From Synergistaceae bacterium (GTDB lineage: Bacteria > Synergistota > Synergistia > Synergistales > Aminobacteriaceae): a stretch of 64,000 bases of DNA. Made by a program: the position numbers and the translations under genes. Shown here in pieces: positions 1 through 64,000 of the stretch; position 1 is the first letter of the stretch, and each line of letters begins with the position of its first letter. Under the pieces are notes generated by a model, which was given only the letters and a program-made list of their open reading frames with translations, searched no databases and was not told where the DNA came from. The DNA lies in the NCBI GenBank assembly GCA_018436785.1, contig JAHDKR010000048.1, forward strand, positions 1 through 64,000, given 5' to 3'.

Positions 1-545
1 CAGGGTATGAACGTCCAAAGTTGCTTTCGCGCATGGCTCGCCTGCTCTCTGTTCAGACCTACACCGATTTCGAGGTGCTTTTCATCGACCAGAGCCGTAC
101 CCCATGGAACCAATCAGGAGCGTACCGCCCTCTTCATCTGCTCTATCACAGAATAGACCTCAAAGCAGCGGCGCGTCCCCGGAACATCGGCGCCTTTCTC
201 TCACGAGGAAAGGTGCTTGCCTTTCTCGACGATGACTGCGAACCTTCGCCGAACTGGCTGGCGGCCGCGCGTCCATGGTTTGACGACGAAGCCAACGCGG
301 GGCTTGAAGGCATGATCCGTTCGGACCTCGGGTGGAACGACGACCGGGGACGGGGAAGGGGCGTAAAAAATGATACCGTGAACTCGCGCACGACGAATTT
401 TTTTGTCAGAGCCGAGGTTTTTAACAAGGCGGGAGGTTTCGACGACCTTCGTTTTGCCGAGGACGTCGAGCCCGGGTTGCGGCTCGACGGGGAAGGCGAA
501 GTTCCCATGTGCCGGAACGCGTGGATTTTTCGGGCGCCACGCTGA
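1..545 (+). CDS. Family 2 glycosyltransferase, 3' part only
   Basis: This is the 3' part of a gene that enters from the left edge; the frame is open from base 3. The visible protein (about 180 residues) starts inside a GT-A nucleotide-sugar fold, with a YERPKLLSRM stretch and then FEVLFIDQS. The LAFLDDDCEPSPNWL segment is the metal/nucleotide-sugar binding DxD region of family 2 glycosyltransferases. The later NFFVRAEVFNKAGGFDD and FAEDVEPGLRL segments match the acceptor-side ED motif of that family. Known members transfer sugars to lipid, cell-wall or polysaccharide acceptors at the membrane; the substrate here cannot be told. The protein stops only about 25 residues after the ED motif, which is short for the family, so a C-terminal truncation or frameshift is possible. 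No partner gene is visible. Confidence 0.8.
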   Translation, partial: GYERPKLLSRMARLLSVQTYTDFEVLFIDQSRTPWNQSGAYRPLHLLYHRIDLKAAARPRNIGAFLSRGKVLAFLDDDCEPSPNWLAAARPWFDDEANAGLEGMIRSDLGWNDDRGRGRGVKNDTVNSRTTNFFVRAEVFNKAGGFDDLRFAEDVEPGLRLDGEGEVPMCRNAWIFRAPR

Positions 546-593
546 CTTTTTCCCCGTGGAGGGGGATTTTGTCCGGCGTTTTATTCTGCCGTG

Positions 594-602
594 TGGTATA
601 AT
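594..602 (+). promoter_or_regulatory. Extended -10 promoter
   Basis: TGGTATAAT, an extended -10 element, lies 70 bases upstream of the DUF4384 gene and after the glycosyltransferase stop. No good -35 box is seen at 16-18 bases, as is usual for extended -10 promoters. Confidence 0.5.
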
Positions 603-672
603 TCGACTGAGTGTCATTTTTCTGTTTTTTGATTCCCGCTGTTCCGGAGAACGATTACAGGAGGTGTTGCAG

Positions 673-1731
673 TTGAAAAGAAGAAGTATGGTATTCCCTG
701 GAGTATTTCTGTTTTTCTGCGTACTCGCGGCGCCGGTTTTTGCGGATGTTCTGCCCCGGACAACTACCGCTACACGCGACATTATGCTTGTCGAGGAGTT
801 CGAGGAAAAAGAGGAGCAAACGCCAGTCGCTTCCCCTGTATGGACCGGAATGAACGGGGAAGAACAAGCCGCTCGTCTTGGCGTGGAAGAGATGCACAAA
901 ACAGATTTTTCCGTTTCGCTCTCTTCGGGGAAATCAGCTGAAGGCGATGTTTACGAGATCGGCGACAAGATCGAATTCACCTTCACCTCCGACAAGGACT
1001 GCTATGTGACGCTTCTGGACTTTACGCCTTCGGGAAAGATTTATGTGCTGTTCCCCAACAAGTGGGTATCGAACAACTTCGTGAAGGCAGGAGAGAGCGT
1101 CGTCGTCCCGGCGGCGGGGCAGCAATTTGCAATGAAGCTGGGAGGGCCCGCCGGCGTGGATATCGTCAAGGCCATAGCGACCAACGTGGAGACGAAAATA
1201 CTTGATCCAGAGAATCAGAAACTGTTCGGTCCGTTCTCTGTGTTGGAAGATTCCAAGGTGGCGACCAGAGACATCATGCTTATTGAGGAGGAACCGGAAG
1301 CCGCGGCGGCAGCCTCGCCGGAAACGCCTCTCGAATGGACTGCCGCTTCGCTCGCTGTCTTTACCAAGGGCGATTCTCCGGAAAAAGGCGGTTTCGGCGT
1401 GTCGATCGAGGAAAACTGGATCGCGAAAATCTGGGCGGACCGCGACGCCTTTCTGACCGGCGAATCCATATTTGTGAAACTTCAAAGCAACCGGCCCGCG
1501 ACGCTCGTATCTCTGGTGAACACCGGCGCCAGCGGCAGGGAGAACATCCTTCTTCCCGAAGGCGTTGAAAAAAGCGTGCTCCCGGGGGCCATCGCGATTC
1601 TTCCTGGCAAACAGGACAAATGGAAGCTGATCGCCGCCACCGAACCGGGAGTCGATGTGTTGACCGCAGTGCTCCGAGACGAGTCCGGAGCGGAGATGAA
1701 GGTCTCTTTCAGCATCACGGTCGAAGAGTAG
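673..1731 (+). CDS. Exported tandem DUF4384 protein
   Basis: A 352-residue protein. The TTG start at 673 is chosen because AGGAGG ends 8 bases upstream; the reading frame is open further left but has no ribosome site there. A signal peptide (VFLFFCVLAAPVFA) predicts export. Two DUF4384-like beta domains follow. The first (about residues 75-185) carries GDKIEFTFTSDKDCYVTLLD and PSGKIYVLFPN. The second (about 230-350) is more divergent but keeps the PGVDVLTA strand matching PAGVDIVKA. Each unit is preceded by the same peptide, ATRDIML(V/I)EE. DUF4384 has no known enzymatic role; family members often sit beside caspase-fold or CHAT proteins, as here. The gene has its own promoter and terminator, so it is a separate transcription unit just upstream of the CHAT operon. 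Function is not known. Confidence 0.85.
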   Translation: MKRRSMVFPGVFLFFCVLAAPVFADVLPRTTTATRDIMLVEEFEEKEEQTPVASPVWTGMNGEEQAARLGVEEMHKTDFSVSLSSGKSAEGDVYEIGDKIEFTFTSDKDCYVTLLDFTPSGKIYVLFPNKWVSNNFVKAGESVVVPAAGQQFAMKLGGPAGVDIVKAIATNVETKILDPENQKLFGPFSVLEDSKVATRDIMLIEEEPEAAAAASPETPLEWTAASLAVFTKGDSPEKGGFGVSIEENWIAKIWADRDAFLTGESIFVKLQSNRPATLVSLVNTGASGRENILLPEGVEKSVLPGAIAILPGKQDKWKLIAATEPGVDVLTAVLRDESGAEMKVSFSITVEE

Positions 1732-1745
1732 GGGAGTCCATCATA

Positions 1746-1786
1746 CAGGAAGCGGGCGAAGGCGTCTTCTCCCGCTTCCTGTTTTT
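1746..1786 (+). terminator. Rho-independent terminator
   Basis: An 11-bp perfect stem (1746-1756 with 1771-1781) is followed by TTTTT. It ends the DUF4384 transcript 15 bases after the stop codon and separates it from the downstream CHAT operon. Confidence 0.8.
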
Positions 1787-1879
1787 GTATTCGCCTCCGT
1801 ATTTCATAGCGAGAAAAAGGAGCGCCTTCTCTTCGGAAGGGCCGGCTCGGACAAAATATCTTTTAGGAGGTTGCATATC

Positions 1880-2911
1880 GTGTCGCGAAAGACTTTTCTT
1901 TGGACCGTAACGGCGCTCTTGCTGCTGGGCGCAGGAATCGTGATCGCCCAGATGGCGCTTGACGCGTTGGCGCTGAATGAAACCTCGGTGGCGGCGGAAA
2001 GTCAGGAGTTGCAGGGAGTTCAGGGCGCCGACGAGACCACGATGGTCGTACAGAAGACGAAGATGCAAAAGAGCGGCGCGTCGGGAAAAAAGGCGTCGGC
2101 CTCCATGGACGAGATTCATAAGAAGAAGCTGCCGCAGTACAGGGTCATCAACGGAGCGCTGGATACGCAGAAAAAATTGTACGCGGCGCAGCGGGAAAAC
2201 AGTCCCCAGGCTTCACGCTTTGCGGCGGCACTGAAAAAGGAGATTCCGCAGGCAAAGGGCGCGTTGAAGAAGCTGCGGGCGCTCACCGACCAGGAAGTTG
2301 GCTTGATCAAGTCAACGACGAAGGATGCGCAGGCAATCAAAGTAGCCGAGGCCTCATACGCCTCGTGGAAGAGCGCCGTGGATCATCTGAAGGAACAGCC
2401 TTTGACGGAAAAGGAGTTGAAGGCGCGCAACCAGAGTATCCAAAAAAATTCGGAGATTGCGGTCGTGAATGCGCATGATCAGGCGAAAACGGTGAAGTCC
2501 GAGGAGCTCGCTCCAGAGGACAAAAACCTACTGAAGAGCAATGTTGTCGGCGGCGCGAAGAACATTTTTTCCAATCTCCAGCAGATCATGAGCGACATGC
2601 AGTCGGTGATGAACGCGCTCGGCGGTCTATCCGGGACGGGGGGGCTGAATGTGAACGCGCTCCAGGGACTCGGAGGGGCGTTTCAGGGAGTTGCGAAGCA
2701 GATGCAGGGCTTCCTTGGCAATTACGGGCCCTTCGCCCAGACCGTAGGCGCTCTTGTTGGCGAACGGGTTTCCGTCCCCACCCTCTCCATACCCGACTTT
2801 ATGAGCTTGGTGAAGATGGGTAGCGGCGGCGCCCCCGGAGCCATTCCCTCGGTTCCCTCCGTTCCCTCTGTACCGTCGGTTCCCGGGGTGAAGTTCAAAC
2901 CTCCGTTTTAA
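1880..2911 (+). CDS. Exported protein of unknown function, CHAT operon
   Basis: A 343-residue protein I cannot assign to a family. The GTG at 1880 is preferred because AGGAGG ends 9 bases before it; the in-frame TTG at 1871 abuts the ribosome site. The N-terminus (WTVTALLLLGAGIVIAQ) is a signal peptide or membrane anchor. The middle is rich in Lys, Gln and Ala and probably helical or coiled coil (residues about 30-220). It is followed by a Gly/Met/Gln-rich stretch (GGLSGTGGLNVNALQGLGGAF) and a proline-rich tail of repeated P-S-V units ending in GVKFKPPF. The next gene, a CHAT protein, starts 36 bases downstream, so the two are probably co-transcribed. It could be a structural partner or a substrate of the CHAT protein; that is inference from position only. 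Confidence 0.75.
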   Translation: MSRKTFLWTVTALLLLGAGIVIAQMALDALALNETSVAAESQELQGVQGADETTMVVQKTKMQKSGASGKKASASMDEIHKKKLPQYRVINGALDTQKKLYAAQRENSPQASRFAAALKKEIPQAKGALKKLRALTDQEVGLIKSTTKDAQAIKVAEASYASWKSAVDHLKEQPLTEKELKARNQSIQKNSEIAVVNAHDQAKTVKSEELAPEDKNLLKSNVVGGAKNIFSNLQQIMSDMQSVMNALGGLSGTGGLNVNALQGLGGAFQGVAKQMQGFLGNYGPFAQTVGALVGERVSVPTLSIPDFMSLVKMGSGGAPGAIPSVPSVPSVPSVPGVKFKPPF

Positions 2912-2947
2912 ACCGTTTCGAGGGGCGTAACGAAAGGAGGCGGGCGC

Positions 2948-5900
2948 ATGAGGAAAACTACGGCTGGATTTGCGATATTTCTCCTGTTGTGGGCGTGCAT
3001 TTTTCTTCTTCCCGGGGACGCTTTTGCAGTCTCCAAGGGGGAGGAGGAGATGCAAAAAGGCCTGAAGGCGTACGCGGCAAAAGAGTTTTCACTTGCGGCC
3101 GCGCACTTCGAAAAAGCCTCGGCGCTTCTCGAAAAGGAGAAAAAACTTCTGCAGGCTGGAGACGCCGCATATAACGAGGGGCTGTGCCGCAGGAGCATCC
3201 CGCATGAAACAGGGGAGGCGCTGAGGGAACGCCAAGCGGCTCTCCTTGCCGCTTTTGACCGCTCTGCCGCGCTCTATGCCAAGGCCAAGGAGGAAACGAA
3301 AGCGGCGAACGCCCTTCTGCAGAGCGCGCAAGCGGCGCTGGCCGCCGCGCGTCTTTCCGATGCGGAGACGCGGTACGCCGAAGCCCTGTCAAAGGCGAAA
3401 AAAATCAAGTCGGATATGCTCCAGGGGCTCTCTCTTGAGGGGCTTGGCAAAGTTGCCTTTCAGAGGGCGCGTTTCGGCGAGAGCCGCCATTTTTTCGGCG
3501 ATGCGTTGGAGCGACTGCGCTCTGTACCGGCCGCTCGTTCTCGCGTAGCGCTGCAGTTGATCGCCTCGCTCAGAAAGTCGGGGGATATGGCCGGAACGCT
3601 TGAACGGCTTGAAGAGACCGAGAAGGAGCTTCTCCCCCTTGAGAAGGACGAAAAGACCCGTGCGGTTTCCGGGTTCCTGCGATTCCTCGTCCTTGCCGAG
3701 CGAGGGCACACGTTCCTGCAGATGGGGATCTTCCATAAAGCGCAGGAGTATCTCCAGGCCGCGTTGGAGTTCGACGAGAACAACCCGATGATCAGCCAGG
3801 AACTCCGTTTGGGCGTTGAAGGAAACAAGCTGGTGGCGGAGGGGGAGCTGGGAAATCCAAAGTTTTCCGCCGACGCGCTGGAGACGCTTCGCAGCATGGC
3901 TGAAAACAGGGGACTTCACGATCTGGAATGTGCGTCGCTTATTTCAGGCGGGAGGCTGCTGCGGGTCGACGGGCAGTACTCCGAAGCCATGCTCCTTTTT
4001 GAAAAGGCTGCCCGGATCGCACGAGAAGCCGGGTTGGGCAACCGTTACGTTCAGGCGCTCTTGGCAAAGGCGAACCTGATGTACTTCCAGGGTATGTGGA
4101 AGGCGAGCGAGAATGTGTACAGGATGGCGTTCAACGGCGCGCTCGAACAGGGAGATATGGAGTCCCTACTCGGCGCCGTTTTAGGAATTGAGCGGATTTC
4201 CCGCGCCAATCACCTGGGGATGTCGGGCAAGATGGACTACCGGAAGATGCAGGGGATTCCGTGGAGAGGCGCCCTGCTCCAGGAGAAGAACATCCTCCCG
4301 GCGAGGGGCGGTAATGCGCTGCCTATGGCCTGGAGACGCCTCGGCGAGCTATCCAGGGAGTGGTTTACCGCCTCCGGCCCGGGGTTGAGAGGCGCTCTTG
4401 CAGTGGAGGCGGCGGCGGAGATACTCGCATGGAACCGGATGAAAAACCTGTCGCGGCATCTTGTCGCGGAAGGCGTTCTGCGGCTCGTCTCCGGACGTAA
4501 CGAGACGGTGGTTCAGGCGGCTGAGGCCCTGCTTTCCATGGAAAAAGAGCGGAAGAACGCCGCGGACCCGGAGACGTTGTCGCAAGCTTATGCGGCGTGC
4601 TGGGACGCTCTTGAGCACGGCGCTGGAAAAGGGCTCCTCGGGAGAAGAGGGGAATTGGCCGATATTCAAATCGACGGTATCCTTCAAATTCCGACATCTC
4701 TACCCAAAAATCCGAAAGCTCCTGCGAAGACGAGTTCTTCGGCGGAGGTGCAGCGCCTTCTTTCAACGCTGGCGGAGGCGTTGAACAGTCTCTCGTTGAA
4801 GAGTAAGGAGCAGCAAATAGTTGTCCGCGCGCTGCTGAGCGGCGAGCCCATGCCGGAATCCCTTGCGGCGCAGCTGCTCCGCGCGTCCTCTGCCCGAACG
4901 GTTACTGCCGCGAAGAAGATGGAGCAGCGCCTCTCCGGAGGAGAGGCGGCCGCCCGTAAGGAGTTCGCCGGGGTTCTTCTCGATGTGATTGAACGCCTCG
5001 GGAGTTCTCCGCTTGATGAAATCCGGGGAAACGCCAAGCTGGCCCGCTACATCAAGGGGATCGAAAGCGAGTCGAGAGAAGAGCGGATGCAGCTCGCGGA
5101 ATCCCTCGCCCTATTGACCCCGCCCTTCCTCGTCTACTCGCTCCGCGAGGCCTGTCAACTTTCGGATATTCACAACGCATGGAGAGGACTTGCCCTTCGC
5201 GCCCTGTTCCTGCAAAAACTCGGCGTCTTGGGAGAGGCAAAAGCGATGTCGCTGCGCCAGGGGGTCGATCATCTTGCGAGCTCTCTGTCGAAGGGAGCCG
5301 ACGTCTTCGAGAAGCAGTGCGCTCTTGTGGATACTGACTCATCTCAAGATCGGGAACGAAAAATCTCAAAAATGCTCTCTCTTGCAAAAGAACTGTCGCG
5401 GGCGGAGCTAGCGGCGCAGCTCGCGCAGTGCAGGGCGGTGGCGGATGCGCCCGAAGGGGTTGTCGGGTTCGATGACAGGCAGGCCATGAAAGAGCTTGTC
5501 GCGCGGTATCTTCTTGCGCTCGGAGAGGCGGAGCAGGCGCTGAACGCCGCGGAGGACGTGAGGCTGAGTTTTGGTTTTTCGGCGCGGAGTACTGGAGGGA
5601 TGCCGAATCCCGAGGTCGTCTGGAGAACGCTCCTTGTCTCCGCGAAGGCCTCTCTTGCATTGGGCGCTGTGCCGCACGCAGTCCGTTTTCTGGACCAGGC
5701 GATCGAGGTCATGGAATCCGTCTCCCCCTCCGACGGCACGAGTTCACAAGCGACTGCCGACAAGCTGGATGTGTACCGTACGGCCGTAGAAACGGCGTAT
5801 AGTCTCTACGCCTCGTCCCCTTCCGATGAACACGCGGCGACGCTGTGGCGCTATCTGGAGGGAATGAAGAGCCGTCAATGGAGAGAGATGCTTGCGACCA

Positions 5901-7303
5901 CCGGCGCCGCGTTTCTTGACCGTCTTCCTCAAAGCGAGGAAGAACACTATCAGGTACTGAGCATGTCTGCGGCGCAGCTGCTGGCGAAGATCGCCTTTCT
6001 TGATTTTCGAGGGCTTGCAAAGGAGGCTGACGAGGCTCGCGCGGAACTTCAGGATGTTCGGGGATCGCTCGGAGAGATAACGGCCCGGTACACAGTCGAC
6101 TCCGTCCGGCGAGTTCCGACGCTTGAGGATGCTTCCGACGCGCTTCATCCCGACTGGGCGGCGGCAGATTACTATCTGTCACGCGAGCTCTCCTTCGCAT
6201 TTGTGCTGGAAAAAGGGAAGCCCCCTCGCCTTGTGCAGCTCCCCCTGGACTACGACAGTTTTTTTGCGTACACGTTGTGGATGCGTACGCTTCCCGACGC
6301 GGTAGAATTCCAGTCGACACGGGCCAACGAGGCTGTCATGGCTGCGGGCGTTTCATCCCCAAGGCTCGCGAAGCAGCTTTTCGAGCCCGTGGCGCAGCTC
6401 ATCGGCGAGAAGAAAAAACTCCTCGTCATCCCCCATGATCTTCTGTACACCTTTCCCTTTGAAACCATGTCGGTTGCGAGTGGCGATACATGGAGGTTCC
6501 TGCTGGACGAAGGGTGGACTTTTGCAGAACTCCCGAGCGCGTTTCTTCTTGAGAAGACAAGAAGACCGGAAACGGCTCGGGGGAAGAAGCGGCTTGTCGT
6601 GATGGCAGACCCGGAGTACTATCCGACGCTGCGAAAGAAACACGGAGCGGAAGAAGCACGAAAAATCCTTCTCGGCGGCGTCGAGAACCCCTTAGTGCAG
6701 CAGATACGGGATACGTTCTGCAAATACATGGCCCCGCTCCGGAACGCGCGGCGGGAAGGCGACTACCTTGTCGAACAATGGAAGGGCGTCGGAGACGTAC
6801 GTTCCCTGATGGGCGCGGACGCCTCGGAGAAGATGCTCTACGATCAGGAGACGAAAGTGTGGGACGCGCACCATGTGCATATCGTGTGCCACGGCTACGA
6901 CCGGAACAGCATCCCGGATCTTCAGCCCGGGCTTGCTCTCTCCCCGGTTGCGGACACCCAGAACGATTCGTTTGCGCAGATGGGTGAACTCGCCTCGCTG
7001 AGATGGCGTTCCGATCTCGTCGTCCTCTCCGCCTGCGACACCGGCCTGGGCGATCTCTTCATCGGCGACGGGATGGTCGGTCTGAACACTGTCTTTCTTG
7101 CCGGCGGCGCGAAGGGAATGCTCATCTCCAGATGGCGGGTGCCGGATGAGAGCGCTCCCGGTTTCATGAATGTTTTCTATGAACGCATTGTCGCGGGAGA
7201 GATGCCGGTTGACGCGCTCGCTTCAGCAAAACGGGAATTGAAGAAAACGTACAGCGAAGCGTCGCACTGGGCGGTATTTAAATATGTGGGTATCCCATGG
7301 TGA
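2948..7303 (+). CDS. Exported TPR-CHAT caspase-like protease
   Basis: A 1451-residue protein with a strong ribosome site (AAAGGAGG) and an N-terminal signal peptide (FAIFLLLWACIFLLPGDAFA), so it should act outside the cytoplasm. Residues about 30-450 are repeated helical pairs of TPR type (for example LKAYAAKEFSLAAAHFEKA and FHKAQEYLQAALEFDENNP). A long helical middle region follows. The last 300 residues or so form a CHAT domain, the caspase-HetF-associated peptidase fold. Both catalytic residues are visible: His1315 in HIVCHG and Cys1363 in VVLSACDTG. The end has the usual GGAKGMLISRWRVPD and HWAVFKYVG segments. CHAT peptidases are cysteine proteases of the caspase clan, usually gated by the attached repeat domain. 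An extracytoplasmic, signal-peptide-bearing version is less familiar than the cytoplasmic CRISPR- or gasdermin-linked ones. Substrate unknown; nearby exported proteins are candidates. Confidence 0.9.
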   Translation: MRKTTAGFAIFLLLWACIFLLPGDAFAVSKGEEEMQKGLKAYAAKEFSLAAAHFEKASALLEKEKKLLQAGDAAYNEGLCRRSIPHETGEALRERQAALLAAFDRSAALYAKAKEETKAANALLQSAQAALAAARLSDAETRYAEALSKAKKIKSDMLQGLSLEGLGKVAFQRARFGESRHFFGDALERLRSVPAARSRVALQLIASLRKSGDMAGTLERLEETEKELLPLEKDEKTRAVSGFLRFLVLAERGHTFLQMGIFHKAQEYLQAALEFDENNPMISQELRLGVEGNKLVAEGELGNPKFSADALETLRSMAENRGLHDLECASLISGGRLLRVDGQYSEAMLLFEKAARIAREAGLGNRYVQALLAKANLMYFQGMWKASENVYRMAFNGALEQGDMESLLGAVLGIERISRANHLGMSGKMDYRKMQGIPWRGALLQEKNILPARGGNALPMAWRRLGELSREWFTASGPGLRGALAVEAAAEILAWNRMKNLSRHLVAEGVLRLVSGRNETVVQAAEALLSMEKERKNAADPETLSQAYAACWDALEHGAGKGLLGRRGELADIQIDGILQIPTSLPKNPKAPAKTSSSAEVQRLLSTLAEALNSLSLKSKEQQIVVRALLSGEPMPESLAAQLLRASSARTVTAAKKMEQRLSGGEAAARKEFAGVLLDVIERLGSSPLDEIRGNAKLARYIKGIESESREERMQLAESLALLTPPFLVYSLREACQLSDIHNAWRGLALRALFLQKLGVLGEAKAMSLRQGVDHLASSLSKGADVFEKQCALVDTDSSQDRERKISKMLSLAKELSRAELAAQLAQCRAVADAPEGVVGFDDRQAMKELVARYLLALGEAEQALNAAEDVRLSFGFSARSTGGMPNPEVVWRTLLVSAKASLALGAVPHAVRFLDQAIEVMESVSPSDGTSSQATADKLDVYRTAVETAYSLYASSPSDEHAATLWRYLEGMKSRQWREMLATTGAAFLDRLPQSEEEHYQVLSMSAAQLLAKIAFLDFRGLAKEADEARAELQDVRGSLGEITARYTVDSVRRVPTLEDASDALHPDWAAADYYLSRELSFAFVLEKGKPPRLVQLPLDYDSFFAYTLWMRTLPDAVEFQSTRANEAVMAAGVSSPRLAKQLFEPVAQLIGEKKKLLVIPHDLLYTFPFETMSVASGDTWRFLLDEGWTFAELPSAFLLEKTRRPETARGKKRLVVMADPEYYPTLRKKHGAEEARKILLGGVENPLVQQIRDTFCKYMAPLRNARREGDYLVEQWKGVGDVRSLMGADASEKMLYDQETKVWDAHHVHIVCHGYDRNSIPDLQPGLALSPVADTQNDSFAQMGELASLRWRSDLVVLSACDTGLGDLFIGDGMVGLNTVFLAGGAKGMLISRWRVPDESAPGFMNVFYERIVAGEMPVDALASAKRELKKTYSEASHWAVFKYVGIPW

Positions 7304-7308
7304 AGTTG

Positions 7309-7339
7309 TAAAAACCGCTTTTCGGAGAGCGGTATTTTT
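7309..7339 (+). terminator. Weak terminator or attenuator in the CHAT operon
   Basis: A short stem (ACCGCT 7314-7319 with AGCGGT 7328-7333), flanked by an A-run on the left and ATTTTT on the right, lies between the CHAT gene and the next TPR gene. It may reduce rather than stop transcription into the latter. Confidence 0.5.
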
Positions 7340-7359
7340 CTGCAAGGGGGCTCAATATC

Positions 7360-8838
7360 GTGAAAAAATACAAAATGACGTGCGCACTTCTTGTTCTGGC
7401 ACTCCTGTTCGGTGCAGCCGGAGCTGCATGTTCTTCGGAGCTTTTGCGCGAACGGGCGAAAAATCTGTATAGCGTGCAGGACTACCGGGGAGCCCTCGCG
7501 CTCTTCGACCGGTTGCTTGGAGAGATCCCGGGCGACGGCGAGGCGCTTGACTATTCAGCGTGGTGCCTGCGTTACCTCGGCGACTGGAAGAGCGCGGAAG
7601 AACGTTTCTTCCAGGCTCTTGACGCTCCGTCAGGAGCGCTGACGAGCTGGATTCACGTGGGCCTCGGCGAAACATACCTCGGCGCGGGCGATGAACGCAA
7701 AGCGGTTGCATCCTTCCAGAAGGCGATAGAGAGCGCTCCGGGCGACGATGAGCTTTTTCTTCGTTCGCAGAAGGGGATTGCCTGGGCTGCGGCATTTCTC
7801 GGAGAACGGGAGGAATACGGGCGGGCGCTCGCTCTGATCAGGGAAAAAGACGAGAAATTCGCGGAGGAAGTTCTGGGCGACACGGGAGTAATCTTAGAGG
7901 AACGCGAGGCGCTTGCGGCCGCAAAAAAAACTTCTGATGAACCGGTCGAGCCGATTCTTGTGCTGGACACAATGGAACGGCATGCGAAACTTTACGAAGA
8001 GGAAGCTCTGGAGGATGAGCTGGACGAGATTTTGTCGGAGGTCCTCGTGCAAGAGACGCCGGCTGCGGAAAAACAAGAGGACGTCCTTGAGATTATTGTG
8101 CTCGACGACGTAAAAACTGGCGGCGACGTCGCTTCTTCCGGAGAAAAAGAGGAGACGCCCGGACCGGACGAAACGCCTCCTGGCGACACGACGATCACGC
8201 CGCTTCCTACTCCGGGTGCGGCTTTGGAAAAGCCGGAGGAATCTGCGGGACCTGTGCTCTCGAAGCAAAAACCCGCAAAAAAACCTTCACAGAAGAAGCC
8301 TGAAGAGAAAAAAACCGCCCAGAGCGGCGCCACTGTCTCTCCTCCTTCTGCTGTATGGGGCGTCCGTATCGGAGTTGCTCTTGACGAAGAACTCACAAGG
8401 GCGCAGGGCGAAGGCCTCGCGGTTGAAAAGGAGAGTACGACCGACAAGTACGGTGTACGCCGTTTCCCCTTTACGCCGAAGATTACCCCCTTCCCGTCAT
8501 CCGTTCGTTCGCAAGCGGCATCCGAGTTCTACCACATAGAAGGCTACAAGGGGACCATCCTGAAAGTACACGGTATGGTGAAGACAAAACTCCTGCCGAA
8601 GCCTCTTGAATGGAAAAAGGCGACATTTGATGCAGTAGTGGACGAGTATTCGAAAGAACATGGCAAGCCCGCGATACTGACGGATCAAGGAACATCCTCG
8701 GAGGCCGCATGGCTGCTCCCCGAACGGCGGGTGCTCTGGGTGTTTATCGACGCAGGACTTGACAATACATGCCAAGTGCAGATATCGTACGTGGACAGAA
8801 GGATCCAGGCTGGTCACCTCATCGGGATATTGAAATAA
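7360..8838 (+). CDS. Exported TPR protein with conserved-looking C-terminal domain
   Basis: A 492-residue protein starting at GTG, with AAGGGGG 9 bases upstream. The N-terminus (CALLVLALLFGAAGAACSS) is a signal peptide; the Cys could be a lipidation site, but the -3 residue is not the usual Leu, so I leave this open. Residues about 25-175 are TPR-like (LYSVQDYRGALALFDRLL, LGETYLGAGDERKAVASFQKAI). A long acidic, then Pro/Lys-rich linker (about 175-325) follows. A compact C-terminal domain of about 165 residues begins WGVRIGVALDEE and ends IQAGHLIGILK; I do not recognise it. The gene is 56 bases downstream of the CHAT gene and is most likely part of the same exported system, perhaps as a scaffold. 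A strong terminator follows. Confidence 0.85.
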   Translation: MKKYKMTCALLVLALLFGAAGAACSSELLRERAKNLYSVQDYRGALALFDRLLGEIPGDGEALDYSAWCLRYLGDWKSAEERFFQALDAPSGALTSWIHVGLGETYLGAGDERKAVASFQKAIESAPGDDELFLRSQKGIAWAAAFLGEREEYGRALALIREKDEKFAEEVLGDTGVILEEREALAAAKKTSDEPVEPILVLDTMERHAKLYEEEALEDELDEILSEVLVQETPAAEKQEDVLEIIVLDDVKTGGDVASSGEKEETPGPDETPPGDTTITPLPTPGAALEKPEESAGPVLSKQKPAKKPSQKKPEEKKTAQSGATVSPPSAVWGVRIGVALDEELTRAQGEGLAVEKESTTDKYGVRRFPFTPKITPFPSSVRSQAASEFYHIEGYKGTILKVHGMVKTKLLPKPLEWKKATFDAVVDEYSKEHGKPAILTDQGTSSEAAWLLPERRVLWVFIDAGLDNTCQVQISYVDRRIQAGHLIGILK

Positions 8839-8854
8839 CCCAGATGCTGTAGCG

Positions 8855-8896
8855 ACACACCTGTCTTCCCGCGGCAAAGGAGACAGGTGTGTTTTT
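8855..8896 (+). terminator. Rho-independent terminator
   Basis: A 12-bp perfect stem (ACACACCTGTCT 8855-8866 with AGACAGGTGTGT 8881-8892) runs into a T-run. It closes the CHAT/TPR operon. Confidence 0.85.
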
Positions 8897-9072
8897 CGTA
8901 TTCTCCCGCGGAATCGGGCGGTTACATTATCGCAGGGGAAGAGATACGTTTTTTCTCTGTTCTGCTATACTGTACACTCGGAGAATACAGAGATCCGTAT
9001 TATCACATCTTTCCCCTCCGTACATGCTCTGGATTTTTGTTTCGGGGATGTATTCTGAAAGGATTGAGAACG

Positions 9073-9966
9073 ATGCACGAGAAGACGACACACTCCGGAG
9101 GCGCGCTCTTCGTTCTGCTCGGAGCCATGCTCTGGGGAACGACGGGCACCTCGCAGGCTCTTGCGCCGGTAGGAGCGACATCCCTCGAAGTCGGCGCGCT
9201 TCGCGTTGCGATCGGGGGAGTCGCGTTGCTCGCCGTTGCCCTCGTACGGCGTTCGTTCTCAGGGGGCGGCAAGTGGCCGTTTCTCCCCACTCTCATCGCC
9301 GTGCTTGCGACGGCGGCATACCAGCCCTTCTTCTTTACAGGAACGGCGAAGACAGGGGTTGCTGTTGGAACGCTGGTCACGCTCGCCAGCGCGCCGGTCG
9401 TCTCGGGCATCGTCGGTTTCTTCGCTCTCGGTGAGCGGCCGCAGAGAGTGTGGTACCTTTCAAGTCTCCTTGCCATCGGGGGATGCTCACTTCTGACCTT
9501 GTCCGGAGACGCCGAAAGCGTTGTGCATCCTGTCGGCGTGCTTTTCTCTCTCGGGGCGGGGTTCTCCTATGCCATCTTTGTCCTCGGCAGCAAGTACCTG
9601 TTGAAGGAACACACCCCCGACGCCGTCAACGGGGTGGTCTTTTCTGGAGCGGGGCTTGTGCTGTTTCCTGTGCTTCTCATGACCCCCCCGATGTGGCTTG
9701 CCGAACCGCGGGGATTGCTTGTCGCGCTTCACCTGGGACTCATTGCCACCGGGCTCGCGTATTTTCTCTTTCTTAAAGGACTCTCCTCCGTTCCCGCCTC
9801 GACCAGCGTCACGCTCTCCATGGCGGAGCCGCTGACCGCTTCTCTGCTCGGGGTCTTTCTGCTTGGCGAGCGAATGAACTTCCTCGGTGGAATCGGCGTC
9901 TTCCTCACCTTTGCCGGGGTGGCGCTGCTTGCGCTCGGAGGAAGCAGCAGTGCAGGAGATTCCTGA
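9073..9966 (+). CDS. EamA/DMT-family exporter
   Basis: A 297-residue membrane protein of the drug/metabolite transporter superfamily. It has about ten hydrophobic segments in two EamA halves. The first opens with GALFVLLGAMLWGTTGTSQ; the second opens near GVLFSLGAGFSYAIFVLGSKYLL and carries the GLAYFLFLKGLSSVPASTSVTLSMAEPLTASLLG signature late in the half. Known members export amino acids, nucleotides or other small metabolites at the inner membrane; the substrate cannot be told. ATG 9073 is chosen because AAAGGA lies about 9 bases upstream; the open frame further left has no ribosome site and runs into the terminator. A possible extended -10 promoter (TGCTATACT) is at 8963-8971. The cyclase gene follows 23 bases later and may be co-transcribed. 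Confidence 0.88.
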   Translation: MHEKTTHSGGALFVLLGAMLWGTTGTSQALAPVGATSLEVGALRVAIGGVALLAVALVRRSFSGGGKWPFLPTLIAVLATAAYQPFFFTGTAKTGVAVGTLVTLASAPVVSGIVGFFALGERPQRVWYLSSLLAIGGCSLLTLSGDAESVVHPVGVLFSLGAGFSYAIFVLGSKYLLKEHTPDAVNGVVFSGAGLVLFPVLLMTPPMWLAEPRGLLVALHLGLIATGLAYFLFLKGLSSVPASTSVTLSMAEPLTASLLGVFLLGERMNFLGGIGVFLTFAGVALLALGGSSSAGDS

Positions 9967-9989
9967 CTCAGGACGAAGCGGAGGTTCCC

Positions 9990-11528
9990 ATGACGTTTGA
10001 CATCAAGACCGTAGTGTCGTTATGGCTCCTCTTGAGCGTAATTAGCGCTCTCACGGTTGTTTCCATGTACTTCCGGTATCGCGAACGTTTTCAAGGAATT
10101 GCTTTTTGGGCTCTCCATATGGGGTTGTACACAGCCGGTGTGTCGCTGCTGGTTCTTCGCGGCGGCGTTCCGGATGTTCTTTCAGTACTTCTTGCCAATT
10201 ATCTTCTTATCCTCTCCCTGTTTTTTCTTCTGAATGGAATGGAACGATTTGTCGGAAGACCGGGACGTCATTTCCATAACTACGCTCTGATAGCGGTGTA
10301 TGCTCTGGCTTTCTGGTACTTTTTCGACGTCCGGCCGGATATGACGCTCCGTACTGTGCTGACGTCGCTCACAGCCTCTGCGTTTTTTGGCCAGGTTACT
10401 TTCCTTCTGCTGATACGAACGCCTTCGAATCTGCGCGATGTTACCAGGACGAGCGCGTTCGTCATGGTTTCTTATGCAGTGTTGAGCCTTGCCCGGGCGC
10501 TTCTCCTCATTTTTTCTCCCCTGGAAACGAACGAATTCTTTGAAGCTGGCGGGCTCACTTCGGTTGCGCTGCTCTGTTATGTCGGTCTGAGCGTCTGTTG
10601 GCTCGTCGCGATTATCCTGATGATTCCCCGCCGCCTGCTCGAAGAGGTCAGTGTCCAAGAGGAAAAGTTCGCGAAGATATTCCGTTCATCTCCTGGCGCA
10701 ATCATGCTTACGAGAAAAGCGGACGGGAGAATTTTCGATGTGAACGGCGGTTTTCTTGAGATGACCGGATATGCGTTCGAAGAGATTGTAGGCGCCACTG
10801 TCTTTGAAACCAAACTGTGGGGAGATGACAAGGAATATACCGATATTTTCTCTGCCTTGTCAAGAGACCAGGGCGTACGGGGGATCGAGAGTGTCCTCCG
10901 GAAAAAATCGGGAGAGAGCATGAGCGTTCTTTTCTCTTCGGATATTGTTGTGATCGACGGCGAGCAGTGTATGCTGTCGACTTTCTCGGATATAACGGAG
11001 CAGAGCCGGCTGCGGCGGCAGCTGCACGAAATGGCCACGCATGATCCCCTGACAGGACTGCCCAATCGCAGGCTCTTCGATGAACGGGCAACCGACGTCT
11101 TCGCACGTGCGACGAGGCAAAAACGCAAGTTTGCCATAATGTCCTTCGACATCGACCACTTCAAGGATATTAACGATACCTACGGACACGCAGTCGGAGA
11201 TGAAGTGTTACGGCAGGCAGCCGTTCGTCTGAAAGAATCTCTGCGTATAACCGATACCGTTGCCCGCCTTGGCGGCGACGAGTTCGTCGCTTTGATAGAG
11301 GAGGTTCGTGGACGAAGCGACGCGTCAAGGGTGGCCTTCAAACTCCTGGAACTTTTCCGGAGGCCGTTCATTGTGGAGGGTCATGAGGTACTCATCAGGG
11401 TGAGTATAGGCGTTGCGCTTTTTCCGGAAAATGGCGAAACTGTTGAAGTCCTTTTAAAGAAGTCCGACGATGCGCTCTACACCGCAAAGGAGATGGGGCG
11501 GGACACTTTGAAAATGGCGGAGGACTGA
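9990..11528 (+). CDS. Membrane PAS-GGDEF diguanylate cyclase
   Basis: A 512-residue signalling protein. Residues 1-215 form about seven or eight hydrophobic segments, a membrane input domain. A PAS domain follows (about 225-335: FRSSPGAIMLTRKADGRIFDVNGGFLEMTGY in outline, ending in the STFSDITEQ strand). The GGDEF domain occupies about 345-508 with HDPLTGLPNRRLF, the FDIDHFKDINDTYGH segment and an intact GGDEF. An RITD motif five residues before GGDEF matches the RxxD allosteric I-site, so product inhibition is expected. It should make cyclic di-GMP from two GTP. No EAL domain is present. The signal sensed is unknown. It follows the EamA gene by 23 bases, which may be chance co-transcription. 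Confidence 0.92.
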   Translation: MTFDIKTVVSLWLLLSVISALTVVSMYFRYRERFQGIAFWALHMGLYTAGVSLLVLRGGVPDVLSVLLANYLLILSLFFLLNGMERFVGRPGRHFHNYALIAVYALAFWYFFDVRPDMTLRTVLTSLTASAFFGQVTFLLLIRTPSNLRDVTRTSAFVMVSYAVLSLARALLLIFSPLETNEFFEAGGLTSVALLCYVGLSVCWLVAIILMIPRRLLEEVSVQEEKFAKIFRSSPGAIMLTRKADGRIFDVNGGFLEMTGYAFEEIVGATVFETKLWGDDKEYTDIFSALSRDQGVRGIESVLRKKSGESMSVLFSSDIVVIDGEQCMLSTFSDITEQSRLRRQLHEMATHDPLTGLPNRRLFDERATDVFARATRQKRKFAIMSFDIDHFKDINDTYGHAVGDEVLRQAAVRLKESLRITDTVARLGGDEFVALIEEVRGRSDASRVAFKLLELFRRPFIVEGHEVLIRVSIGVALFPENGETVEVLLKKSDDALYTAKEMGRDTLKMAED

Positions 11529-11621
11529 AAAAACAAGGATGTTTTTGAGTTCTTTTTTGTGAACGGTACAATGGGCGCGAAACGAAAAAAGAGCGTGAAG
11601 CCGCGCAAGGAGGGTATGCTT

Positions 11622-13004
11622 ATGGATCAGGGGTTTCGAATGGAGAAGGACTCTCTGGGAGAAGTGCAGGTACCTGCTTCAAAACTGTGGGGCGCTCAGA
11701 CCCAGAGAAGTTTGCAGAATTTTAGAATAGGCGCGGAAAAAATGCCTGAGGAGATCATCGCCGCATTTGCTCTGCTGAAAAAAGCCGCCGCGAGAACGAA
11801 CGCCCGTCTTGGTCTGCTTGACGAAGTACGTATGCGGGCTATTTGCGGAGCGGCCGACGAAATCCTGGAGAGAAAGCATGACGATCAGTTTCCCCTCGTC
11901 GTCTGGCAGACCGGTAGCGGAACGCAGACGAATATGAACGTCAACGAAGTGATCGCACGGCGCGCTACGGAACTTTGCGGCGGGGAGACGGTCATTCACC
12001 CCAACGATCACGTGAATCGCTCGCAAAGCTCCAATGACACCTTTCCAACGGCGATGCACGTCGCGGCGATATTGGCATTGGAGGATTCGCTGCTTCCGAC
12101 TCTTGAAAGTCTTCGGTCGACGCTCGGCAAAAAGGCGACTCAGTTCGCCGACGTCGTGAAGATAGGAAGGACGCACCTGCAGGACGCTACTCCCCTTACC
12201 CTTGGGCAGGAGATAAGCGGATGGGCGCGTATGCTCGAAAGAGACGAAGAGATGATTCGCTCCGGACTCGAATTCTTGAGAGAGTTGGCGCTCGGCGGAA
12301 CGGCTGTCGGAACCGGACTGAACGCTCACCCTGATTTTGCAGCTTCTGTTGCGGAGGAGCTTTCCATGCTTTCGGGAAAAGAGTTCCGAACGGCGCCGAA
12401 CAAATTTCATTCGTTGACAAGCAAAGATGAACTGGTGTTTGTCCACGGCGCGCTGAAGGCGCTTGCTGCGGATCTCATGAAGATCGCCAACGATATTCGC
12501 TGGCTCGCTTCGGGGCCCCGATGCGGTCTCGGAGAACTTGTCATTCCTGAGAATGAACCGGGGAGTTCTATCATGCCGGGGAAAGTGAATCCGACGCAGT
12601 GCGAGGCGGTTACGATGGTGGCAGTACAAGTGATGGGCAACGACGCGGCAGTTGGTTTTGCCGCCAGTCAAGGAAACTTTGAACTGAATGTTTTTATGCC
12701 CGTCCTCATCTACAATTTTTTACAGTCTTGCCGTCTGCTTGGCGATGTTATGGACTCTTTCGAGCGCAACGCCGTCAGAGGCATGGAAGCGGACACGAAG
12801 CGTATAAGGAAGTATTTGAACGAATCGCTGATGCTTGTAACGGCCCTGACGCCTCGGATAGGGTATGACAAGGCCGCCGAGATCGCGAAGAAGGCGCACA
12901 AGGAAGGAAGTACGCTCAAGGAGGCGGCCGTCGCTCTGCACTATCTGACGGAGGATGAATTCGACAGCGCCGTTGTTCCGGAAAAGATGGTCGGACCGAG
13001 ATAG
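11622..13004 (+). CDS. fumC: Fumarate hydratase, class II
   Basis: A 460-residue homolog of the class II fumarase/aspartase superfamily, which interconverts fumarate and L-malate without a metal cofactor. The superfamily signature [11 protein letters not shown] is intact; [17 protein letters not shown] and [18 protein letters not shown] favour fumarase over aspartase or argininosuccinate lyase. ATG 11622 is chosen because AAGGAGGG ends 7 bases before it; an upstream in-frame start would add an odd Lys/Arg-rich extension, and ATG 11616 is too close to the ribosome site. The length fits the family. In an amino-acid fermenter it would link aspartate- or arginine-derived carbon to C4 acids; that role is inferred. 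Confidence 0.93.
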
Positions 13005-13136
13005 AACGTCCTCTCTTTTAGCAAGAAAGAGGAGCTTGTAGTAACTGGAGAAAAAACAAAATCCGGTGATTGCAATACTTCCCTCTCTACAACCGACAAA
13101 GTCGGGAAAGCCGTCCTCCAGCCCATCTAGAAAATG

Positions 13137-13178
13137 CGCAACGGCCGGCGAAGCAGCGTTCCCTCGCCGGCCGTTGCG
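13137..13178 (-). terminator. Terminator, reads out the MalY-type gene
   Basis: A 15-bp perfect GC-rich stem (13137-13151 with 13164-13178). On the minus strand it is followed by CATTTTC, so it best serves the leftward gene, though it lies between convergent genes and may act both ways. Confidence 0.6.
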
Positions 13179-13217
13179 TCTCATGAGATTACTCAAACAG
13201 TCGGATAACGCGCTCCG

Positions 13218-14405
13218 CTATCTGTTCCGGTAGCCTTTCAGGGCTTTTTCAATCCCTTCCATGCCTTCTTTTAACAGCGCTCTGGGCGTGGCGATGTTGA
13301 TTCTGGCAAACCCGTCGCCGCCCGTTCCGAACCAGTGTCCGCCGTCGAGAGCCACTTTGCCCTTTTCCACGAGCAGCCTTTCCAGCTCCGGTCCGGAGAG
13401 ATTCAGCGAGCGGCAGTCGAGCAGCGGTACATAGGTCCCCTCGGGGCGAAGGAGCGAAACTTCCGGCAGATGCTCTGCGAGAAATGTGTCGATGAAGTCC
13501 AGATTGCCTTCAAGATAGCGCAACAGCTCGTCAAGCCATGCGTCTCCCTTGGTGTATGCCGCTTCCAGCGCTGTGGCGCCGAAGACGTTGCCGCCGTCGA
13601 TGTTGACGAAATCGATGACGGACTGGTAGTTGTCGCGCAGTCGTTTCGAGGGGATGACAACCGCCGCTGTGGCAAGTCCCGCAATGTTGAATGTCTTGCT
13701 TGGCGCGACTGTGGTGATGGTACTCTCCCTCATAGCGTCGGAGACGGAAGCGAGCGGAGTATGCTTCGCTCCTTTATAGAGGATGTCGCAGTGAATCTCG
13801 TCGGAGACGACTACAACGCCCTTCGCGGCGCAGATCGCGCCGAACTTTTCGAGTTCTTCTCTGCTCCAGACGCGTCCTACCGGGTTGTGGGGAGAGCAGA
13901 GGAAGACGAGCTTGACCGCGGAGTTGTCAAGCTTCTTTTCAAGGTCGTCGAAGTCCATCTCAAAACGGCCGTTGACCAGCTTCAGGGGGTTCTCTACGAC
14001 GGTGCGCCCCCTTCCCTTGATGGTGGAGAAGAAGGGGTAGTAGACGGGAGGCTGCACCAGTATTCCTTCCCCGGGTTGTGTAAAGGCCATTATGGCGGCC
14101 GCGAGCGCCGGAACGACTCCGGGGGCGTGACGAATCCACTCGGTGCGTATTTCCCAGCCGTGCCTGCGAAGGAACCATCCTGCGATCGCCTCGCGATACG
14201 GTTCAAAACGGCGGGTGTAGCCGAAGATACCGTGGTCTACACGCTCCCGGAGGGCTTCGATTACCTCGGGGGGCGCTTTAAAATCCATATCCGCCACCCA
14301 CATCGGAAGCAGATCGTTTGTCCCGAAGAGCGGTTTCATGCCGTCCCACTTGGCGCAGTCAGTATTTCTTCTGTCGATCACCGTATCGAAGTCGTAGCGC
14401 GTCAT
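13218..14405 (-). CDS. MalY/PatB-type PLP aminotransferase or C-S lyase
   Basis: A 395-residue fold-type I PLP enzyme of the MalY/PatB branch. The opening MTRYDFDTVIDRRNTDCAKWD and the LLPMWVADMDFKAPPEV segment are typical of this branch. SPHNPVGRVW, VVSDEIHCDI and the lysine of APSKTFNIAG (Schiff base with PLP) are all present. MalY and PatB cleave cystathionine or cysteine by beta-elimination to ammonia, pyruvate and a thiol; some relatives are true aminotransferases, and sequence alone does not separate them. The start has a GCGAGG ribosome site 9 bases upstream. An extended -10 (TGATATGAT) on the minus strand at 14438-14446 is a plausible promoter. It stands alone, with no transporter or regulator beside it. 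Confidence 0.9.
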   Translation of the reverse strand: MTRYDFDTVIDRRNTDCAKWDGMKPLFGTNDLLPMWVADMDFKAPPEVIEALRERVDHGIFGYTRRFEPYREAIAGWFLRRHGWEIRTEWIRHAPGVVPALAAAIMAFTQPGEGILVQPPVYYPFFSTIKGRGRTVVENPLKLVNGRFEMDFDDLEKKLDNSAVKLVFLCSPHNPVGRVWSREELEKFGAICAAKGVVVVSDEIHCDILYKGAKHTPLASVSDAMRESTITTVAPSKTFNIAGLATAAVVIPSKRLRDNYQSVIDFVNIDGGNVFGATALEAAYTKGDAWLDELLRYLEGNLDFIDTFLAEHLPEVSLLRPEGTYVPLLDCRSLNLSGPELERLLVEKGKVALDGGHWFGTGGDGFARINIATPRALLKEGMEGIEKALKGYRNR

Positions 14406-14437
14406 AATGCGAACCTCGCTTTCAACAAGTTGCTACT

Positions 14438-14446
14438 ATCATATCA
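14438..14446 (-). promoter_or_regulatory. Extended -10 promoter for the MalY-type gene
   Basis: Read on the minus strand, TGATATGAT forms an extended -10 element about 33 bases upstream of the start codon. No clear -35 is seen. Confidence 0.45.
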
Positions 14447-14750
14447 TTTTTTTAAACGAGGAGAAGATGCTGCATTGAGAAAAACTGCTTTTCCGTCCCC
14501 CAAAAGCGAACAATTCCAGAGTTATACTAAAAATGCAAAGCTTTACGATTTACGCCCAGGGAAATAGTCTCACGGCGTCTTTATTTGGAACGAAATCATA
14601 ACCTTGATGGAAAACTCATAAGAAAAATTTGTGCAAACTGCATCTACAAAGAGAGGGCTTAGGCGCCATGTTCTTCCAATTCTGAAGTCACGCGTCCCCT
14701 CTTGTAGGAAAGTGGAAGAAGTGGTAGTCTGATAGTCCAATCGCAATTTC

Positions 14751-14766
14751 ACTCAACATCTTGTGT
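14751..14766 (+). promoter_or_regulatory. Candidate NrdR box 1
   Basis: ACTCAACATCTTGTGT agrees at 13 of 16 positions with the NrdR-box consensus as I recall it (acaCwAtATaTwGtgt). It lies 49 bases upstream of the nrdJ start and pairs with a second box 30 bases downstream. Confidence 0.5.
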
Positions 14767-14780
14767 GTGAAACTTTTGTC

Positions 14781-14796
14781 ATTGTATATATAGTGT
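14781..14796 (+). promoter_or_regulatory. Candidate NrdR box 2
   Basis: ATTGTATATATAGTGT agrees at 13 of 16 positions with the NrdR-box consensus, with a perfect right half. It overlaps the likely -10 region (TATATA or TATAGT), where binding of the repressor NrdR would block nrdJ transcription. Confidence 0.55.
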
Positions 14797-14814
14797 TTTT
14801 TAGGAGGGGTTTAC

Positions 14815-17406
14815 GTGTCAGTTTCCTACAAGGAACGCTTTCGTTCTTCCTTTTCATCCTCTGCGCCGGCAGGCGGTGAACGTCTCTCCGAGAATGCTCT
14901 GTGGCTTCTCGACCAGCGCTATTTTGCCCGCCGGTATGACCCGGTTCTACGTGGAATCCGGAAGGAGAAATCGTTTGAGGAGTTTGCCCGTCGGGTAGCG
15001 CGTACTGTCGCATGCGCGGAGACGTCGTATCTCGCAGGAGGGGAAGAGGATCTGCAGTGGCTTCGCAGGCTGGAACGGAATATCTTCGACGATATCCTGA
15101 ACCGCCGCTTCCTGTTCAACTCCCCGTGTCTCTTCGGAGCGGGGGCGGGTTTGACCGTGGACCCCGGGATGGCGGAGAGGATCTATTGCGATCCTGAGGA
15201 ACTGACGTTTGAAGACTACTCTTTGCTCCATCGTTCGAAGACGAAGGGGCAGCAGCTCTTCGCCTGCTTTGTCATAGAGGTCCCCGACAGTATCGACGGC
15301 ATTTTCGACTCCGTCAAGGACGCGGCCGTGATCAGCAAGTACGGCGGCGGCGTCGGAGGAAACTTCGGCCATCTTCGCGAGCGCAGCTCCGTCATCAACG
15401 GAGGCATCGGCGGCCAGGCGAGCGGTCCGGTGTCGTTCATGGAAACGTGGAACACAATGGGCGCGGTGGTGGTGCAGGGAGGCCGCAGGCGCGCCGCGCT
15501 CATGGGGATGCTCTTCGACGACCACCCCGACATCTTCGACTTCATCGACGCGAAGGTCGACGAGGGGAAGCTTCCGTACTTCAACATCTCCGTCTGCGTC
15601 TCCGATAAACTGATGAAGTCCGCGCAGACCGGCGCCGACTTCAACCTCGTTTCCCGAAGCAACGGGAGTGTTGTCCGCTCGCTCAACGGCGCCGAACTGT
15701 GGAGCAAACTCTGCGAAAACGCGTGGAAGCGCGGCGATCCAGGCATCTTTTTCATTGATAGGGCGAACGCCGACAATCTGCTGAAGCTCGACGAAACGTG
15801 GCGTATCGAATCTACGAATCCATGCGGTGAACAGCCGCTGCCAAATTATACCAGCTGTAATCTCGGCTCGGTGAATGTAGAGGCCTTCGTGGAGCGCAGG
15901 GAGGACGGGAGCGTTCGTTTCGACTTCGCCGCTTTTTCAGATCAGGTTTTCCGGTCGATGTACTATCTCGACCTCGTTATCGACGCCTGCTCCTACCCGC
16001 TGGAGAAGATCGGGGAGCGCACGCGGCGAATCCGTCCCGTGGGACTGGGTATCATGGGACTGGCCGACGCCGCCATCTTGCTGAGGATGCGGTACGGCTC
16101 GGAGCGTTTCAAGGTTTTCTGCAGGACGCTCGCCGATTCCATGGGGAGCGCGGCGCTCTGCGCAAGCGTCGGGATGGCCGAGGAGATGGGGAAGGAGCCG
16201 TTCCCCGACGCGCACCTTGTCGAGGAGCTCTTCCGCAGATTTGCAGCTGAACAGGGGGAGGAGCTCTTCCCCGAATCGTGGTTTGCTTCCCTTGATCGTG
16301 AATCAATGCAGTCGCTTGTTGAGAAGATGCGTTCGTCGCCGACGATTCCCTACACCCTTGCGAATGCGTTCGAGTCCTTCTTCAACGCCGAGGGGCTCGG
16401 CAATGAAGAAGAGCGCCTTGCGCTTGCCGCGAAGGTCCTTCAGGCGTTCGCGAGAGGGCGCCTCCGCACAAGCAGACGTCTCTCCATCGCGCCCACCGGC
16501 TCGATCTCCATGCTCATCGACGCCAGCGCTGGTATCGAACCGAACTTTGCCTGGAGCTGGAGCCGCCGTATCGCCAAAGCCGACGGCGACGGTCAGGAGA
16601 CGAGAGAGTTCCATCACAAGCTGCTCTCGCCTCTTCAGGCTGCGGAGCTGCACGACACGGGGGCGCTCTCGGACCCCGTCTTCGTGACCGCCTACGACAT
16701 CACCCCGGAAGAGCATGTCGAGGTGACCGGTATCTTCGCTGGCGTTGTGGACAGCGGCATCAGCAAGACCGTGAACCTCCCCAACGACGCGACCGTCGAC
16801 CAGGTGAAGGCGATCTACCGGCGCTGCTACGAGATGGGCGCGAAGGGGATAACGATCTACCGCGACGGATCCCGCTCCTTCCAGCCGATCGAGACGACGA
16901 AAAAACCGGAGAAGGCCGAGCAACCGGAGGAGAAGCAGCCGCTTTCCAGCAGGGTAAAAGAGCGCCCGGGGTTGGTTGTCTTCGGAAAGACGATCAAGGA
17001 GACGACGCCCTGGGGGAGTATCTACGTCACCCTGAACTTCGACGGCAACGATCCGTTCGAGGTGTTCGCCACCATCGGCAAGAGCGGCTCTGAGCTGAAA
17101 GCCATGACGGAGGCGCTCTCTCGCGCGATTTCCATCGGCCTTCGCAGCGGCGGCAAGCTGGAGGACTTCATCGCCACGCTTAAGGGACTTTCAGGGAAGG
17201 AGTACTGGCTCTTCGAGTTCGACGACAAGCACGTCGCCCGTTCCATACCGGACGCGATCGCAGTGCTGCTCGAACGGCTGATAGGAAAGGATATTGGAAC
17301 GCAGGGCGTAAGCGCAGGCGTCGAGTGCCCTGAGTGCGGCGCGCCGATGGAGATGATTTCCGGGTGCGAGTACTGCTTCAGCTGCGGGTACTCCCCCTGC
17401 AAGTAA
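14815..17406 (+). CDS. nrdJ: Class II (B12-dependent) ribonucleotide reductase
   Basis: An 863-residue vitamin B12-dependent reductase that makes deoxyribonucleotides from ribonucleotides using an adenosylcobalamin-derived radical, independent of oxygen. It has the ten-stranded barrel signatures FNSPCLFGAG, STNPCGEQPLPNYTSCNLGS (the N-x-C-x-E active-site loop), RPVGLGIMGLADA and APTGSISMLIDASAGIEPNF. The tail holds paired cysteines (CPECGAPM, CEYCFSCGYSPC), the redox/zinc element that re-reduces the active site in this subfamily. GTG is the start, with AGGAGGGG 5 bases upstream. No second subunit is near, as expected for class II. Two candidate NrdR boxes lie just upstream. A long hairpin shared with flaG ends the gene. 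Confidence 0.96.
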   Translation: MSVSYKERFRSSFSSSAPAGGERLSENALWLLDQRYFARRYDPVLRGIRKEKSFEEFARRVARTVACAETSYLAGGEEDLQWLRRLERNIFDDILNRRFLFNSPCLFGAGAGLTVDPGMAERIYCDPEELTFEDYSLLHRSKTKGQQLFACFVIEVPDSIDGIFDSVKDAAVISKYGGGVGGNFGHLRERSSVINGGIGGQASGPVSFMETWNTMGAVVVQGGRRRAALMGMLFDDHPDIFDFIDAKVDEGKLPYFNISVCVSDKLMKSAQTGADFNLVSRSNGSVVRSLNGAELWSKLCENAWKRGDPGIFFIDRANADNLLKLDETWRIESTNPCGEQPLPNYTSCNLGSVNVEAFVERREDGSVRFDFAAFSDQVFRSMYYLDLVIDACSYPLEKIGERTRRIRPVGLGIMGLADAAILLRMRYGSERFKVFCRTLADSMGSAALCASVGMAEEMGKEPFPDAHLVEELFRRFAAEQGEELFPESWFASLDRESMQSLVEKMRSSPTIPYTLANAFESFFNAEGLGNEEERLALAAKVLQAFARGRLRTSRRLSIAPTGSISMLIDASAGIEPNFAWSWSRRIAKADGDGQETREFHHKLLSPLQAAELHDTGALSDPVFVTAYDITPEEHVEVTGIFAGVVDSGISKTVNLPNDATVDQVKAIYRRCYEMGAKGITIYRDGSRSFQPIETTKKPEKAEQPEEKQPLSSRVKERPGLVVFGKTIKETTPWGSIYVTLNFDGNDPFEVFATIGKSGSELKAMTEALSRAISIGLRSGGKLEDFIATLKGLSGKEYWLFEFDDKHVARSIPDAIAVLLERLIGKDIGTQGVSAGVECPECGAPMEMISGCEYCFSCGYSPCK

Positions 17407-17416
17407 TGATCGCCGG

Positions 17417-17470
17417 ATAATAAGATGAGGCCGGAAGGAGCGCAGAGCTCTTCCGGCCTCATCTTATTAT
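17417..17470. terminator. Bidirectional terminator between nrdJ and flaG
   Basis: A 21-bp perfect inverted repeat (17417-17437 with 17450-17470) with a 12-base loop. The outer arm is AT-rich (ATAATAAG / CTTATTAT), so it offers a T-containing tail in both directions between the convergent genes. Confidence 0.8.
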
Positions 17471-17487
17471 TATGAAGGGGGAGGTTT

Positions 17488-17856
17488 TTAAGCGACGATA
17501 TCGAAGAGAAAACCGAGAATCTCGTTCCGCCGCTCTATGAGGCGCACTATTTCGTCGGAAGGGATTTTGCGGATGATCTTCTCCTCGTCGTTGCTTTCTT
17601 TCACGATCACCTGCACAAGGTCGGCTTCTTCCTCTATGTTGAACTGGAGGTATCTGCTGTGGAGGGCCGCATGCTCCTGGAAGGAGTCGAGCGCGCGTTC
17701 AAGCGACTTGTCGCCTCGCAACACACGATCACGGAAACGTCCGTCGGAGAACGTCCGCTGCTCGTCGTATCGTTTTCTAGGGTAGGATGGTTCAAGGTAA
17801 TTCTTTCTCGCCCATCCCATAACCTCGACAGAAGGAACGGAAAAAGCAGGAGCCAT
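17488..17856 (-). CDS. flaG: FlaG-family flagellar protein
   Basis: A 122-residue protein. The C-terminal half matches the FlaG family: RYLQFNIEEEADLVQVIVKE followed by EKIIRKIPSDEIVRLIERRNEILG, equivalent to the F-x-v-d-e...v-V-k-V-v-D...e-V-i-R-q-I-P pattern. FlaG proteins influence filament length. The N-terminal 50 residues are not recognisable. ATG 17856 is chosen because GGAGGTG lies 6 bases before it; the longer frame adds 11 residues without a ribosome site. It has its own strong promoter. No other flagellar gene lies in the window, so this is an isolated copy; together with the chemoreceptor gene at 43.3 kb it suggests a motile cell. Family assignment is good, exact role inferred. 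Confidence 0.75.
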   Translation of the reverse strand: MAPAFSVPSVEVMGWARKNYLEPSYPRKRYDEQRTFSDGRFRDRVLRGDKSLERALDSFQEHAALHSRYLQFNIEEEADLVQVIVKESNDEEKIIRKIPSDEIVRLIERRNEILGFLFDIVA

Positions 17857-17893
17857 GCTTTTCACCTCCAGAATACACTTCACCATCATCTAA

Positions 17894-17922
17894 AATATAC
17901 TCCGTAGCGGGAGATATGTCAA
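17894..17922 (-). promoter_or_regulatory. Sigma-70 type promoter of flaG
   Basis: On the minus strand TTGACA (17922-17917) and TATATT (17899-17894) are separated by 17 bases. This is a near-consensus housekeeping promoter, not the sigma-28 type usual for late flagellar genes. Confidence 0.75.
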
Positions 17923-17954
17923 ACGATTCCGTTTTGACAGAACGGACTTTCCCA

Positions 17955-17982
17955 TTGACATGAAGGGAAAATCACGTATAAT
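17955..17982 (+). promoter_or_regulatory. Sigma-70 type promoter of the SAM riboswitch-metK unit
   Basis: Consensus TTGACA (17955-17960) and TATAAT (17977-17982) with a 16-base spacer, about 30 bases before the first riboswitch helix. Confidence 0.85.
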
Positions 17983-18013
17983 GCTTTCGGTGGTTTTGTT
18001 TTTACAATTGAGA

Positions 18014-18119
18014 CTCTTATCGAGAGAGGTGGAGGGACTGGCCCGATGAAGCCCGGCAACCTGCCTGAAAAGGTATGGTGCCAATACCAGCAGCCGAATT
18101 TTGGGCTGACTGATAAGAG
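18014..18119 (+). ncRNA. SAM-I (S-box) riboswitch
   Basis: A complete SAM-I aptamer. The closing P1 helix pairs CTCTTATC (18014-18021) with GATAAGAG (18112-18119). Inside are the S-box conserved AGAGGTGGAGGGACTGGCCC, the GATGAAGCCCGGCAACC block and GGTGCCAATACC, in the right order. Such RNAs bind S-adenosylmethionine and shift the downstream fold to termination. Placed before metK it gives feedback control of SAM synthesis. Confidence 0.97.
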
Positions 18120-18140
18120 GGAGCGTTTGAGCGACAGTCA

Positions 18141-18169
18141 AAGGCCCTTCTTGTGAGGGGTCTTTTTTT
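18141..18169 (+). terminator. Riboswitch expression-platform terminator
   Basis: A roughly 10-bp stem (18141-18150 with 18155-18164, two G-U pairs) with a TTGT loop and a run of Ts through 18169. It lies between the SAM aptamer and the metK ribosome site, so SAM binding would be expected to promote termination here. Confidence 0.85.
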
Positions 18170-18202
18170 GTTCCATTAATTTGCAGCAAGGAGGAAAAAC
18201 AA

Positions 18203-19402
18203 GTGACAAAAGAGCGTTATCTCTTCTCATCCGAATCAGTGACCGAGGGACATCCCGACAAGGTAGCCGACCAGATTTCCGACGGTGTGCTCGACGAGAT
18301 CCTCAAAGCCGATCCTCTGGGCCGCGTTGCGTGCGAGGTTCTCTGCACCACCGGCATGGTGATGGTTGCAGGCGAAATTACCACGCAGACGTATGTGGAC
18401 ATTCCCAAGATTGCCCGTGACATCGTGATGGAAATAGGTTACACGCGCGCGAAGTACGGTTTTGACGGAGAGACCTGTGCTGTGCTCACAGCCATCGACG
18501 AACAGTCCGGCGATATTGCGCAGGGTGTCGACAACGCCCTTGAAGTCCGCGAGCACCTGGTGACGGAGGAAGAGATAGCGAAAACCGGCGCCGGCGACCA
18601 GGGGATGATGTTCGGCTTCGCCTGCAAGGAGACGGAAGAGTACATGCCGATGCCGATCGCACTGGCGCACCGCCTTGCAAGGCAGCTCGCCAAGGTCCGG
18701 AAGGACGGCACAATTCCCTACCTTCGTCCCGACGGCAAAACACAGGTGACGCTGGAGTACGTCGACGGAAAGGCCGTCCGTGCGGATACGATCGTCGTTT
18801 CCGCCCAGCATCACCCGGAGGCCACGCTGGCCGAGATACGGGCGGACATCATCGAGCACGTCGTGACGCCGGTCATCCCGGAGTACCTGATGAAGAACGA
18901 CACGAGAATTCTTGTCAATCCGACCGGCCGGTTCGTCAAGGGCGGCCCTATGGCCGACTCTGGGCTCACCGGCAGAAAGATCATCGTCGATACCTACGGC
19001 GGATGGGTAGCCCACGGCGGCGGCGCCTTTTCAGGGAAGGATCCGACGAAGGTGGACCGCTCCGCGGCATACATGGCGCGGTACGCGGCAAAGAACGTCG
19101 TGGCAGCCGGGCTTGCCGAGCAGTGCCAGATACAGCTGGCATACGCCATCGGCGTAGCGGAACCTGTTTCCATAATGCTGGATACCTTCGGTACGGGAAA
19201 GCTCTCTGACGAGGAGATCACACGCCTCGTGCGCAAGACGTTCGACTTCCGCCCGGCGGCGATCATTCGCGACCTCGATCTTCGCAAACCCCAGTATCGC
19301 CGCCTTGCGGCTTATGGACACATCGGCCGTATCGACCTCGATCCGCTGCCCGCATGGGAGCGGACGGACCGGGCCGAAACTCTGGCCAAAGCGCTGAAAT
19401 AG
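18203..19402 (+). CDS. metK: S-adenosylmethionine synthetase
   Basis: A 399-residue, full-length MetK that makes S-adenosylmethionine from methionine and ATP. The family signatures are intact: [16 protein letters not shown] at the N-terminus, the ATP-binding [10 protein letters not shown], and [19 protein letters not shown], followed by the conserved [11 protein letters not shown] region. The GTG start has AAGGAGG 8 bases upstream. It sits directly behind the SAM-I riboswitch and terminator, so its level is set by SAM concentration. No other methionine-cycle gene is near. A terminator follows at once. Confidence 0.97.
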
Positions 19403-19427
19403 CGCCGATTTAGGTTTTCTCCAGAGC

Positions 19428-19459
19428 GGGAGGCTGCGATATGCGGCCTCCTTTTTCTT
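19428..19459 (+). terminator. Rho-independent terminator after metK
   Basis: GGAGGC (19429-19434) pairs with GCCTCC (19446-19451), extended inward by a GC pair across one mismatch, and is followed by TTTTTCTTTT. Confidence 0.8.
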
Positions 19460-19477
19460 TTCCTCGCTCTTTCTCTG

Positions 19478-19486
19478 TGCTATTAT
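19478..19486 (+). promoter_or_regulatory. Extended -10 promoter
   Basis: TGCTATTAT, an extended -10 element, about 54 bases upstream of the RsbW-like gene and after the metK terminator. It probably drives the two switch genes that follow. Confidence 0.45.
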
Positions 19487-19539
19487 GGCCGTAAGAAGAC
19501 GAACGGCGTCCCCTATTTCCGGAGGCGAGGAGTGATGGT

Positions 19540-19980
19540 ATGTGCAGAGAGGAGAACTTGATATCGATTGTATTCTCCACAATAGAGGAATTCGCCCCTC
19601 AAAGAAACGGTCTTTTAACGCTTATGTGCTCAATGTGCGGTTCGCAGAGAGGCATGCGTCTTTTTGTAGCGGTAAACGAGGCGGTCAACAATGCGCTTTT
19701 TCACGCAAACAGGGACCTTCCTGAAGCGTGCGTGGAGCTTGTTGCCGTCGATGAGGGCGCGAGCTTACGTATATCCGTACGGAGCGAAGGCGACGGTTTT
19801 GAACACGACTTGCGTGCTGATCCCGGCGTCTTTTCCGATTTTCTCAGGGAGTCGGGCCGGGGAGTGCAAATTATTCTCCACGTCGTTGACGAGGTGAGCA
19901 TTGAAGAGTCGGGAAGTATCGTCACGCTTCGTATGGGAAAAGATGATTCGCAGAGGAGAAACTCCTCGATTCCGTCATGA
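19540..19980 (+). CDS. RsbW-like ATP-binding switch protein
   Basis: A 146-residue GHKL/HATPase protein of the anti-sigma (RsbW/SpoIIAB) type. The N-box is LFVAVNEAVNNALFHAN, with a reduced G1 region (SEGDGFEHD) and a G2 glycine motif in ESGRGVQIILHVVDEVSI. Family members either bind a sigma factor or phosphorylate a STAS antagonist on serine. The start at ATG 19540 lies behind GGAGG-rich sequence; a nearby ATG at 19535 is out of frame. The next gene, an RsbU-like phosphatase, begins 9 bases after the stop, so the two are co-transcribed and probably act in one partner switch. No STAS-domain protein or sigma factor is present nearby, so the target is elsewhere or different. Confidence 0.82.
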   Translation: MCREENLISIVFSTIEEFAPQRNGLLTLMCSMCGSQRGMRLFVAVNEAVNNALFHANRDLPEACVELVAVDEGASLRISVRSEGDGFEHDLRADPGVFSDFLRESGRGVQIILHVVDEVSIEESGSIVTLRMGKDDSQRRNSSIPS

Positions 19981-19989
19981 GGTGATCGC

Positions 19990-21051
19990 ATGAAAAACGC
20001 TCTCCAGACATCTTCGCCCTTCCCCTTGGCTCTGGAAGTTGCCGGTTTTCGTTTTAACGGAATGAATCTGCTGGATATGTTCGGAGAATCTCTCGTGATG
20101 TGGGAGACGGCGACGGGGCATATCGTGTACATGAACGAGGCGGCGAGGGTGCTCTACGACTACACGCTGGCGGAGACCGCGGCCCTTTCCATCGAGGAAA
20201 TTTTTCCTTCCCGCGATGAAGTTGCCGACAGGTCGTTCTCCGTGATTACGACCTCGCACAGAAAGAAGAGCGGCATCTTCTTTCCCGTGCAGGCAACGTG
20301 CCGCACATTGGCGCAGGACACCGAAGAAATCATGATGATGGTTGTCGCCGACATCTCGCCGGAAAATCTGGCGCGGGACGACGTTGCGCTCGCCTCGGAC
20401 ATTCAGCGGGGATTTCTTCCCGGAGATCTTGTGGGAGAGCCCGATGTCGAAGTACGGAGCATCTACCGGCCGATGTTTCTCATCAGCGGGGATATGTTTG
20501 GCTATCATTGGGATCCTTCCGCACGGGTTTTGAACGGCTACATCTACGACCTCATGGGACACGGCGTTCCCGCTGCGCTCCAGACGTCGGCCCTGATGGT
20601 CCTCTTCCGGCAGGCGTTCGAGGACGAGGACAGAATCGGCTCCAGCCTGACGGAGAAGCTGCAATGGGTGAACGATACGGCTGCCGAGCGCTTCCTTTCG
20701 GATTCGTTCGCCGCGGCGATCTGCTTCCGCCTTGATCTGCGAAAGAAGAGGCTTTCTTACTGCGCGGCGGGAATCAACGCGTTCCTGCACGGAGTGAACG
20801 GGGAGTTGAAAAAGGTGCCCACTCCGGGGTCGCTCCTCGGGCTTTCCAGCCGGGTAGAGTTCGGATCGGGAGAGGTCTCTGTGAAACCGGGGGACTACTT
20901 TTTATTCACAAGCGACGGATTTCTTGATCTGCTGGAGGGAACGGAAACGCTGCGGATGGAATTTCCGGATGCCTACGACCATCTCTTCCAAATTGGCTAT
21001 ACAGGAGCCAGCAGGGACGATCTTTCCGCCCTCTGCGTCCATATCCGCTAA
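19990..21051 (+). CDS. PAS-SpoIIE/RsbU-type serine phosphatase
   Basis: A 353-residue protein. Residues about 25-125 are a PAS-like sensor (MFGESLVMWETATGHIVYMNEAARVLYDY in outline). A short helix (LASDIQRGFLP) typical of RsbU-like linkers follows. The PP2C-type SpoIIE domain (about 150-350) has the metal-binding SGDMFGY, GYIYDLMGHGVPAALQTSAL, the CAAGINAFL strand and FLFTSDGFLDLLEG. Such enzymes dephosphorylate STAS-domain antagonists to release a sigma factor or another target. The strand usually reading GGDxxD is SGDMFG here, so one metal ligand may differ. No membrane segment, so it is cytoplasmic. It is co-transcribed with the RsbW-like kinase. Confidence 0.87.
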   Translation: MKNALQTSSPFPLALEVAGFRFNGMNLLDMFGESLVMWETATGHIVYMNEAARVLYDYTLAETAALSIEEIFPSRDEVADRSFSVITTSHRKKSGIFFPVQATCRTLAQDTEEIMMMVVADISPENLARDDVALASDIQRGFLPGDLVGEPDVEVRSIYRPMFLISGDMFGYHWDPSARVLNGYIYDLMGHGVPAALQTSALMVLFRQAFEDEDRIGSSLTEKLQWVNDTAAERFLSDSFAAAICFRLDLRKKRLSYCAAGINAFLHGVNGELKKVPTPGSLLGLSSRVEFGSGEVSVKPGDYFLFTSDGFLDLLEGTETLRMEFPDAYDHLFQIGYTGASRDDLSALCVHIR

Positions 21052-21077
21052 GCCGGCGCACAGCAAGGCTCACAAGG

Positions 21078-22334
21078 TTATCGCTCGTCCGGAGTAATCA
21101 TGCGGAGGTTGCGGATGATTACCTCCACCAGTTCGTCAGGGTCGACCGGCTTCGCGATATAGTCGTCCATCCCGGCGTCAAGGCACATCTGTCTGTCTCC
21201 CTCCATGGCGTAGGCGGTCATGGCGATGACCGGAAGACGCTGCGCTACAGTTTCCCTTTCGCGTGCCCGTATGGCCCTGGTTGTATCCAGGCCGTTTATC
21301 CCGGGCATCTGGATGTCCATGAAGACCAGGTCGAAATGCTCGTCGGAAATTTTTTTCAACGCTTCGGCGCCATCTTCCGCCAGCGAAATGTTCCATTCCG
21401 GGCCGCCCTTTTTTCGCAGGATTGTCCGGGTGAGGCTGCGGTTGAACTTATTATCGTCGACGACGAGGATGGCGAGCCTCCCCGGCAGGGCGAGGAGCGC
21501 GTCCGGGGTTTCCTGCTCCGGCTGTGCTGCCGGTTCCTCGCTGGTCTGTTTGTTCTCGGCAGTCCTTTTCATTGCTACTGTGAAATGGAAAATATTATGC
21601 TCGTTCCCGACACTCTCTGCCCGGAGCCCGCCCCCCATGGCCTCGGCCAATCCCTTGGCGATGATCAATCCAAGACCCACCCCTTCGTAGGCGCGGGAGA
21701 ATTCGCTGCGGTCCAGGGCCGAAGAGTCGAGCATCGCGTTGATTCTCTCACCGGCGATTCCCTCCGCCGAGTGGGCAACAGAAAACTGGAGAGTAATCGT
21801 TTCGCGGGTTTCGTGGACGATGGAAACCCTGATGTCGATTTTGCCTTTCGCGGTAAACGCGATTGCAGTACCGACGATATTGCGGAGTACCTGCCGCAGA
21901 CGGGCGCTGTCGCCGCAGAGGAATTCCGGAATATCGGGCGCTATCGAGAGTTCCATCTGAAGACGCCGCTCTTGGGCCGTCATTGCCAGGGGGCGTACCG
22001 CCTGCGAGCAGCAGGATCGAAGAGGTACGGGATCCGATTTTAGTTCAAGCTGCCCTGTTTCGAGGCGCGAAAGATCAAGCAGCTCCTCGACGAGCAGGAG
22101 TAAATCCCTGGAAGATGAAGAGAGCATTTCAACGAACTTTTTTTGTTCGAGGTCGAGTTTTGTCCCTTGAAACAGGTTGACAACTCCAACGATCGAATTG
22201 AGGGGAGTCCGTATCTCATGGCTCAGATTTGCGATGAACGCGGCTTTTTTCTTGTTCGCGTCCTCTGATTTTGCAAGGGCTTCCTCAAGGCGAGTGATCT
22301 TCGACGACGTTTCCTCGGAGAGATGGTCGTTCAT
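21078..22334 (-). CDS. Hybrid histidine kinase without input domain
   Basis: A 418-residue protein. ATG 22334 is chosen because AGGAGG lies 7 bases before it. A short coiled coil (residues 1-35) leads into the HisKA dimerisation domain with the phospho-acceptor histidine in FIANLSHEIRTPLNS. The HATPase domain (about 145-270) has a weak N-box (RLRQVLRNIVGTAIAF) and a G2 loop GVGLGLIIAKGLAEAMGG. A receiver domain (about 295-412) carries the acidic VVDDN, the phosphorylation Asp in LVFMDIQMPGINGLD, and the KPVD lysine. There is no membrane, PAS or other sensor domain, so input must come from a partner. It faces the RsbU-like gene tail to tail, which may link the two functionally. No separate response regulator is adjacent. 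Confidence 0.9.
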   Translation of the reverse strand: MNDHLSEETSSKITRLEEALAKSEDANKKKAAFIANLSHEIRTPLNSIVGVVNLFQGTKLDLEQKKFVEMLSSSSRDLLLLVEELLDLSRLETGQLELKSDPVPLRSCCSQAVRPLAMTAQERRLQMELSIAPDIPEFLCGDSARLRQVLRNIVGTAIAFTAKGKIDIRVSIVHETRETITLQFSVAHSAEGIAGERINAMLDSSALDRSEFSRAYEGVGLGLIIAKGLAEAMGGGLRAESVGNEHNIFHFTVAMKRTAENKQTSEEPAAQPEQETPDALLALPGRLAILVVDDNKFNRSLTRTILRKKGGPEWNISLAEDGAEALKKISDEHFDLVFMDIQMPGINGLDTTRAIRARERETVAQRLPVIAMTAYAMEGDRQMCLDAGMDDYIAKPVDPDELVEVIIRNLRMITPDER

Positions 22335-22392
22335 GGGCGTTCCTCCTACTCTGGGAGCGATCCTCATTCTGTAGTGATTATAAACCGGAAGA

Positions 22393-22432
22393 GAAAAAAG
22401 GACAAAGGGGAGAAGACGCTCCCCTTTGTCCT
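22393..22432 (-). terminator. Terminator of the PQQ-repeat gene
   Basis: A 14-bp perfect stem (22399-22412 with 22419-22432) and a 6-base loop. On the minus strand it runs into CTTTTTTC, so it ends the leftward PQQ-repeat gene. Confidence 0.85.
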
Positions 22433-22460
22433 GAAACGCTTCGTTTCGAGCGGGTTGGCG

Positions 22461-23528
22461 TTATCTGAAAGCGTAGACCTTTCCGTCGTAGCTCCCGAAG
22501 TACACAATGCCGTCAACCACAAGCGGAGACGACATGATCTCTCGCTCCGACTCGAACCGCCAGCGTTCACGTCCTGTGGCGGCGTCGAGCGCGAAGAACA
22601 CTCCGGAATCGGAGCCGAAGAAAACGAGCCCTTCATGCACTGCCGGGTCGGAGTGAATGCCGCCCGGTACCGGGAATTCCCACGCAAGCTTTCCGGACGC
22701 CGTGTCCACTGCAACGAGTTTGCCGTTGATGGCGCCGAAGAAAACTTTCCCCCCCGATACTGTAGGGGATGTTGTGATCGATTCCCCTGCGTTGTATTTC
22801 CAGAGAGGAATGACTCCCTTGATTCGGACTGCCTGCAGTTGGCCGTCCCAGCTGCCGAAGTAGACAACGCCGTTCGACACCGTCGCCGAAGAGCCTATGG
22901 GTCCGCCGCTGCCGCCGCCCCACTCCCTCTTTCCTGTCTGAGCGTTCAGAGCATGGAAGAGCCCCTCGTACGCGCCGACGAAGACAAGACCGTCGCTGTA
23001 GGCCGGCGAAGAACGAAGCTCTCTTCCCGTGTCGAACGTCCACGCGAGCGCGCCGTTCGTCGCGTTCAAGGCGTACGTTTTCCCGTCCGCGCTATTGAAG
23101 AAGACTCTTCCGTCTCCTGCGGCGGGGGAGCCCCATATCGAAGCGGGGGTGTACTTCTCGGAGGGGCTGTAACTCCACTGCACCGCTCCGGATGCAAGAT
23201 TGATGGCGAAGAGCGTGCCGTCGGCCCCGCCGACATACGCGCTTCCTCCAAACACAGCGGGCGCGCCGTTTATCGTTGCTTTCGTGTCGAAGATCCAGAG
23301 AGAGCGTCCTGTATTTCTATCCAGAGCGTGCAGTTTGCCAGTATCGTCGCCGATGAGAATCTTGTCCCCCGCGACGGCGGGGGAGCCGGAGACGGAGGAC
23401 AACGCGTCGTAGCTCCAGTGAAGAACGCCCTGCCACCCAGTCGCTTCAGTCGCCGGAAGAACGGCAAAGAAAAGAAGGAGCGAAAGGAGAGACAGCATCG
23501 AAAAAACTCTGTTGTTTCTTTTGTACAT
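22461..23528 (-). CDS. Exported PQQ-like beta-propeller protein
   Basis: A 355-residue protein with a signal peptide (VFSMLSLLSLLLFFAVLPATEATG). After it come about seven or eight repeats of roughly 40 residues of the PQQ/BamB type. Each contains a pattern like SSPAYSDGLVFVGAYEGLFHALNAQTG then W, for example GSPAVAGDKILIGDDTGKLHAL and SSPLVVDGIVYFGSYDGKVYAF. These build a beta-propeller. No PQQ cofactor ligands or catalytic residues can be pointed to, so this may be a scaffold or binding propeller in the periplasm. ATG 23528 follows AGAGGTG; a TTG three codons upstream is possible. A TATAAT box lies at 23571-23576 on the minus strand. It is a single-gene unit. Confidence 0.87.
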   Translation of the reverse strand: MYKRNNRVFSMLSLLSLLLFFAVLPATEATGWQGVLHWSYDALSSVSGSPAVAGDKILIGDDTGKLHALDRNTGRSLWIFDTKATINGAPAVFGGSAYVGGADGTLFAINLASGAVQWSYSPSEKYTPASIWGSPAAGDGRVFFNSADGKTYALNATNGALAWTFDTGRELRSSPAYSDGLVFVGAYEGLFHALNAQTGKREWGGGSGGPIGSSATVSNGVVYFGSWDGQLQAVRIKGVIPLWKYNAGESITTSPTVSGGKVFFGAINGKLVAVDTASGKLAWEFPVPGGIHSDPAVHEGLVFFGSDSGVFFALDAATGRERWRFESEREIMSSPLVVDGIVYFGSYDGKVYAFR

Positions 23529-23614
23529 GAACAACACCTCTTTTCTTGGGGTAGAGTACTTCTAGCTGATATTATACCCTACTTCGGTGTTGTTGCATCG
23601 TTAAAATACCGACG

Positions 23615-23643
23615 TTGAAAAGACAGGGAAACAGGGGTACAAT
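23615..23643 (+). promoter_or_regulatory. Sigma-70 type promoter of the HD hydrolase gene
   Basis: TTGAAA (23615-23620) and TACAAT (23638-23643) with a 17-base spacer, just upstream of the HD-domain gene and divergent from the PQQ-repeat gene. Confidence 0.65.
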
Positions 23644-23670
23644 TCGGTGCGTTGAAGAGAAGGGAGCGTG

Positions 23671-24450
23671 GTGCACGTGCAACTTCACGGCACGGCGGAA
23701 AAGTGGTTGAAAGAGTATATCGATTCATTCCGGGATGAAAACGGGGGCCTGCACCCCTTGATGGAGGTGAAACGGACGCACAGTCTCCGCGTGCGGGACA
23801 ACGCGTCGCAAATTGCCTCCGAGCTCGGGTGGTCCGGGGAGCAGCTTGATTGTGCGCTCACGGCGGCGTTACTGCACGATACTGGTCGTTTCCCCCAATT
23901 CGCGGAGTGGGGAACCTATTACGACGGCGCATCTCTGGATCATGGCGACTTGGGGGAAAAGACGCTCAGGAAGCATTTTCCGGATGAGAAGGTCGCAACG
24001 TACGGGCGATGGGAGGATATCCTGCTCGCCGTGCGGCTCCATAATAAAAAGGAGCTTCCCGCAGGAATTACTCCTGCGGCGGCGCCTTTAGTCCAGATTG
24101 TCCGCGACAGTGATAAACTCGACGTCTTTCGTCTTGTCCGGATGCATGTGGAGGAGGACAGAATCAACGAGCTGTTGCCCAGAATTATCCTCTCGGGAGG
24201 CTATTCGGAGGCGCTGGTACGGGAAGTATCCTCTGAAAGAAGAGCTTCGTACAGCAATGTCCGTTCCCTCTCTGATTTTCTTCTGGTACAGCTTTCCTGG
24301 GTGTTCGACCTTAATTATGCTCCGTCCTTCCGTATGCTGCGGAGAGACGGGGTTCTCTCGTGGATGGAACGCGTTCTGCCGCAGGATGCGTCTGTGAACG
24401 GTTTTATTCAGTCGGCTCTTCACCATGCATTGCTCGGGGAGAGCGCGTAA
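23671..24450 (+). CDS. HD-domain metal-dependent hydrolase
   Basis: A protein of about 259 residues of the HD superfamily. The metal-binding residues are visible: the first His in KRTHSLRVRDN, the paired HD in ALLHDTGRFPQF, and a further His in SLDHGDLG and VRLHNKKELP, with the closing Asp in VRDSDKLDVFRLV. Members hydrolyse nucleotides or phosphate esters; the substrate here cannot be told. Three in-frame GTG codons (23668, 23671, 23677) compete as the start; GGGAG at 23662-23666 makes the second or third most likely. No membrane segment is present. It is transcribed alone from a good promoter. Confidence 0.85.
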   Translation: MHVQLHGTAEKWLKEYIDSFRDENGGLHPLMEVKRTHSLRVRDNASQIASELGWSGEQLDCALTAALLHDTGRFPQFAEWGTYYDGASLDHGDLGEKTLRKHFPDEKVATYGRWEDILLAVRLHNKKELPAGITPAAAPLVQIVRDSDKLDVFRLVRMHVEEDRINELLPRIILSGGYSEALVREVSSERRASYSNVRSLSDFLLVQLSWVFDLNYAPSFRMLRRDGVLSWMERVLPQDASVNGFIQSALHHALLGESA

Positions 24451-24455
24451 GGCAG

Positions 24456-24509
24456 AAAAAGAGCCAACGAAGCGGCCCGGAGAGCGAGCGATCTTCCGGG
24501 CCGCTTCGT
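24456..24509 (-). terminator. Terminator between the HD gene and the desulfidase gene
   Basis: A 15-bp GC-rich perfect stem (24467-24481 with 24495-24509). On the minus strand TTTTT follows six bases after the stem, so it mainly serves the leftward cysteine desulfidase gene; it may also stop the HD-domain transcript. Confidence 0.7.
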
Positions 24510-24517
24510 GACGTCCG

Positions 24518-25816
24518 TTAATTGAAGCGGTGTGAGATGACGTCGATGATCGCTTTATCGAGATTCTGCATGCCGTGGACGGAAACCTGGACCATGTTGT
24601 TCACGGTTTTTTCGATGGTTTCGTCTACAAGCCCCTGGGGCTCGGGGTAGTGACCGTCAAAGACAAGCAACGCTGCGTGATACGCTTCAAGCGCGCCGGT
24701 TCCTACTTTCAGTGCGCAGGTGTATTTCGCTCCGTCGCAGACCATACCGACGAGGTTTCCCAGAATGATCAGCATAGCTTGGGCGGCTTTGGCGATATCT
24801 TTTGTCTTCAGGTAGGTCATCCCCGCCGCAGCGCCGGCGCCGGCGGCGACAGTGCAGCCGCAGGTCGGCGTCAGGCGTCCGGTGCGGCTTTTTACATAGC
24901 TTGTGGCGAGGTGGCTGAATGCGACAGCTTTCGCGGTTTCTTCCTTGTCCGCGCCCAGGTGCGCGGCGAAGATCGCCACCGGAAGGATGGCGGTGACTCC
25001 GTGGTTGCCGCTGCCTGCGCTGCTCATAACGGGGAGGGGAGCTCCCGACATGCGGGCGTCCGCCGCAGCCGCGGCGTAGGATTTTATCTTCAGGCTGAGG
25101 TCGTCGGAATCGAATCCTGTTCCGGAGTGCTTTCGAATGGTTTTACCGAGATTGAGTCCCGAATCGTGGTCGGGGGAGAAACCGTATTCCGCGATGTGCA
25201 TATTCATCTCCACGCCTTTGAGGACATAGTCGATATCCTCTTCGTCCATGGAGTCCACCATCGACACGAGCTCCGAGAATCCCATCCGCGACACTTCCTC
25301 GGAGATGCTCTTTGCCTGTTCCGAAATGTTTGTGGATTCGGGGCATACTGTGGAGAAGCGGATTTTGTCGTCGAGCAGAACTTCCACGATGTTGGTGTGG
25401 CTTCCTTCGATGCGGCAGAGAGCGGTTTTCCCGCCCGATTGGATTTTTGCTTCGACAAAGACTCCGTGCCGCTCCATGTCGGGGATTATCTTGATACACC
25501 CCTTGCCCAGCAGCTCCAAAGCCTTTGCTGCGTCCTCTTCTGCGCAGTCCTTCAGAACTTCGAGGCCGTACTCCGATCGTCCGCAGAGGACGGCGAGCGC
25601 CGCGGCAACATTGTTCCCGCGAAGACCCTTAGTGCCCGGAATCCCCACGTCCACGCCGTTCTTGTAGATGCTGTCGCTTACAGTCACGACAACGCTTTCC
25701 ACATCTCCCGGCAGCTCTTCTTTCGCCCGGGCGACAGCCAATGCCACCGCTCCGGGCTCGGTACACCCGAGGGCGGGTTTTACTTCGGACTTCAAAAATT
25801 CCTTGACGGTGAACAT
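24518..25816 (-). CDS. cyuA: L-cysteine desulfidase, UPF0597/CyuA family
   Basis: A 432-residue protein of the CyuA/YhaM (UPF0597) family, iron-sulfur enzymes that break L-cysteine into pyruvate, ammonia and sulfide and are related to the alpha part of iron-sulfur serine dehydratases. Key landmarks are LGCTEPGAVALAVARA near the N-terminus, the glycine-rich SSAGSGNHGVTAILP, the cysteine pair in TPTCGCTVAAGAGAAAG, and GMVCDGAKYTCALKV; these cysteines are the likely cluster ligands. ATG 25816 is chosen because GGAGGGG lies just upstream; the frame is open for 36 further codons without a start signal. A good promoter lies at 25854-25881. It fits amino-acid fermentation. Whether cysteine, serine or another amino acid is the true substrate is not fixed by sequence. 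Confidence 0.88.
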   Translation of the reverse strand: MFTVKEFLKSEVKPALGCTEPGAVALAVARAKEELPGDVESVVVTVSDSIYKNGVDVGIPGTKGLRGNNVAAALAVLCGRSEYGLEVLKDCAEEDAAKALELLGKGCIKIIPDMERHGVFVEAKIQSGGKTALCRIEGSHTNIVEVLLDDKIRFSTVCPESTNISEQAKSISEEVSRMGFSELVSMVDSMDEEDIDYVLKGVEMNMHIAEYGFSPDHDSGLNLGKTIRKHSGTGFDSDDLSLKIKSYAAAAADARMSGAPLPVMSSAGSGNHGVTAILPVAIFAAHLGADKEETAKAVAFSHLATSYVKSRTGRLTPTCGCTVAAGAGAAAGMTYLKTKDIAKAAQAMLIILGNLVGMVCDGAKYTCALKVGTGALEAYHAALLVFDGHYPEPQGLVDETIEKTVNNMVQVSVHGMQNLDKAIIDVISHRFN

Positions 25817-25853
25817 TTTGTCCCCTCCACGCAGTAAAATTTGAGAATCAGGG

Positions 25854-25881
25854 TATATACTAGACAAATGGTACCGTGCAA
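25854..25881 (-). promoter_or_regulatory. Sigma-70 type promoter of cyuA
   Basis: On the minus strand TTGCAC (25881-25876) and TATATA (25859-25854) with a 16-base spacer, about 38 bases before the start codon. Confidence 0.6.
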
Positions 25882-25947
25882 CGAAAAGCACGTCAATCGT
25901 TTCTTGGGGGGCTGTGCGAAACACGGGAAAGAAGATATGTTTTTTTC

Positions 25948-25977
25948 TTGCTCGTGTTGTTCTCTATAAGATACAAT
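25948..25977 (+). promoter_or_regulatory. Promoter of the nitronate-monooxygenase-like gene
   Basis: TTGCTC (25948-25953) and TACAAT (25972-25977) with an 18-base spacer, in the 230-base divergent region between cyuA and the flavoprotein gene. Confidence 0.5.
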
Positions 25978-26046
25978 AGAAGAATATGATAGCCCTTTGT
26001 TTGAAGGGCAAGATCCAGAGAACACTTTGCAGAGGAGAGAATCTTT

Positions 26047-27129
26047 TTGAGTATACAACTGCCCGTTTTAAAGTTAGGAAAACATATGCCCCGGTATCCC
26101 TTGATACAGGGCGGCATGGGAGTTGCGATTTCAGGACCCAGTCTCGCGGGGCATGTGGCGAAATGCGGCGGGGTGGGAACGATCGCCAGCGTAGGACTTG
26201 CGGCAAACTCCCCACACTACAACGGTCGCAACTATTTTGACGCGAACCAGCTGGCAGTCAAAGACGCCATAGCGGATGCGAGGAAAATCGCCGGTCCCGG
26301 CGGAGTGATCGCCGTCAACTGCATGGTGGCGCTTACGGACTACGACCGGCAGACTCTTTCCGCCTGCCAGGGGGGCGTTGACGTCATCATCTCCGGAGCG
26401 GGGCTTCCTCTCCGCCTGCCCGAGTACACTCGCGACTTCCCGGATGTGGCGCTCGTTCCGATCGTCAGCTCGTTGAAAGCCGCCGCGCTGATCACCCGCA
26501 GATGGGAGAAAACGTACGGACGTGTTCCCGACGGTTTCGTCGTCGAGACGCCGAAGTACGCCGGAGGACATCTCGGAGTGACGAAGATGGACCAGGTGGA
26601 TGACGAGCAGTTTACCCTTGAACGAGTTATCCCCGAGCTTGTTGAATTCGTTGAGAAAGAGATGGGTAGCGATATCCCGGTCATCGGCGCGGGCGGCATA
26701 TGGGGCCGCGAAGATATGGAAAAGGTCTTCGCCCTCGGAGCTAAAGGAGTGCAGATCGGGACACGGTTCGCCTGTACGTTCGAGGGGGATGCTTCGGACA
26801 GGTTTAAGCAGGCGTTCATCGATGCGACCGAGGAGGACGTTGTTATCATTCATAGTCCCGCCGGTCTTCCCGGGCGTGCGCTCAAATCTCCCTTCGTCGC
26901 TCAGTACCTGGAAGGGAACGTTAAGAGTAAACCGTGCATTGCGAACTGTCTGACGCACTGCAGGTACAAGACGGAGAAAGAAACTTTCTGCATCGCGCAG
27001 GCCCTGATCGACTCCTTCCGCGGCAACTGGGAGGAAGGGCTCTTCTTCTGCGGATCAAACGTCGTGAAGGTAAAGGAAATGCAGCACGTCGAAGACATAA
27101 TGAGAGACTTCTTTCCCGAGATGGCATAA
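26047..27129 (+). CDS. Nitronate monooxygenase / FabK-like flavoprotein
   Basis: A 360-residue FMN-binding TIM-barrel protein of the 2-nitropropane dioxygenase family. Visible family segments are YPLIQGGMGVAISGPSLAGHVAKCGGVGTIASVG at the start (in outline), VNCMVALTDYD, VDVIISGAGLP, VVETPKYAGGHLGV, and the phosphate-binding IPVIGAGGIWG and GAKGVQIGTRF. The family includes nitronate monooxygenases and the enoyl-ACP reductase FabK. A cysteine-rich C-terminal patch (CIANCLTHCRYK, then C after eight residues) is not part of the classical core and could bind a metal or cluster. The TTG start has AGAGGAG about 8 bases before it. With no fatty-acid genes nearby, an oxidoreductase of unknown substrate is the safest call. 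Confidence 0.83.
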   Translation: MSIQLPVLKLGKHMPRYPLIQGGMGVAISGPSLAGHVAKCGGVGTIASVGLAANSPHYNGRNYFDANQLAVKDAIADARKIAGPGGVIAVNCMVALTDYDRQTLSACQGGVDVIISGAGLPLRLPEYTRDFPDVALVPIVSSLKAAALITRRWEKTYGRVPDGFVVETPKYAGGHLGVTKMDQVDDEQFTLERVIPELVEFVEKEMGSDIPVIGAGGIWGREDMEKVFALGAKGVQIGTRFACTFEGDASDRFKQAFIDATEEDVVIIHSPAGLPGRALKSPFVAQYLEGNVKSKPCIANCLTHCRYKTEKETFCIAQALIDSFRGNWEEGLFFCGSNVVKVKEMQHVEDIMRDFFPEMA

Positions 27130-27222
27130 TTCGGACTCGCCGGAGCGTTTCTGCCGCGCTTTTCCTTTTCAAGGCGGGAGCTTGCTCCCGCCTTTTCTGA
27201 TAGAAAGAGGGAGGAGAACACG

Positions 27223-29565
27223 ATGAAGACTACCCTGCGTCGTTGCGTTGTGATCTGCGCAATGCTCTTGGCAGAACTGTTTTTCTGCATCCTGATTTAT
27301 GGGAGCGCGAGCTCTGCGAACCCTCCCGAAGCATCGCAGGAAGCGGAAAAAACGGTTCTGGAGGTTGCGAAGGTCAACGTGGAGGCCTCCGTTCGTGAAA
27401 TTCCATTGGACAAGCAGGCTATACAGGATCGCATCACTGATATTCAGACGGAGTTGGACGCTCTCATCGAGAAGAAAGAGAGCCTCTTGGAGACTGAGAA
27501 TATTGAAGAGGATGATCTGCGAAGGACGCTTGTCGCTCTCGGCTCTCTTCAAAACGTCTATTCCAGGCTGACGAGCGCCCAGGATAATCTTACGGAAGCG
27601 AAGCGGGAGCAAGAGGCGCAGGAGAAGAAGTCAGCGGAGCCCGTCATTAGCGGACAACCGCCCTTCAACCTCTCATTCTACGAAGACGTCCGTAACCGGT
27701 ACGAGTCTGTTGAGCAGCGTCTTGAAGCCGTGAATTCTTCTCTCCGTCTTTCCGAAGGAAGCGTTTCAACAGTAGATGAGCAGATACGGAGGATGGAAGA
27801 ACAGCACAGAGTCCTTTCCGAAGAATTGCAGAACCTGAAAAATGCTTCCGGCGTGAAGCAATTGCTCCAGGTAAAGGAATCCGAGGCTGATCTTGAGACC
27901 GCTAAGGCGTCCCGGATAGTCCAGGATTTGAACATTGAAGCGCAAAACATTAGCCGCAATCTGCTTCTCGCTGAACGCGACAAACTGAAAACAGGATTGG
28001 AGTTCGTTAAGAAACATGTAGCGTACGACGAGAAAGACCGGACGGCGCGGGCCGAGCGCATCGGCGAGCAGATAGCGGCGGCCAGAGAGAAGCTCCCCGG
28101 GCTGCGCGAAGAGAGAGAGAAGGCGAGAACCGCCCTCTCAAGGAGCCAGGGAGCGTTGACTTCAGCAAGAAACGAGAGGGAAAGGGTGCTTGCGCAGGCT
28201 GGAGTAGCCGAGCAGCAGGCTGCGCTTCAACTCGCGCAGGTTTCTCTGGAACATACGGAACTGACGCTGCTCTTTCTCGAAGAGGAGCAGCGGATATGGA
28301 ATGCCAGGTATTCTCTCCTCAACGGAAGTCTCAAGGGGCAGGAACTTTGGGATATGCGCTCGCTCATAGTCACACGCGTGAAGGATTTAGAGAGCGCTTT
28401 CCTAGTTCGTCAAAGGGATGTTTCCTCCATTCAGGCGGAAATGCACGCGGCCCAAAAAGAACTGGAGGAACACACTGGAGCAAATGCCGTTCTTGCAAGA
28501 ATACGTGCGAGGATTGATCTGCTCAACCGCATAGCCGAGAGCGCGAACGCCTCGATGGCCCGGATTTTTTCGCTTTTTAATCAGTACAACCGACTCCGTG
28601 AGGAGATCAACGATCATATCGACGCGGTGAAGATTGCGGAACGAGTTACCACCTTCGGCAAGGAGCGTTTTTTGGCGTTTTGGAACATCACTCTCTGGTC
28701 CGGAGACGGGTTCGACATCACAGTGGCAAAACTGGTTTTCGCGGTCTCCCTCTTCCTCGCTGCGTTCTTTCTGAGCGGACGTCTGACCGATTTCCTCAGC
28801 AGGACGTTGCTTAACCGTTTCGGTCTGGATTCAACCGGGATGATGGCCAGCAGGAAAATTCTCTTTTTCATCCTGATGGGCGCCCTTATTCTGGCCGCGC
28901 TCGATCTTGTCGGCATACCGCTTACGGCGTTCGCGTTCCTCGGAGGCGCCCTTGCCATCGGCATCGGTTTCGGAGCCCAGAATATTTTCAACAACCTGAT
29001 CAGTGGTTTTATTCTTATGTTCAGCGAACCGATGCGAGTGGACGATACGATCGAGATAGACGGTCTTTTCGCGACGGTGCAGGAGATAGGCACCCGCGCA
29101 ACGCGAGTAAAAACGTTCGACAACATCGATGTGCTCATGCCCAATAGCTATTTTCTTAATAATAAAATTGTCAACTGGACCCTCACTGACCAGAAGATTC
29201 GCCTGAGAATCAACGTAGGCGTTGTGTACGGTTCCGACGCCCGAAAAGTGGAGGAGCTTCTTCTGCTTGCAGCCCACGATCATACGCGTGTACTGCGTAA
29301 TCCGGAGCCCTTCGTTGTCTTCCGGGAGTTCGGCCCGAGCGCGCTCGAATTCACACTTTATTTCTGGATCGATATGACGAACGCTTCGACGCTCAAAGTG
29401 TCGAGCGATCTGCGCTATCGCCTCATCGCCCTCTTTGAAAAAAACGGGATCAAGATCGCCTTTCCGCAGATGGATGTGCATCTGGATACTCTCTCGCCTG
29501 TCGATATTTGTCTGAACCGTCCGCGTACTGCCGATACTGAACAAACACATACACAGGAGGAATAG
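27223..29565 (+). CDS. MscS-family mechanosensitive channel with long periplasmic coiled coil
   Basis: A 780-residue protein. The signal peptide is followed by roughly 450 residues of highly charged heptad-like sequence, a long coiled coil predicted to lie in the periplasm. Residues about 495-600 form membrane segments. The last is the pore helix of MscS, rich in Gly and Ala (FAFLGGALAIGIGFGAQNIFNNLISG in outline). The soluble beta domain follows with PMRVDDTIEI, ATVQEIGTRATRVKTFDN and VLMPNSYFLNNKIVNW. MscS-type channels open under membrane tension to release solutes. The architecture resembles large MscK/YbdG-like members. It is followed by the rocB-like gene with only a 6-base gap, so the two share a transcript, which is a surprising pairing. 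Confidence 0.9.
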   Translation: MKTTLRRCVVICAMLLAELFFCILIYGSASSANPPEASQEAEKTVLEVAKVNVEASVREIPLDKQAIQDRITDIQTELDALIEKKESLLETENIEEDDLRRTLVALGSLQNVYSRLTSAQDNLTEAKREQEAQEKKSAEPVISGQPPFNLSFYEDVRNRYESVEQRLEAVNSSLRLSEGSVSTVDEQIRRMEEQHRVLSEELQNLKNASGVKQLLQVKESEADLETAKASRIVQDLNIEAQNISRNLLLAERDKLKTGLEFVKKHVAYDEKDRTARAERIGEQIAAAREKLPGLREEREKARTALSRSQGALTSARNERERVLAQAGVAEQQAALQLAQVSLEHTELTLLFLEEEQRIWNARYSLLNGSLKGQELWDMRSLIVTRVKDLESAFLVRQRDVSSIQAEMHAAQKELEEHTGANAVLARIRARIDLLNRIAESANASMARIFSLFNQYNRLREEINDHIDAVKIAERVTTFGKERFLAFWNITLWSGDGFDITVAKLVFAVSLFLAAFFLSGRLTDFLSRTLLNRFGLDSTGMMASRKILFFILMGALILAALDLVGIPLTAFAFLGGALAIGIGFGAQNIFNNLISGFILMFSEPMRVDDTIEIDGLFATVQEIGTRATRVKTFDNIDVLMPNSYFLNNKIVNWTLTDQKIRLRINVGVVYGSDARKVEELLLLAAHDHTRVLRNPEPFVVFREFGPSALEFTLYFWIDMTNASTLKVSSDLRYRLIALFEKNGIKIAFPQMDVHLDTLSPVDICLNRPRTADTEQTHTQEE

Positions 29566-29571
29566 CATTTC

Positions 29572-31209
29572 ATGCTCTCGCTTGCAGAAAACGACCTGTA
29601 CTCGCTGCTTCTTGATCTTGTCGCCATACCCAGCGTCTCCTTCTCCGAGGAGGAGAACCGGGCTGCGGATTTTATTTTTTCTACGCTCTCGGATCTTGAG
29701 TACTTTCGGCGAAACCCCTCCTTTCTGCGTTTCCTCCCAGCAGAGGGAGACCCGCTCGGACGCAAGGCCGTCGCTGCGCTCGTGAAGGCGAACCCCCGGA
29801 CGAAAAAGACCGTCATTATTACGGGACATTTCGACGTGGTGGATGCGGAAGCGTGCGGTCACCTCAAAAATTTGGCATTCTCCCCCGAAGAGTATACCCG
29901 CCGTGTGGACGAACTGGAGATACCGGAGGAGGCTCGGGACGATCTGGCGAGCGGAGAGTATCTCTTCGGGCGCGGAGTTTCCGACATGAAATCAGGAATA
30001 GCGCTTGAGATGTGCCTTATAGGAGCGCTCTCACGTTTGGAGAGTTTCCCTGCAAACGTTATGTTTCTCGCTGTCCCCGATGAGGAGAACACCTCGGCAG
30101 GAATGCGGGGGGCTGTCCCCTGGCTTGTACGTCTTCGTAATGAATGGGAGCTCGAATACACAGCGTGCCTCAACAGCGAACCGTCGGTCGGCGGGCGGGG
30201 CATTCCTGCCGGAGGCGTCTACGTCGGTACAATAGGAAAGATAATGCCATTCTACCTCTGCGTGGGGAAGGAGGCGCACGTCGGCGACTACTATGAGGGG
30301 GTCAGCGCGTCGCTTTTAACGTCGTATCTTTCGCTCATCCTTGAGGGAAGCCCGGAGACTGCGGAATCCCTGGACGGGGTTCATTTTCCGCCGCAGGCCT
30401 GCCTTCGCTTCAAGGATCTGGTAAAAAACTATTCTGTGACGCTCCCCGAACGCTCCGTGGCGTATTACAACTGCCTCACCGTTTCCCGGACGCCCGCCCG
30501 GATTCTTGAGGAAATGAAAACGGTCGCCGGACGGGCTCTTGAGATGACGCTTACCCACCTGTCGAAAGCCAGGCAGACGCTGCGCGAACGAGGGGCTTCG
30601 CTCCCCGAGAAGAAGGCGTTCCCTCCGCGCGTCCTTTCGTACGGAGATCTTCTGGAGAAAGTCCGTAGCCGGACGGAGCGATTCGACGACGTGCTTGAAT
30701 CTTTTCTGAAGACGCTTCCTGACTCCATGGACGAGCGCGATCTCTGTATCGAAACGGCGTCCTTTCTTCTCGATCTTTCCGGGGAGAAGGGGCCGCTCAT
30801 TCTCGTCGGATTTTTACCGCCGTTCTACCCTCCGCGCCTCAACAGGAGCGAGAGCGCCGGAGAACGCGCTCTGCTGCGGGCGGTGGAACGTCTCAAGGAG
30901 GCTGGAAAGCCGTATGGCCTTTCCATAAGTAGAATCGATGTTTTTCAAGGAATTATGGACTTGAGCTACCTCGGGTTTCAAGGAGCGCCGTCGGAGCTTG
31001 ACGCCCTGGCGGAGAATATGCCTCTCTGGGGGAGAGGGTACCGTTTCCCTCTTAACGAACTGAAAAAACTCGACGTTCCGATAGCAAACTTCGGCCCGAT
31101 CGGAAAGGATGACCACAAGAACGCCGAGCGTATTCACCTGCCGTACTACCTTCACACGCTTCCCCCGCTTTTTTTCAAATTCGTGGAGTTTCTCGCTGAA
31201 GAATCTTAA
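29572..31209 (+). CDS. rocB: M20 peptidase family, RocB-like
   Basis: A 545-residue zinc peptidase-like protein of the M20 family, most like RocB of the arginine degradation cluster. Metal site landmarks are ITGHFDVVD (His, Asp), GRGVSDMKSGIAL (bridging Asp) and VPDEENTSAGMRGAV (catalytic and ligand Glu pair). The C-terminal part has GPIGKDDHKNAERIHLPYY, carrying the last His. RocB's exact reaction is not settled; it belongs to arginine/ornithine use in Bacillus. The start has AGGAGG 10 or so bases upstream, inside the end of the channel gene. An ornithine aminotransferase gene lies 284 bases downstream behind a terminator, which supports a role in arginine or ornithine breakdown. Confidence 0.85.
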   Translation: MLSLAENDLYSLLLDLVAIPSVSFSEEENRAADFIFSTLSDLEYFRRNPSFLRFLPAEGDPLGRKAVAALVKANPRTKKTVIITGHFDVVDAEACGHLKNLAFSPEEYTRRVDELEIPEEARDDLASGEYLFGRGVSDMKSGIALEMCLIGALSRLESFPANVMFLAVPDEENTSAGMRGAVPWLVRLRNEWELEYTACLNSEPSVGGRGIPAGGVYVGTIGKIMPFYLCVGKEAHVGDYYEGVSASLLTSYLSLILEGSPETAESLDGVHFPPQACLRFKDLVKNYSVTLPERSVAYYNCLTVSRTPARILEEMKTVAGRALEMTLTHLSKARQTLRERGASLPEKKAFPPRVLSYGDLLEKVRSRTERFDDVLESFLKTLPDSMDERDLCIETASFLLDLSGEKGPLILVGFLPPFYPPRLNRSESAGERALLRAVERLKEAGKPYGLSISRIDVFQGIMDLSYLGFQGAPSELDALAENMPLWGRGYRFPLNELKKLDVPIANFGPIGKDDHKNAERIHLPYYLHTLPPLFFKFVEFLAEES

Positions 31210-31243
31210 AAAGAGGGTGGAGCTACTGATCAATACTGATTAT

Positions 31244-31277
31244 AAAAGCGGGTTTTCGGAGACGAAAACCCGCTTTT
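31244..31277 (+). terminator. Rho-independent terminator after rocB
   Basis: A 15-bp stem (31244-31258 with 31263-31277) closed by a GAGA tetraloop, with the T-tract inside the 3' arm (GCTTTT). It separates rocB from rocD. The remaining 200 bases before rocD hold no gene I can support. Confidence 0.75.
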
Positions 31278-31493
31278 GCATTTCAAAGTATATACAGGAA
31301 ACCTTCTCCTCTTCTGAGGGTTTATATTTTTGTTTTTCCGGAGTTGAGAAAAAGAGGATTATGGTGGATAATAACTCAATGAAAGAATCAATTCTGGAAT
31401 AGCAATAGTGGATGCACTACTTTTTGTAAACATCGTTTCGCACGCCTTAGAAATAGTGAAACGAAATTTACTATACCTTCAGAAAGAGGTGGC

Positions 31494-32723
31494 ATGATGT
31501 CTCGAAACAGATCGGAAGAGCTTATGGAGATGGAACACGAATATGGCGCCCACAACTATCATCCGCTTGAAGTCGTGATCTCGAAAGCCGAAGGTATTTG
31601 GGTCGAGGACCCGGAGGGGCGGCGGTACATGGATATGTTATCCGCATACTCCGCAGTCAACCAGGGGCACAGACATCCAAAGATCATCAAAGCTTTGAAA
31701 GATCAGGCTGATATCCTCACCTTGACCTCCCGCGCCTTCTTCAACGACCGTTGGCCGGTCTTCGCGAAGAAACTTGCCGATTTCACGGGAAAAGAGATGA
31801 TACTCCCCATGAATACCGGAGCCGAGGCGGTGGAAACGGCTTTGAAGACTATGAGAAAATGGGGGTACATGGTCAAGGGAGTTGAGAAGGACAAGGCGGA
31901 GATCATCGTCTTTGAAAACAACTTTCACGGACGAACCATTACCATTATTTCCTTCTCGATAGATCCCGACGCCACGGATTATTACGGCCCGTTCACCCCC
32001 GGATTCAAAGTAGTTCCTTACGACGACCTCGAAGCGGTCGAAAAAGCGGTGACGAAAAATACAGTCGGCATTATGGTCGAGCCCATCCAGGGAGAAGCCG
32101 GCGTCGTCGTTCCGAGCGACGGTTTCCTGAAGGGGCTGGAGACGATCGCCAGGAAGCACAATGTGCTTCTGGCCATCGACGAGATTCAGACCGGTTTCTG
32201 CCGCACAGGGAAGAATTTTGCGTTCCAACACGAGGGAATCGATCCCGACATCATCATCATGGGAAAGGCGCTTGGCGGCGGAGTCTTTCCGGTTTCCGCC
32301 ATAGCGGCGAACAAGGATGTACTAGGTGTGTTCAAGCCGGGAACCCACGGTTCGACCTTCGGGGGCAATCCGTTGGCTTGTGCCGTTGCCAGCGCTGCTA
32401 TCGACGTGCTCGTAGACGAAAAGATGGTAGAGCGCGCGGCCGAGATGGGAAAATACTTCATGGACGGTATCAAGGCGATTCAATCGCCGAAGATCAAGCT
32501 TGTGCGAGGTAAAGGCCTGCTCATCGGCGTTGTCCTCAACGAGTCGGCAGGGAAGGCCCGTCTCTATACGACGGCGCTGAAAGAGAAGGGCCTCCTCTGT
32601 AAGGAGACGCACGACTGGATCATCCGTTTTGCTCCGCCTCTTGTCATCACAAAGCAAGAGATCGACCAGGCGCTGAAGACTATTCAGGAAGTGTTTGCTT
32701 CGACGCCGATTCCCTGCGTGTAA
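31494..32723 (+). CDS. rocD: Ornithine-oxo-acid aminotransferase
   Basis: A 409-residue class III PLP aminotransferase. It converts ornithine and 2-oxoglutarate to glutamate semialdehyde and glutamate. Support comes from EYGAHNYHPLEVVISKAEGIWVEDPEG at the start (in outline), NTGAEAVETALKTMRKWGY, FHGRTITIISFS, VEPIQGEAGVVVPS, LLAIDEIQTGFCRTG and the PLP lysine in IMGKALGGGVFPVSA. The ornithine-type N-terminus distinguishes it from acetylornithine or GABA enzymes. Length is normal. AAAGAGGTGG precedes the start; ATG 31494 or 31497 both fit. It pairs with the upstream rocB-like gene and would feed arginine/ornithine carbon to glutamate. Confidence 0.93.
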   Translation: MMSRNRSEELMEMEHEYGAHNYHPLEVVISKAEGIWVEDPEGRRYMDMLSAYSAVNQGHRHPKIIKALKDQADILTLTSRAFFNDRWPVFAKKLADFTGKEMILPMNTGAEAVETALKTMRKWGYMVKGVEKDKAEIIVFENNFHGRTITIISFSIDPDATDYYGPFTPGFKVVPYDDLEAVEKAVTKNTVGIMVEPIQGEAGVVVPSDGFLKGLETIARKHNVLLAIDEIQTGFCRTGKNFAFQHEGIDPDIIIMGKALGGGVFPVSAIAANKDVLGVFKPGTHGSTFGGNPLACAVASAAIDVLVDEKMVERAAEMGKYFMDGIKAIQSPKIKLVRGKGLLIGVVLNESAGKARLYTTALKEKGLLCKETHDWIIRFAPPLVITKQEIDQALKTIQEVFASTPIPCV

Positions 32724-32741
32724 AAGAATCCGCCCCGATGC

Positions 32742-32780
32742 GTTTGCGGCAGCTTCCTGAAGAGGCTGCCGCAAACTTTA
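32742..32780 (+). terminator. Terminator after rocD
   Basis: A 12-bp perfect stem (GTTTGCGGCAGC 32742-32753 with 32765-32776) followed by a weak TTTA tail. Confidence 0.65.
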
Positions 32781-32918
32781 TGGGATGCAACTCGCTTGCA
32801 GTGAATCGCGTGTTCCTTTTATGTATGAAAAAATGACGGACGTCAAAGAAGCTCCAAAACAGAAAATGTCTCTACGGAAAACTTCTTTCTTGAAGAGCCC
32901 CAAAAGAGCCGAAAATAT

Positions 32919-32947
32919 TTGAGAGATAGAGCGCGACGTAGTAAAAT
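32919..32947 (+). promoter_or_regulatory. Sigma-70 type promoter of the liv operon
   Basis: TTGAGA (32919-32924) and TAAAAT (32942-32947) with a 17-base spacer, about 60 bases before the TTG start of the binding-protein gene. Confidence 0.7.
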
Positions 32948-33008
32948 GACTTCTGAAAAGCAGTGAAACCGTACGGTGGAACACAAAAATCTCAGGAGGT
33001 GGTTGGTT

Positions 33009-34295
33009 TTGAAACGGAATTGGATGATCGCTCTCGTAGTGCTTGTTGTCGTCGCCGGGTATTTCTTTATGCAACAGCAGGCGCCGCAGCCCCCGAAGGA
33101 GGAGCCGGTGAAGGAATCTCCTACGCCGACGCCCGAGGCGCCGAAGGCTGAAGAGCCAAAGGCTGAGGAGCCGAAAGCCGAAGAGCCGAAAGCCGAAGAA
33201 CCCAAGGCAGCAGAAGAGACTGTAAAGATCGGCTATCTTGCCGCTCTTACAGGCGACTGGGCGGCCTACGGTCAGACCGAGGAGAAAACGGCCCGTCTTG
33301 CAGTTGATGAAATCAACGCAAAAGGCGGCGTCCTTGGAAAGAAGTTGGAGCTCGTTGTCTATGACTTCCGTACGCGCGCCGAAGATGCTGTGAATGCCGT
33401 CCGGCGTATGATCGAAGAAGACAAGGTTGTGGCTATCGTCGGAGCCAACGGCAGCGGCATCAACATCGCTACCGCGCCCATTGTGAACCGTCTCGGCGTA
33501 TCCCAGATCGGCACCGTTTCAACGAATCCTCTCGTCACCGTCGATGAGAAGGGCGAGGTTCGTCCGTACTCATTCCGTATATGCTTCACCGACCCCTACC
33601 AGGGAAAGCTGATCGCTTTCTTTGCGGCGAAAGAACTTAAGAGAATGAAGGCCGCTATTCTGTATGACGTGGGGAACGACTATTCTCAGGGCCTTCGTGA
33701 GTTCTTCATGAAGAGCTACGCCGAGTACCAGGGCGAGGTTGTCGCCGACCTCGGATTCCGCGGCGGCACAGATGTCGACTTCCGCGCGCAGCTCACCGAG
33801 ATACGCGACAAGGGCGCCGATGTGCTCGTCCTTCCCAACATGGGCAAGGAGATGGCGCTCATCATGAAGCAGGCACGCGAGCTTGGTATGAACGAAATCG
33901 TCTTCGTCGGCGGCGACGGGTACGGCGAGTTCATGTGGGAGATCGCAGGAGAGGCCATGGAGGGCTCCTACTGGATTAACCATGTCGCTCCCGAGGATCC
34001 TGCGATGGCGCCCTTCTTCGCGGCGTACAAGGAAAAGTGGGATGACGAGTGCAAAGAGTTCGTGAACGGTGTGCTCGGCTATGACTCTATTTACTGGGTG
34101 GCCGACGCGATCTCCCGCGCCGGTAAGGCCGATCCGAAGCTCATCCGCGACGCGCTTGAGGCCACCAAAGATCTGAAGCTTCACCATGCCACCATCACCA
34201 TGGACCCGAAGACGCACAACCCTGTCGACAAGGACGGCGTCGTTCTCATAGCCAAGGACGGCAAGGGGCAGTTCTTCACAAAGATCAAGCCGTAA
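33009..34295 (+). CDS. livJ: Branched-chain amino-acid ABC transporter, binding protein
   Basis: A 428-residue substrate-binding protein of the Leu/Ile/Val family. TTG 33009 is chosen because AGGAGGTGG lies just upstream. Unlike most such proteins it has no lipobox; a hydrophobic N-terminal helix (WMIALVVLVVVAGYFFM) looks like an uncleaved membrane anchor. Next comes a Pro/Glu/Lys linker with five PKAEE-type repeats encoded by 15-base units (33141-33215). The periplasmic-binding fold begins at VKIGYLAALTGDWAAYGQ and continues through VAIVGANGSGINIATAPIVN, FRICFTDPYQGK and FVGGDGYGEFMW. It delivers branched-chain or related amino acids to LivHM. It is the first gene of livJHMGF; a hairpin follows before livH. 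Confidence 0.92.
   Translation: MKRNWMIALVVLVVVAGYFFMQQQAPQPPKEEPVKESPTPTPEAPKAEEPKAEEPKAEEPKAEEPKAAEETVKIGYLAALTGDWAAYGQTEEKTARLAVDEINAKGGVLGKKLELVVYDFRTRAEDAVNAVRRMIEEDKVVAIVGANGSGINIATAPIVNRLGVSQIGTVSTNPLVTVDEKGEVRPYSFRICFTDPYQGKLIAFFAAKELKRMKAAILYDVGNDYSQGLREFFMKSYAEYQGEVVADLGFRGGTDVDFRAQLTEIRDKGADVLVLPNMGKEMALIMKQARELGMNEIVFVGGDGYGEFMWEIAGEAMEGSYWINHVAPEDPAMAPFFAAYKEKWDDECKEFVNGVLGYDSIYWVADAISRAGKADPKLIRDALEATKDLKLHHATITMDPKTHNPVDKDGVVLIAKDGKGQFFTKIKP
33141..33215 (+). repeat. 15-bp tandem repeat coding PKAEE units
   Basis: Five consecutive 15-base units inside the binding-protein gene code PKAEE four times, then PKAAE. The copies differ mostly at third positions (gct/gcc, gag/gaa), so the peptide has been kept. 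It forms an extended charged spacer between the membrane helix and the binding domain and could vary in copy number. Confidence 0.9.
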
Positions 34296-34359
34296 GTGCA
34301 CCGCAGAGTTTAAATAATACAATATACCGTGAAGAAAAAAGTATGATATAGTTGTTCCA

Positions 34360-34394
34360 TGACGAGGGTAGGCGGAGACCGTCTGCCCTCGTCA
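34360..34394 (+). other. Intercistronic hairpin between livJ and livH
   Basis: TGACGAGGG (34360-34368) pairs with CCCTCGTCA (34386-34394); an inner helix (34370-34375 with 34379-34384, one G-U) extends it. There is no T-run after it. It lies between the binding-protein gene and livH, where such structures often protect the upstream mRNA and lower permease expression. Confidence 0.65.
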
Positions 34395-34418
34395 ATACGT
34401 GAAAGGGGTGATCCATAT

Positions 34419-35300
34419 TTGGCAACGCTGATACAGCAGATCATCAACGGCCTCTCGCTTGGATCGGTCTACGCACTCATTGCCGTGGGATACTCTCTGG
34501 TGTATTCCGTCCTCCTCTTCTCCAACTTCGCCCACGGAGGCTTTCTTGTAATCGGCGGTTATATCTGCTACGCTGCGCTTCGTACTTTTAACATCGGAAT
34601 ATGGATGGCGGGTGCGCTTTCTCTGGTAGGAGCGGGAGCGGCGGCCATTCTCACGGAACGGCTCGCCTATCGCCCGATCCGCGAACGCACCAATGTGACT
34701 CTTTATCTTCTTATTGCCTCGATGGGAATGAGCATTGTCATCGAAAATATCTTTGTCATTGTGGCGGGAGGACGTTTCCGCGCTCTTCCTCCGGTGATCC
34801 CGACCACGCCGGTGAACTTTTTCGGTCTTGCCACTACAAGCGCGTTCGATCTTCTTTCCCTTGTTTCGGCTGTTGTTTTCCTCGGCGCATTGCAGCTCTT
34901 CCTGTCGAAGACCCGATGGGGGCTTGCCATAAGGGCTGCTGCGTATGATCTTCGAACTGCCGGCCTCATGGGAGTGAACGTCAATCGCTTGATCTCCATC
35001 GTCTTCTTCGTCGCGGGAGCGCTCGCTGCCGTGGGAGGAATTTTCCTCTCCGTCCGCTACACACTGTACCCCCAGCTGGGCGCAATCACAATCAAGGCAT
35101 TTGTAGCGGCTGTTATCGGCGGTCTTGGTTCCCTTCCCGGCGCCGTGGTGGGCAGCCTCATCCTCGGGCTTGCGGAGATGCTCACGGCCGGTTTCATATC
35201 CAGCCAGATGCGCGACCTCGTCGTCTTTTCCCTGCTGGTCGTCACGTTGCTTGTCAAGCCTACCGGGCTTTTCGGCAAGAGCGTCAGCGAGAAAGTGTAG
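34419..35300 (+). CDS. livH: Branched-chain amino-acid ABC transporter permease LivH
   Basis: A 293-residue inner-membrane permease with about eight hydrophobic segments. It starts at TTG 34419, giving MATLIQQIINGLSLGSVYALIAVGYSLVYS in outline, which is the standard LivH opening; AAAGGGGTG lies 8 bases upstream. An ATG at 34359 is in frame but sits inside the intercistronic hairpin without a ribosome site. Family landmarks are the FAHGGFLVIGGYI region, AIRAAAYDLRTAGLMGVNV (the cytoplasmic coupling loop) and IGGLGSLPGAVVGSLILG. It pairs with LivM to form the channel for amino acids delivered by the binding protein. Confidence 0.93.
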   Translation: MATLIQQIINGLSLGSVYALIAVGYSLVYSVLLFSNFAHGGFLVIGGYICYAALRTFNIGIWMAGALSLVGAGAAAILTERLAYRPIRERTNVTLYLLIASMGMSIVIENIFVIVAGGRFRALPPVIPTTPVNFFGLATTSAFDLLSLVSAVVFLGALQLFLSKTRWGLAIRAAAYDLRTAGLMGVNVNRLISIVFFVAGALAAVGGIFLSVRYTLYPQLGAITIKAFVAAVIGGLGSLPGAVVGSLILGLAEMLTAGFISSQMRDLVVFSLLVVTLLVKPTGLFGKSVSEKV

Positions 35301-35313
35301 GTGAGCGAAGACC

Positions 35314-36165
35314 ATGTCAGGTTATGCGGAAGGTATTATCATTCTTTTGTGCATCAACGCAATCGCAGCCATGGGAGTCTCTCTCCTCACAGGATTCACG
35401 GGCATATTCTCTTTGGGGCATGCTGCGTATATGGCGCTCGGAGCCTATACGTCGGCGATTCTTACAGTACAGCACGGCGTCCATTTCTTCCCCGCGATTC
35501 TTCTCGGCGGAGTGGTGGCTGTCGCCCTTGCCTACTTTATCGGCGTTCCGACGCTCAGACTCATGGGCGACTACTACGCTATAGCCTCCATCGGCCTTGG
35601 TGAGGCCATCAGACTTATCCTTGAAAACTGGCAGTCTGTGACGCGGGGAGCCCGAGGGTATCCGGGGATCGATCCGTACACCTCGCTGCCTATCGCAGTC
35701 GGGTTTTTCGTCATACTGGCCATTTTCATGTTCAACCTTATCAACAGCCGTTTCGGGAGAGCATGCAAAGCCTGCCGGGACGACTACATCGCCTCGTCGC
35801 TGCTTGGGTTCAACACCGCGCGAATCAGAGTTGTCAGTCTTATGATTTCGGCTTTCTACTGCGGTGTCGCCGGAGCGCTTCTCGGTGGTTTTCTTTCTTT
35901 CATTCAGCCGGTCATGTTCGACATGCTCAAGTCGACAGAATTGACAGCGGTCGTCGTCTTCGGAGGCCTCGGGTCAATGAGCGGCTGCATCCTGGGAACG
36001 GCGGTCATCACGTTGGTTACCGAGCTTTTCCGTCCTATCTCCCAGTACCGGATGCTTATTTACGGGGCTGTCCTCGTGATCATCATGGTTCTTCGTCCGG
36101 AGGGTATCATGGGCAACCGTGAGCTTCTCTCCTGGATTAAGGATCCTTTCGGGAGGCGGTCGTGA
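35314..36165 (+). CDS. livM: Branched-chain amino-acid ABC transporter permease LivM
   Basis: A 283-residue inner-membrane permease, second subunit of the liv channel. It shows [25 protein letters not shown] at the start (in outline), [26 protein letters not shown], the coupling loop [24 protein letters not shown] and [20 protein letters not shown]. It is near the short end of the family, without the N-terminal extension of the E. coli protein. It starts 13 bases after livH; its stop overlaps the livG start by one base. Confidence 0.93.
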
Positions 36166-36938
36166 TGAGCGCGATCTTCGAACTTTCCGGCGTTACAAAG
36201 AACTTCGGCGGCGTGCGCGCTGTGAGCGAAATGTCCTTTTCAATTCCGGAGGGCGAGCTGGCAGGCCTTATGGGACCGAACGGAGCGGGCAAGACTACGA
36301 TCTTCAATCTTGTAACCGGCGTCTACGATCCCGACGAGGGGTCGATTCTCTTCCGCGGTGAGAACCTGGTTCCTTTGAAGACGTTCGACATTGTCCACAA
36401 AGGGATTGCCAGAACCTTTCAGAACCTGCGGCTGTTTCAGCGTTCCTCGGTTCTGGAGAATGTCATGACCGCTGCGCAGCAGCATGTCCCCTACACCTTC
36501 TTCGAGGGAATGACGCACCTCGGACGGTGGCGGAGCAAAGAGAGCGACATACGGAAGAAGAGCATGGAACTGCTCGAAAGGGTTGGACTCGCCGACAGAG
36601 CGAACCAGGCTGCGGGGACGCTCCCTTACGGACACCAGCGGCGTCTGGAGATTGCCCGTGCGCTCGCGCTGGACCCGAAATTGCTGCTGCTTGACGAGCC
36701 TGCGGCCGGAATGAACGCCGAAGAGGTTCTCTCGCTGAACTCTTTGATCCGGTCCATTCACACGGATTTCAAACTGACGATCCTCGTCATAGAACATCAC
36801 ATGGATCTCATCATGGAGATCTGCCCCCATATCGTGTGTATGAACTTCGGCGCGAAGATCGCCGAAGGAACGCCGGATGAGATCCAGAACCATCCGGAAG
36901 TTCTCAAGGCGTATCTCGGAGAGGAGGAAGAGGAATGA
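36165..36938 (+). CDS. livG: Branched-chain amino-acid ABC transporter ATPase LivG
   Basis: A 257-residue ABC ATPase. Walker A is GPNGAGKTT, the signature is [15 protein letters not shown] in the LivG style, Walker B is [11 protein letters not shown], and the switch His is in [13 protein letters not shown]. The ATG at 36165 overlaps the livM stop by one base and has GGGAGG 8 bases before it; a GTG one codon upstream is less likely. It powers transport with LivF. The 3' end overlaps livF by four bases (ATGA), showing translational coupling. Confidence 0.94.
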
Positions 36939-37705
36939 GCGACGCGGTTATGAACGAGAAAAAAGCCCTCCTCGAAGTCCATGACCTCCACGTGAGCTAC
37001 GGCGCCATCAAGGCTCTCTCCGGAGTCTCTCTGAAGGTGTTCGAAGGCGAGATCGTCAGCGTCATCGGTTCGAACGGCGCGGGCAAATCTACGCTGATGA
37101 ATGCTATCATGGGTATGGTGCGGCGAGAAAAAGGAGAAATCCTTCTTGGCGACGTAAAGCTTGACTCGAGAAGTTTCAGGGTGGTACAGCAGGGGATTTC
37201 GCTCAGCCCCGAGGGCCGCAAGGTCTTCGCCCCTCTCACTGTTCTGGAAAACTTGAAGATGGGAGCTTTCCCTCGGGGAAATGACAGTAAAGTCGAAGAA
37301 GACTATGAATGGGTCTTCTCCCTTTTTCCCCGTCTGAAGGAGCGGATTAGCCAATACGCGGGCACGCTTTCGGGAGGAGAACAGCAGATGCTCGCCATCG
37401 GCAGGGCGCTCATGTCCCGTCCGAAGGTGCTCCTCCTTGACGAGCCTTCGCTCGGACTTGCCCCCATTATCATCAAGGATATCTTCAAAGAGCTGCGCAG
37501 GATTAATAACGAAGGAGTCACAATCCTGCTGGTTGAACAGAACGCCCGCCAGGCTCTTCTGCTCTCAAATCGCGGCTATGTGATTCAGACCGGGCGTCTG
37601 GTCACGGAAGGTCCCTCGGAGGAACTTCTTGCGAATGCGGACATCAAGGCGGCCTATCTCGGCGGGGGCCACGCGAAGGGGAAGACGACCCAAGCGCTTG
37701 CCTGA
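36935..37705 (+). CDS. livF: Branched-chain amino-acid ABC transporter ATPase LivF
   Basis: A 256-residue ABC ATPase, last gene of the liv operon. It has Walker A GSNGAGKST, signature LSGGEQQMLAIGRAL, Walker B VLLLDEPSLGLAP and the H-loop replaced by the LivF-typical VEQNARQAL. It starts within the last codons of livG. A strong terminator follows 28 bases after the stop, so the operon ends here. Confidence 0.94.
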   Translation: MSDAVMNEKKALLEVHDLHVSYGAIKALSGVSLKVFEGEIVSVIGSNGAGKSTLMNAIMGMVRREKGEILLGDVKLDSRSFRVVQQGISLSPEGRKVFAPLTVLENLKMGAFPRGNDSKVEEDYEWVFSLFPRLKERISQYAGTLSGGEQQMLAIGRALMSRPKVLLLDEPSLGLAPIIIKDIFKELRRINNEGVTILLVEQNARQALLLSNRGYVIQTGRLVTEGPSEELLANADIKAAYLGGGHAKGKTTQALA

Positions 37706-37732
37706 TCCTTGCGCTCTCGCTGAATTTACGAG

Positions 37733-37769
37733 AAACACCCGGTCTCTCCGGAAGACCGGGTGTTTTTTT
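37733..37769 (+). terminator. Rho-independent terminator of the liv operon
   Basis: A 13-bp perfect stem (37733-37745 with 37753-37765), 7-base loop, then a T-run to 37769. Confidence 0.9.
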
Positions 37770-37780
37770 CGATAATAAAC

Positions 37781-37809
37781 TTGACAAAAATAGTAGGATA
37801 TAGTACTCT
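37781..37809 (+). promoter_or_regulatory. Candidate promoter of the iron-sulfur cluster operon
   Basis: TTGACA (37781-37786) and a weak TACTCT (37804-37809) with a 17-base spacer. The poor -10 suggests dependence on regulation. The region around 37790-37810 is a plausible place for binding by the Rrf2-family product of the next gene, but I cannot define an operator. Confidence 0.45.
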
Positions 37810-37835
37810 GTCGTCAGTTCAGAGCAGGGGAAGTG

Positions 37836-38297
37836 ATGGCAATTAAACTCTCGACAAAAACTCGCTATGGTCTTCGCGCCTTGCTCTATATGGCTGAAAG
37901 ATACGACGGTGAACGAACTGTGCCCGTCGGCGAGATCGCCAAGGAGCAGGAAGTTTCCGAAAAATACCTTGAGCAGCTTTTTCTCAAGCTCAGACGCAGC
38001 AACCTTATACAGAGCGTCCGGGGGGCGCAGGGCGGCTATATGCTCGGCAGGCCGCCCGAGGATATTACGATCGCATGTGTGGTGGATTCTCTTGAAGGGG
38101 ATATTACCTTTGCGGACTGTCTTTCGCCGGGCGGATGCAGAAATCAGGGTTCCTGCCCGACGCACGAACTCTGGAGCCGTTTGAAGGGAAGTATCGACGA
38201 GATCCTGGAAGATACCACGCTCGCGGATCTTCTAAAAAATTCAGCGACGAACCACGCCGGGGAAAAATCCGGCAAGGGAAGTTGTTCAAGCAAATAG
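37836..38297 (+). CDS. iscR: IscR-type Rrf2-family iron-sulfur regulator
   Basis: A 153-residue Rrf2-family transcription factor. The N-terminal winged helix is visible (LSTKTRYGLRALLYMAERY, IAKEQEVSEKYLEQLFLKLR, IQSVRGAQGGYMLGRPP). Three cysteines spaced C-x5-C-x5-C followed by PTHELW (CLSPGG, CRNQGS, CPTHELW) match the [2Fe-2S] site of IscR, including its histidine. It should sense cluster supply and control the adjacent cysteine desulfurase and scaffold genes. ATG 37836 follows AGGGG by 5 bases; a GTG one codon earlier is possible. The last 20 residues are Ser/Lys-rich and not conserved. nifS starts 16 bases downstream. Confidence 0.88.
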   Translation: MAIKLSTKTRYGLRALLYMAERYDGERTVPVGEIAKEQEVSEKYLEQLFLKLRRSNLIQSVRGAQGGYMLGRPPEDITIACVVDSLEGDITFADCLSPGGCRNQGSCPTHELWSRLKGSIDEILEDTTLADLLKNSATNHAGEKSGKGSCSSK

Positions 38298-38313
38298 AAG
38301 GGGGAAAAAAATA

Positions 38314-39507
38314 ATGTCCAGACAGGTCTATCTTGATTACGCCGCTACTACGTTTACTGCGCCGGAAGTCGTTTCCGCGATGACCCCGTACTTTACGCAG
38401 TCGTTCGGCAATCCTTCGTCGATCTATTCTTTTTCCGAGAGCAACCGCAAGGCTATGGGCATAGCAAGGCAGCAGGTGGCGGATGTGCTCGGCGCGGCGA
38501 AGGAAGAAATTTTTTTCACGAGCGGCGGCACTGAAGCCGATAACTGGGCTCTCAAAGGGGTAGCGTGGCGAAATCGTTCAAAGGGGAACCATGTTATTAC
38601 GACGAAGATCGAACATCATGCCGTGCTGCATACGGCACAGTTCCTTCAGGAGAACGGTTTTGAAGTGACGTACCTCGACGTGGACGCCGAAGGCAGGGTG
38701 CGTCTTGAGGACCTCAAAAATGCGGTGACCGAGAAGACAATACTTGTTTCGGTGATGTTTGCCAACAACGAAATCGGCACAATCCAACCTATAGCCGAGA
38801 TAGGCGCATTCTGCCGTGAGAAGGGAATCATCTTCCACACGGACGCGGTCCAGGCGGTGGCGCATGTCCCCATCGACGTGAAGGCGATGAATATCGACTT
38901 GCTCTCCCTTTCTGCGCATAAATTCTACGGTCCCAAGGGAGTCGGGGCGCTCTATGTCCGCAAGGGAATAAAGATTGACAACTTCATGCACGGAGGCGGT
39001 CAGGAGCGCGGAAAGCGTGCGACGACCGAGAACGTGGCGGGTATCGTAGGACTCGGCGCGGCAATCGAACTGACTGAGTCCAGGATGAAGGACGCGTCTT
39101 CCCGCGTCGGAAAGCTCCGTAACATGCTGATCGACGGTGTGATGAAGGTTATCCCTCATGCGAAGCTCAACGGCGCTCCAGTAAGCGAGCGGCTTCCGAA
39201 CAACTCGAATTTCAGCTTTATCGGGATCGAAGGCGAAACGCTTCTTCTCGACCTGGACGGGGCCGGTATCTACGCTTCCACCGGCAGCGCCTGTTCCTCC
39301 GGATCGCTGGATCCCTCGCACGTTCTCATGGCGATCGGCCTTTCCCATGAACAGGCGCACGGTTCGCTCCGTATGACGCTCGGGGAGGAGACTTCAGAAG
39401 AGGATATCCGCTATGTTCTCTCCGTGCTTCCGGCAATAGTAGAGCGCCGCCGCGCTATGTCGCCTCTCTGGGAAGACTTTCTGAAGAACACGCAAGGAGG
39501 GAAATAA
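38314..39507 (+). CDS. nifS: Cysteine desulfurase NifS/IscS
   Basis: A 397-residue class V PLP enzyme that removes sulfur from cysteine for iron-sulfur cluster assembly. Landmarks are VYLDYAATTFTAPEV, FTSGGTEADNWAL, IEHHAVLHTAQFL, NNEIGTIQPIAEIG, the PLP lysine in SLSAHKFYGPKGVGALY, and the persulfide cysteine in STGSACSSGSLDPSHVL. Length and order fit group I NifS/IscS. It lies between the IscR-type regulator and the NifU/IscU scaffold (4-base gap), forming a minimal ISC-type operon without HscAB or ferredoxin. Confidence 0.95.
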   Translation: MSRQVYLDYAATTFTAPEVVSAMTPYFTQSFGNPSSIYSFSESNRKAMGIARQQVADVLGAAKEEIFFTSGGTEADNWALKGVAWRNRSKGNHVITTKIEHHAVLHTAQFLQENGFEVTYLDVDAEGRVRLEDLKNAVTEKTILVSVMFANNEIGTIQPIAEIGAFCREKGIIFHTDAVQAVAHVPIDVKAMNIDLLSLSAHKFYGPKGVGALYVRKGIKIDNFMHGGGQERGKRATTENVAGIVGLGAAIELTESRMKDASSRVGKLRNMLIDGVMKVIPHAKLNGAPVSERLPNNSNFSFIGIEGETLLLDLDGAGIYASTGSACSSGSLDPSHVLMAIGLSHEQAHGSLRMTLGEETSEEDIRYVLSVLPAIVERRRAMSPLWEDFLKNTQGGK

Positions 39508-39511
39508 CGCT

Positions 39512-39937
39512 ATGTACAGCGAAAAAGTATTGGATCACTTTCAAAATCCGCGCAACGTCGGTGAAATCGAGAATCCGGACGGGGTAGGCAAGGCAGGAAA
39601 CCCCAAGTGCGGCGATATCATGAAAATATACCTCCGCGTGGAGAACGAAGTAATCACCGACATCAAGTTCAAGACGTTCGGCTGCGCCTCCGCGATCGCA
39701 TCTTCGAGCATGGCGACCGAGCTTGTGAAGGGACGGAATATCGACGAAGCGTGGAATCTTACGAACAGCGCAGTTGCAGAGGCCCTCGACGGACTGCCCC
39801 CTGTGAAGATGCACTGTTCCGTCCTCGCGGAAGAAGCCATTCACGCCGCAATCAACGACTATCGCAGACGGAAGGGGCTGCCTGTGCTCGAGGGTAAAGA
39901 GTACGATCACGAGCACGATCACGCTCATCAGCACTGA
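39512..39937 (+). CDS. nifU: NifU/IscU iron-sulfur scaffold
   Basis: A 141-residue scaffold protein on which NifS-derived sulfur and iron form a cluster. The three ligand cysteines are in GNPKCGDIMKIY, KTFGCASAIASSSMATEL and VKMHCSVLAEEAIHAA. Only the N-terminal U-type domain is present, with none of the extra domains of NifU proper. The tail is strikingly His-rich (EYDHEHDHAHQH) and could bind metal. It follows nifS by 4 bases, with GGAGG before the start. Confidence 0.94.
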   Translation: MYSEKVLDHFQNPRNVGEIENPDGVGKAGNPKCGDIMKIYLRVENEVITDIKFKTFGCASAIASSSMATELVKGRNIDEAWNLTNSAVAEALDGLPPVKMHCSVLAEEAIHAAINDYRRRKGLPVLEGKEYDHEHDHAHQH

Positions 39938-39940
39938 GCC

Positions 39941-40516
39941 GTGAACGGCGCTTTCAATCGCTGCCCGTGGCCGGGGACCGACCCCCTCTACGTCGCATAC
40001 CACGATGAGGAGTGGGGCGTTCCCGTCCGCGAGGACGCGACGCTTTTTGAATTTCTCCTATTGGAAGGCGCGCAGGCCGGTCTCTCCTGGATCACTGTCC
40101 TCCGGAAACGGGAAGCGTACAGGAGCGCGTTCGACGGTTTTGATCCGGAGATAATTGCCGGGTATGACGAACGAAAAATAGGCGAGCTGATGCGGAACGA
40201 GGGAATCATCCGGAACAAGCGGAAGATAGAGGGCGCCGTGAAAAACGCACGCGCCTTCCTCCGGATCAGGGATCGGAAAGGCTCTTTTTCGGCATACTTA
40301 TGGGATTTCCTCGACGGGGAGCCGATCGTCAACAGATGGAAAACCATGGAAGAAGTGCCTGCTGTGACCCCGCTCGCGGAGAAAGTAAGCGGGTGCATGA
40401 AAAAAGAGGGGTTCGTCTTCTTCGGTCCGGTGATTTGTTACGCGCATATGCAGGCTACGGGAATGGTGAACGATCACCTGACGAGCTGTTTTCGCCACCC
40501 CGAGTCGGGGTATTGA
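39941..40516 (+). CDS. tag: DNA-3-methyladenine glycosylase I
   Basis: A 191-residue Tag-type glycosylase that excises 3-methyladenine from alkylated DNA. RCPWPGTDPLYVAYHDEEWGVPV at the start (in outline) carries the zinc Cys and His; the matching distal His and Cys are in NDHLTSCFRHPE. The QAGLSWITVLRKREAYR and FGPVICYAHMQATGMVNDH regions are diagnostic. GTG 39941 is only 3 bases after the nifU stop, so the gene is the last of the iron-sulfur operon and is probably co-transcribed; the link is likely positional. Confidence 0.93.
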   Translation: MNGAFNRCPWPGTDPLYVAYHDEEWGVPVREDATLFEFLLLEGAQAGLSWITVLRKREAYRSAFDGFDPEIIAGYDERKIGELMRNEGIIRNKRKIEGAVKNARAFLRIRDRKGSFSAYLWDFLDGEPIVNRWKTMEEVPAVTPLAEKVSGCMKKEGFVFFGPVICYAHMQATGMVNDHLTSCFRHPESGY

Positions 40517-40576
40517 AGCGGGAAGGGATGACAGGATCGGGGGACGCTTCCGTCATTTTCCCGCTTCTTTTTAAGC

Positions 40577-40783
40577 CTAGCGAAGTCCTTCGAACGGGCC
40601 GCGCCACCGCATCTCCGTCTGTGAGAAGGAGGGTTCCGCAAGATCGGCCTTCCTTGAAGCGGAGAATCCTTCAAAGGGCCCTCTCCAACTGACCGAGAAC
40701 ATATCGTCGAGATGACGGTCATTTCTTCTGAAGACCTCTCTCTCTGTTTCCGTCGCCGCTGTGAATCCGTACTTTCCTGCCAT
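40577..40783 (-). CDS. Small protein with duplicated WRGPFEG peptide
   Basis: A predicted 68-residue protein, MAGKYGFTAATETER at the start and RWRGPFEGLR at the end. GGGAG lies 8 bases before ATG 40783. The heptapeptide WRGPFEG occurs twice (residues 33-39 and 60-66), the second at the very C-terminus. The two copies use different codons for five of the seven residues, so the peptide is conserved while the DNA is not; that argues for real translation and selection. No signal peptide or membrane segment. I know no family for it. It could be a binding-motif protein or a peptide precursor; no maturation enzyme is nearby. It overlaps a longer frame on the other strand that lacks support. Confidence 0.6.
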   Translation of the reverse strand: MAGKYGFTAATETEREVFRRNDRHLDDMFSVSWRGPFEGFSASRKADLAEPSFSQTEMRWRGPFEGLR

Positions 40784-40837
40784 TGTACACACTCCCTTCA
40801 AAATTATAAAAAGACGCAGAGTAAAAACACTTCCCAA

Positions 40838-40876
40838 TAAAAAAACCGGGGGCCTCCAGAAAGGCGGCCCCCGGTT
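40838..40876 (-). terminator. Terminator of the 33-residue peptide gene
   Basis: An 11-bp GC-rich stem (40844-40854 with 40866-40876). On the minus strand it is followed by TTTTTTATT. It lies 20 bases after the stop of the small hydrophobic peptide gene, supporting that gene as a real unit. Confidence 0.85.
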
Positions 40877-40895
40877 CCGGTTTTAGGTGTACGGC

Positions 40896-40997
40896 TTATG
40901 CGCCGAACCCACCGGAAGGGGGACCGCCGATAATGAGGAGTACGAGGACGAGTACAAGAACAGAAATACGAACCAAACTCAATCTCTGTGCATTCAT
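40896..40997 (-). CDS. 33-residue hydrophobic peptide
   Basis: A small gene for a 33-residue peptide: a basic start (MNAQRLSLVR), one strongly hydrophobic helix made of Ile, Ser, Val and Leu, and the tail GGPPSGGFGA. AGGAGG lies 7 bases before ATG 40997, and a strong minus-strand terminator follows the stop. The design is that of a one-pass small membrane protein. It could be a membrane regulator, a toxin-like peptide or an exported peptide. I recognise no family. It lies upstream of, and on the same strand as, the WRGPFEG protein gene, but the terminator separates them. Confidence 0.6.
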   Translation of the reverse strand: MNAQRLSLVRISVLVLVLVLLIIGGPPSGGFGA

Positions 40998-41249
40998 CAA
41001 AATGGCCTCCTTTCCGGTGAAGTGTCTGTCTGAATATTGATAGGGATGATACAGCCCCTGCGGTATCCTGTCAAGCATCTATTTCCAGACTTTTTACGTA
41101 AATTTACGTTCCCGGGGTGCAAAAGTAGGATTTGGGATGAAAAATGTGGGTACATCCGGAACGACACGCTCATTCCAAGCTTTCCAGAGCACGCTGTTCG
41201 GGAGTATAATTCCCTCTTGTTGTTTACTTATTTCTGCGAGGTGTTTCCT

Positions 41250-42467
41250 GTGGTGAATGGGTTCTTCGTCTTTTTTGTTTTTGCCGCCGTCTATCTGGGG
41301 ATGATCTTTGGGCGCTTTCCTCGCCTCGCGCTTGACCGCACCGGTATTGTCCTTTTGGGCGCAATCGTGCTTCTTGCCGCGGGAAAGGCGTCTCTCGAGG
41401 GCGGCCGCTCCGGGATCGACGTCCCCACAATTTTGCTCTTGTTCGGCTTTATGGTTATTTCGGCGCAGTTCCGTCTGGGAGGTTTCTACTCCGAGGTTTC
41501 CCGGCGCATAGGGGCTCTCGCGGCGCCTCCTTCGCTTATCATGGGGGCGGTCATCGGAGCTTCCGCTCTCATGTCGGCGCTCCTCACGAACGATGTGGTC
41601 TGTCTCGCCATGACGCCCGTTCTGGGGGCGGGGTGCATCCGCCGGGGGCTCAACCCTCTTCCTTTTTTCCTTGCGCTTGCGTGCGCCGCGAATATCGGTT
41701 CCGCGCTCACGCTCATCGGAAATCCGCAGAACATGCTCATCGGCCAGTATCTCTCGCTTCCTTTCGGCGGATATCTGCTCTTCGCCGCCTTCCCCGTGTT
41801 CCTGTCGCTGCTTTCACTCTGGGGGATCATGCTCTTCCTTTTCCGGGGACGCTGGACGCTCCAAATGGATGAGCAGCTGGTTGATGAGCGCTCCTTTGAT
41901 GCCTGGCAGACGTTGAAGGGGGGTGTCGTCCTGACGGTAGTCGTGGGCTTGTTTCTCTTCTCGACGCTTCCTCGTGATCTCACGGCGCTCGGCGCTGCGG
42001 GGGTCCTTCTGCTCAGCAGGAAGATGGCGTCGCGGCGGACCCTCGAAATAGTGGACTGGCAGCTTCTTCTCCTTTTCCTCGGCCTTTTCGTCGTCAATGC
42101 GGCGTTCGAGTCTGCCGGAGGTCTTCAGATTCTCAAAGAGTTCCTTGAATCAGCAGGGGTATCGCTTTCCTCTCCGGCCTGGCTTTACGGAGTGACGACA
42201 GTGCTCTCGAATCTTGTCTCCAATGTTCCGGCCGTCATGCTGCTGCTCCCACTTGTGCGCGACGTTCCGCAGGCCGGTTACATCCTTGCGGTGTCGAGCA
42301 CCTTCGCGGGAAATCTGCTGATCGTGGGGAGCATCGCCAACATCATCGTCGCAGGCGAAGCGGAGCGTATGGGGATTCCATTCGACTGGAAGCAGCACGC
42401 GCTCGTGGGAGTTCCGGTGACCCTGATCAGCCTTGCCGCCGGACTCGCCTGCCTCTGGCTTTTTTAA
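41250..42467 (+). CDS. ArsB/NhaD-superfamily ion transporter
   Basis: A 405-residue membrane protein with about eleven or twelve hydrophobic segments, of the ion-transporter superfamily that includes ArsB, NhaD and SLC13-type anion carriers. The pattern is LLLFGFMVISAQFRLGGFY, the pore hairpin SALLTNDVVCLAMTPV and its repeat-related half ALTLIGNPQNMLIGQYL, then VLSNLVSNVPAVMLLLPLV and AGNLLIVGSIANIIV in the second half. The twofold N-x-[VP] pore pattern is intact. The substrate (arsenite, Na+/H+, dicarboxylate) cannot be told; no arsR or arsC is near. GTG 41250 is chosen because GAGGTG lies 6 bases before it; GTG 41253 is also possible. Confidence 0.84.
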   Translation: MVNGFFVFFVFAAVYLGMIFGRFPRLALDRTGIVLLGAIVLLAAGKASLEGGRSGIDVPTILLLFGFMVISAQFRLGGFYSEVSRRIGALAAPPSLIMGAVIGASALMSALLTNDVVCLAMTPVLGAGCIRRGLNPLPFFLALACAANIGSALTLIGNPQNMLIGQYLSLPFGGYLLFAAFPVFLSLLSLWGIMLFLFRGRWTLQMDEQLVDERSFDAWQTLKGGVVLTVVVGLFLFSTLPRDLTALGAAGVLLLSRKMASRRTLEIVDWQLLLLFLGLFVVNAAFESAGGLQILKEFLESAGVSLSSPAWLYGVTTVLSNLVSNVPAVMLLLPLVRDVPQAGYILAVSSTFAGNLLIVGSIANIIVAGEAERMGIPFDWKQHALVGVPVTLISLAAGLACLWLF

Positions 42468-42521
42468 AAAATCGATATCATGAATACTCGTTGAATTGTC
42501 CATAGAATCAACTTTATTCCC

Positions 42522-42549
42522 TTGTCTTTTGATAGGAAAGTGGTATATT
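42522..42549 (+). promoter_or_regulatory. Promoter of the LysE-type gene
   Basis: TTGTCT (42522-42527) and TATATT (42544-42549) with a 16-base spacer, about 50 bases before the start codon. Confidence 0.6.
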
Positions 42550-42598
42550 GACGGGGTGACTTCCCGGAAGGCCCCCATTCTGGAAACGGAGGAGCAAG

Positions 42599-43213
42599 AT
42601 GGATCTCTCGATATTGTTCAGAGGCGTTGTTATCGGGTTTTCGATCGCCGCGCCTGTCGGTCCCATAGGAGTTTTATGTATCCGGCGCACGCTGACCGAA
42701 GGGCGTGCGTCAGGTCTTGTTTCAGGACTGGGCGCGGCGAGTGCGGATGCGGTGTACGGGTGTATCGCGGGCTTCGGCTTGACGTTTCTCTCGAACTTTC
42801 TGGTCAGCAGGCAGACGGAGCTTCGCCTTGCCGGAGGTCTTTTCCTGCTGTATCTGGCGGTCAAGACGTTTTTCGCACAGCCCGCACAAAAAGCGGCCGA
42901 GGTACGCGGACACGGCCTACTTGGGGCGTATCTCTCCACCTTGTTCCTGACGCTCACTAATCCGATGACGATTATTTCGTTCGCCGCCATATTTGCCGGA
43001 CTCGGACTGGCCGAAGGGAGCGGAAACTATATATCCGCCGGAGTACTCGTCCTCGGGGTGTTTGCGGGTTCAGCTCTCTGGTGGCTTCTTTTGAGCGGCG
43101 GCTTCGGCCTGTTCCGGGAGAAATTCACCGCCAGCGGTCTCAGATGGCTCAATAGGCTTTCCGGGACGATCATCGCGGTATTTGGTCTCATCGCGCTGTG
43201 GAGCGTTTTCTAG
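42599..43213 (+). CDS. LysE/RhtB-family amino-acid exporter
   Basis: A 204-residue membrane protein with about six hydrophobic segments. The family pattern is at the start: GVVIGFSIAAPVGPIGVLCIRRTLTEGRASGLVSGLGAASADAVYG in outline. SSTLFLTLTNPMTIISF-like sequence (STLFLTLTNPMTIISFAAIF) is the second conserved block. Members export lysine, threonine, homoserine or other amino acids and help avoid toxic build-up during peptide-rich growth. The start has GGAGGAGC upstream and its own promoter. Substrate not determined. Confidence 0.88.
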   Translation: MDLSILFRGVVIGFSIAAPVGPIGVLCIRRTLTEGRASGLVSGLGAASADAVYGCIAGFGLTFLSNFLVSRQTELRLAGGLFLLYLAVKTFFAQPAQKAAEVRGHGLLGAYLSTLFLTLTNPMTIISFAAIFAGLGLAEGSGNYISAGVLVLGVFAGSALWWLLLSGGFGLFREKFTASGLRWLNRLSGTIIAVFGLIALWSVF

Positions 43214-43302
43214 ATTCATAATGTCCACATGACGAAAAGAGGGAACCCGTCAAAAGAAGCAGCGCGCGTTTCGTACCGGCCTCAGAAAGGAGTGTTGTTC
43301 GT

Positions 43303-45039
43303 GTGAACAATCGTATGAAGAACGGGAATCCCGCCCCCGTGTTGGACGATGTCGTTCTCGGCGCAGTAGAGTCCCTTTCGCAGCAGCTGCAGCAGATGTT
43401 TTGGGTAGGCAAAAACCAGGAAAAAGCAGCGGAAGAGATGCGGACGAGCGCGTCCTCTACCCGGTCGGACATGGAACGATACGCCTTGGGGGTCTCCAAG
43501 ATCATCGAAGGGCTTTCGCATCTTTCAGAATCCTGTATTGCAATGGGCGATATTGCCATGGCCTCGAAAGAGATCGAGTCCGAGACGCGCGAGGGAGTGC
43601 TCAATGCTGTGACGGGTATGGAGCGCCTGGAGAAAACGTTGGACGCTCTTTCCACTCTCTCTGAGGAGCATGCGCGCATGACCGATGAGCTTTTGCACTC
43701 GACTGCGGATGTCGGAATCTTTCTGGAGCGAATCGACCGTATTGCGAAACAGACGCGGCTCCTCGCGCTCAATGCGTCCATTGAAGCTGCAAGGGCCGGG
43801 GAGGCGGGGCGCGGTTTCAACGTCGTCGCCCAAGAGGTGGGGAAATTGGCGCAGTCCACGCAGGAGACGGCGGCGTCCATCTCAAAAGCTATCGAAACGA
43901 TGGGAGACCGCATCCGGCATGTCGTCGACGGCCTGAAAGAAACGGAGAGCGCGCTCTCCGCCGGAAGGGAAGAAACGCAGGACGCCTTGGCGCGCGCTCG
44001 TCAGGCGGGCGAAGGCGTCATGCGTTTCAGCGGTTCGTTCTCCGAGCTGATCAAGGTTCTCGAAGAGGAACGTACCTCCATCACGGAGGCTGTAGCGGAA
44101 ACACAATCTCTGCAAGAAGGGACGAAGGCAGTCCTTTCCGATGTAGGCACTCTTGGGAAAAGCCTTGAAGCCGAGGTTTCGATGGCAAAAGAGTTTTCGG
44201 CTTCGATCAAGATGGTCGCCGAAGATCTCTTTACGCTACAGCAAAGCGTCTCGTCCCAGCGTCCTTCAGATGAACTGTGGATTGGACTGACTCCGTTTAC
44301 CGACCCGCAGAAGATACGGGACAAATTCGGCCCCCTGCTTGCCGAGGTTGCAAGGCGGATGGGAAGGAAAAGCCGTCTTTTCGTCTCTCCTGATTATGAG
44401 AGCCTCGGAAAAATGCTTGCGACAGGCATCGTCGATCTTGGGTGGTTCAGTCCGCTCGCCTACGTCGACGCCGCTGAAAAATACCCGTTGCGTCCTCTCG
44501 CCATCCCGTGCGTCAAGGGGCGTCCATCCTACCAGGGGCTTGTGATTGCCAACAAGCAGAGCGGCGTCGGCGCCCTTGAGCAGCTCAAGGGAAAACGGTT
44601 CGCTTTCGTCGATCCGAAAAGCGGCTCGGGGTACCTCTATCCGCGTTTGCTGTTGCAGGAGAAGGGGTTCGATCCGGACCACTTCTTCGGAGAGATTCTT
44701 TTCCTCGGAAGCCATGACAAGGTCATCCAGGCCGTTTTTGAGGGGAACGTCGACGGCGGGGCCACCTACACCGATGCCTGGGATGATGCGGCGAAAACAA
44801 TGGATCTCCGTCGGCTGGAGATCCTCGCCAGAACAGAGGATATCCCGAAGGATGCGCTCGCCGTTCCCGCTTCCGTCGATGCGGCGTTTGCCGCCGCTCT
44901 TGCGGAAACGTTTCTTGGAATGAAATCCGAAGGGGGAGAGTCCGGCGCCGTGATGAAGAAGGTCTCCATCGACGCTTTTGTGAAGGCCGACGACGCGCAG
45001 TACAATGTGCTTCGCAGGGCGAAGGCGATGAACCGCTGA
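43303..45039 (+). CDS. Soluble chemoreceptor fused to a PhnD-like binding domain
   Basis: A 578-residue protein with no signal peptide and no membrane segment. Residues about 1-310 are a methyl-accepting chemotaxis signalling coiled coil; the CheA/CheW-binding tip is recognisable ([29 protein letters not shown] in outline, then [12 protein letters not shown]). Residues about 325-570 are a phosphate/phosphonate-type binding protein fold (PhnD family): [53 protein letters not shown] in outline, [28 protein letters not shown] and [16 protein letters not shown]. Such domains usually lie in the periplasm; here one sits in the cytoplasm at the C-terminus and probably senses an intracellular ligand. 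GTG 43303 follows AAAGGAG by 10 bases. No che gene is nearby. Confidence 0.88.
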
Positions 45040-45097
45040 AAAAAGAAGATCATGCGGGGCGTACGCCGGGTTTCTCCGAAGCGCGCCCCGTATCGTG

Positions 45098-45841
45098 TCA
45101 GCTCTTCTTTGATCCCGTCGAGGAAAAAACGAGTGAAATAACCTGTCTCGGACAGACGTCGACGCACGCCGCGCACGAGATGCACTCCGGGGAGTCCATT
45201 TCGGAGGAGCGGACCATCGCGTTCACGTCCAGGCTCATAGGGCAGTTCTTCGTGCAGAGCTTGCAGTCGATGCACTTTTCGCTCTCGGCCTCGAGGTGCA
45301 GGCGTGGAGAGCCGATCTTTTTCGCTGCGTACTTCCCCGCGATCATGAAGGGCGCCAGCATGCAGCCGTAGTGACAGAACGGCCGCCGCCCCACGGCGAG
45401 AGAAAGGACGACCATGCCGCCCATCGCGACGTAGAACATAACGTACGATACCGGCGTCGCCAGAGAGAACCCGCTTTCAATGCCGTAGAGAGGCTGCACT
45501 GAGAGCAGTCCCCCTGCACGGATGAAAAAGGCGACGAGGAGAGCAAGCCAGACGGCGGCGATGCCGTACTTGATAAGGTCGAGTTTCCCGCCCGGAACCC
45601 TCCGGTCGTTCGCTGGAAAGAGCACCTCCTGCACTGCGCCCCCCGGGCAGATCCAGCCGCAGAACACCCTTCCGGCGAAGAAGGCGAGAACAGCCGATAG
45701 GCCTACGAAGACAAGGCTCGATGTCACAATGCCCTTCCAAGCTCCCTGCAGCGTGAGGAGCGGGGAGAGGTAGAACATCGTCACAGGGAGCGAGAGCACA
45801 AAAATCACCATGAGAGCTTTCCGCAGATTCTGCCGTTTCAT
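45098..45841 (-). CDS. NapH-like membrane 4Fe-4S ferredoxin protein
   Basis: A 247-residue membrane protein with four or five hydrophobic segments and cysteine motifs of the NapH/CcoG/RnfB-related group. FCGWICPGGAVQEVLFP and FCHYGCMLAPFMIAG lie at the membrane; two classical ferredoxin motifs follow, CIDCKLCTKNCPMSLDV and CISCAACVDVCPRQV. Such proteins pass electrons between the membrane and soluble partners; the partner here is unknown. ATG 45841 has GGAGGG 8 bases before it; the open frame is longer but unsupported. An extended -10 (TGCTATAAT, minus strand 45880-45872) lies just upstream. It stands alone. Confidence 0.88.
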   Translation of the reverse strand: MKRQNLRKALMVIFVLSLPVTMFYLSPLLTLQGAWKGIVTSSLVFVGLSAVLAFFAGRVFCGWICPGGAVQEVLFPANDRRVPGGKLDLIKYGIAAVWLALLVAFFIRAGGLLSVQPLYGIESGFSLATPVSYVMFYVAMGGMVVLSLAVGRRPFCHYGCMLAPFMIAGKYAAKKIGSPRLHLEAESEKCIDCKLCTKNCPMSLDVNAMVRSSEMDSPECISCAACVDVCPRQVISLVFSSTGSKKS

Positions 45842-45871
45842 TGCGATCCCTCCGTCATTGAATTGTTCACT

Positions 45872-45880
45872 ATTATAGCA
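45872..45880 (-). promoter_or_regulatory. Extended -10 promoter of the NapH-like gene
   Basis: On the minus strand TGCTATAAT forms a perfect extended -10 element about 31 bases before the start codon. Confidence 0.6.
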
Positions 45881-46062
45881 GATCATACCTAATGGGGGTA
45901 TTCTTATTTCCCCCGTGAAGACATCGTTCCGTCGCACGCCGGCGCATACTCTTCCGCATCGTGATCGGATACTGTTCGCACCTTTCACCCATGACCTTTT
46001 TGCGCTCAGAGCGTACAATAGTATAAATCACCCCGGTGCGAGGGGAAGGGAGGATGTGTGCA

Positions 46063-46338
46063 GTGGAGCATATTTCCAGTATCATAACTGATTTCATCGT
46101 GAAAAACATGAACGAGAGAGGCTTATCACTCTACAGAACCGACGAGGAGAAGATCTTGGCGCTCGACGATCAGTACGAGACATGTTTCAAGTTCGACCTT
46201 GTCCTCTCGGACAACGACTTCAGCTGCGCGGTGCTCTCGCAGGGGGAGCACGGGCTCGTGTTGCGCAGACGTTTCAACATCCCATGGACGAACGCCGCGG
46301 AAATCAGGGAGTTTATGGAGTTCGTCCGCAGCCTGTAA
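46063..46338 (+). CDS. Small protein of unknown function
   Basis: A predicted 91-residue cytoplasmic protein. GTG 46063 is chosen because GGGAGG lies 9 bases before it; ATG 46054 directly abuts that site. It reads as a small alpha/beta domain ([19 protein letters not shown], then [38 protein letters not shown]) with an acidic composition. I recognise no family. msrB starts 13 bases after its stop, with a good ribosome site, so the two are probably co-transcribed. Confidence 0.7.
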
Positions 46339-46351
46339 AGGAGGGAAACTC

Positions 46352-46819
46352 ATGAAACTGACACTTTTCGTTCTCTGCGCCTGTACGCTGCTTCTTTTCG
46401 CCGTCCGTGCGCAGGCGGCCGCTCCGGAGAGGGTGGAGAAGTCCGAGGATGAATGGCGGGCAATCCTCACCCCTGAGCAGTTCGAGATCACCAGAAAAAA
46501 GGGGACGGAGCTCGCGTTTTCAGGGGCGTACTGGGATCATCATGAGAAAGGGGTATATGCCTGCGTCTGCTGCGGAGCGCAGCTCTTTTCTTCGGAGGCC
46601 AAGTATGATTCCGGCTCCGGATGGCCGAGCTACTGGATGACGATCGAGGGAGCGCCCGTCGCGGAGAAGCGCGATGTCTCCTTCGGGATGATCCGCACGG
46701 AAGTTCTTTGCGCGCGGTGCGACGCGCACCTGGGGCACCTGTTCACGGATGGTCCGCCCCCTACGGGGCTTCGCTACTGTATCAACTCCGCTTCGCTGAC
46801 CTTTATTCCTGCGGAGTGA
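46352..46819 (+). CDS. msrB: Exported peptide-methionine (R)-S-oxide reductase
   Basis: A 155-residue MsrB that reduces the R form of methionine sulfoxide in proteins. A signal peptide ([20 protein letters not shown]) predicts a periplasmic enzyme. Landmarks are [22 protein letters not shown] (in outline), the zinc cysteines in CVCCG and [24 protein letters not shown], and the catalytic Cys in [15 protein letters not shown]. It would repair oxidised envelope proteins. AAAGGAGGG precedes the ATG. A hairpin follows the stop. No msrA is fused or adjacent. Confidence 0.94.
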
Positions 46820-46840
46820 TCTGCTCCGGTATTGCTTCTG

Positions 46841-46873
46841 CAGCCGTCCGCTTCGTCAGGATGCGGACGGCTG
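46841..46873 (+). terminator. Terminator-like hairpin after msrB
   Basis: An 11-bp perfect stem (CAGCCGTCCGC 46841-46851 with 46863-46873); the T-tract after it is weak. Confidence 0.55.
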
Positions 46874-46953
46874 TCCATTTGCAGGGAACGCTTCTTGCCC
46901 CGGTTGGCGGTGAACGCCGCTTCTTCATGCACGCGCGGGCTGGAAAAAGGGGC

Positions 46954-46982
46954 TTGAAATGTGTTCTTTTCGGGAGCATAAT
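46954..46982 (+). promoter_or_regulatory. Promoter of the carbonic anhydrase gene
   Basis: TTGAAA (46954-46959) and CATAAT (46977-46982) with a 17-base spacer, about 78 bases before the start codon. Confidence 0.5.
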
Positions 46983-47059
46983 GCTTGGTTGGATGAACAC
47001 GCCCGCGACGCACGCCTGTTCGCCTCAATCGATTCCATGTGAAAGGGAGTTTGTACGCC

Positions 47060-47626
47060 ATGCAACGGATTTTTGATGGATATGCCCGTTTTTTCTCGTC
47101 TGTCGACCTCGACGAGTACCGTGCGCTCGCCGGAGGACAGCGTCCTCATTCGCTCGTCATCACCTGTTCGGACAGCCGGATCGTCCCAGAGGAGCTGTTC
47201 GACGCCCGCCCCGGAGAGCTCTTTGTTCTGCGGAATGTCGGGAACCTTGCCAGGCTTGACGAACCCTCGGTCGCTGCGGCTCTCGACTACGCGCTCCTTC
47301 ACCTCGGAGTGAAGAATGTCGTGGTGCTTGCGCATACGGACTGCGGAGCGGTGAAGGCCTCGAAAAACGTCGACCATCTGGATACGGACGGGCTGAAGCG
47401 CTGGCTCGGGAACGAATTCTTCGAGGGTGTCGACTCCGAGGAAGCCGGGAAAGCCGCCGGGCTCCGCCAGCTTCGCCGCGTTGAGCAGTATCCGCTTTTC
47501 AAGAAGATGGCCGACGAAGGCTCCGTATCGGCCTCCCTCTTGTTTTTCCACATCGACACCTGCGCTCTTGAAGTGTACGAAGACGGGGTATGGAGCGTTC
47601 CCGAGCGGTTAGCCGTCAGTAAATAA
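47060..47626 (+). CDS. Beta-class carbonic anhydrase
   Basis: A 188-residue enzyme that interconverts CO2 and bicarbonate. The zinc ligands and dyad of the beta class are in ITCSDSRIVPEELFDARPGELFVLRNVGN (in outline: Cys, the Asp-Arg pair) and VLAHTDCGAVKA (His, Cys). ATG 47060 follows AAAGGGAG by about 11 bases; a GTG seven codons earlier overlaps the ribosome site. Its 3' end overlaps the end of the convergent larE gene by 18 bases. It may serve carboxylations or pH control in a CO2-producing fermenter. Confidence 0.93.
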   Translation: MQRIFDGYARFFSSVDLDEYRALAGGQRPHSLVITCSDSRIVPEELFDARPGELFVLRNVGNLARLDEPSVAAALDYALLHLGVKNVVVLAHTDCGAVKASKNVDHLDTDGLKRWLGNEFFEGVDSEEAGKAAGLRQLRRVEQYPLFKKMADEGSVSASLLFFHIDTCALEVYEDGVWSVPERLAVSK

Positions 47627-48439
47627 CGCGTTCAGACTCCCCATTTTATAGCCGGAGAGATCGAGGGTGACGAAAGAAAAGCCGAGGGCGAGCACAGCGG
47701 GCGCGAGCCGTGCCGCAGTCTCCGGCGCGGCGAGCAGCGAGAGCGCGGAGGGCGGAGTTTCGATTCTCGCCAGCGCTCCGTGGTGACGGACCCTGATTTG
47801 CGTATTGGGGGGGCAAAAGGAGCGTACAATCTCTTCCGCCCGTTCTACCTGGCGTAAGCGCTCCGCGGTGATGGGCACGCCCCATGCGATCCGGCTCGCA
47901 AGGCAGGCTGCCGCGGGTTTCTGCCACGACGGAAGCCCCCACTGTTTTGAGACGGCGCGTATCTCCGATTTGCTCAATCCGGCTTCGAGAAGCGGGCTCC
48001 GTACCCCCTCAAGCTCGGAGAGGGCGCGCATTCCCGGACGGTAGTCGTTCAGGTCGTCGGTGTTGGAGCCGTCGAGCACCCAGCGGAACCCCTCTTTTTT
48101 CGCCCACTTGAGCAGCAGCTCGAAACGGAATCGCTTGCAGTAGTAGCACTTCTCCCTGTCGTTTGCGGCAAAGCGCGGTTCCTCCAGTTCCGAGAGCGGA
48201 ATGCTCACGTGGCGGATGCCGATCAAAGCGGCGTACTGCTCTGCGTCGTCGATCTCCCATGAAGGAAGCGTCGGCGACGCGGCGGTGACGGCCACGGCCC
48301 TCTCTCCAAGGGCGCGAGAAGCCGCTGCGGCGAGGAGCGTGCTGTCCACTCCGCCCGAAAACGCCACGGCTGCGCTTCCCATCTCCCATAATAATGCCTC
48401 CACTCTCTCCATTTTTTTCATCGCGGCGTGGTACGGCAT
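47609..48439 (-). CDS. larE: LarE-type ATP-dependent sulfur transferase
   Basis: A 276-residue PP-loop protein of the LarE family. The ATP motif is VAFSGGVDSTLLAAAA; LDGSNTDDLNDYRPGMRAL and LGLSKSEIRAVSKQWGLPSWQKPAAACLASRIAWG (in outline, GL as AGL) are characteristic. LarE makes the nickel-pincer cofactor of lactate racemase by adding sulfur. Some versions give up a cysteine sulfur; others, as in Thermotoga, use a [4Fe-4S] cluster held by three cysteines. Here a CYYC pair (REKCYYCKR) plus the Cys in AAACLASR match the cluster-type pattern. GGGAGG lies 8 bases before the start. No larB, larC or larA is in the window. It diverges from mnmA, another PP-loop sulfur transferase. Confidence 0.88.
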   Translation of the reverse strand: MPYHAAMKKMERVEALLWEMGSAAVAFSGGVDSTLLAAAASRALGERAVAVTAASPTLPSWEIDDAEQYAALIGIRHVSIPLSELEEPRFAANDREKCYYCKRFRFELLLKWAKKEGFRWVLDGSNTDDLNDYRPGMRALSELEGVRSPLLEAGLSKSEIRAVSKQWGLPSWQKPAAACLASRIAWGVPITAERLRQVERAEEIVRSFCPPNTQIRVRHHGALARIETPPSALSLLAAPETAARLAPAVLALGFSFVTLDLSGYKMGSLNALFTDG

Positions 48440-48454
48440 GCTCTCGATCCTCCC

Positions 48455-48483
48455 TTGTGAAGAACTTTGTTCTTCTCTATACT
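48455..48483 (+). promoter_or_regulatory. Sigma-70 type promoter of mnmA
   Basis: TTGTGA (48455-48460) and TATACT (48478-48483) with a 17-base spacer. The expected transcription start near 48490 rules out the ATG at 48486 as the mnmA start. Confidence 0.65.
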
Positions 48484-48527
48484 ACATGAGAAGAGAAGAC
48501 ATTCCAATGCCCGGAGGGAAGTTCCTC

Positions 48528-49634
48528 ATGAACATTCGACCATCGACCGGATTCAGCTCCTCATCGCCCTCCTTCGGCCAGGGCACAGTCGTCGTCCTGA
48601 TGAGCGGCGGCGTGGACAGCTCCGTGACGGCCTGGCTGCTGCAAAAAGCCGGGTGGCATGTCGTGGGTGTCACCATGAAGATCCCGGGAGCGGATTTGTC
48701 GCCCGGAAGCTGCTGCGGACGCGATGCGGCGTCGGTGGCCCTCGGGCTCGGAATTCCGCACTATACGGCCTTTATCGAAAGAGAGTTTGAGCAGCTCGTC
48801 ATCGAACCGTTCGTGGAGAGCTACCTTCGCGGGAGCACTCCCAACCCATGCGCCGACTGCAATGCGCTGCTGAAGTTCGGTCTCCTGTGGGACGAGCTGG
48901 AGGATGCGTTCGGAGAGACGCGCCTCGCCACCGGGCACTATGCGCGCGTAGAACAGGAGGGAGAGCGCTTCTTTCTCTCCAGAGGAAAGGACCCTTCCAA
49001 GGATCAGAGCTATTTCCTCTACGGGGTGGCGCGCCGCCGCCTTCCGCGACTTCTGCTTCCGCTGGGAGGGTATTCCAAGGAGGATGTGCGCGCTCTCGCG
49101 AGGGAGGCCGCCCTTCCTGTGGCCGAGAAGAGCGAGAGTATGGAGATCTGTTTCGCGGGCGAGGGGGATTACCGCCGACTGCTCGACGGCCGTTCGCTTC
49201 CGCCGGGACTGATAGTGGACGAGGATGGCGAACCACTCGGCGCGCACAGGGGGATAGCAAACTACACTGTAGGGCAGAGAAAAGGGCTTGGAATCTCCTC
49301 GCGGGACGGACTGCACGTGCTGCGGATCGATCCCGGGCGAAACGCCGTCATCGTCGGTCCTCGGGAGAGGGCTTTCAGGCGGCGCGTACGCGCGAGCAAT
49401 GTGAATATCCTCTTCCCCGAACCGCCGGCGAAAGGGGCGCTCCTTTTCGGCAAGACCCGCTCGCGGGGGGAGCCGCTTCCGTGCGATCTGCTCCGCATGG
49501 ACGAGAACGTGCTTGAGGTCTTATTTCACGAGCCGCAGTTCGCCCCGACTCCGGGGCAGCGGCTGGTACTCTACGACGCCGGCGGCAGAGTGGCCGCGGG
49601 GGGCGTCATTGAATACAGCGAGGAGGCGGAATAA
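48528..49634 (+). CDS. mnmA: tRNA-specific 2-thiouridylase MnmA
   Basis: A 368-residue enzyme that thiolates U34 of Lys, Glu and Gln tRNAs. The PP-loop is VVLMSGGVDSSVTAWLL; PNPCADCNALLKFG carries the first catalytic Cys, ATGHYAR and KDQSYFLYGV are diagnostic, and ESMEICFAGEGDYRRLL carries the second catalytic Cys. GIANYTVGQRKGLGIS and the C-terminal beta barrel complete it. ATG 48528 is chosen because GGAGGGAA lies 9 bases before it, and upstream ATGs lie at or before the transcription start. The stop overlaps the start of the XdhC-family gene by one base. Confidence 0.95.
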   Translation: MNIRPSTGFSSSSPSFGQGTVVVLMSGGVDSSVTAWLLQKAGWHVVGVTMKIPGADLSPGSCCGRDAASVALGLGIPHYTAFIEREFEQLVIEPFVESYLRGSTPNPCADCNALLKFGLLWDELEDAFGETRLATGHYARVEQEGERFFLSRGKDPSKDQSYFLYGVARRRLPRLLLPLGGYSKEDVRALAREAALPVAEKSESMEICFAGEGDYRRLLDGRSLPPGLIVDEDGEPLGAHRGIANYTVGQRKGLGISSRDGLHVLRIDPGRNAVIVGPRERAFRRRVRASNVNILFPEPPAKGALLFGKTRSRGEPLPCDLLRMDENVLEVLFHEPQFAPTPGQRLVLYDAGGRVAAGGVIEYSEEAE

Positions 49635-50446
49635 TGGATATCGGCATTTCGAAGAGGCTGGCGAAGCTCTACGAAGAAGGAAAAGAAGCGGTGCTCTGTA
49701 TGGTGGTGGAGGAGAGCGGGTCGACTCCCCGAAGCATGGGATCCTCGATGCTCGTCTTTCCCGGGGGAAAGATAGAAGGGACAGTCGGCGGCGGTATCAC
49801 TGAGCACCGCGTCATCGAAAAAGCCCTCGAACTTCTCGGCAAAGGAACAGGCAGCATGATGTACAGAGAGACGCTCTCCGCTACGGAAGCCGCGCTCGAC
49901 GGGGCGGCCTGCGGAGGTTCCATGGGAATATACCTCGAAGTCATCGGGAGAAAGCGCGAACTCGTCATCTTCGGGGCAGGGCACGTCGGGAAAGCGATCG
50001 CCCGTCTCGGGGACATGACCGGATTTGCCGTCACCATCTGGGATGAAAGGGCGGAGTTCGCCAACGAGGAGAACATCCCGTGGGGAAGGACCGTCTGCTG
50101 TCCGCTTGAGAATTTTTTCGATCATGTCGCCCCTTTCCACGGGGACACCTACGTCATCATCGTTACGCGAGGGCATGTCCTTGACGCGGACGTTGTGAAG
50201 CTGGTCGAAGGAATGACCGCCGCGTACATGGGGATGATCGGCTCCAGAAAGAAGATCGCCTTCGTGCGCGAACGGCTGTTGGGACAGGGAGTCTCCGCCG
50301 GGCACATCGACCGGATCTACCAGCCGGTAGGCTTGCCGATACGGGCGGAAACGCCGGAGGAAATAGCGGTTTCCGCTATGGCGGAGATCATCGCCGTGGC
50401 CAGAGGGGCGGATCTGCCCGCCTTACGCTCATCTCTTACGCAGTAA
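49634..50446 (+). CDS. XdhC/CoxI-family protein
   Basis: A 270-residue protein of the XdhC family, which helps insert or sulfurate the molybdenum cofactor of xanthine dehydrogenase-type enzymes. The N-terminal XdhC_CoxI block is VVEESGSTPRSMGSSMLVFPGGKIEGTVGGG in outline. The C-terminal Rossmann block shows VIFGAGHVGKAIARLGDMTGF, the TRGHVLDADVVK strand and YMGMIGSRKKIAFVRERL. Its ATG overlaps the mnmA stop, so the two are co-transcribed; both concern sulfur transfer. No molybdenum hydroxylase gene is in the window, so the client enzyme is encoded elsewhere. Confidence 0.9.
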   Translation: MDIGISKRLAKLYEEGKEAVLCMVVEESGSTPRSMGSSMLVFPGGKIEGTVGGGITEHRVIEKALELLGKGTGSMMYRETLSATEAALDGAACGGSMGIYLEVIGRKRELVIFGAGHVGKAIARLGDMTGFAVTIWDERAEFANEENIPWGRTVCCPLENFFDHVAPFHGDTYVIIVTRGHVLDADVVKLVEGMTAAYMGMIGSRKKIAFVRERLLGQGVSAGHIDRIYQPVGLPIRAETPEEIAVSAMAEIIAVARGADLPALRSSLTQ

Positions 50447-50595
50447 AACATAGAAAATAAAAGGAAAAGAGCGAACAACGGCTTTTTCAGGGGCTATTTG
50501 ATATTCGCGCCTATTGAGAACGCTAAAAAAAAGTGTACACTATAAAGGTCAGTATTGGTTAGAATTTATTCAGTATGAAAGGCACGGTGGTGGGC

Positions 50596-51525
50596 ATGGC
50601 CGTCGCATACAAGGACTATTACGAGATTCTCGGCGTGAGCCGGACGGCGTCCCAGGACGAGATCCGGAAGGCGTACCGGAAGCTCGCGAAGGAGCATCAC
50701 CCGGATGTAAACAAGAACAACGGCTCCGACGAACGCTACAAGGAGATCAACGAGGCCTACGAGGTGCTCAAGGATCCTGAGAAACGGCAGAAGTACGATA
50801 CCCTTGGTCCGAACTGGCAGCAGGGGCAGGATTTTACGCCGCCTCCCGGATGGGGCGGGGGCGTGCACATGGATTTCGGCGGCGACGGGGGCGGGTTCAG
50901 CGACTTCTTCAGAACGATCTTCGGCGGCTTCGCCTCCGGCGGCAGAGGCGTTTCGATGAACGATCTCTTCCGTTCGCAGGGGCGTGGCGGCGACGAGGAG
51001 ATGTCTCTCGAACTCTCGCTTGAGGATATTCTCAGGGGAGGGACGAAGACCCTTTCGATGGAGCAGGTGGTGCACGGCGCGGACGGACGTCCGTCCCGAA
51101 GCCGGAGGACGCTCAACGTGAACCTTCCCCAGGGCGTGACCGAGGGTTCGCGCATCAGGCTCAAAGGGCAGGGAAGCAGAGGCGCCGATCTGTACATCGT
51201 CATCCATGCGGCGCCCCATCCCAAGTTCACCGTCGAGGGGTACGATCTTGTTACTTCCTTGAAGATCTCTCCATGGGAGGCTGCCCTTGGTGCATCCATC
51301 CCCGTGACGACGCTCGACGGCGTGGTCTCGATGAAGCTTCCGGCAGGAGTTCAGGCGGGAAAGCGGCTCCGTTTGAAAGAAAAAGGGCTCCCCAGAAGAA
51401 AGGGAGCCCAAGCGGGCGATCTTATCGTGAAAGTCGAGGTCGTCGTGCCAGAGAAACTGAGCGACCGCGAGCGGGAGTTGTTCGAAGCGCTCGCAAAAGA
51501 GTCGTCGTTCAATCCCCGGGGTTGA
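50596..51525 (+). CDS. CbpA-type DnaJ family cochaperone
   Basis: A 309-residue DnaJ-class protein. The J domain ([28 protein letters not shown] in outline) has the HPD motif in HHPDVNK. A Gly-rich linker ([22 protein letters not shown] in outline) follows. Two C-terminal beta domains ([58 protein letters not shown]) lack the cysteine zinc finger, so it is CbpA-like, not DnaJ proper. It delivers substrates to DnaK. ATG 50596 is preferred; an ATG seven codons upstream has no ribosome site. A TATAAA box lies at 50541-50546. The 3' end overlaps convergent pbpC by 17 bases. Confidence 0.92.
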
Positions 51526-53764
51526 GAAGAAGCGGCGGAGGGCCGGATTCGTCCGGTCCCTTCACGCCCGGGGCGTCGACGGTAAACCGCGAAACGGCGG
51601 TTCTTCCGGCGGCATCCACCAGCGAAACGGCGTGCACCCCTTTCTTGAGCGTCCAGAAGAGCGCTTCCTTTCCCTCCTGTTTTCCGGCATATTCTCCTCC
51701 CACGAACCAATAGACCGGGGCCTTGGCGCCCTCGGCCTTCAACGCCACCCTCTGATCCCCTCCGAGCGGTGTGAGAATATACCGCGAGCCGGGGAGCGGA
51801 GAGGTGATCGTCGCTTTCTGCTCCGCTTGGAGCGTCAGCGAACGGCGCAGAGCAAACTCTTCCAGTTCGGCGGGCCAGACTGTCCGTGCCGATCCGTCTC
51901 TGATGACGTGCATCGGGCACGGCACGGAGGACGAAATACCCTCAAGAGCGTAGTCCAACCTTCCTACAGGGCAGGCGGGAGCGATCGGCCGGCCCGAAAG
52001 AGCGCACACCGTGCGCATGATAACCTGCTGCGGAGGGTCGTACCACCCCGAGGGAGGGAGGCCGCGGAGGATCTCGACGATGGCGGGAGCGGCGGCCTGC
52101 GAGCCCACGAGCTCCGGATGCGCTTTCCCTGTGGGATTGCCCATCCAGACGACGAGGGTGTTGCGCGGCGTATAGGCGGCGGTCCAGGCGTCGCGGTAGC
52201 CGTACGAGGTACCTGTTTTGAAGGCGAACCACTCTTTCCCGTACTCTATCCGCTTGCCGTGCAGGGGGAGGAGTCGTCCAGTGTCTTTGAGGATATCGGC
52301 GACCAGAAACGCCGCTCCTTCGGAGACCAGCCTCCTGTGGAATGGAGGTTCGCTCGGGAGGAAACGCGGCGGGCGGCGTATCCCCAGCGTCGCCAGCATG
52401 ACGTACCCCTCCGCCATCTGAAGAACGCTCGTTTCGCACCCTCCAAGAATCAGCGAATCTCCATAATGGGGCGTGCTCTGCGTCAGGCTCAGGAAACCCG
52501 CGTTGCGAAGGAGGTCGAGCACCAGCTCCGGCCCCGCCGCCCGAAGTACCCTGACTGCCGGGACGTTGAGCGAGTCCGCGAGGGCTATCCTGGCTGAAAC
52601 CGGTCCCCTGTAGGTAAGGTCGAAGTTCCGCGGCGCCTGTCCGGAGAAGGCGAGCGGAGTGTCCGCCAGGAGCGACGCGGGGGTGAGAATTCCTTTCTCG
52701 AATGCTGCAAGATAGGCGAACGGCTTGAGCGCAGAGCCGGGGGAGCGAGGGCGGCGGGCGCAGTCGATCCAGCTTCCGGCGATTCCTCTTCCGAGTCGTC
52801 CGTTGCCCACATAGGCCAAAACATCGCCCGAATCGTTGTCCATCACGATTCCGGCGGCGGTGATCTCATCAGGCAGGGACTCCAGGGAGACGGACAGCGT
52901 CCTCTCAAGAAGTTCCTGAAGCGCGGGGTCGAGCGTCGTCTCCAGTACGCCTCCTTTTTTTCGTTCTCCAAGCGCGGCGAGGGCGAAATGAAACGCCTTC
53001 GACGGGAAAGCCCCCCGCGTATCGGGAATCCGTTCGGCTAGTGAAAGACGATACTGCTCTTCCGTGATCTTTCCCCGTTCGAAAAGCGAGGCGAGTATGG
53101 CGTCGCGCCGTTTTCTCGCGGCTCCGGGGTTCCGGTCGGGACGGTAGAGGCTCGGTCCCTTGAGCATTCCCACCAGGAGCGCCGCCTCTCCGAGGGAGAC
53201 CTCCCCGGCGCCCTTCGAGAAGTAAATTCTGGAGGCGGCTTCGACGCCCCGTATGTTGCCGCCGAACGGAGCGCGGTTCAGATAGAGTTCCAGTATCTCC
53301 TCCTTCGTGAGCATCTCCTCGAGCTTCTGCGCGGCGGTGAATTCCACCAGCTTCGTCTTCAGCGTCCGCGGGCGCGGAAAAGAGAGGCGGACGAGCTGAC
53401 TTGTGATCGTCGATGCTCCCGAAATAATCTTGCCTGCCGAGACGTTTTGCCATATAGCGCGGAGAAGCGCGGCATAGTCGATCCCGCCGTGCTCCATGAA
53501 ACGCCGGTCCTCTACCTCGACGGCGACGAACGGAAGCCATCGCCCCATCTGTTCGAGCGATACGGGAACCGACCATTCGGATTCCGGAGAGAGAAAAACG
53601 GAAAAGACCTCCCCCCTGCGGTCGAGGAGCACGGGGGAGGTCGGCCATTCAAGCACTTCGTCGATCGGAAGCGGGAGAGAAGCCTTCCAGAGAAGACCCC
53701 CTCCTGCCGCGAAAAGCAGAGCGAACAGCGTCGCGCAGAGGACGCGGCGGAGGGGGCGTTTCAT
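51509..53764 (-). CDS. pbpC: Penicillin-binding protein 1C
   Basis: A 751-residue class A penicillin-binding protein of the 1C type. An N-terminal membrane anchor is followed by a GT51 glycosyltransferase domain: [21 protein letters not shown] (catalytic Glu), [12 protein letters not shown] and the [20 protein letters not shown] segment (in outline). The transpeptidase domain has [11 protein letters not shown] (S-x-x-K), ADSLNVPAV (S-x-N) and [13 protein letters not shown] (KTG). A C-terminal Ig-like domain of the PBP1C kind (about 660-745) ends it. It polymerises or cross-links peptidoglycan. It lies 2 bases after the alpha-2-macroglobulin gene, a pairing known from many Gram-negative bacteria. 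Confidence 0.94.
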
Positions 53765-53766
53765 AA

Positions 53767-56700
53767 TCAGTTGATCTCCACGGTCCCCGGGGTTCCCACG
53801 GCCGAGATGTCCGGCGCGTACATTCCCTCCGCCGCAAGGGGCGGCAGCGTGAAGGTTCCCCTGGAAACGGCGCGGATCACGTATTTGTACTCAACAGGTT
53901 TCGTCAAAAAGTCGACGAAGAGGATCAGCCTGTCGTCGCGCAGTTCCGCACGAATACCGCCCTGATCCGGGGACGTCCCTTCGCCGGTGAGCCGGAGGTT
54001 CTCGATCTCCATACCGCCCGGCAGCATATCGACGACCACCAGATCGCTCAACGCTGTTGAGGGGGTCATCGTGAGCGTCGCTGTGATCCGGTCGCCCCTG
54101 GAAAGAGGTGCGCCTTCCGCGAGCGGCTTCCCGTCACGCCCGCTCCATGTGCGTTTGAGGGCGATTCCGTTGCTCGATGGCTTCGGCGCCTTCATCGGTA
54201 CGCCGGCCGACGTCCACGCGAAGTAGGCGGTTCCCTCGCCGTCGAGCGAGAGCGTCAGCGGTCCCTGCGGAACCTCCTTCAGGCTCAGAGAAACCCGCTT
54301 TCCGTCGGTGAACGAAGCGACCGTCGCGCCGGAGGTATCCTTCACAAGCGCGGTGAACGGTTTGCGCGCCCCCCGCGTCTTCTCCATCCAACGGCCGAGC
54401 GCGAGCACGGCCATGCCGTTGTCCTGCGTTGTTCTCCATGTGCTGCTGCGGGCCTCTTCGATCAGTTTGAGGGCCAGATCGGAGGCTGTCGCCGAGAGAG
54501 GATCGACCTCGCTCCACATGAGGAGTTTCAGCGCGTTGTTCCTCGACGCTGACTCGAAGGTCGTCGACTCGCCGCCCCGGAGCGAAGGGGCGCCTGTCCC
54601 GAGTTTGCGGAGAGGTTCCGATGTTTTGGAAGCCAGTGCGTACGCGCCGGCAAGGAAGATCTTTCCGGACTCGCGGAGCGCATCGCTATGTTCGTTCAGG
54701 TGCGCCATCCACCCGAGGGGCGGTTCGCCGCGCAAAGCGAGGATATACGCCGCATACGCTTTCAGGGTCATGTTCTCCCGGTACGCAACGTCGCTCTCGT
54801 TCGCAGGAGCCAGAGGCAGCATGTTCCGGACGTTGGCGAGGGCGCTGTCGAGCAGGTCGTCGGGAACGGGAGCGCCGCCCTTCTTCGCCTCCACAAGGAA
54901 GTGCGCGGCGTACAGAGAACCCCACATCGAGGGAATCGAGCTCCCCGGCCACATGGCGAAACCGCCCGAGTAGAGCTGCATCGCGGAAATCTGACGGATT
55001 CGGAGCGCGAGCGCCGCTTTCTGCTCCTCTTCGTTCACGAGGAGCGGGTCCACATCCCGGACAAGATCGCCGAGGACGAGAAGCGGCCATGCGCCCGAAA
55101 CGGTCTGTTCCAGGCATCCGTACGGATACTGCAGAAGGAAGGAGGCCGCGCCCGCGAGATCGAGCATCGGAAGATCGGAGAGCAGAAGCCGCCCCTCCTC
55201 AGTTCCGGGGAACCAGTCCCTTGGAATCTCTATCGATCCCTGTCCTCCGCCGCGCACCACGCCCGAACCCGAGAGCGCGATTCTCGGGAAGGCGGGACGC
55301 ACCGGCAGATCGAGATTCTGTGTGAAAGAGCCGTCTTCCCACTGCGTTTCGACCGTCAGGTAGGTCGTTCCCGCTTCGTCGCCGGCCTTGAACGGCACGC
55401 TGAAAAGCGCTTCGCCTCCGGCGGCAAGGTTTGCAACGAACTCTTTCTTTCCTGTGAGCGCAAGGGGACCGTCGATCCCCACCTTCACCGAGACCTGCTT
55501 CTCGCCGGACGCTGAGGAGAATATCTTCAGCGGAGCGTGGAACGTGTCTCCGGGGGAGACGGCGCGCGGCAACGAGAGTTCCGTGGTGATGTCGCGCGCT
55601 ATCGCGACGAACTTCTCTCCCTTGCCGAACGATTTTCCAGCGGAGGCGACAGCCATGAGCCGTCCTTTACCGCTGAACTCGGGCACGTCGAACGTCGCCT
55701 CGAAAGCGCCGTTTTCATCGGTCGGGACGCTCCCAAGGAAGAGCGAGAGCATCCTGAACGTCCGTGCGGAGACCGGGGACATTCCCGCGCGAAGCGCCGC
55801 CATGGCCTCTTCGCCTGCGCCGCCGCCCGCCTTGAGGAGCGGCGTCTCTCTTGATTCCAACGGGAGCAGCTGGTCGTACAGATCGTAGACCGAAACTCCC
55901 TGCGCGCGTTTCGCCATGAAGAAGGCCCACGGGTCCGGCGTCCTGTACCCTGTGAGCGAGAGGATTCCCTCGTCCACAAGGAAGAGGACCACCTCGCCCT
56001 TGCGGGGCGCTCCCGAACCGTCGGTCAGCGTGCCGTTCACTTTCAGCGGTTCGTCCGGGAGCGTGCGTTCGGGGCTCAGCAGAGCGATGTCGAGATGGTA
56101 TTCCTTACGCTCCACCGGGATGGAGAGCGTGCCGATCGCCCGGTGGTTTCCCCACTCTTCACCCTCGACGACGGGCCGGATCACGGAAGCCGTTATATAG
56201 GCGTTCGGAATCATGTCGTCGGTGACGGGAACCTGAAGATTCACCTCGCCTTTCTTCAGAGAGACAACTTTTCGGAAAAGTTCCCTGTTTGTTTCGACGG
56301 TAACCAGGAGGTTCCCCTCGAAGGGGCTTCGGAGCGTGACTGTCGCCTTTTCTCCCGGTTCGTAGCTCTTCTTGTCCGCGGTCACCACAACGCGGTCGAG
56401 CAGCGTGGAGCCGCTTGCGCCGCCGCCGTAGGGAGTCCAAGCGTAGAGCGTCGACGACGCCATGCTGTTGGACGTTTCGTCGGAGATTTTGACGACGTAC
56501 TCGCCGTCGATCTTCGGTGTGAAGGAGAACGAGCCGATACCGTCCGCGAATTCCACGCCCCCTTGAGCGTGCGGGACAAGTTCCCGCTGCATCTGCATCC
56601 TCGTCTGGTTGCCCGTACGGACGAGGTTATAGTGGCGCTGGACAAGGAAAACCTCGGCAACTGCGATTTCGAGATCCGATGCTTTGCCCTCCGGCGTTAC

Positions 56701-59091
56701 TGCCGCAACTCGGACCGCGATCTCCTTACCGGGAACGATATCCCCTTTAGGCGACTCGATACCCAAATAGACGGGGTAGGGGTGGAAGGGGAGCCTCACG
56801 GAGGTCGGGACCCATCGTCCGCTTTCCTCCATCACCCTGACGAAGAATGAGAGATCGATAGCCGCCGGGGGAAGCCAGCCTTCAGGTCCGGAGAAGGAGA
56901 GCGTTCCCTTCCCCGTCTCGTCGAGTGTGCCGGACCCGACGAAGTCCGTCATGCTCTCGAACGTGCGCTCCATATCGCCGAAGGTGAACGCGTTCCACCC
57001 CTCGGGACGGAACGGCGCTGCAACGGCGCGTACTTCTCCCTCGAAGACGAGTCCGGACGCAGGAGCGCCGAAGAGATACGAAGAGGAGACGTCGATGGTC
57101 AGCGTATCCCCCGCGGCCAGGAAGGAGGCGTCGGGGACGGCCTTCACTTCGAGGCGGGGAGCGACGAAGTCCTCCACGAAAAACTCGGTTCTTCCAAGAG
57201 GCGCGTTTTCTCCTCCGGGAAGGGCAATCACCGCGCTGTACATGCCTGTGGGGGAAGCGGGCGCAAGACGGGCGGAGAAGGAGGCTATCCCTTCGGAAGA
57301 GAGCAGCGCGGTTCCGCGCGCGACTTCGCGCCCAAGAGACGAACGCACGACGTACACCACGGGGAACGGCTCCGGGGGCAGCAGGTCTTTTGTCCGCACG
57401 AGCGCGGAGAAGTCCACGTTCTCGCCCGGGCGGAAGACGCCCCTCGGCGCGAAGAGCAGCGCGTCGTATTTGTCGGTCCAGGGGCGTCCGTCGATATCGA
57501 AGCCCGTATCCGCCAAAAGATTGCTCTCAAGCTTCAGGAATGAGATATCGTCTCCCTTTTCGACCGTCACGATGGCCGGAAGAAGCTGCTCGTCCCAAGG
57601 TTCGGCGCCCTGTTTCGTCCACAGACCGTTTTCGTCGGTGGAACCGCTCGCGAGAAGCTGGTTGCTCTTCGAGTAGACGCGAACCGTCGCGTCCTTGACG
57701 GGCTCGATCCCGAGGATGGAGTTCACCCACACGGTGATCCCGTTCGCCCAGACCCTGGCGACGATGCCCAGGTCGGTCACGGCGACCAGCTGTTCAGTGT
57801 CCGCCCAGTATTCGCCTGACGACTCGGACGCCGTCAGCAGGAAGACGCCCTTCGCCTCTCCGGCCAGTTCGCGCAGGTCGATGGCGCGCCGCACGGTTTC
57901 GTTGAGGTCCCCCTCGGGGCGCGCTGTGCGAGTGGCGACTCTCCGGGCAAGGTCTCTGGGTATGGAGTAGTTCGACATCGCCATGGAGACCGGGATGTTG
58001 TTCTCGTACAAACGCCACAGGTTGAGCGTGATCTCCTCGATGTTCACTGATTCAATGGGAATCCGCAGATCGCCTGCGGGAGAGAGGAAGGTCCCACCGG
58101 CCGGGAAGGCGAGGGACGGGTAGTAGTCGGGGAAGATGACCGCCCTCTTGAACTCCTGTTCGAGCGCCTTGCCCTCTTTGGTGGGAAGTCCCTTTTTGAT
58201 GGTCAATTCCACTCGCTGTTTGGGCTTGAAGTCGCCGAGGATCGTGAAGCCGTTGTACCCCGGGTCGATGCTGATCTCCGTCGCGGGCGAGATTTCGATG
58301 AACTTGGAGACGACCGACATATCCGCGCCCACGGAGGTGTTCACATTGATGACGCTTGTCGCGGGATACCGTGTGTCCGCGTAGACGCTGCGGATCTCCA
58401 GCTTTCTGGTGACCGCGATCTCGTGCCGGATTTCCTGTTCTATTCCCAGAGGACCGGCGTCGCTTGTCAGCCCGGGAGAGAGAACGAGCGCAATTTTTCC
58501 CCCTTCGAAGGAGTTTGTTGTCAGGCGGACTGTTGATGAAGGAGCCTGTCCGGCGGGGGAGTATCCCATCTGCTGCCGCTGTTCGTTCAGCAGCGAGAGA
58601 AAACCGCGCAGCCTGAACGGCGAGACGGGGAGGTTGAACTTCAGTTCGATCACGACATTGTTGCTCTCGGTGAAGTCGATCTGTTGCGCCCTCAGGAGCT
58701 TCAGCGGTTCGGTGAAGAATTCGAAGCTCTGCTTTCCGGAGAGCCGCCGTCCCTTCGCGTCCTGCAGCGACTCCTTGGCGGTCGCGCGGTATCGCGTCGC
58801 CTGCTGGAGATTCGCCACGGGAGTGAAGACGAACGTCTTCTGATCCGTCCATTTGCCCGCTCCGCGTATGGACGGTGAAAATTCAACCGGTATATGCTGC
58901 TGCGGCGCGGTCTTGCCGACGAGGCTCTTCTCCACGACCGGCTGCGAGAAGGCGATCTTTACCGGCATCCTGCCTTTGACCATTCCTCCCGGAGAAAACG
59001 AGAGTATGGTGAAATCATCTGCCGCTAAAGCACCGTACGCTCCGCCGAAGAGCAAGACAATCGCGAGAAGCGCCACAAAAAACTTTCTCAT
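53767..59091 (-). CDS. Bacterial alpha-2-macroglobulin with thioester motif
   Basis: A 1774-residue exported protein of the alpha-2-macroglobulin (YfhM) family. ATG 59091 is chosen because GGAG lies 9 bases before it. The signal peptide (FVALLAIVLLFGGAYGALA) lacks a lipobox, unlike the E. coli lipoprotein. Many macroglobulin beta domains follow (MG domains through about residue 1200). The thioester site is intact at Cys1326 in YPYGCLEQTV, inside the thioester helical domain (AGAASFLLQYPYGCLEQ in outline). A C-terminal receptor-type domain closes it. Such proteins trap attacking proteases in the periplasm and pair with PBP1C, probably guarding the wall after breaching. It is the first gene of the two-gene unit with pbpC. 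Confidence 0.94.
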   Translation of the reverse strand: MRKFFVALLAIVLLFGGAYGALAADDFTILSFSPGGMVKGRMPVKIAFSQPVVEKSLVGKTAPQQHIPVEFSPSIRGAGKWTDQKTFVFTPVANLQQATRYRATAKESLQDAKGRRLSGKQSFEFFTEPLKLLRAQQIDFTESNNVVIELKFNLPVSPFRLRGFLSLLNEQRQQMGYSPAGQAPSSTVRLTTNSFEGGKIALVLSPGLTSDAGPLGIEQEIRHEIAVTRKLEIRSVYADTRYPATSVINVNTSVGADMSVVSKFIEISPATEISIDPGYNGFTILGDFKPKQRVELTIKKGLPTKEGKALEQEFKRAVIFPDYYPSLAFPAGGTFLSPAGDLRIPIESVNIEEITLNLWRLYENNIPVSMAMSNYSIPRDLARRVATRTARPEGDLNETVRRAIDLRELAGEAKGVFLLTASESSGEYWADTEQLVAVTDLGIVARVWANGITVWVNSILGIEPVKDATVRVYSKSNQLLASGSTDENGLWTKQGAEPWDEQLLPAIVTVEKGDDISFLKLESNLLADTGFDIDGRPWTDKYDALLFAPRGVFRPGENVDFSALVRTKDLLPPEPFPVVYVVRSSLGREVARGTALLSSEGIASFSARLAPASPTGMYSAVIALPGGENAPLGRTEFFVEDFVAPRLEVKAVPDASFLAAGDTLTIDVSSSYLFGAPASGLVFEGEVRAVAAPFRPEGWNAFTFGDMERTFESMTDFVGSGTLDETGKGTLSFSGPEGWLPPAAIDLSFFVRVMEESGRWVPTSVRLPFHPYPVYLGIESPKGDIVPGKEIAVRVAAVTPEGKASDLEIAVAEVFLVQRHYNLVRTGNQTRMQMQRELVPHAQGGVEFADGIGSFSFTPKIDGEYVVKISDETSNSMASSTLYAWTPYGGGASGSTLLDRVVVTADKKSYEPGEKATVTLRSPFEGNLLVTVETNRELFRKVVSLKKGEVNLQVPVTDDMIPNAYITASVIRPVVEGEEWGNHRAIGTLSIPVERKEYHLDIALLSPERTLPDEPLKVNGTLTDGSGAPRKGEVVLFLVDEGILSLTGYRTPDPWAFFMAKRAQGVSVYDLYDQLLPLESRETPLLKAGGGAGEEAMAALRAGMSPVSARTFRMLSLFLGSVPTDENGAFEATFDVPEFSGKGRLMAVASAGKSFGKGEKFVAIARDITTELSLPRAVSPGDTFHAPLKIFSSASGEKQVSVKVGIDGPLALTGKKEFVANLAAGGEALFSVPFKAGDEAGTTYLTVETQWEDGSFTQNLDLPVRPAFPRIALSGSGVVRGGGQGSIEIPRDWFPGTEEGRLLLSDLPMLDLAGAASFLLQYPYGCLEQTVSGAWPLLVLGDLVRDVDPLLVNEEEQKAALALRIRQISAMQLYSGGFAMWPGSSIPSMWGSLYAAHFLVEAKKGGAPVPDDLLDSALANVRNMLPLAPANESDVAYRENMTLKAYAAYILALRGEPPLGWMAHLNEHSDALRESGKIFLAGAYALASKTSEPLRKLGTGAPSLRGGESTTFESASRNNALKLLMWSEVDPLSATASDLALKLIEEARSSTWRTTQDNGMAVLALGRWMEKTRGARKPFTALVKDTSGATVASFTDGKRVSLSLKEVPQGPLTLSLDGEGTAYFAWTSAGVPMKAPKPSSNGIALKRTWSGRDGKPLAEGAPLSRGDRITATLTMTPSTALSDLVVVDMLPGGMEIENLRLTGEGTSPDQGGIRAELRDDRLILFVDFLTKPVEYKYVIRAVSRGTFTLPPLAAEGMYAPDISAVGTPGTVEIN

Positions 59092-59385
59092 ATGTATCAT
59101 CTCCTTTTTCTCTGGTCTATATGGTAGTGCGCCGTGCATGTTGTTGCTTTTTGAATTATACCTCGAATCGCGGTGAAGAGGGTATGCGAAAGAGACGAAT
59201 ACGAAATACACGCGATCCTCTATAGAAAAACGGAGAGAAGACATTCTGTGCCGGGCTGTTGCGTTCACCCAAAACAATGGGTTTCTGCAATCGCGCAGAC
59301 CGAGTACGTCTTTCTCCCCGCTCTTCATCCGAGGGGCTTCGGTGTTGGAGCCTTCCCCTCATGCGTATAGTGTTTTTTTACTAAG

Positions 59386-60498
59386 CTATTCCCTGAATTT
59401 CAGGCTCGACAACCACTCTTTTACCTGATCTTCGTACTCCTCGAAAGAGTCTGCTGTTACCGACACGTGGATTCGGAACAGCCAAGAATCAGTGAAAAGG
59501 AAGAGATCAATGACCTTGCGGGTATCCTCGTTTTCTCCAGTCGTGAACTCAGCCCCGGCGACGGGGTAGGAGTACAGCTTTGCAAAATCGTCAAGAGAGG
59601 GGGTAATCTCTATTTTCTCTTCCTCTATCCCTTCAAATTCGGCGACAAGCTTCCCGAGCGTTTGTGGCGTCACCTGTTCGCCTTCGGTATTCGTGACAGG
59701 CAGTCTTTCCACGACGAGCGCAACGACGCCTGCGTCCAGGATGCGCGTAAACGAGGCAACGCCTTCGTCGTTCATCTGGAAATCGACGACTTCCGCTTCC
59801 GCGGGGAAGTTGGGAACCTCGATCCACAATCCCTCCACAGTCTCGTCGGAAACCTGTCCCTCATTATCGTAATACTCTGTTTCCATGCTGAGGATCGCCC
59901 AGGTATCCTTGCCGCCGAATTTATGCGGTTTCGCAAGCGCCTCGAAGGAGCCGAGCAGATCGTTTTCGTCCTCCGCGTTGTAGATCTCCCCGCGCATGAC
60001 GATCTGTCCTTTTATGTTCTTCTCTGCTTCGCTGACTCTTGCGTAATACACCGCCTCTCCGTCGGCGCCTTCGAAGTGGTAGAGCTTCCCGTCGAAAAAG
60101 TACGGCGGATCCGATTCCGTCACGCTCACGAGTTTCTTATAGTCGACGTCGAAATACTTTTTAATGGTCTCGGCGACGTACTTCCCTTCAATAACAAGGG
60201 ATCCCCACTCGCAATCCTTCTTTTTGCACTGACTGATTCTGCTCTTGAAGTTGTTGACGTAGTTGTGCCGGATGCCGAAGCGTATCATATCGGCGGGGTC
60301 ACTCTCGTTCGTCAGCTCTTTTGCGTCGAAACTCATAAAACCCAGTTCCGTGAAGTTCGAAAGGAATGTACTCATTTTTTTCATCTCGGCGCTTGAATAC
60401 CCTTTGTCCGCCGCGGCGAACGTAACGCAGCAAGTGAAGACGAGGAGCGTGCAGGCGAGCAGAATTGCGAAAAGCCGCTTGCTGTTGATTCGAACCAT
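59386..60498 (-). CDS. Exported protein of unknown function
   Basis: A 370-residue protein with a signal peptide (LFAILLACTLLVFTCCVTFA). ATG 60498 has AGGTGG 5 bases before it; a start three codons earlier is less likely. The mature protein is acidic and mixed alpha/beta: FLSNFTELGFMSFDAKEL near the start, FDGKLYHFEGADGEAVYYARV in the middle, and a C-terminal part resembling a small exported domain (LFLFTDSWLFRIHVSVTA, then EEYEDQVKEWLSSLKF). Two cysteines (SQCKKKDCEW) could form a disulfide. I do not recognise the family. It stands alone downstream of the small membrane protein gene. Confidence 0.82.
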   Translation of the reverse strand: MVRINSKRLFAILLACTLLVFTCCVTFAAADKGYSSAEMKKMSTFLSNFTELGFMSFDAKELTNESDPADMIRFGIRHNYVNNFKSRISQCKKKDCEWGSLVIEGKYVAETIKKYFDVDYKKLVSVTESDPPYFFDGKLYHFEGADGEAVYYARVSEAEKNIKGQIVMRGEIYNAEDENDLLGSFEALAKPHKFGGKDTWAILSMETEYYDNEGQVSDETVEGLWIEVPNFPAEAEVVDFQMNDEGVASFTRILDAGVVALVVERLPVTNTEGEQVTPQTLGKLVAEFEGIEEEKIEITPSLDDFAKLYSYPVAGAEFTTGENEDTRKVIDLFLFTDSWLFRIHVSVTADSFEEYEDQVKEWLSSLKFRE

Positions 60499-60586
60499 GT
60501 GAACCACCTCTTCTTAATTTAATGTTATTCAGTTGTACCTAGACTCTACGGAAAGGCGGTTACTGTCAGCCTTTTCCCGTACTCGC

Positions 60587-60772
60587 TTATTCTACCGAAG
60601 CAACAAAGAAAAAAGTCGCCGCAGTGTACGTTAACGCAAGAGCTCCCAGGAGAGCGAAGAAAATACCTGTGAAGATTCGTACACTGTTGTTGCGCTTTCC
60701 CGCTTTGAGAAAAGAGAACGCCGAAGCTGACGCGAAGAGAACGAACAGAAGCGCTGCTACCCAGAGCTGCAT
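60587..60772 (-). CDS. Small two-helix membrane protein
   Basis: A predicted 61-residue protein that is nearly all hydrophobic: one helix at residues 3-20 (LWVAALLFVLFASASAFSF) and a second at about 31-58, joined by a basic loop (KAGKRNN). I see no ribosome site at its ATG, but it begins 16 bases after the stop of the DUF1036-like gene, so translational coupling is possible. No family recognised. The call rests on composition and position only. Confidence 0.5.
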   Translation of the reverse strand: MQLWVAALLFVLFASASAFSFLKAGKRNNSVRIFTGIFFALLGALALTYTAATFFFVASVE

Positions 60773-60788
60773 ACCGTTCGCCGCGCCG

Positions 60789-61259
60789 TCAGGGATTGAA
60801 CGTCAGGGTTGCTACCGCGTCCGTATTTTGATTTCCCACTCTTTTTAAATTGACTTTGCGGAAGCCTACCGCAATCCCACCCCGGATAGGGTCGTCAGGA
60901 TGCCCTGAGAACGCCTTAGTGGGATGAATAATCACATCCAGCATGTCCCCCGACCATATAACTTTTTTCCCGTTTCGCATCGTTCCTTGTGCGTAGAATC
61001 CAAATCCGTCCCATGTCAATGAAGCGATTGCATCCCCCAGGGTAATAACTCTCGATTCGTCTGGTTTGACGACGTACCACCCCTTTCTCTGATCCTCTGG
61101 GAAATCGAATCCGCTCCAGCAAAAAGCGACTGCTATGGAGTGTGATCTATTGTTGTTTAAAGTTATTTTAATCCATGCTTCTGCCGCAGAAACGCACTGC
61201 GCAGCAAAAAGCGCCGCGAACACACATACACCCGCCGTTTTCAACAGTGTCTTTTTCAT
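60789..61259 (-). CDS. Exported DUF1036-like protein
   Basis: A 156-residue protein with a signal peptide (AGVCVFAALFAAQCVSA). The mature part resembles DUF1036, a small periplasmic beta domain of unknown role: a strand with ITLNNNRSHSIAVAFCW, then RKGWYVVKPDESRVITLGDA and FGFYAQGTMRNGKKVIW. DUF1036 proteins often carry a GWW-x-x-x-P-G/D-x-x-x-x-v signature, here GWYVVKPDES. AGAGAGG precedes the start. It is followed closely by the two-helix membrane protein. Confidence 0.78.
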   Translation of the reverse strand: MKKTLLKTAGVCVFAALFAAQCVSAAEAWIKITLNNNRSHSIAVAFCWSGFDFPEDQRKGWYVVKPDESRVITLGDAIASLTWDGFGFYAQGTMRNGKKVIWSGDMLDVIIHPTKAFSGHPDDPIRGGIAVGFRKVNLKRVGNQNTDAVATLTFNP

Positions 61260-61425
61260 GGTATTCCTCTCTTTTCATACCTTATCGGCTGGGTATCGAT
61301 ACGAACAGCATCTCCTCCAGCGCCCTTCGAATACCTAAACAGAAAAGCGGCGCAATGCTCGGAATGGAACTCAGAGCAGTCTCCTTGGGTGCACATCCGT
61401 GACAAGAACGAGCCGTGCCAAGGGT

Positions 61426-61713
61426 CTATTTCCCATCCGTGGGATACCTGCCCGTCCTGTCCACAAGAACAAGGTCCATGAAGTCGATCGCCGAAATCCT
61501 GACCTTCACCGCATCATTCGTCCCGAACGTGATGAAGTTTCCGTCCGTGGAGGCCGTGACGAAGAGTTTTTCGTCTTTCAGCGCGCCGAAACGTATTGTA
61601 TTAAGCCTGGAGGCGAAATCGAATTCAATACGGGTGTCCGTTGTCATCTCAACTTCGAGCTTGTACCCCGGCAGGGCTTTGACGCTTCTGATATATCCTG
61701 TTTGTACCCTCAT
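61426..61713 (-). CDS. Small protein, possibly DUF2442-like
   Basis: A 95-residue cytoplasmic protein. ATG 61713 follows GGGGTG by about 8 bases; the open frame is 14 codons longer without a start signal. The sequence (VQTGYIRSVKALPGYKLEVEM, then FDFASRLNTIRFGALKD and GNFITFG) has the layout of the small beta domain DUF2442, in which a conserved L-x-V-x-F strand is followed by an RF-x-x-L segment. That match is tentative. No toxin or antitoxin partner is seen beside it. It lies 117 bases downstream of the LuxR-type regulator gene. Confidence 0.65.
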   Translation of the reverse strand: MRVQTGYIRSVKALPGYKLEVEMTTDTRIEFDFASRLNTIRFGALKDEKLFVTASTDGNFITFGTNDAVKVRISAIDFMDLVLVDRTGRYPTDGK

Positions 61714-61830
61714 TTTCTCACACCCCTGTAGAAGAGCCTTTCCCGCAGAGTCCATGAGTATTTTGAAGGAAAACTGCTTGTTCTACACCCCCTCTTTCGG
61801 GGGGGAACGGGGGGTGGTGTTCTACGCTCG

Positions 61831-64000
61831 TTAGAAGTCCATCGTGGCAAGCTCGTTCTTTGAGTGAACTTCCAGTTTGCCGTAAATGATTTTGAGCGCC
61901 GATTTGACAGTGTTCTCCGAAATGAACAGACGGGATGCAATTTCGCGGGTGCTGCAGCGCTCTTTTGCAAGCAGGGCGATCTCTCGTTCCCGCGGCGTCA
62001 GAAGAGCTGTGGAGGGATCAAGGTGTCTTCGTACGGATGCGGCGCCGGAAGAATGCCTCTTGCAGAGCGCGATCAGGGCGTTCATTTGCTTCATATTGAA
62101 GCCGGCTTTCGCGTTCTCCAGAAGAGGCAGAAGCGTCGTCCCGAGCTCCGCGAACGGTAGGTATATCCGGTCCGGAAGCGCGATCCGGAGCGCCCGGGAA
62201 AGATGATTCGCCGCCTCGTCCTCGCGTCCTTCCTCTGTGTATGCGGCGGCGAGGCAGATATGCTGACAGAGGCGGGGGAGCTCATAGTTCATCCCGTGCG
62301 CAAACTCCATGGCCGGTTCCGTCAGCCCGTACAGCTCCGGAAAACGCTTTTCCAGAAGCAGCAGCTTCCCGTAGAGTATGAGGCCGCAGGCGTGCCCCTG
62401 GATATAGAGCGTTTTCTTGATGCTTTCAACGTCGCGAAGCCAATCGGGGATTCCCTCGGTTCTCCCCAGTAAGAGATCGAGCGAGGCAAGAGAGAGTTCG
62501 ACCATGCGGACGACGGATCTTTCGGGAAATTCCTTTCGGTATCCGCACAGGCTCTTGCGGGCCGTCGCGTATGCCTCTCCGTCGCCTCGAAGAACTGCAA
62601 GGCGCGCAAGCACAAGTTCCGCGCATAAGGAGATGGAGGTTTGACGAGCGCTCCGGGCCTGGTAGAGCGCTTTATGGCTTGCCGCCTCTGCTTCGGTCTC
62701 CTCGCCCCGGTACAGGCAGGCTTCGGCCCGCATCACGCTGTCCGCCCCCGTGCCGTGACCGTTGGACAGCTTCACGTACCAGGGCATGCATTCCCCCATA
62801 AGCGCAAGTTCCGTATCGAGTTCCCCGCTCTTGCTCCAGTAGAGGCAGAGCACCGACGCAACGCCGAACGTCCACGGCGTCGAGCCGAACACAACTGTCT
62901 TCGGAGGAGCGCCGTCGTCGGACATGTTCAAATGGAGAAGGGCCTCTCTATGGTATGCGCTCATTTTCGCGATATCGTTGAACTCTGTAAAGGAGAGCAG
63001 CAGCGCCGTTTCCCCCCTGATACGCGACACCGTCGATTCCGGGAGCCCGGAGGGAGCGTCCGCAATCGCGCGCAACAGGCGGACCATCTGCGAAAAACAC
63101 GCGCCTTTGCCGCTTTTCATGAACTGAAACGCGAATGTGAGGACAGCGAACGGGTACTCTCGAAGAGTGCGTTCCGGGCATTCCCCGACGATCCGCTCAA
63201 GAAAGCCGACGATGTCTTTTTCCTTCTGTTCGTTCAAATAACTTGTCGTGAGCGGCATTGAGAGAATGGCGCCGTAGTCCCGAACCCTGGAGAAAAACTG
63301 CGCGGCCGGAAAGTAATCCGAAGCGGCGGCGCAGGCTGCGCCCGCCCTGCGAATCATGATCTCCGCGAATTCGCGGGGTTGGTTCTCGAAGCGCTGTTTC
63401 AGATAGTCGTTCAGGATGCTGTGGAGAGAATAGACGCCTTTGTCCGCGATGTACGAGATAAAAAAACCGTTTTTCAGCATCTTGAGCAGGTGTTCCGGCA
63501 AGGTCGGGCCCCCTGCCATGATAGCCGCCTGTCTGGGGGAGAAAGCGTCGAGGAGAGAGAGCCCAAGGAGGAATTCATGTTCTTCCCCGGTCATTCTGTT
63601 CCATATCGCCGTTTCGACGAGCGCGTCCATGTCGCGCGCGTCGGCGAACGCCCCCGTTTCCATGTAGTTCGAGGCCTGGAGCAGGATGGCGGAGACCCAT
63701 CCTTCGGAGACGCTCTGAATCCGGTCGATTTCCTTCTCCGTCATGCGTGCTCCGGCCGTACGGCAGAGTCGCGCCGTATTCTCGCGGTCGAAGAAGAAAT
63801 CTCTCGTTCCCAGTCTGTGTATGTTTGCGTCCTGAACCGCGATTTCAAAAGTCGGAAGAGGCTGGGTTATGAAGAGCATGTGGAGATTCGGGTTTGAATG
63901 CGCGGAAAAGGCGTGCGCAATATGGTACGGGATCGGACTTTCAAACAGTTGATAGTTGTCGATCACAAGAAACGTCGCGGCATCGCAGCGGCACTCGCGC
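61831..64000 (-). CDS. MalT/LuxR-type large regulator, N-terminus outside window
   Basis: At least 722 residues are visible; the 5' end lies beyond base 64000. The first visible part (ATFLVIDNYQLFESP) is the Walker B strand and following region of a STAND/MalT-type NTPase, followed by the sensor region MLFITQPLPTFEIAVQ and EGWVSAILLQASNY. A long helical superhelix of TPR-like repeats covers about residues 200-640. The end is a LuxR-type helix-turn-helix: LTPREREIALLAKERCSTREIASRLFISENTVKSALKIIYGKLEV in outline. Such ATP-dependent activators respond to a small inducer bound by the helical region. Target genes are unknown; the neighbouring small exported proteins are candidates. Confidence 0.9.
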   Translation of the reverse strand, partial: RECRCDAATFLVIDNYQLFESPIPYHIAHAFSAHSNPNLHMLFITQPLPTFEIAVQDANIHRLGTRDFFFDRENTARLCRTAGARMTEKEIDRIQSVSEGWVSAILLQASNYMETGAFADARDMDALVETAIWNRMTGEEHEFLLGLSLLDAFSPRQAAIMAGGPTLPEHLLKMLKNGFFISYIADKGVYSLHSILNDYLKQRFENQPREFAEIMIRRAGAACAAASDYFPAAQFFSRVRDYGAILSMPLTTSYLNEQKEKDIVGFLERIVGECPERTLREYPFAVLTFAFQFMKSGKGACFSQMVRLLRAIADAPSGLPESTVSRIRGETALLLSFTEFNDIAKMSAYHREALLHLNMSDDGAPPKTVVFGSTPWTFGVASVLCLYWSKSGELDTELALMGECMPWYVKLSNGHGTGADSVMRAEACLYRGEETEAEAASHKALYQARSARQTSISLCAELVLARLAVLRGDGEAYATARKSLCGYRKEFPERSVVRMVELSLASLDLLLGRTEGIPDWLRDVESIKKTLYIQGHACGLILYGKLLLLEKRFPELYGLTEPAMEFAHGMNYELPRLCQHICLAAAYTEEGREDEAANHLSRALRIALPDRIYLPFAELGTTLLPLLENAKAGFNMKQMNALIALCKRHSSGAASVRRHLDPSTALLTPREREIALLAKERCSTREIASRLFISENTVKSALKIIYGKLEVHSKNELATMDF

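Follow-up and report, generated by a model that had tools for sequence, protein, structure and literature searches.

What does a caspase-like CHAT peptidase with an export signal do outside the cytoplasm, and do the genes beside it belong to the same system? CHAT peptidases are known from intracellular CRISPR-gated and developmental roles; the four-gene module considered here would, as predicted from its sequence, be a compact, partner-defined case outside the cytoplasm. It lies in the window, the 64,000-nucleotide stretch of DNA analysed, which opens a 168,660-base contig from an incomplete Synergistota genome whose close relatives are uncultured Synergistaceae/Synergistales MAGs. The ORF list and a Pfam scan bore out the four open reading frames that the initial annotation had placed at 673-8838, and these genes and their main features are as follows.

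673..1731, plus strand: D4384, predicted exported tandem DUF4384 protein, 352 aa (Pfam DUF4384 6.5e-32)
769..789, plus strand: first ATRDI(V/L/M)L motif of D4384, residues 33-39 (alignment, 14/16 homologues)
1261..1281, plus strand: second ATRDI(M/L/I)L motif of D4384, residues 197-203 (alignment of homologues)
1871..2911, plus strand: HEL, predicted membrane-anchored helical protein, 346 aa (AlphaFold model)
2006..2032, plus strand: juxtamembrane stretch ELQGVQGAD of HEL (HEL alignments)
2948..7303, plus strand: TPR-CHAT protein with predicted N-terminal signal peptide, 1451 aa (Pfam CHAT 9e-43, TPR matches)
6362..7291, plus strand: CHAT (caspase-like) catalytic domain (PF12770, 150 bits)
6890..6892, plus strand: codon of catalytic His1315, motif CHGYDR (invariant 14/14)
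7034..7036, plus strand: codon of catalytic Cys1363, motif LSAC(D/E/N)TGLG (invariant 14/14)
7360..8838, plus strand: TPRC, predicted exported TPR protein with an unrecognised C-terminal domain, 492 aa (TPR matches)

D4384 starts at the TTG at 673; homologues give no support to a longer start at 403. The weak terminator-like hairpin at 7314-7333, between CHAT and TPRC, is of a sort that chance alone often produces.

The CHAT domain occupies residues 1139-1448 (E=9e-43; 150 bits against a Pfam cut-off of 24) at the C-terminus of a protein whose N-terminal TPR part spans about 1000 residues, and it is the sole CHAT domain found in the window's genome by a PF12770 search. The initial annotation had described an intact His1315/Cys1363 dyad. 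Both residues are present and proved invariant in 14 of 14 full-length relatives, including pairs down to ~30% overall identity (the G155 gene and two G004 pieces are cut by contig ends), and a check for relatives that had lost the pair returned none. Domain score and His/Cys pair alike place the protein in the CHAT peptidase family (PF12770, clan CD). In PDB sequence searches the whole CHAT profile gave TPR matches only and no solved protease came up with the profile of the protease domain, while a single-sequence search with the protease domain found a weak match to the CHAT domain protein 8rot. We consider it probable that the CHAT protein is an active protease.

Co-occurrence of the families was assessed by family-alignment searches of 188 Synergistota genomes, with the DNA around CHAT relatives annotated for all four families. 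HEL was found in 17 of the 188 genomes, D4384 in 16, the module's CHAT type in 15 and all three together in 15; Fisher tests of co-occurrence gave p values of 2e-20, 3e-21 and 4e-19, and in these 15 genomes the genes are clustered wherever contigs permit. Linkage spans nine genera and three families, and Pfam DUF4384 was not found elsewhere among the phylum's 188 genomes, outside those 16. Partners without CHAT were encountered in three genomes only. G026 (75% complete; L052 on contig C125) has the order HEL-D4384-TPR-TPR with no CHAT between the TPR genes, an absence that could reflect either gene loss or relocation; in G011 HEL lies at a contig end; and G056 has a degraded HEL and no partners. 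Neighbour homologues scattered without linkage to CHAT, which would speak against a joint system, were looked for in the same 188 genomes and, beyond these three, did not turn up. Since clustered homologues occur in 15 genomes, the gene set at 673-8838 is, by genomic comparison, not a chance assembly. A degraded HEL with in-frame stops, with no partner genes on the surrounding stretch (L054:9107-10027), is possibly the remnant of a lost module.

Divergent, exported-looking CHAT proteins without partner genes occur at three further Synergistota loci (L038:9460-12648, L039:8917-12105 and L040:8116-12003). Because other CHAT proteins of the phylum occur without the partners, the partner link belongs to the module's CHAT type.

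The window genus has the gene order D4384-HEL-CHAT-TPR, whereas most other genera have HEL-D4384-TPR-CHAT-TPR; G008 has D4384-TPR-CHAT-HEL-TPR and G047 has HEL-CHAT-TPR-D4384-TPR. Of the conserved gene order looked for at the outset, clustering has been kept and the order itself has been reshuffled between lineages; because order is not conserved, a single transcript is not required. Sampled flanks contain housekeeping genes, including uvrC, rpsB (ribosomal protein S2) and a GHMP kinase gene, and no recognisable defence or phage genes.

The genes also share a history. Distance matrices for CHAT, HEL and D4384 correlate with one another at rho 0.80-0.87 and with that of MetK at 0.31-0.35. G047 belongs to another family yet clusters with the window genus, and G155 falls with G118 and with one of the two copies, the second, in G024, a genome that holds two divergent modules (L033 and L037, on contigs C73 and C143) with CHAT proteins ~50% identical and a long HEL in one copy and a short HEL in the other. 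On these small trees the simplest reading seems to be that the module moves as a unit between lineages, since the module matrices agree mutually and poorly with MetK. All four genes are under purifying selection (omega 0.06-0.14 by Nei-Gojobori; values from G002 comparisons are rough because dS is high), which is strongest in HEL. Co-occurrence, clustering, agreeing phylogenies and the invariant dyad together bear out the joint system that had been inferred at the start from order and shared export, and we hold with high confidence that the genes form one joint system.

Export was judged from sequence and conservation. The initial annotation had given all four proteins an N-terminal export signal. 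D4384, CHAT and TPRC have signal-peptide-like, cleavable-looking N-termini across lineages; the N-terminus of HEL looks more like a signal-anchor than a cleaved signal, because its model shows the hydrophobic segment continuing into a long helix. That AlphaFold model (mean pLDDT 71) predicts a helical bundle with an N-terminal anchor helix. No Pfam or NCBIfam family was recognised in HEL, PDB sequence searches gave no useful match, and the model had no PDB fold match at E<0.2, in view of which neither a pore-former nor any other fold is claimed. In most other genera HEL reaches ~620-650 aa through a C-terminal extension; its C-terminal region is Gly-rich and amphipathic. The stretch ELQGVQGAD is among the most conserved parts of HEL and is degenerate in G155. 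TPRC has paralogues, two per cluster in most other genera, and in the window its C-terminal domain (residues ~335-488) follows a low-complexity acidic linker and matched no Pfam family.

D4384 carries DUF4384 only, at 949-1185 and 1450-1671, without a fused Peptidase_C14 domain. The first of its ATRDI motifs sits in the predicted mature N-terminal tail, just past the signal peptide and ahead of an acidic linker, and appears in G026 as the variant KTRDI. The second lies in the acidic linker between both DUF4384 domains and reads (A/G)TRDI in 16 of 16 homologues. An acidic stretch usually follows the motif and is variable. So constant a motif next to a variable linker suggests a role in binding or processing, a structural strand being the alternative reading. 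The motifs are the obvious candidate for a regulator or substrate feature, and we treat ATRDI as a candidate docking, cleavage or pseudosubstrate site. Separases cleave after Arg. Craspase orthologues cleave at non-conserved sites (PMC11106740), so conservation of the motif says little in favour of a cleavage site, and given this variability the idea of cleavage after the Arg of ATRDI was not relied on. A pattern search of the window's own genome found ATRDI in no other exported protein; the remaining matches are non-exported proteins, and a set of further ATRDI-tagged substrates was rejected. PDB sequence searches with D4384 returned nothing useful, and an AlphaFold model built from three sequences (pLDDT 36) was not used.

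Taken together, these results make it very likely that the genes encode one proteolytic machine in the cell envelope. We favour, as moderately probable, a CHAT protease that acts outside the cytoplasm, in the periplasm, has exported partners of its own and would be gated as follows. The reshuffled gene order, the CHAT-less contig of G026 and the failure of the protease-domain profile to match a solved protease speak against it. HEL would anchor the assembly to the inner membrane, and the TPR part of the CHAT protein, together with the separate TPR proteins, would hold the protease inactive until a partner or ligand binds. TPR gating is proposed because the TPR-CHAT protein of Craspase remains autoinhibited as long as its partner complex has no RNA bound (PMC9729208), and on this analogy we regard it as evenly poised. 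D4384 would serve as sensor or adaptor, with its DUF4384 domains binding an envelope ligand, and the two ATRDI tails, acting as substrate or pseudosubstrate, may dock either in a TPR groove or in the protease itself. The assembly would then carry out limited cleavage of some envelope protein, for which HEL, at its juxtamembrane stretch, or D4384 are the first candidates; that either one is a direct substrate seems somewhat unlikely. It is rather improbable that an envelope signal leads the exported CHAT to cleave HEL, with the ATRDI tails of D4384 as substrate or securin-like pseudosubstrate. If true, ATRDI-regulated HEL cleavage would be an extracytoplasmic protease switch for which no CHAT peptidase precedent has been described.

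The module could instead be a periplasmic maturation or assembly machine in which CHAT, with no trigger, constitutively processes D4384 and other envelope proteins as they are exported or assembled at the surface. TPR proteins are common in envelope assembly. All genes are under strong purifying selection, and D4384 has two identical, near-invariant motifs, one of them at the mature N-terminal tail, as processing sites would be. A module present in 15 of 188 genomes is, however, not part of core envelope biogenesis, and the absence of ATRDI from other exported proteins of the genome also weighs against this explanation, which we consider unlikely.

Also to be weighed is an envelope defence or cell-death module that senses phage or damage, whereupon CHAT would free a membrane-active helical domain of HEL by cleaving it, as a periplasmic analogue of gasdermin activation. 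Occurrence in scattered genomes and seeming movement as one unit would fit such a role, as would the use of TPR-CHAT as a defence-system protease elsewhere (PMC9729208) and the membrane-anchored HEL with its Gly-rich amphipathic C-terminal region. The evolutionary signature is nevertheless one of strong purifying selection, strongest in HEL, and not of diversification; the sampled flanks are housekeeping genes; PADLOC gave no defence family match beyond generic TPR and a weak chance-level match; and HEL lacks a PDB fold match. We regard the defence role as distinctly doubtful.

It is very unlikely that CHAT is a catalytically idle scaffold and that the module acts by binding only. The protein is mostly TPR, but the His and Cys are retained even at the lowest identities, and the catalytic part changes at a lower rate (Nei-Gojobori omega 0.067) than does the TPR part (0.109). 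Chance neighbourhood or lineage inheritance with no functional link could explain synteny within the window genus alone, and is exceedingly improbable against linkage of this breadth, kept despite changed order and discordant marker-gene phylogeny.

The favoured reading, an extracytoplasmic CHAT protease with dedicated partners, can be set beside known systems. Craspase, of type III-E CRISPR, resembles the module protein in its TPR-CHAT architecture and His/Cys dyad (H585/C627 of Csx29; PMC9729208), but is RNA-gated by its CRISPR partner and hence intracellular, whereas the module has a signal peptide and exported partners. No gRAMP (Cas7-11) was recognised among the module and the subset of flanking proteins scanned, and the module's four genes gave no Pfam, NCBIfam or PADLOC match to a gasdermin partner. 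HetF of Anabaena likewise combines CHAT and TPR at the membrane (PMC8406250); its CHAT is N-terminal (aa 1-555), and it has one TM segment and lacks module-type partners, whereas in the module TPR is N-terminal and CHAT C-terminal. Experimentally described CHAT proteins are intracellular or without reported export (Craspase PMC9729208; HetF PMC8406250), and no published description of an exported CHAT, DUF4384, HEL and TPR module was found in the literature searched.

Export as such does not set the module apart from other CHAT proteins, contrary to the initial annotation, which overstated the novelty of this trait. Among 18 plasmid-borne CHAT proteins, taken as best tblastn matches and so biased to top matches and inclusive of near-duplicates, 14 have hydrophobic N-termini of export type, POTRA domains being present in one of the 14. 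Exported CHAT proteins are thus not exceptional as far as predicted signals go, and TPR-CHAT genes with predicted export signals occur commonly among cyanobacteria and alphaproteobacteria. A search of the plasmid collection gave no HEL. In Pseudosulfitobacter, from which 46 records matched the CHAT query, plasmids carry a row of exported caspase, trypsin, TPR, unknown and CHAT genes (L085:732-8978 and L070:1-7386) that looks like a separate exported multi-protease cluster. It shares with the module a multi-gene exported CHAT and TPR set, and differs in its added caspase and trypsin, with DUF4384 not detected and HEL not found. A Pseudanabaena plasmid has three consecutive CHAT genes, two of them with complete N-termini and no export signals (L079:2985-11023).

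DUF4384 has its own links to proteases: it is reported from orthocaspases (PMC7475262) and from a clade of pseudo-orthocaspases that contain trypsin (PMC6426788). Protease linkage is common to these Peptidase_C14-DUF4384 and trypsin-DUF4384 fusions and to the module, but the module pairs a free-standing tandem DUF4384 protein with a CHAT protease. A Neorhizobium plasmid encodes an exported trypsin, caspase and DUF4384 protein, adjoined by a second caspase gene (L086:2455-6552), that matches the trypsin-containing pseudo-orthocaspase clade with DUF4384 (PMC6426788).

The closest parallel is on four cyanobacterial plasmids (Leptolyngbya NIES-3755 and NIES-2135, Nostoc HK-01 and Calothrix NIES-22), where an exported TPR-CHAT gene is directly followed by an exported caspase-DUF4384 gene with a twin-arginine-like leader. 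The likeness lies in the export-type N-terminus, the order TPR then CHAT and the exported DUF4384 neighbour; there, DUF4384 is fused to Peptidase_C14 (caspase), unlike in D4384, and the DUF4384 neighbours examined contain no ATRDI. A predicted exported TPR-CHAT protein clustered with an exported DUF4384 protein is therefore found in the window, its relatives and these plasmids, and because Synergistota and cyanobacteria have this association in common, the functionally uncharacterised DUF4384 domain may pair with exported clan CD peptidases in general.
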